Source: Prevotella sp. UBA3294 | GTDB lineage: Bacteria; Bacteroidota; Bacteroidia; Bacteroidales; Bacteroidaceae | Direction of reading: 5' to 3' | Assembly: GCA_002361535.1 (NCBI GenBank) | Contig: DETG01000029.1 | Span: 3,060-14,325, forward strand | DNA: 11,266 nt | Shown: piece after piece, positions 1 through 11,266 of the stretch | How the letters are laid out: every line of letters starts with the position of its first letter | Position numbering within the stretch: the stretch's first letter is position 1 | Made by a program: the position numbers and the translations under genes | Notes under the pieces: model-generated | The model's input: the letters and a program-made list of their open reading frames with translations, nothing else | What the model was told of the DNA's origin: nothing | Database searches by the model: none

Positions 1-570
1 AAGCAGATCAACGAGGAGATCATTCAGGACTATATCCACAGCGGGGCAGCCATCAAGGCTATCATCCTGCGCTACTTCAATCCCATTGGTGCCCATCCGT
101 CGGCATTGATCGGCGAACTGCCCAACGGGGTGCCCATGAACCTGATACCCTTCGTTACCCAGACTGCCATCGGCATTCGTGAGCAGCTGAAGATATTCGG
201 TAACGATTACAACACGCCCGACGGCACCTGCATTCGCGACTATATCTATGTAGTGGATCTTGCCAAGGCACATGTGAAAGCTATGGAACGTGTGCTCGAC
301 AAACCTGAGACCGATGCCGTAGAGGTGTTCAATATCGGTACGGGAACCGGACTGAGTACCTTGGAGGTGGTGGAAGGCTTCGAGAAGGCTACGGGCGTGA
401 AGTTGAACTGGACCTACGCACCGCGACGCGAAGGTGACATCGAGAAGGTGTGGGGTAACGTGGATAAGGCCAACAAGGTGCTTGGTTGGAAAGCTGAAGC
501 CAATATTGAAGACGTCCTGCGCTCTGCTTGGAAATGGCAGCAGAAGCTGCGTGAGGACGGCATCCAATAA
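1..570 (+). CDS. galE: UDP-glucose 4-epimerase, C-terminal part (5' end outside window)
   Basis: GalE interconverts UDP-glucose and UDP-galactose with bound NAD in the cytoplasm (Leloir pathway and supply of UDP-galactose for surface glycans). The frame is open from base 1. It encodes 189 residues ending in a TAA stop, and about 150 N-terminal residues with the NAD-binding GxxGxxG motif are missing. Visible family motifs are LRYFNPIGAHPSA (near residues 24-36), the segment DGTCIRDYIYVVDLAKAH, GTGTGLSTLEVV, and RREGDIEKVWGN near the C terminus. All are diagnostic of the extended SDR epimerase GalE. The first residue in the window is a lysine followed by QINEEII, probably the Lys of the catalytic YxxxK motif. 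The reading frame is intact to the expected C terminus. The call is firm; only the N-terminal half cannot be judged. Confidence 0.95.
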   Translation, partial: KQINEEIIQDYIHSGAAIKAIILRYFNPIGAHPSALIGELPNGVPMNLIPFVTQTAIGIREQLKIFGNDYNTPDGTCIRDYIYVVDLAKAHVKAMERVLDKPETDAVEVFNIGTGTGLSTLEVVEGFEKATGVKLNWTYAPRREGDIEKVWGNVDKANKVLGWKAEANIEDVLRSAWKWQQKLREDGIQ

Positions 571-580
571 GATTATGCTG

Positions 581-598
581 GTCTGCCTCTGTGCAGAC
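581..598 (+). other. Short hairpin downstream of galE, weak terminator candidate
   Basis: A 6-bp perfect inverted repeat (GTCTGC ... GCAGAC) with a 6-nt loop starts 10 bases after the galE stop. A T-rich but interrupted stretch follows (599-622). It could be a first, weak galE terminator. The lack of an unbroken T run keeps confidence low. Confidence 0.35.
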
Positions 599-622
599 TT
601 GCTGTTTTGTGTTTGTGTTGTT

Positions 623-655
623 ATGGGCCCTTGATGTGAATCAGGGGCTCATTTT
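623..655 (+). terminator. Strong hairpin with T run between galE and the RluA-family gene
   Basis: The arms 623-635 and 640-652 pair over 13 bp, including two G-U wobbles, around a GUGA (GNRA-type) tetraloop. The T run 652-655 follows. This is a good intrinsic terminator shape for galE. It ends only 13 bases before the next start codon at 669, so it could equally be a 5'-UTR structure of that gene. Confidence 0.65.
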
Positions 656-668
656 GAAATGAAAACAG

Positions 669-1568
669 ATGAAGAAATTTATTTATAACGAACAGCAGGG
701 AGAATACGATCACTATAAGGTAACGGAGGCTCAGCCGTTGCTGGAGTTCCTGCTCACACATGTCAGCGGTAGTCGCACGAAGATCAAAGCCACTTTAAAG
801 GGTGGTGGCATCCAGGTGAACAAACGGATGGAAAAACAGTTCGACTTTCCCTTGGAACCCGGTATGACCGTATCCGTCAGTAAGACGAAGCGTAACCAGG
901 AGATCCTGAAGAGCCGTTACCTGAAGATTGTCTTCGAGGATGAACATATCGTGGTGGTGGAAAAGAAGGTGGGTATCTTGTCGATGGCTGCCGGACATTC
1001 CTCACTGAATGTGAAATCAGTGCTTGATGATTACTTCTACAAGAGTCGTCAGCGTTGTCATGCCCATGTGGTACACCGCTTAGACCGTGACACCAGCGGA
1101 CTGATGATCTATGCGAAGACCATGCAGGCGGAGCAGATCCTGGAGCATGAATGGCACGACATCGTCTATGACCGCCGCTATGTGGCCTTAGTGAGCGGTG
1201 AGATGGAAGAGGAGGGAGGCACCATTGCCAACTGGCTGAAAGACAACAAGGCATATATCACCTATTCATCGCCGGTAGATAATGGCGGGAAATACGCCGT
1301 GACCCATTTCCACACGCTGAAGCGTATGAATGGCTATTCGTTGGTAGAGTATAAGTTGGAGACAGGACGCAAGAACCAAATCCGTGTGCACTCTGCCGAT
1401 ATGGGGCACCCGGTATGCGGCGATACCAAGTACGGCAATGGCGACGACCCCTGTGGCCGACTGGCTCTTCATGCCTATATGCTCTGTTTCGAACATCCTA
1501 TCACTCGTGAGCGGATGGAGTTCGTGACACCCATTCCAGCGAGCTTTAAGAAAGTGTTTGAGAGATAA
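669..1568 (+). CDS. RluA-family rRNA/tRNA pseudouridine synthase
   Basis: This enzyme isomerises specific uridines in rRNA or tRNA to pseudouridine. The 299-residue protein has an S4-like RNA-binding domain at about residues 20-72. The catalytic domain carries the RluA signature HRLDRDTSGLMIYAKT at 136-151, with D139 as the expected catalytic aspartate, and the second motif RKNQIRVH at 234-241 (commonly RxHQIR in the family). Length and domain order fit an RluC/RluD-type member, but the substrate uridine cannot be told from sequence. The start at 669 is preceded by A-rich sequence without a Shine-Dalgarno, as usual for Bacteroidetes. No convincing TAnnTTTG promoter lies between galE and this gene, so it may depend partly on read-through from galE past the hairpin at 623-655. 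The stop overlaps the 7-bp repeat run that follows. Confidence 0.93.
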   Translation: MKKFIYNEQQGEYDHYKVTEAQPLLEFLLTHVSGSRTKIKATLKGGGIQVNKRMEKQFDFPLEPGMTVSVSKTKRNQEILKSRYLKIVFEDEHIVVVEKKVGILSMAAGHSSLNVKSVLDDYFYKSRQRCHAHVVHRLDRDTSGLMIYAKTMQAEQILEHEWHDIVYDRRYVALVSGEMEEEGGTIANWLKDNKAYITYSSPVDNGGKYAVTHFHTLKRMNGYSLVEYKLETGRKNQIRVHSADMGHPVCGDTKYGNGDDPCGRLALHAYMLCFEHPITRERMEFVTPIPASFKKVFER

Positions 1569-1605
1569 GAGATGAAAAATGAAAGATTGTAGATGAGAGA
1601 TGGAA
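1564..1605 (+). repeat. Six degenerate tandem 7-bp repeats (consensus GATGAAA)
   Basis: From 1564 the sequence divides into six consecutive heptamers resembling GATGAAA. Units start at 1564, 1571, 1578, 1585, 1592 and 1599; examples are GATAAGA, AATGAAA and GATGAGA. The run begins inside the stop codon region of the pseudouridine synthase gene and ends over the start codon of the small membrane protein gene at 1600. Units differ from the consensus at one to three positions, so this is an old or relaxed array. Confidence 0.5.
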
Positions 1606-1755
1606 AATTATAGCTTTTATGTGTTAGCTATCATCGCTGTGGTGGTGGCTTTCTATATCATCAAAAAAGTGGCGAGCTGCCTGATAAAGAGCATCGTGAT
1701 GCTCGCTATCGTGGCTGCGCTCGCTTATGTCTGGTATATGTATTACAGGGCTTAG
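1600..1755 (+). CDS. Small two-helix membrane protein (51 residues), unknown function
   Basis: This short open frame, MENYSFYVLA to a TAG stop, begins 31 bases after the pseudouridine synthase stop. It encodes a strongly hydrophobic protein. The first apolar segment is at about residues 6-21 (FYVLAIIAVVVAFYII). A short basic turn with KK at 22-23 follows, then a second apolar segment at about 31-48 ending in aromatic residues. This predicts an inner-membrane helical hairpin. The regular apolar/basic pattern and the position right behind a gene on the same strand argue for a real gene. Two earlier ATGs (1572 and 1593) give only six-codon frames. No Shine-Dalgarno is visible, and the start lies in the 7-bp repeat run. 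I do not recognise a family, and function is unknown. Confidence 0.55.
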   Translation: MENYSFYVLAIIAVVVAFYIIKKVASCLIKSIVMLAIVAALAYVWYMYYRA

Positions 1756-1770
1756 CTGGTATGACTGTTC

Positions 1771-2415
1771 CTACTTCGCTAAGTCAAAGCCCAAACGGAT
1801 ACCATCGTAGTTCTTACTGATCTCGCTGACGGTACCTAACGTGCTGTTGCCGCTGGCTGCACCTACCACCTGCAGGGCAGTGAGGAGTTTCTTCGATTCG
1901 AAGAGCAGACTGATACCTTGAGAGTTTCGGGTAAGGTAACCGGTTGTGGAGAGCAGAAGAGTCTGCAGCTGCACAGAACTGTTACTGCTGTTGAATGTGT
2001 AGGTACCGTTGATGGTCTTTCCCATCACCTTGGCAGAGAATGTTCCGTCTTGGTTGAAAGTGAAATAGGTGTTGCTGCCTTTGATACCTAACTTATTGTA
2101 TGTGGGCAACAGCTTCTCTTTTGCCTCGGCGGCCACCACCTTTCCTCCGGCAGATGCTAACGCGTTTTCGGAAGTGAAGGCACATCCGGGCTGGAAGTAT
2201 TTCCACGTACCGATCACATCTTTCTCAGAGAGTTTTGAAGCACCGATCACTTCATAGAGAATGTCACCCAAAGTGTTGGTGTTCGTGATGGCTCCTAAGA
2301 TGCCACCTAAGATGTCGGTGGTGCCGGCAGTGCCATTGGTTGCCGTGCCGCCAGTGAAGCCACAACTCGACAACAGAAGGGCGGCCCCACATGCTAAGAT
2401 TGTTTTCTTTTTCAT
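1771..2415 (-). CDS. DUF4923-type lipoprotein
   Basis: This is a 214-residue exported lipoprotein. A basic N terminus and apolar core lead to the lipobox LLSSC, with C18 as the lipidated cysteine. A Gly/Thr/Asn-rich linker with GGILGAITNTNTLGD-like sequence follows. The conserved part starts at about residue 60 with VIGTWKYFQPGCAF (67-80), then a helical stretch and the strands YFTFNQDGTFSAKVMGKTIN (117-136), followed by GTYTFN (137-142). The pattern GTW, DGTF, GTY resembles lipocalin-like barrels. I assign it to the DUF4923 family of Bacteroidetes lipoproteins from memory of these motifs; its role is unknown. It has its own promoter and lies 108 bp downstream of the HD gene on the same strand. 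It converges with the small membrane protein gene, 15 bp away, with no clear terminator in between. Confidence 0.8.
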   Translation of the reverse strand: MKKKTILACGAALLLSSCGFTGGTATNGTAGTTDILGGILGAITNTNTLGDILYEVIGASKLSEKDVIGTWKYFQPGCAFTSENALASAGGKVVAAEAKEKLLPTYNKLGIKGSNTYFTFNQDGTFSAKVMGKTINGTYTFNSSNSSVQLQTLLLSTTGYLTRNSQGISLLFESKKLLTALQVVGAASGNSTLGTVSEISKNYDGIRLGFDLAK

Positions 2416-2449
2416 ATCTGTCTTTTTTATTTATAGATGATTTCTTGTA

Positions 2450-2481
2450 CAAAAATAATGCTTTTTGTCGAAAGGGGGAAA
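2450..2481 (-). promoter_or_regulatory. Bacteroidetes-type promoter for the DUF4923 lipoprotein gene
   Basis: On the minus strand, TATTTTTG (2457-2450) matches the -7 consensus TAnnTTTG. TTTC (2481-2478) lies 20 bp upstream as an approximate -33 element. The predicted transcript starts roughly 30 bases before the ATG at 2415. The rest of the 108-bp gap (2416-2523) shows no gene and no convincing terminator for the HD gene. Confidence 0.6.
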
Positions 2482-2523
2482 TCTTTTCAGTAAACATCGT
2501 GTTCTGTTCGACGAATCACCCGT

Positions 2524-3162
2524 CTATCTGTTCAACAGCTCTTCTTCGAAGAGGTGGTCAAAGACTTCACGCAGCCGGGGAGGGTCGTTGATGAGCTGAC
2601 GGATCTCCTTGAGCTTTGCCTCATTGGGGGAATGGGGCATCCATAAACGGATATAGCCATGCTCGGCATATTTGTTCTGCATGTGCTCCACAAAACGTTC
2701 CCACTGTTCCTCACGGCTCTTCTCTGGGTAGTTCGACATGCCATATTGAATGGTACGGCGGAAAACTGTCATGGGATCCAAGTCACGATCGGCCTCGGCG
2801 ACAATCTTCCCATAGATACTGCGGGGTGCATGACTGGCAGAGGCACGGTGGTCTTCCACAGCCTCTTTCATGATCTTGATCTGATCGGGAGTGAACCAAC
2901 GGCGCAGACGGATATCGGCAGCAAGGATCTTCCCACTGGTGAGATGATGGATGGCACGCGGCCCTGACAGTCCTAAGTCGTGATAGGCGGCAACGGTATA
3001 TGACATGTTCAGGTCGGCCCCTGTCTTCCGTGCAATCTCCAACGACCGTTTGATGACACTGGTGACATGCTGCATGTTGTGTGCCTTGTCGAAGGCTGCA
3101 TAACGAGGCAGGATGTTGCGTTCGATGAACTCCATCAGATCCAGACTCACATGATTTTCCAT
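2524..3162 (-). CDS. HD-domain metal-dependent phosphohydrolase-like protein
   Basis: The 212-residue cytoplasmic protein belongs to the HD superfamily of metal-dependent phosphohydrolases. Candidate metal ligands are H28 and H32 (AHNMQH), the paired H61-D62 (AAYHDLGL), H72/H73, D104-H105 (VEDHRAS) and D125 (AEADRDLD). The domain covers roughly residues 20-130. The C-terminal 80 residues are mostly helical and contain RLWMPHSPNEAKLKEIRQLI. There is no signal peptide or membrane segment. The substrate cannot be deduced; nucleotide or cyclic-nucleotide hydrolysis is typical of the superfamily, but nothing here decides. The gene has its own promoter, which occupies the same DNA as the divergent menA promoter. 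The family looks well conserved in Bacteroidales, and all HD residues are present, so it should be active. Confidence 0.85.
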   Translation of the reverse strand: MENHVSLDLMEFIERNILPRYAAFDKAHNMQHVTSVIKRSLEIARKTGADLNMSYTVAAYHDLGLSGPRAIHHLTSGKILAADIRLRRWFTPDQIKIMKEAVEDHRASASHAPRSIYGKIVAEADRDLDPMTVFRRTIQYGMSNYPEKSREEQWERFVEHMQNKYAEHGYIRLWMPHSPNEAKLKEIRQLINDPPRLREVFDHLFEEELLNR

Positions 3163-3181
3163 TCTCTTTACCCTTAAATAA

Positions 3182-3213
3182 TTTGCAAATATACACGAAA
3201 ATGTTTACTTTTG
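3182..3213 (+). promoter_or_regulatory. Promoter of the menA operon
   Basis: TTTG (3182-3185) and TACTTTTG (3206-3213), separated by exactly 20 bp, match the Bacteroidetes -33/-7 consensus perfectly. Transcription should start near 3219. This places the upstream in-frame ATG at 3183 inside the promoter and makes ATG 3237 the real start. It overlaps the HD gene promoter on the other strand. Confidence 0.75.
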
Positions 3214-3217
3214 CAAG
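3186..3217 (-). promoter_or_regulatory. Promoter of the HD-domain gene
   Basis: On the minus strand, TATATTTG (3193-3186) is a perfect -7 element and CTTG (3217-3214) is an approximate -33 element 20 bp upstream. The transcript would start near 3180, about 18 bases before the ATG at 3162. The core TGTATATTTGCAA also occurs, identically, ahead of the histidine kinase gene. Confidence 0.65.
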
Positions 3218-3236
3218 CAATTTGAATTTTTTAGCA

Positions 3237-4130
3237 ATGAGGGAAGAGTATATCAAGACGAATTCGTGGAGAGCATGGCTGTTGGCGGCACGACCGAAGA
3301 CACTGACGGGGGCTGCCGTTCCCGTGATGATCGGACTGTCGTTGGCAGCTGTCAGCGGGGCACCCTTCCGTTTCCTGCCTGCCATCCTTTGTATGCTGTT
3401 CGCCTTCATCATGCAGATTGATGCAAACTTCGTGAACGACTATTTTGATTTCATGAAGGGAAACGATGATGAGACGCGGTTAGGTCCGAAGCGGGCGTGT
3501 GCCATGGGGTGGGTGGATGCCCGTTCGATGAGGCATGCCATTGCCATCACCACTATACTGGCCTGTGCCATTGGTCTGCCCCTGGTGATCTACGGTGGGG
3601 TGGAGATGATACTGGTGGGTTTGGTGTGTGTGGTGTTCTGTTTCCTCTATACCACGCATCTCAGCTATGTGGGGATGGGTGATGTGCTGGTGCTCGTATT
3701 CTTCGGTATCATCCCCGTTTGCATACCTTATTATATTATCACACATTCCTGCACGGTGGAAGTATTTGTGGCTTCTTTAGCCTGCGGTTTGGTGATCGAC
3801 ACTTTGTTGATGATTAATAATTACCGTGACATAGAAAACGATGAACGGGTAGGGAAGAATACCCTGGCCGTGAGATTAGGCAAAAAGGGCAGCAGAATGA
3901 TGTATCTGCTGTTAGGCATCGTGGCCTGTCTGATGGGCGTCGTTTTTGCTTTGAACAATCATCCCTGGGCCACCATACTCCCCTTGGGCTACTTGCTGCT
4001 ACATGGGGTTACTTATCGTAGGATGGTACGCATCGATCATGGGCGTGCCTTGAATGGCATCCTTGGAGAAACGGCCAGGAACATGTTTGTCTATGGACTT
4101 TTGGTGAGCATAGGATTATTGTTATCATAG
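3237..4130 (+). CDS. menA: 1,4-dihydroxy-2-naphthoate polyprenyltransferase
   Basis: MenA is an integral inner-membrane prenyltransferase of the UbiA family. It attaches a polyprenyl chain to 1,4-dihydroxy-2-naphthoate, giving demethylmenaquinone. With the start at 3237 the protein has 297 residues, normal for MenA. The N-terminal WLLAARPKTLTGAAVPVMIG (14-33) is typical of the family. The first Asp-rich prenyl-diphosphate/Mg motif is NDYFDFMKGNDD (67-78). The second is NNYRDIENDERVGKNTLAVR (194-213). Several apolar segments lie between and after these motifs. An upstream in-frame ATG at 3183 is rejected because it lies in the promoter. Menaquinone is the respiratory quinone of Bacteroidetes, so this is a core gene. 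It leads an operon with the DUF4494 gene (26-bp gap) and yggS. Confidence 0.93.
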   Translation: MREEYIKTNSWRAWLLAARPKTLTGAAVPVMIGLSLAAVSGAPFRFLPAILCMLFAFIMQIDANFVNDYFDFMKGNDDETRLGPKRACAMGWVDARSMRHAIAITTILACAIGLPLVIYGGVEMILVGLVCVVFCFLYTTHLSYVGMGDVLVLVFFGIIPVCIPYYIITHSCTVEVFVASLACGLVIDTLLMINNYRDIENDERVGKNTLAVRLGKKGSRMMYLLLGIVACLMGVVFALNNHPWATILPLGYLLLHGVTYRRMVRIDHGRALNGILGETARNMFVYGLLVSIGLLLS

Positions 4131-4156
4131 ATTTTTGAATTAGATTAATAATAGAA

Positions 4157-4618
4157 ATGAGAACAAGAACAGCAGAATGGTTCGAGACCAAAGTGCAGTA
4201 TGAGAAGACCATGGAAGATGGTATGATGAAGAAAGTGAAGGAGCAATACGTAGTGGATGCCTTGAGCTTCACCGAAGCGGAGAACTGTATCACGGAGGAG
4301 ATGTCATCGTATATCAGTGGTGAGTTTGACGTGGTGGATATCAAGAAAGCATCTTACAAGGAGATCTTCTTCAGTGAGGAGGAGAATGCCGACCGTTGGT
4401 ACAAGGCCAAGCTCCAGTTCATCACCATTGATGAGAAAACGGAGAAAGAAAAACGTTCCAATGTTTATTATCTCGTGCATGCTGCCACCCTGCCGGGAGC
4501 TGTGAAGAATATCGACACGGTGATGGGGGGTACGATGATCGATTATGTCATTGCCAGTATTGCCGAGACAGCCATCATGGATGTTTTTGAGCATAAGAGT
4601 AAGAATGTAACTGAGTAA
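4157..4618 (+). CDS. DUF4494 family protein
   Basis: This is a 153-residue soluble protein that I recognise as the DUF4494 family, found in Bacteroidetes and of unknown function. Conserved-looking parts are the start RTAEWFETKVQYEKTMEDG, the segment VVDALSFTEAENCITEEMSS, DVVDIKKASYKEIFFSE, and DRWYKAKLQFITIDEKTEKEKRSNVYYLVHA. It ends in a helical tail with IASIAETAIMDVF. The protein looks like an alternating alpha/beta fold without catalytic signatures, signal peptide or membrane helix. It sits 26 bp behind menA, and its stop is separated by only one base from the yggS start, so the three are almost certainly co-transcribed. The context gives no clear functional link; it could simply share constitutive expression. 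Confidence 0.85.
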   Translation: MRTRTAEWFETKVQYEKTMEDGMMKKVKEQYVVDALSFTEAENCITEEMSSYISGEFDVVDIKKASYKEIFFSEEENADRWYKAKLQFITIDEKTEKEKRSNVYYLVHAATLPGAVKNIDTVMGGTMIDYVIASIAETAIMDVFEHKSKNVTE

Positions 4619-4619
4619 C

Positions 4620-5294
4620 ATGTACAACGTAAAAGAGAATCTGCGGAAGGTGCTGGCCGACCTGCCTGAAGGGGTGAGGTTAGTGGCTGTGAGCAAATAC
4701 CATCCTAATGAGTATCTGATGGCAGCCTATGAGGAGGGACAGCGTGTATTCGGTGAGAGTCATGAACAGGAACTGAAACAGAAGCACGCATCCTTACCCG
4801 ATGACATCGAGTGGCATTTCATCGGACATCTGCAAACGAACAAGGTGAAGTATATCGCACCGTATATCTCGATGATCGAGGCGGTGGACTCCATGAAACT
4901 GCTGCGGGAGATCAACAAACAGGCGGCAAAGAGCAACCGGGTGATCGATGTGCTGTTGGAGCTGCACATTGCCGAGGAAGAGACAAAGTATGGTCTGACG
5001 CTCGATGCTTGTCGTGAACTGTTGGCTGCCGGTGAATGGAGGGAACTTCAGCATGTGCGGATCTGTGGTTTGATGATGATGGCCAGCTATGTGGAGGATA
5101 CTGAGCAGATCCGTAGGGAGATGATGACGGCTTCTGCTTTCTTCGACGAGATGAAGGCGCGTTATTTCGCCGATGAGGATTCTTTCTGCGAACGTTCCTG
5201 GGGGATGAGCCACGACTATCCCATTGCCGTTGAATGCGGTAGTACGATGGTCAGGGTGGGTACAACCATTTTCGGACCGCGGGTGTATCCTTAA
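4620..5294 (+). CDS. yggS: YggS/PROSC-family PLP homeostasis protein
   Basis: This is a PLP-binding protein of the YggS/YBL036C (PLPBP) family. It has an alanine-racemase-like TIM barrel but is not thought to be an enzyme; it keeps free pyridoxal 5'-phosphate and amino-acid balance. The 224 residues match the family length. LVAVSKYHP (21-29) holds the PLP-binding lysine K26. WHFIGHLQTNKVKY (65-78) is the classic second motif. ETKYGL (121-126) follows, and the C-terminal phosphate-binding region is SWGMSHDYPIAVECGSTMVR (193-212) followed by VGTTIFGPR. The helix usually reading GENYVQE is GESHEQE here, a small variation. The start overlaps nothing: one base separates it from the DUF4494 stop. 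Its TAA stop abuts the stop of the convergent response regulator gene with no base in between. Confidence 0.94.
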   Translation: MYNVKENLRKVLADLPEGVRLVAVSKYHPNEYLMAAYEEGQRVFGESHEQELKQKHASLPDDIEWHFIGHLQTNKVKYIAPYISMIEAVDSMKLLREINKQAAKSNRVIDVLLELHIAEEETKYGLTLDACRELLAAGEWRELQHVRICGLMMMASYVEDTEQIRREMMTASAFFDEMKARYFADEDSFCERSWGMSHDYPIAVECGSTMVRVGTTIFGPRVYP

Positions 5295-5906
5295 TTATAT
5301 GAGATGCCGTTCCATAGCTATGCGTACCAGGGAGGCCGTGTTGTTGCATCCCAATTTCTGACGGATATATTTCGTATAGCTATGGACGGTCTCGAATCCT
5401 AAGTGCAGTTTGTCGGCTATCTGTTTCATGGTGTTACCTTCGACTATCAGCCGAAGGATCTCTCGCTCACGGATGGTGAGCTCGGGGGGTGCCTCGCTTT
5501 GTCCGATCATCAGATTACGAGACTCCTTACAGATAAAGAATTCGCCTCCGGCCACTGCACAGATCCCTTCAATCAATTCCTCGGTACTGCTGTTCTTCAG
5601 GATATAGCCATGGGCACCGTTCTCTTTGGCCCGTTGGATAACAGAGGGCTCGGCATAGGTGGTAAGGACAATGATGCGCAGGGTGGGGCAGAGTGACACG
5701 AACTCTTTGATGGCATCGATGCCATCACCATCGGGCATGGCCACATCCAGTAACAGAATATCGGGACGGTGAAGGGAAATCAGGTCGGCACTTTCCTCAA
5801 GTGTATTGGCAATGGCAAGCACTTTGATGCCTTCTATCCCGTCAATAAGACCGGCTATTCCATTTGCCACCAGACGGTGGTCGTCGGCGATGATGACATT
5901 CTTCAT
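5295..5906 (-). CDS. NarL/FixJ-type response regulator with LuxR-type HTH
   Basis: This is a 203-residue two-component transcription factor. The receiver domain (about 1-118) has the acidic pair D8-D9, phospho-acceptor D54 in LLLDVAMPDGDG, switch residue T82/T83 and conserved K104. The C-terminal LuxR-type helix-turn-helix spans about 142-203. It includes LTIREREILRLIVEGNTMKQ (143-162) and the recognition region around FETVHSYTKYIRQKLG (171-186). All phosphorelay residues are present. The gene follows the TPR histidine kinase gene on the same strand, so they form a likely cognate pair. The 72-bp gap contains a separate promoter with a 15-bp box identical to one in the ompA-like promoter, which suggests autoregulation. 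The 3' end abuts the convergent yggS stop codon. Recognition of the box by this protein is inferred, not shown. Confidence 0.93.
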   Translation of the reverse strand: MKNVIIADDHRLVANGIAGLIDGIEGIKVLAIANTLEESADLISLHRPDILLLDVAMPDGDGIDAIKEFVSLCPTLRIIVLTTYAEPSVIQRAKENGAHGYILKNSSTEELIEGICAVAGGEFFICKESRNLMIGQSEAPPELTIREREILRLIVEGNTMKQIADKLHLGFETVHSYTKYIRQKLGCNNTASLVRIAMERHLI

Positions 5907-5930
5907 TTCATTGTCAGTTTGTTTCGGTTA

Positions 5931-5962
5931 CAAAGGTACGGAGTTTCATTGAATCTGACAAT
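5931..5962 (-). promoter_or_regulatory. Promoter of the response regulator gene
   Basis: On the minus strand, TACCTTTG (5938-5931) is a perfect -7 element and ATTG (5962-5959) is the -33 element 20 bp upstream. The transcript would start near 5925, about 20 bases before the ATG. The regulator can thus be made independently of the kinase. The -33 element lies inside the shared 15-bp box. Confidence 0.7.
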
Positions 5963-5972
5963 CCCCCAAATG
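5958..5972 (-). promoter_or_regulatory. Putative regulator-binding box (copy 1, response regulator promoter)
   Basis: The minus strand reads CATTTGGGGGATTGT, identical over 15 bases to 7942-7956 on the plus strand. It ends 19 bp before the -7 element, exactly as in the other copy. An upstream CCC (5976-5974) gives an imperfect dyad, CCC-N6-GGG. It covers the -33 element, consistent with repression or with close class-II-type activation. Confidence 0.6.
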
Positions 5973-5978
5973 TGGGTT

Positions 5979-7874
5979 TTATGGCTTATTTCTGATCTCG
6001 ATATTCACTTCAGTACCTTCGTGTGGCTTGGACAGAATGGTCAGCGTTCCGCCTATGCTGTTTACCCGTTGTCGGAGATTACTGAGTCCCATGCCTTTCT
6101 CGTGATCCTCATCAGTGATGCCTCGTCCGTCATCGCTCACATTGATAGCCGTTACCTCTTCATCGACAAACAGTTGAACGTGGATATGTTTGGCTTGGGC
6201 ACTTTTTACCGCATTGTTCACCAGTTCATATACCATACAATAGATGGCTTCCTCTTTCTGCTTGTCTAACCGTTCCTCTTTCCCGATGAACGAAAATGAC
6301 ACATTTTTGAGGGTCTGGCAATAGTCGCGTAAAGCCACTCGCAGCCCATAGCGGTTCAAAGAGTCAGGGAGGAGATGGTGACTCACATGGCGCATTTCTC
6401 GGATGGCCTCGTCTGCCAAAGCAATGGTAGTGGTGCTTTCCTTGGGTAGGTTCTGTTTCAGTGCTGTCAGCGTACCTCCTAACCGGTCGTGCAGGTCGCG
6501 GGCTATCCTTACCCGTTCGGCTATCTCACCGTCAAGACGGGCCTGGATGAGAGCTGTCCGACGTTTCAGACGGATACCTCGCCACAACAGGAAGAACACA
6601 CCGGCTGTGAGTAACAATACCAGTGCCGTGAGGATACCACCCCAGAGGAACCATCGTTTCTCTTTCTTCAGCCGTTCTATCTGTGATTCCTTTTCTTTGG
6701 TTTGGTAGAGCACCTCCATCTGACTCAGACTACTCTGGTAGTTCTTGGTGGCGAAGCGTTCCATCATCGCGCGTACCTTCTTGATATAGAGAAGGGTCTT
6801 GCTCTGATCTCCTAAGTGCATATAGATGGTGGAGAGCATTTCGTAGCTTCCCACATCACTGTATGTCGCCTCCTCATCGTTCTCGTGAACGGAGCGTAGC
6901 GCATGGTGAAGAGCCTGCTGCCAGTTGCCCTCGTGCATGGCCACCATGGCGGCTGCGACATGGATGTCATAGCGGTTCTCACTCATCAGCTCCCCGTTAT
7001 CGTAGGTCAGAGCCTCCTCGGCGTATGCCTTGGCTTTCTGTAAATCCTCATGACCGCTCATCAGATGCATCTTCACCAACGACACGAGAATCTCAGAGTA
7101 GTCGCCAGGTTCCTCTTGTCGGTGGGTATGATAATAAGCATAGGCGAAGTTGATGTTCTGTCGAACCTGCTCATACTTACCCTGGTCAAGATAGATCTTC
7201 ACCAGTCCTTTTCTTGGCAGTGCCATCATCAGGGAGTCCTTGGATGCCGTTCCTGTCTTGATGGCCTGTGTATAGTGAAACTCTGCTTTCTCGTTGTTAC
7301 CCATCGAAAGGTAGAGTTCTGCCACATTATGATGGAGGATGGTCTGACTCTCTAACCAGTTGTATCTCTCGAAGATGGGCAGTGCTTTCTGGTAGTACTC
7401 GATAGCAAGCAGTGCTTTGTCTTGCATGTTGTAAAGATTTCCGATGGCTCCGTAGAGCTGCGACAGGTTGTCGTCGATGTCACTCACCTTGTATCGCTTG
7501 TCGTTTCTCATCGAGTCGGTTACGGCCAGGGCTTGCTGGAAATACCCCAATGCCTTATCATGCTCATCCCGACCGTAAGCCATCAGTCCTAAGTTATACC
7601 AAGCACTCTCCCGTGCATTCAGGGCATTCAGTTCATACGAGAGGGCCAGCGCCTTGCGGGCATACAGCATGCAGCGGTCATGACTGGTGTTACGATAGCC
7701 CGACATCAGGTTCAGATAGACTCTCAGCAGATCCTTTCCCTTGGGCGGATTGTCACTGCGTAACGCCGTCTCCAACGAATCCACATGTCGGTTTCGGTGG
7801 TCTTCGTAGCCCATGACTGTACTGATGCCTGTCAGTAACAGAACCATGATGATGATGGCGATCTTCCTTTCCAT
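5979..7874 (-). CDS. TPR-containing sensor histidine kinase (HisKA_3/NarX type)
   Basis: This membrane sensor kinase has 631 residues from the ATG at 7874. It carries an N-terminal signal sequence (about 1-22), then a helical tetratricopeptide-repeat region in the periplasm (about 45-375; clear repeat pieces include AWYNLGLMAYGRDEHDKALG, 91-110, and LSTIYMHLGDQSKTLLYIKK, 347-366). A short coiled coil (about 383-407) and a transmembrane helix (about 408-432) follow. The cytoplasmic kinase has the HisKA_3 motif RIARDLHDRLGGTLTALK with phospho-acceptor H462, and the ATPase motifs YELVNNAVKSA (549-559, N box), DDGRG (581-585) and GMGLSNLRQR (594-603). The next gene downstream is its likely partner regulator. 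An in-frame ATG five codons upstream (7889) overlaps the predicted -7 element and is rejected. The signal sensed is unknown; TPRs suggest protein or peptide contact. Confidence 0.92.
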   Translation of the reverse strand: MERKIAIIIMVLLLTGISTVMGYEDHRNRHVDSLETALRSDNPPKGKDLLRVYLNLMSGYRNTSHDRCMLYARKALALSYELNALNARESAWYNLGLMAYGRDEHDKALGYFQQALAVTDSMRNDKRYKVSDIDDNLSQLYGAIGNLYNMQDKALLAIEYYQKALPIFERYNWLESQTILHHNVAELYLSMGNNEKAEFHYTQAIKTGTASKDSLMMALPRKGLVKIYLDQGKYEQVRQNINFAYAYYHTHRQEEPGDYSEILVSLVKMHLMSGHEDLQKAKAYAEEALTYDNGELMSENRYDIHVAAAMVAMHEGNWQQALHHALRSVHENDEEATYSDVGSYEMLSTIYMHLGDQSKTLLYIKKVRAMMERFATKNYQSSLSQMEVLYQTKEKESQIERLKKEKRWFLWGGILTALVLLLTAGVFFLLWRGIRLKRRTALIQARLDGEIAERVRIARDLHDRLGGTLTALKQNLPKESTTTIALADEAIREMRHVSHHLLPDSLNRYGLRVALRDYCQTLKNVSFSFIGKEERLDKQKEEAIYCMVYELVNNAVKSAQAKHIHVQLFVDEEVTAINVSDDGRGITDEDHEKGMGLSNLRQRVNSIGGTLTILSKPHEGTEVNIEIRNKP

Positions 7875-7878
7875 GTTG

Positions 7879-7886
7879 CAAATATA
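7879..7886 (-). promoter_or_regulatory. -7 element candidate for the histidine kinase gene
   Basis: The minus strand reads TATATTTG (7886-7879), a perfect TAnnTTTG, within TGTATATTTGCAA, a 13-base string also found in the HD gene promoter. No good -33 element lies 19-21 bp upstream. The G of the motif is only four bases before the ATG at 7874, so the mRNA would have almost no leader. Confidence 0.45.
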
Positions 7887-7938
7887 CATAAAGTTTGTGA
7901 TATTCTGCGATTTGTCATGTTTTTTTCTATGTAAAAAG

Positions 7939-7956
7939 CCCCATTTGGGGGATTGT
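7939..7956 (+). promoter_or_regulatory. Putative regulator-binding box (copy 2, ompA-like promoter)
   Basis: CATTTGGGGGATTGT (7942-7956) repeats the box of the response regulator promoter. Together with the preceding CCC it forms the inverted repeat CCCC-ATTT-GGGG (7939-7950). It ends 19 bp before the -7 element, as in copy 1, and overlaps the -33 element. It lies between the divergent kinase and ompA-like genes, so it could affect both. Confidence 0.6.
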
Positions 7957-7983
7957 AGGGATCAATTATAGTTCGTATCTTTG
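7952..7983 (+). promoter_or_regulatory. Promoter of the ompA-like/lipoprotein operon
   Basis: ATTG (7952-7955) and TATCTTTG (7976-7983) are spaced by 20 bp and match the Bacteroidetes promoter form. Transcription should start near 7989, leaving a leader of about 30 bases, A-rich and without Shine-Dalgarno, before the ATG at 8020. Confidence 0.72.
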
Positions 7984-8019
7984 TCACCAAATCATAAATA
8001 ATTACCAAACTAAGAACAA

Positions 8020-9288
8020 ATGAATATGAAAAGACTTATTTTGATGATGGCGGTTGTAGCCTTTGCTATGAATGCCGATGCACAGGGATGGCTGAAGAAA
8101 CTCGGTGAGAAAGCCGTGGAGAAAGCCAAGGAGAAGGTTGAGAAGAAAGTGGAGAAGACGGTGGAGAAGAAAGCCGACGAGGTGCTCAACGGAGGTAACA
8201 GTTCTTCTACAGGTGACTATGGCGATGTCGATGATTATCAGAATGATACGAAGAACGTGAAGAACGACTTCGTGCGTGGCTCTGTCGTGATGTTCGAGGA
8301 TGACTTTGCCGGCGAACAGGTGGGTGAGTTCCCCTCGAAGTGGGATCTTGTCAGGGGTAGTGCAGAGGTGGCTGTTATCAATGGCGTGAAGTGTATTGAG
8401 ATGGACAAGCACGACTGTTGGATCTCGCCGCTCGTCAAAGGCGGTCTCAAGAACTATCTGGGCGACGTGTTCACCATCGAGTACGATATGCTCTATGATG
8501 ACAGGGAGAAGAACGGTGCACCCTCGATAGAATTTGATATTATGCATGAATCCGAGCCGAGAGATAATGAGTTGTTTACAATCACTTATGATTTTTCATA
8601 CGACAAGCACACATTCGATTGCTCTTATTGTCTGACCTCTGAGCCTTCTTTCAGGCATAAGGAAGGACATGCAAGTTCTCAGGCTGGTCCCCTTAATGAT
8701 GCCCGCTGGCACCACTATGCCCTGTCGTTCAACAAACGTGCCATCAAATTCTATGTCGATGGCCGTCGCGTGATCAATGTGCCGAATGCCAAGCCGGGTG
8801 CAGGATGGGTGACGTGGTTCGCCCGTGGTGGCAGCAAGCACACCTATATGAAGAATGTGGTCATTGCCAAGGGTGCTGTAGAGCTTTACGAGCGCAATGC
8901 TACTGACATCGATGCCAAGGTGGCAGCCGTCGAGAAGGCCATCGCCGAGACGGGTAAGTTCGTGACCAACAACATCCTCTTCGAGACGGGCAAGGCGACG
9001 CTCAAGTCGGAGTCGATGGAGGAGATCCAAAGGGTGGCCGAGTATATGAAGAAGAACGCAAGCGTGCGCTTTGAAGTGCAGGGCCATACTGACAACCAAG
9101 GCTCTGATGCCGTCAATGATCCGCTGTCGCAGCAACGTGCTGAGGCTGTGGTGAAGGCTCTTGAAAGTCTTGGTGTTGACGGTTTTAACCTCAGGGCAGT
9201 AGGAAAGGGATCGCATGAGCCCGTTGCTGACAACAAGACAGAATCCGGACGTGCCAAGAATCGCCGCGTGGAGTTCATCAAGAAGTGA
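8020..9288 (+). CDS. Exported OmpA-domain protein with Lys/Glu coiled coil and LamG-like domain
   Basis: This 422-residue envelope protein probably anchors to peptidoglycan. A signal peptide (about 1-21, MNADAQ cleavage region) is followed by a Lys/Glu-rich amphipathic helix (24-55, repeats of VEK/KVEK). A Ser/Gly/Asp linker leads to a beta-rich domain (about 88-292) that resembles a laminin-G/concanavalin fold. That domain contains FEDDFAGEQVGEFPSKWDL at its start and WHHYALSFNKRAIKFYVDGR at 230-249. The C-terminal OmpA domain (about 315-422) has FETGKATLKSES, VQGHTDNQGSDAVNDPLSQQ (353-372), then RAEAV, and AKNRRVEFIKK, the usual peptidoglycan-binding pattern (D358, R373 and the final RR). 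There is no N-terminal outer-membrane barrel, so this is not classical OmpA. The start could also be the ATG two codons later (8026). The lipoprotein gene follows after 20 bp, and the promoter carries the shared box. Confidence 0.9.
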   Translation: MNMKRLILMMAVVAFAMNADAQGWLKKLGEKAVEKAKEKVEKKVEKTVEKKADEVLNGGNSSSTGDYGDVDDYQNDTKNVKNDFVRGSVVMFEDDFAGEQVGEFPSKWDLVRGSAEVAVINGVKCIEMDKHDCWISPLVKGGLKNYLGDVFTIEYDMLYDDREKNGAPSIEFDIMHESEPRDNELFTITYDFSYDKHTFDCSYCLTSEPSFRHKEGHASSQAGPLNDARWHHYALSFNKRAIKFYVDGRRVINVPNAKPGAGWVTWFARGGSKHTYMKNVVIAKGAVELYERNATDIDAKVAAVEKAIAETGKFVTNNILFETGKATLKSESMEEIQRVAEYMKKNASVRFEVQGHTDNQGSDAVNDPLSQQRAEAVVKALESLGVDGFNLRAVGKGSHEPVADNKTESGRAKNRRVEFIKK

Positions 9289-9308
9289 TCAATTAAAGCC
9301 AATCGATT

Positions 9309-10232
9309 ATGAAGAAAGTATTATCTGCAATGTTCGTGCTCGCCATCGGTCTATGTTCTTGTGGTGGCGGAAAGAGTGGAGGTTCAGCCTCGGGTAGTGA
9401 ATCAGGTTCGGTTAGCGGACTGGAAGACGGAAAGTGGCCGGCAGCCGTCTATGACAAGTATGGCATCCCTGAAATAGAAACGAAGGGAAAGATCGTTTTT
9501 ACACAACTCACCGATGAAGACAACTCATATCAGTATCGCGTTGACTACAAAGGGGTGACCAAAGAGGAGATGCAAGCCTGGGTGAAGAAACTCGAAGAGA
9601 AGGGTTTCCGTATTCCCAAATACACCAAGGAACGGTTCGATGCAGGCCGTGGCGATTTAGATGCTGTCGTCTATCAACCAGAAGAGGGGAAGGACATGGG
9701 CTTGAGGGTGAGCTACGACTTCGAACACGACATGGATTTCGAGTACTATGCCGATGAGCCCAATCCCGCCTTCGAGATCACGGAACGCGATGAGCAGTAT
9801 TTTATCGTCTATAATTTCGCAGTATCACTCTTCCATATCGACAACGCTCCGGAAGTGGAAGGTGCCTTCGAGGCTATTGGCGTGAAGGCAGAGGACCTGA
9901 AAGGAATCCCCAACGTACGACGGATCAAAGCCTCGGGCAACGACAGAGGCGGTTCGATAGGCATCGCTTTCTACGGCGATCACCAGTTAACGGCAGAAGA
10001 CTTCGATGCTGTCCATGCCAAGATGGCCGATGTGCTTGAAGCCAAGGGGGCTAAGTTTACCCAGACACTGAGTGGGAAGGAGTGTACCGCTGAACAACTG
10101 AAAGCAGACAAGATCCGGTCATATACAGTGGAGATCAACGGGAATAAGTATATGATGCTGTTTTTCTCCGATGACCGTGTCGGTGACTTCGGCGGTGGCG
10201 GAAACTTCAACTTTACTAAAACGACGAGATAA
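9309..10232 (+). CDS. Lipoprotein of unknown function, 307 residues
   Basis: This is an exported lipoprotein. A short basic start and apolar core lead to LCSC, with C18 the likely lipidated cysteine. A flexible Gly/Ser-rich linker (19-37) follows, and the mature domain begins near WPAAVYDKYGIPEIE (43-57). There is no acidic surface-export signal right after the cysteine, so a periplasm-facing location is more likely than the cell surface. The mature part seems to hold two related alpha/beta halves. VTKEEMQAWVKKLEEKGFR (83-101) resembles LTAEDFDAVHAKMADVLEAK (227-246), each followed by strand-rich sequence. This may be an internal duplication. I do not recognise a named family with confidence. 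The gene is 20 bp behind the ompA-like gene and shares its promoter. The terminator 17 bp after the stop closes the operon. A joint envelope function is inferred from this linkage only. Confidence 0.85.
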   Translation: MKKVLSAMFVLAIGLCSCGGGKSGGSASGSESGSVSGLEDGKWPAAVYDKYGIPEIETKGKIVFTQLTDEDNSYQYRVDYKGVTKEEMQAWVKKLEEKGFRIPKYTKERFDAGRGDLDAVVYQPEEGKDMGLRVSYDFEHDMDFEYYADEPNPAFEITERDEQYFIVYNFAVSLFHIDNAPEVEGAFEAIGVKAEDLKGIPNVRRIKASGNDRGGSIGIAFYGDHQLTAEDFDAVHAKMADVLEAKGAKFTQTLSGKECTAEQLKADKIRSYTVEINGNKYMMLFFSDDRVGDFGGGGNFNFTKTTR

Positions 10233-10248
10233 AAACCAACAAGGTGAT

Positions 10249-10276
10249 GGGAGCCGAGAAATCAGCTCCCTTTTTT
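10249..10276 (+). terminator. Intrinsic terminator of the ompA-like/lipoprotein operon
   Basis: GGGAGC (10249-10254) pairs with GCTCCC (10265-10270). After one C-A mismatch, GA pairs with TC to close a GAAA tetraloop. Six Ts (10271-10276) follow directly. It starts 17 bases after the lipoprotein stop codon. Confidence 0.9.
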
Positions 10277-10351
10277 ATTGTTTCTGATGAAAGAATACTT
10301 TTGATAAAGAAAAAGATACATTTACATGAGTCTTCTTTGCGGGTTCTTTTG

Positions 10352-10359
10352 TATCTTTG
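10352..10359 (+). promoter_or_regulatory. -7 element of the GH43 gene promoter
   Basis: TATCTTTG matches TAnnTTTG exactly and lies 23 bases before the GH43 start codon, giving a leader of about 18 bases. No good TTTG stands 19-21 bp upstream, so the gene may need an activator, as polysaccharide-utilisation genes often do (inference). Confidence 0.6.
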
Positions 10360-10382
10360 TCGCAGAATCAATCTGGGACAAA

Positions 10383-11266
10383 ATGAAAAAAGTAATTACC
10401 ATGTGCATGGCCTGCCTGTCATGGATGGGAGCCATGGCCGATGACTATGAGACAATCCACACGGAGAAAATACAAAACCCGATGCTGTGGGCCGATGTGC
10501 CCGACCCCGATGTGATCAGGGTGGGGGATACCTTCTATCTGGTGACTACCACGATGCACCTCATGCCGGGGGCTCCCGTGATGGCATCGAAGGATCTGAA
10601 GAACTGGGAGACGGTGGGGTATATCTTTGATCGCCTCACCGACTCGCCTAAGTACGATTTGCAGAACGGAACGGTCTATGGCAGAGGACAATGGGCCACT
10701 TCGCTGAAGTATCATAACGGGAAATTCTATGCACTGTTGGCTCCGAATGAACAAGGGGCCATGGGCGACACCTATATCTTCTCGGCAGAGAAAGCAGAAG
10801 GACCGTGGACCATTGTTTCGAGGATGCGCCACTTCCATGACTGCTCACTGTTCTTCGATGATGACGGGAGGGTGTATGTGATCTATGGCACGGGGGAACT
10901 GATGGAACTGAAACCTGATCTCTCGGATGTCATCGAGGGCACCCATCAGCAGATCTTCCAACGTGAGGAGGACGAGAAAGGACTCTTGGAAGGTAGTAGG
11001 ATGATCAAGCATAATGGTAAATACTACTTGTTGATGATCTCTCACACCTATGCTCCCGGCAGACATCGCCGTGAGGTGTGTTACCGGGCAGATGATATCC
11101 ACGGGCCTTACGAGAAACAGGTGATCTTAGAGAGTGAGTTCGGCGGATTCTCTTATGAGGCACAGGGCACCATCGTGGATACTCAGGACGGTGACTGGTA
11201 TGGTATTATCTTCCAAGACCGTGGGGGAGTGGGACGCGTGCTCACCGTGATGCCCTGCCGCTGGAT
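10383..11266 (+). CDS. Secreted GH43-family glycoside hydrolase, N-terminal part (3' end outside window)
   Basis: GH43 enzymes are inverting five-bladed beta-propeller hydrolases (beta-xylosidase, alpha-L-arabinofuranosidase and related activities). The frame is open from ATG 10383 to the window end, 294 residues so far. A signal peptide is visible (about 1-19, cut after GAMA). NPMLWADVPDPDVIRVGDTF (32-51) contains the expected catalytic base D41. FHDCSLFFDDDGRVYVIYG (151-169) contains the pKa-modulating D153. LEGSRMIK (202-209) contains the general acid E203. All three catalytic positions are therefore present. The strong QWATSLKYHNGKFYAL segment (103-118) recalls subfamily 12, but this is from memory and substrate is not assigned. 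The protein continues beyond the window, perhaps with a C-terminal beta-sandwich. It has its own promoter after the preceding terminator, so it opens a separate unit, possibly a polysaccharide utilisation locus. Confidence 0.9.
   Translation, partial: MKKVITMCMACLSWMGAMADDYETIHTEKIQNPMLWADVPDPDVIRVGDTFYLVTTTMHLMPGAPVMASKDLKNWETVGYIFDRLTDSPKYDLQNGTVYGRGQWATSLKYHNGKFYALLAPNEQGAMGDTYIFSAEKAEGPWTIVSRMRHFHDCSLFFDDDGRVYVIYGTGELMELKPDLSDVIEGTHQQIFQREEDEKGLLEGSRMIKHNGKYYLLMISHTYAPGRHRREVCYRADDIHGPYEKQVILESEFGGFSYEAQGTIVDTQDGDWYGIIFQDRGGVGRVLTVMPCRW

Follow-up and report, generated by a model that had tools for sequence, protein, structure and literature searches.

The window, i.e., the whole stretch of 11,266 nucleotides of Prevotella sp. 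UBA3294 DNA that was analyzed, contains a two-component pair on the minus strand, in the order kinase and regulator, and a gene for an OmpA-type protein that is located divergently on the plus strand. The genes and promoter features are as follows:

5295..5906, minus strand: response regulator gene (203 aa; receiver and LuxR/GerE-type HTH, from Pfam and alignment)
5931..5938, minus strand: -7 element of the regulator promoter, TACCTTTG (read from the sequence; predicted +1 near 5926)
5959..5962, minus strand: -33-like element ATTG of the regulator promoter, directly adjoining the operator (read from the sequence)
5962..5977, minus strand: predicted operator at the regulator promoter (ACCCACA-TT-TGGGGGA; distance to the -7 element, 23 nt)
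5979..7874, minus strand: sensor kinase gene (TPR region, HisKA_3, HATPase_c; Pfam)
7879..7886, minus strand: -7 element of the kinase promoter, TATATTTG, 4 nt before the ATG
7937..7952, plus strand: predicted operator at the OmpA-type promoter (AGCCCCA-TT-TGGGGGA; distance to the -7 element, 23 nt)
7952..7955, plus strand: ATTG, -33-like element of the OmpA-type promoter (read from the sequence)
7976..7983, plus strand: -7 element of the OmpA-type promoter, TATCTTTG (read from the sequence; predicted +1 near 7988)
8020..9288, plus strand: OmpA-type gene, the putative target (exported protein, 422 aa; C-terminal OmpA domain, Pfam)
9309..10232, plus strand: lipoprotein-like gene (307 aa), separated from the OmpA-type gene by a 20-nt gap

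The regulator consists of a receiver domain (PF00072, E 2.1e-22) followed by a GerE/LuxR-type HTH domain (PF00196, E 2.5e-15), both above the Pfam cut-off, as is typical of the NarL/FixJ family. Its recognition helix reads FETVHSYTK in the alignment, and its PDB relatives are DesR, DevR, VraR, RcsB, and NarL. With the model of the E. coli NarL family itself (NF007935) it reached 97.9 bits at a cut-off of 250 and thus falls outside that family. Only two further proteins of its own genome match the regulator, both weakly. The gene upstream of it encodes a HisKA_3-type kinase (PF07730 and PF02518), whose TPR region, judged by eye, sits between two hydrophobic segments. We took the ATG at 7874 as the kinase start, the ORF list having one at 7889, because the -7 element falls between both candidate ATGs. 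The OmpA-type protein carries PF00691 (E 4.3e-22) and a weak LamG-like segment (PF13385, E 5.4e-05, under the curated cut-off). The lipoprotein-like gene is probably the second gene of the same transcript; its product had no match in Pfam or NCBIfam, and its lipoprotein signal was judged by eye.

The initial annotation had reported one identical 15-mer in the promoters of the regulator and the OmpA-type gene. The sequence CATTTGGGGGATTGT is indeed present, without mismatch, at 5958-5972 (minus strand) and 7942-7956 (plus strand), the former copy within the 72-nt gap between kinase and regulator gene. Both copies end 19 nt ahead of a TAnCTTTG -7 element, contain the ATTG of the -33-like element, and show A-rich sequence as well as a C/G dyad on their 5′ side, and the bases following the -7 elements are alike (TAACC and TCACC), all of which agrees with the earlier description. 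The motif TAnnTTTG was mapped to positions -12 to -5 in Flavobacterium psychrophilum, as given in the part of PMC9723704 drawn on here, and this numbering underlies our +1 predictions and the position of the operator center. The kinase promoter of the window has no operator at the -43 position, and its -7 element lies so close to the ATG (4 nt) that a leaderless message is predicted.

The identity of the two copies had been called very unlikely by chance. When up to three mismatches to the 15-mer were allowed, the window contained 3 matches versus 0.34 expected, a number reached by none of 200 dinucleotide shuffles; the third match, at 7739-7753, falls within the kinase gene. However, a repeated 15-mer of some kind also appeared in 17 of 60 dinucleotide-shuffled versions of the window, and therefore the repeat of two 15-mers is by itself weak evidence. 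The window also holds one other cluster of repeated 15-mers, which is palindromic. The earlier statement thus does not follow from identity alone, but stands when the identical promoter position and the conservation described below are included, which together exclude chance.

For the comparison with related loci, species genomes were searched with a kinase profile and the best 80 of 171 relatives were kept, comprising Prevotellaceae and other Bacteroidota. The record titles of 23 of these 80 name ruminant or rumen, and 27 more bear RUG numbers, which we take to denote rumen genomes. Together with the window and 5 further loci this gave 86 loci. A regulator gene follows the kinase gene in 82 of them, and none was found within the searched distance in the other 4. 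In 42 loci the regulator is of the window type and in 40 it belongs to a second clade, including two distant members.

In the relatives, the 15-mer proved to be the right (3′) part of a 16-bp inverted repeat, ACCCMCA-NN-TGGGGGA, consisting of two 7-mers and a 2-bp center. Each of the window operators, 5962-5977 and 7937-7952, has 11 bases in common with the corresponding 15-mer, and the former begins one nucleotide past the kinase stop codon. The consensus over 41 sites is ACCCcCATTTGGGGGaTTG, followed by a weakly conserved spacer and TA.CTTTG. Four places before the repeat are occupied by A, at three of them in 88, 95, and 98% and at the fourth in 62% of the sites. The repeat ends 23 nt ahead of the -7 element, with its center near -43.5. 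The 7-2-7 architecture is that of NarL operators. The NarL heptamer is TACYYMT; by eye, ACCCCCA agrees with it at 4 of 7 places and the second-clade half-site CCACCCA at 3 of 7, with the agreements confined to the C-rich core. The half-sites do not follow the NarL heptamer.

Boxes were scored out of 10 and counted from 8 upwards, by a scheme that was devised after the sites had been seen and was applied in the same way to the background. Before the divergent -7 element, 26 of the 42 window-type loci (29 scanned) had a scored box, 25 of these at 23 nt and one at 22 nt; before the regulator -7 element it was 16 of 42 (19 scanned), all at 23 nt; and before the kinase -7 element none of 42 (39 scanned). 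Altogether, 41 of the 42 scored promoter boxes of window-type loci are located exactly 23 nt before the -7 element. With one representative per 80% kinase cluster, the numbers were 22 of 32 for the divergent promoter (21 at 23 nt) and 14 of 32 for the regulator promoter (14 at 23 nt). As background, these loci contain 633 further TANNTTTG sites, of which 6 scored equally high. Four of these six belong to such systems, namely the sites of L071 and L083, where the divergent promoter lies further upstream, and two at a further kinase fragment in L130. One of the other two is found in L048; the second, in L125, looks like chance. As for the 16 window-type loci without a scored box before the divergent -7 element, two have it further upstream (again L071 and L083), ten have the palindrome with no TANNTTTG in reach, one scores 7, and three have none. 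A kinase-regulator gap of at least 60 nt occurs in 22 window-type loci, 6 of which lack a scored box; among these six, the gaps of L076 and L080 measure 588-595 nt, and L115 has the palindrome without a -7 element.

These data bear on the simplest explanation, according to which the two copies agree by chance or by a recent promoter duplication without function. The frequency of repeated 15-mers in shuffled sequence is in its favor, but across the 41 consensus sites box and -7 element agree while the spacers differ, and the box is conserved over many kinase clusters. In the nearest relative (L101, kinase 85% and regulator 91% identical), both boxes are kept and the spacer is changed. We rejected this explanation, which fixed spacing, conservation over kinase clusters, and the confinement to the locus reported below leave with a negligible probability.

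The loci of the second clade have sites at the same promoter place, mostly of the form CCACCCA-NN-TGGGTGG. A scored box was present before the divergent -7 element in 19 of 40 loci (35 scanned; 17 at 22 nt) and before the kinase -7 element in 29 of 40 (40 scanned; 27 at 20 or 21 nt). Of the 40 loci, 23 have two sites no more than 450 nt from the kinase start, and in 22 of these 23 the sites are spaced 39-42 bp apart. Each of them then takes a proximal position (about -41) at one promoter and a distal position (about -81) at the other. In loci with one site, it is located 61-63 nt from the -7 elements on both sides in 9 of 11 cases. The TTG at the -33 place following the repeat is present at 35 of the 42 window-type sites versus none of the 48 second-clade sites.

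The initial annotation had proposed to search whole genomes for the box at 19 bp from the -7 element, and had named absence from relatives and genome-wide scattering as results that would contradict it. We carried out this search in the window's own genome (2.73 Mb, 80.7% complete) and in 150 genomes of the genus. The own genome contains no further exact copy of the 15-mer; with two mismatches there were 4 other matches versus one for a control pattern, and none of the four has TANNTTTG within 60 nt of the box start. A search of the 150 genus genomes for the box with TANNTTTG 10 to 24 nt behind it gave 6 places in 5 genomes, always with a gap of 19 nt. All five belong to the 19 genomes having a kinase match at E 1e-60, two of these matches being weak, and the composite site was absent from the 131 genomes without such a match. 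A slightly wider pattern gave 10 places in 6 of the 150 genomes, every one in a kinase-regulator locus. With a still wider pattern, the six genomes with a window-type regulator (sharing at least 50% identity with that of the window) yielded 12 matches, two per genome and one per promoter, all at the locus, and the reversed control pattern yielded none. No wider regulon was found with the composite pattern in these six genomes. For the second clade, 17 of 18 palindromes in 11 genomes are located at the locus. Exact copies of CCACCCANNTGGGTGG occur at 11 places in the 150 genomes, 8 of them at the locus, and the other three have AC or CC centers. In G081, one of the eight is situated on the downstream side of the OmpA-type gene and, counted by eye, about 61 nt ahead of the -7 element of a second gene, whose N-terminus is similar. 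Hence the box was neither missing in relatives nor scattered, and in the six window-type genomes its composite with the promoter was confined to the locus.

This distribution also speaks to the idea that the box is an extended -33 promoter element read by a sigma factor. The box abuts the -33 element and is phased to the -7 element, as such an element would be. A general promoter element should, however, be found throughout the genome; instead, the composite was limited to two places per genome at a single locus. Moreover, the dyad extends upstream of -33, and the second-clade sites occupy the same place with a different sequence and no TTG. We consider this explanation highly improbable, and a general promoter element was rejected on the grounds of the confinement to one locus in the six genomes.

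An OmpA-type gene is located divergent to the kinase gene in 46 of the 86 loci, with some others cut by contig ends. Of five other divergent genes, one codes for an Ig-like protein that matches LRR models weakly, two for beta-helix proteins, of which the first carries an InlB-like repeat and the second DUF5018, one for an outer-membrane barrel, and one for a protein without family. The operator also precedes Ig/LRR, beta-helix, and barrel genes at kinase loci other than that of the window. Conversely, we fetched 30 loci with OmpA-type genes, 11 with a kinase gene beside them and 19 without one in the fragment. All 11 genes with an adjoining kinase have the palindrome core upstream. From the kinase-free set, two were dropped where the match began inside the protein, leaving 17 with a readable upstream region, three of which have no TANNTTTG in 450 nt; none of the 17 had a -7-linked site scoring above 6 of 10. 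When the -7 condition was dropped, unlinked dyads appeared upstream of three kinase-free genes, scoring 8 in L188, 7 in L171, and 6 in L181. The genome G119 has an OmpA-type homolog 80% identical to that of the window, which is kinase-free and boxless, and its kinase gene adjoins a palindrome of its own. The candidate explanation that the box is a property of OmpA-type genes was therefore rejected: judged from these upstream regions, the box goes with the kinase-regulator pair, not with the target gene.

The two operator types differ at the fifth base of the right arm, which, among the sites of the cluster representatives, is G in 35 and T in none of 36 window-type sites, and T in 36 and G in 5 of 41 second-clade sites. 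In a regulator tree with 81 rows, 24 of them without a typeable site, a branch supported 100/99 separates all 28 G-only rows from all 27 T-only rows and the two rows with both types (L139, L145). The clearest exception is L145, in which a full CCCCCCA-TT-TGGGGGG site stands beside an NWYRK regulator of the second clade. The recognition helix has the pattern H/R-S/T-Y-T/M/A-K in the 41 readable window-type regulators, N/K/S/R/G-W-Y-R-K in 38 of 40 second-clade regulators, and K-T-Y-R-K in the two distant ones, the typical change being from HSYTK to NWYRK. By a match to PDB 1a04, with equal-length stretches read as gap-free, the differences map to NarL residues 188, 189, and 191 and the shared lysine to residue 192. 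This numbering includes an offset of one residue for the first residue, which 1a04 presumably lacks. In NarL, residues 188, 189, and 192 contact DNA. The match between operator and helix represents one evolutionary split, with exceptions, and supports a recognition of the box by the regulator without proving it.

It is conceivable that another DNA-binding protein reads the box and that the adjoining regulator binds elsewhere, since regulators need not bind beside their own genes and the operator was assigned here from sequence comparison. This appears improbable, as the box type shifts with the regulator clade, the composite site occurs at this locus alone in six genomes and in none of the genus genomes without the kinase match, and the 7-2-7 geometry is known for this HTH family. 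The proposal of the initial annotation that the box is a site of the adjoining NarL-type regulator, serving autoregulation and control of an envelope gene, thus receives comparative support from fixed position, locus confinement, tracking of the pair, and clade match. Beyond that proposal, the comparison adds the 7-2-7 dyad, the second operator type, the placement of the regulator copy in the 72-nt gap, and the separate boxless promoter of the kinase. Computation directly yielded the site, its geometry, conservation, and confinement to the locus, and the change of the operator with regulator clade and recognition helix.

A further question is the sign of the control. The same regulator might use the same operator for repression, blocking polymerase at -43.5 until a signal relieves it, with negative autoregulation as a consequence. 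Window-type promoters would allow this, as they mostly keep the -33 TTG together with a good -7 element and may be active unaided. Yet a spacing exact to the base is needless for occlusion, and in the second clade the TTG is lacking altogether, nearly all site pairs are about 40 bp apart, and most single sites keep the same distance from both -7 elements. Besides, FimR, which belongs to a similarly built system, is an activator in the part of PMC5706477 considered here. Repression is for these reasons unlikely, if the least improbable of the alternatives. The fixed spacing and the second-clade pairs fit a contact with polymerase and thus activation, and the activation by NarL from comparable positions at yeaR and ogt points the same way. 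From the sequence comparisons, we consider it quite probable that the box serves the adjacent response regulator as its operator, centered near -43.5, from which the regulator activates its own gene and the envelope gene.

Binding of the regulator to the box, its need for phosphorylation, and the activating effect are inferred for this model. A dimer of the phosphorylated regulator would bind ACCCMCA-NN-TGGGGGA against the -33 element and recruit RNA polymerase to two promoters, that of the regulator and that of the divergent OmpA-type gene. The resulting positive feedback would reach the regulator alone, because the operator lies between the kinase and regulator genes. The TPR kinase would be expressed from its own boxless, probably leaderless promoter, which may sense the divergent operator at a distance. 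In the window, this operator is located 50 nt from the kinase -7 element on its other side, at about -70.5. For 16 representatives of the window clade having the box within 70 nt of the kinase -7 element, the distances cluster at 30, 37-40, 48-50, and 60-61 nt, with a resultant of 0.87 for helical phasing that none of 5000 uniform draws reached, under a null that ignores kinship. This count omits five representatives with boxes at 85-178 nt, and L140 was entered as 40 with an alternative value of 97. The phasing of the divergent box by helical turns to the kinase -7 element is suggestive only; in combination with the distance in the window, it would make a weak control of the kinase possible.

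Two known systems invite comparison. FimS/FimR of Porphyromonas gingivalis likewise combines a TPR sensor kinase with a response regulator; within the parts of the sources used, the TPR repeats of FimS are described as periplasmic and FimR as activating fimbrial genes (PMC5706477) and binding an mfa1 promoter fragment in EMSAs (PMC1974823). The window kinase matches the NCBIfam model of FimS (NF053520) partially, with 52.3 bits, far under the cut-off of 600, and is therefore not assigned to it. The portion of PMC1974823 consulted gives EMSAs and no FimR operator sequence with which the box could be compared. In the parts of PMC7419079 used here, NarL operators are defined as 7-2-7 inverted repeats, NarL activates at yeaR from a single such site just upstream of -35, and at ogt it has sites at -44.5 and -77.5, with activation also from -67.5 in derivatives. 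As far as this account of NarX/NarL of Escherichia coli goes, it shares with the window system the receiver and LuxR-type HTH, the 7-2-7 repeat, and the site beside -35. Unlike it, the window systems have TGGGGGA or TGGGTGG half-sites instead of the NarL heptamer, and the window system has a TPR sensor, two targets found rather than a global regulon, and -33/-7 promoters of the Bacteroidota type. In divergent two-component loci in general, the regulator controls its own transcription and the adjoining divergent target. The window clade differs from these in the predicted feedback to the regulator alone, via a promoter in the kinase-regulator gap, and the second clade in having two operators about 40 bp apart that would serve both divergent promoters.

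A NarL-family regulator, a 7-2-7 operator, and an autoregulated divergent locus are known kinds, and the operator family is new, for a known kind of system. In the open-licence literature searched, neither the two operator sequences nor the protein reading them nor the few targets turned up, and across 5.39 million open-licence papers the sole match to the exact operator strings concerns a human RNA. The loci could represent self-contained cassettes of gut Bacteroidota, many from ruminants, in which the set of TPR sensor, NarL-type regulator, and private operator is maintained and its members re-specify each other, whereas the envelope or surface gene under their control is exchanged. Such cassettes would come in two circuit designs, one with positive feedback on the regulator only and the kinase at a separate leaderless promoter, the other with a symmetric operator pair about 40 bp apart, each site being proximal to one promoter and distal to the other, and the residues corresponding to NarL 188, 189, and 191 would set TGGGGGA versus TGGGTGG. 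We put this wider view forward tentatively, holding it to be slightly less than an even prospect.

To our knowledge, few regulator binding sites have been defined in Bacteroidota, a group with promoters unlike those of E. coli. In the present case, the sequence reveals a site together with its presumed reader, the geometry of the promoters, and a small number of probable targets. With two natural specificity variants at the same promoter position, experiments can directly address how the operator is recognized and how activation works at -33/-7 promoters, and the locus would link an envelope-type sensor to surface proteins of otherwise unexplained role.

At 7874-7886 of the window (minus strand), only 4 nt separate the end of the -7 element from the ATG of the sensor kinase gene, and because of this short distance the kinase mRNA is predicted from the sequence to be leaderless. 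At the kinase starts of related loci, counted on cluster representatives, this distance was 4 nt in 13/69 and 8 nt in 21/69. A passage of the dRNA-seq study of B. thetaiotaomicron names sensor kinases among the messages with 5' UTRs of <10 nt (PMC7366714).

At the related locus L033, a small gene, judged by eye to be lipoprotein-like, is inserted between the kinase and regulator genes. The predicted operator, the inverted repeat proposed for regulator feedback, lies upstream of this gene, and therefore the extra envelope gene would ride on the feedback transcript. The kinase-regulator gap of L078 is equal in size to that of L033.

Other palindromes were also observed. In the kinase promoters of two distant homologues, L048 and L049, the palindrome is of a third type: it reads ACTCCCA-NN-AGTRGGG, TATTG comes next, and the distance to the -7 element is once more 23 nt. 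L130 holds two more kinases of the same kind as that of the window, one with its own regulator and the other an N-terminal fragment adjoining promoter palindromes that resemble CCACCCC..GGGGTGG. At L035, an additional palindrome (10485-10500) is located about 61 nt before the -7 element of a further gene, whose N-terminus resembles that of the OmpA type, and this gene may be a second target in that genome.

One further gene of the window bears no relation to the proposed shared operator:

1771-2415, minus strand, DUF4923 lipocalin-like protein (family match, E 6.3e-56)

Among the best 80 of 171 relatives from the kinase-profile search (L071-L150), 23 have a ruminant or the rumen in the title of their record, and 27 others bear RUG numbers, which we take to denote rumen genomes. 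The system may be tied to the rumen habitat.
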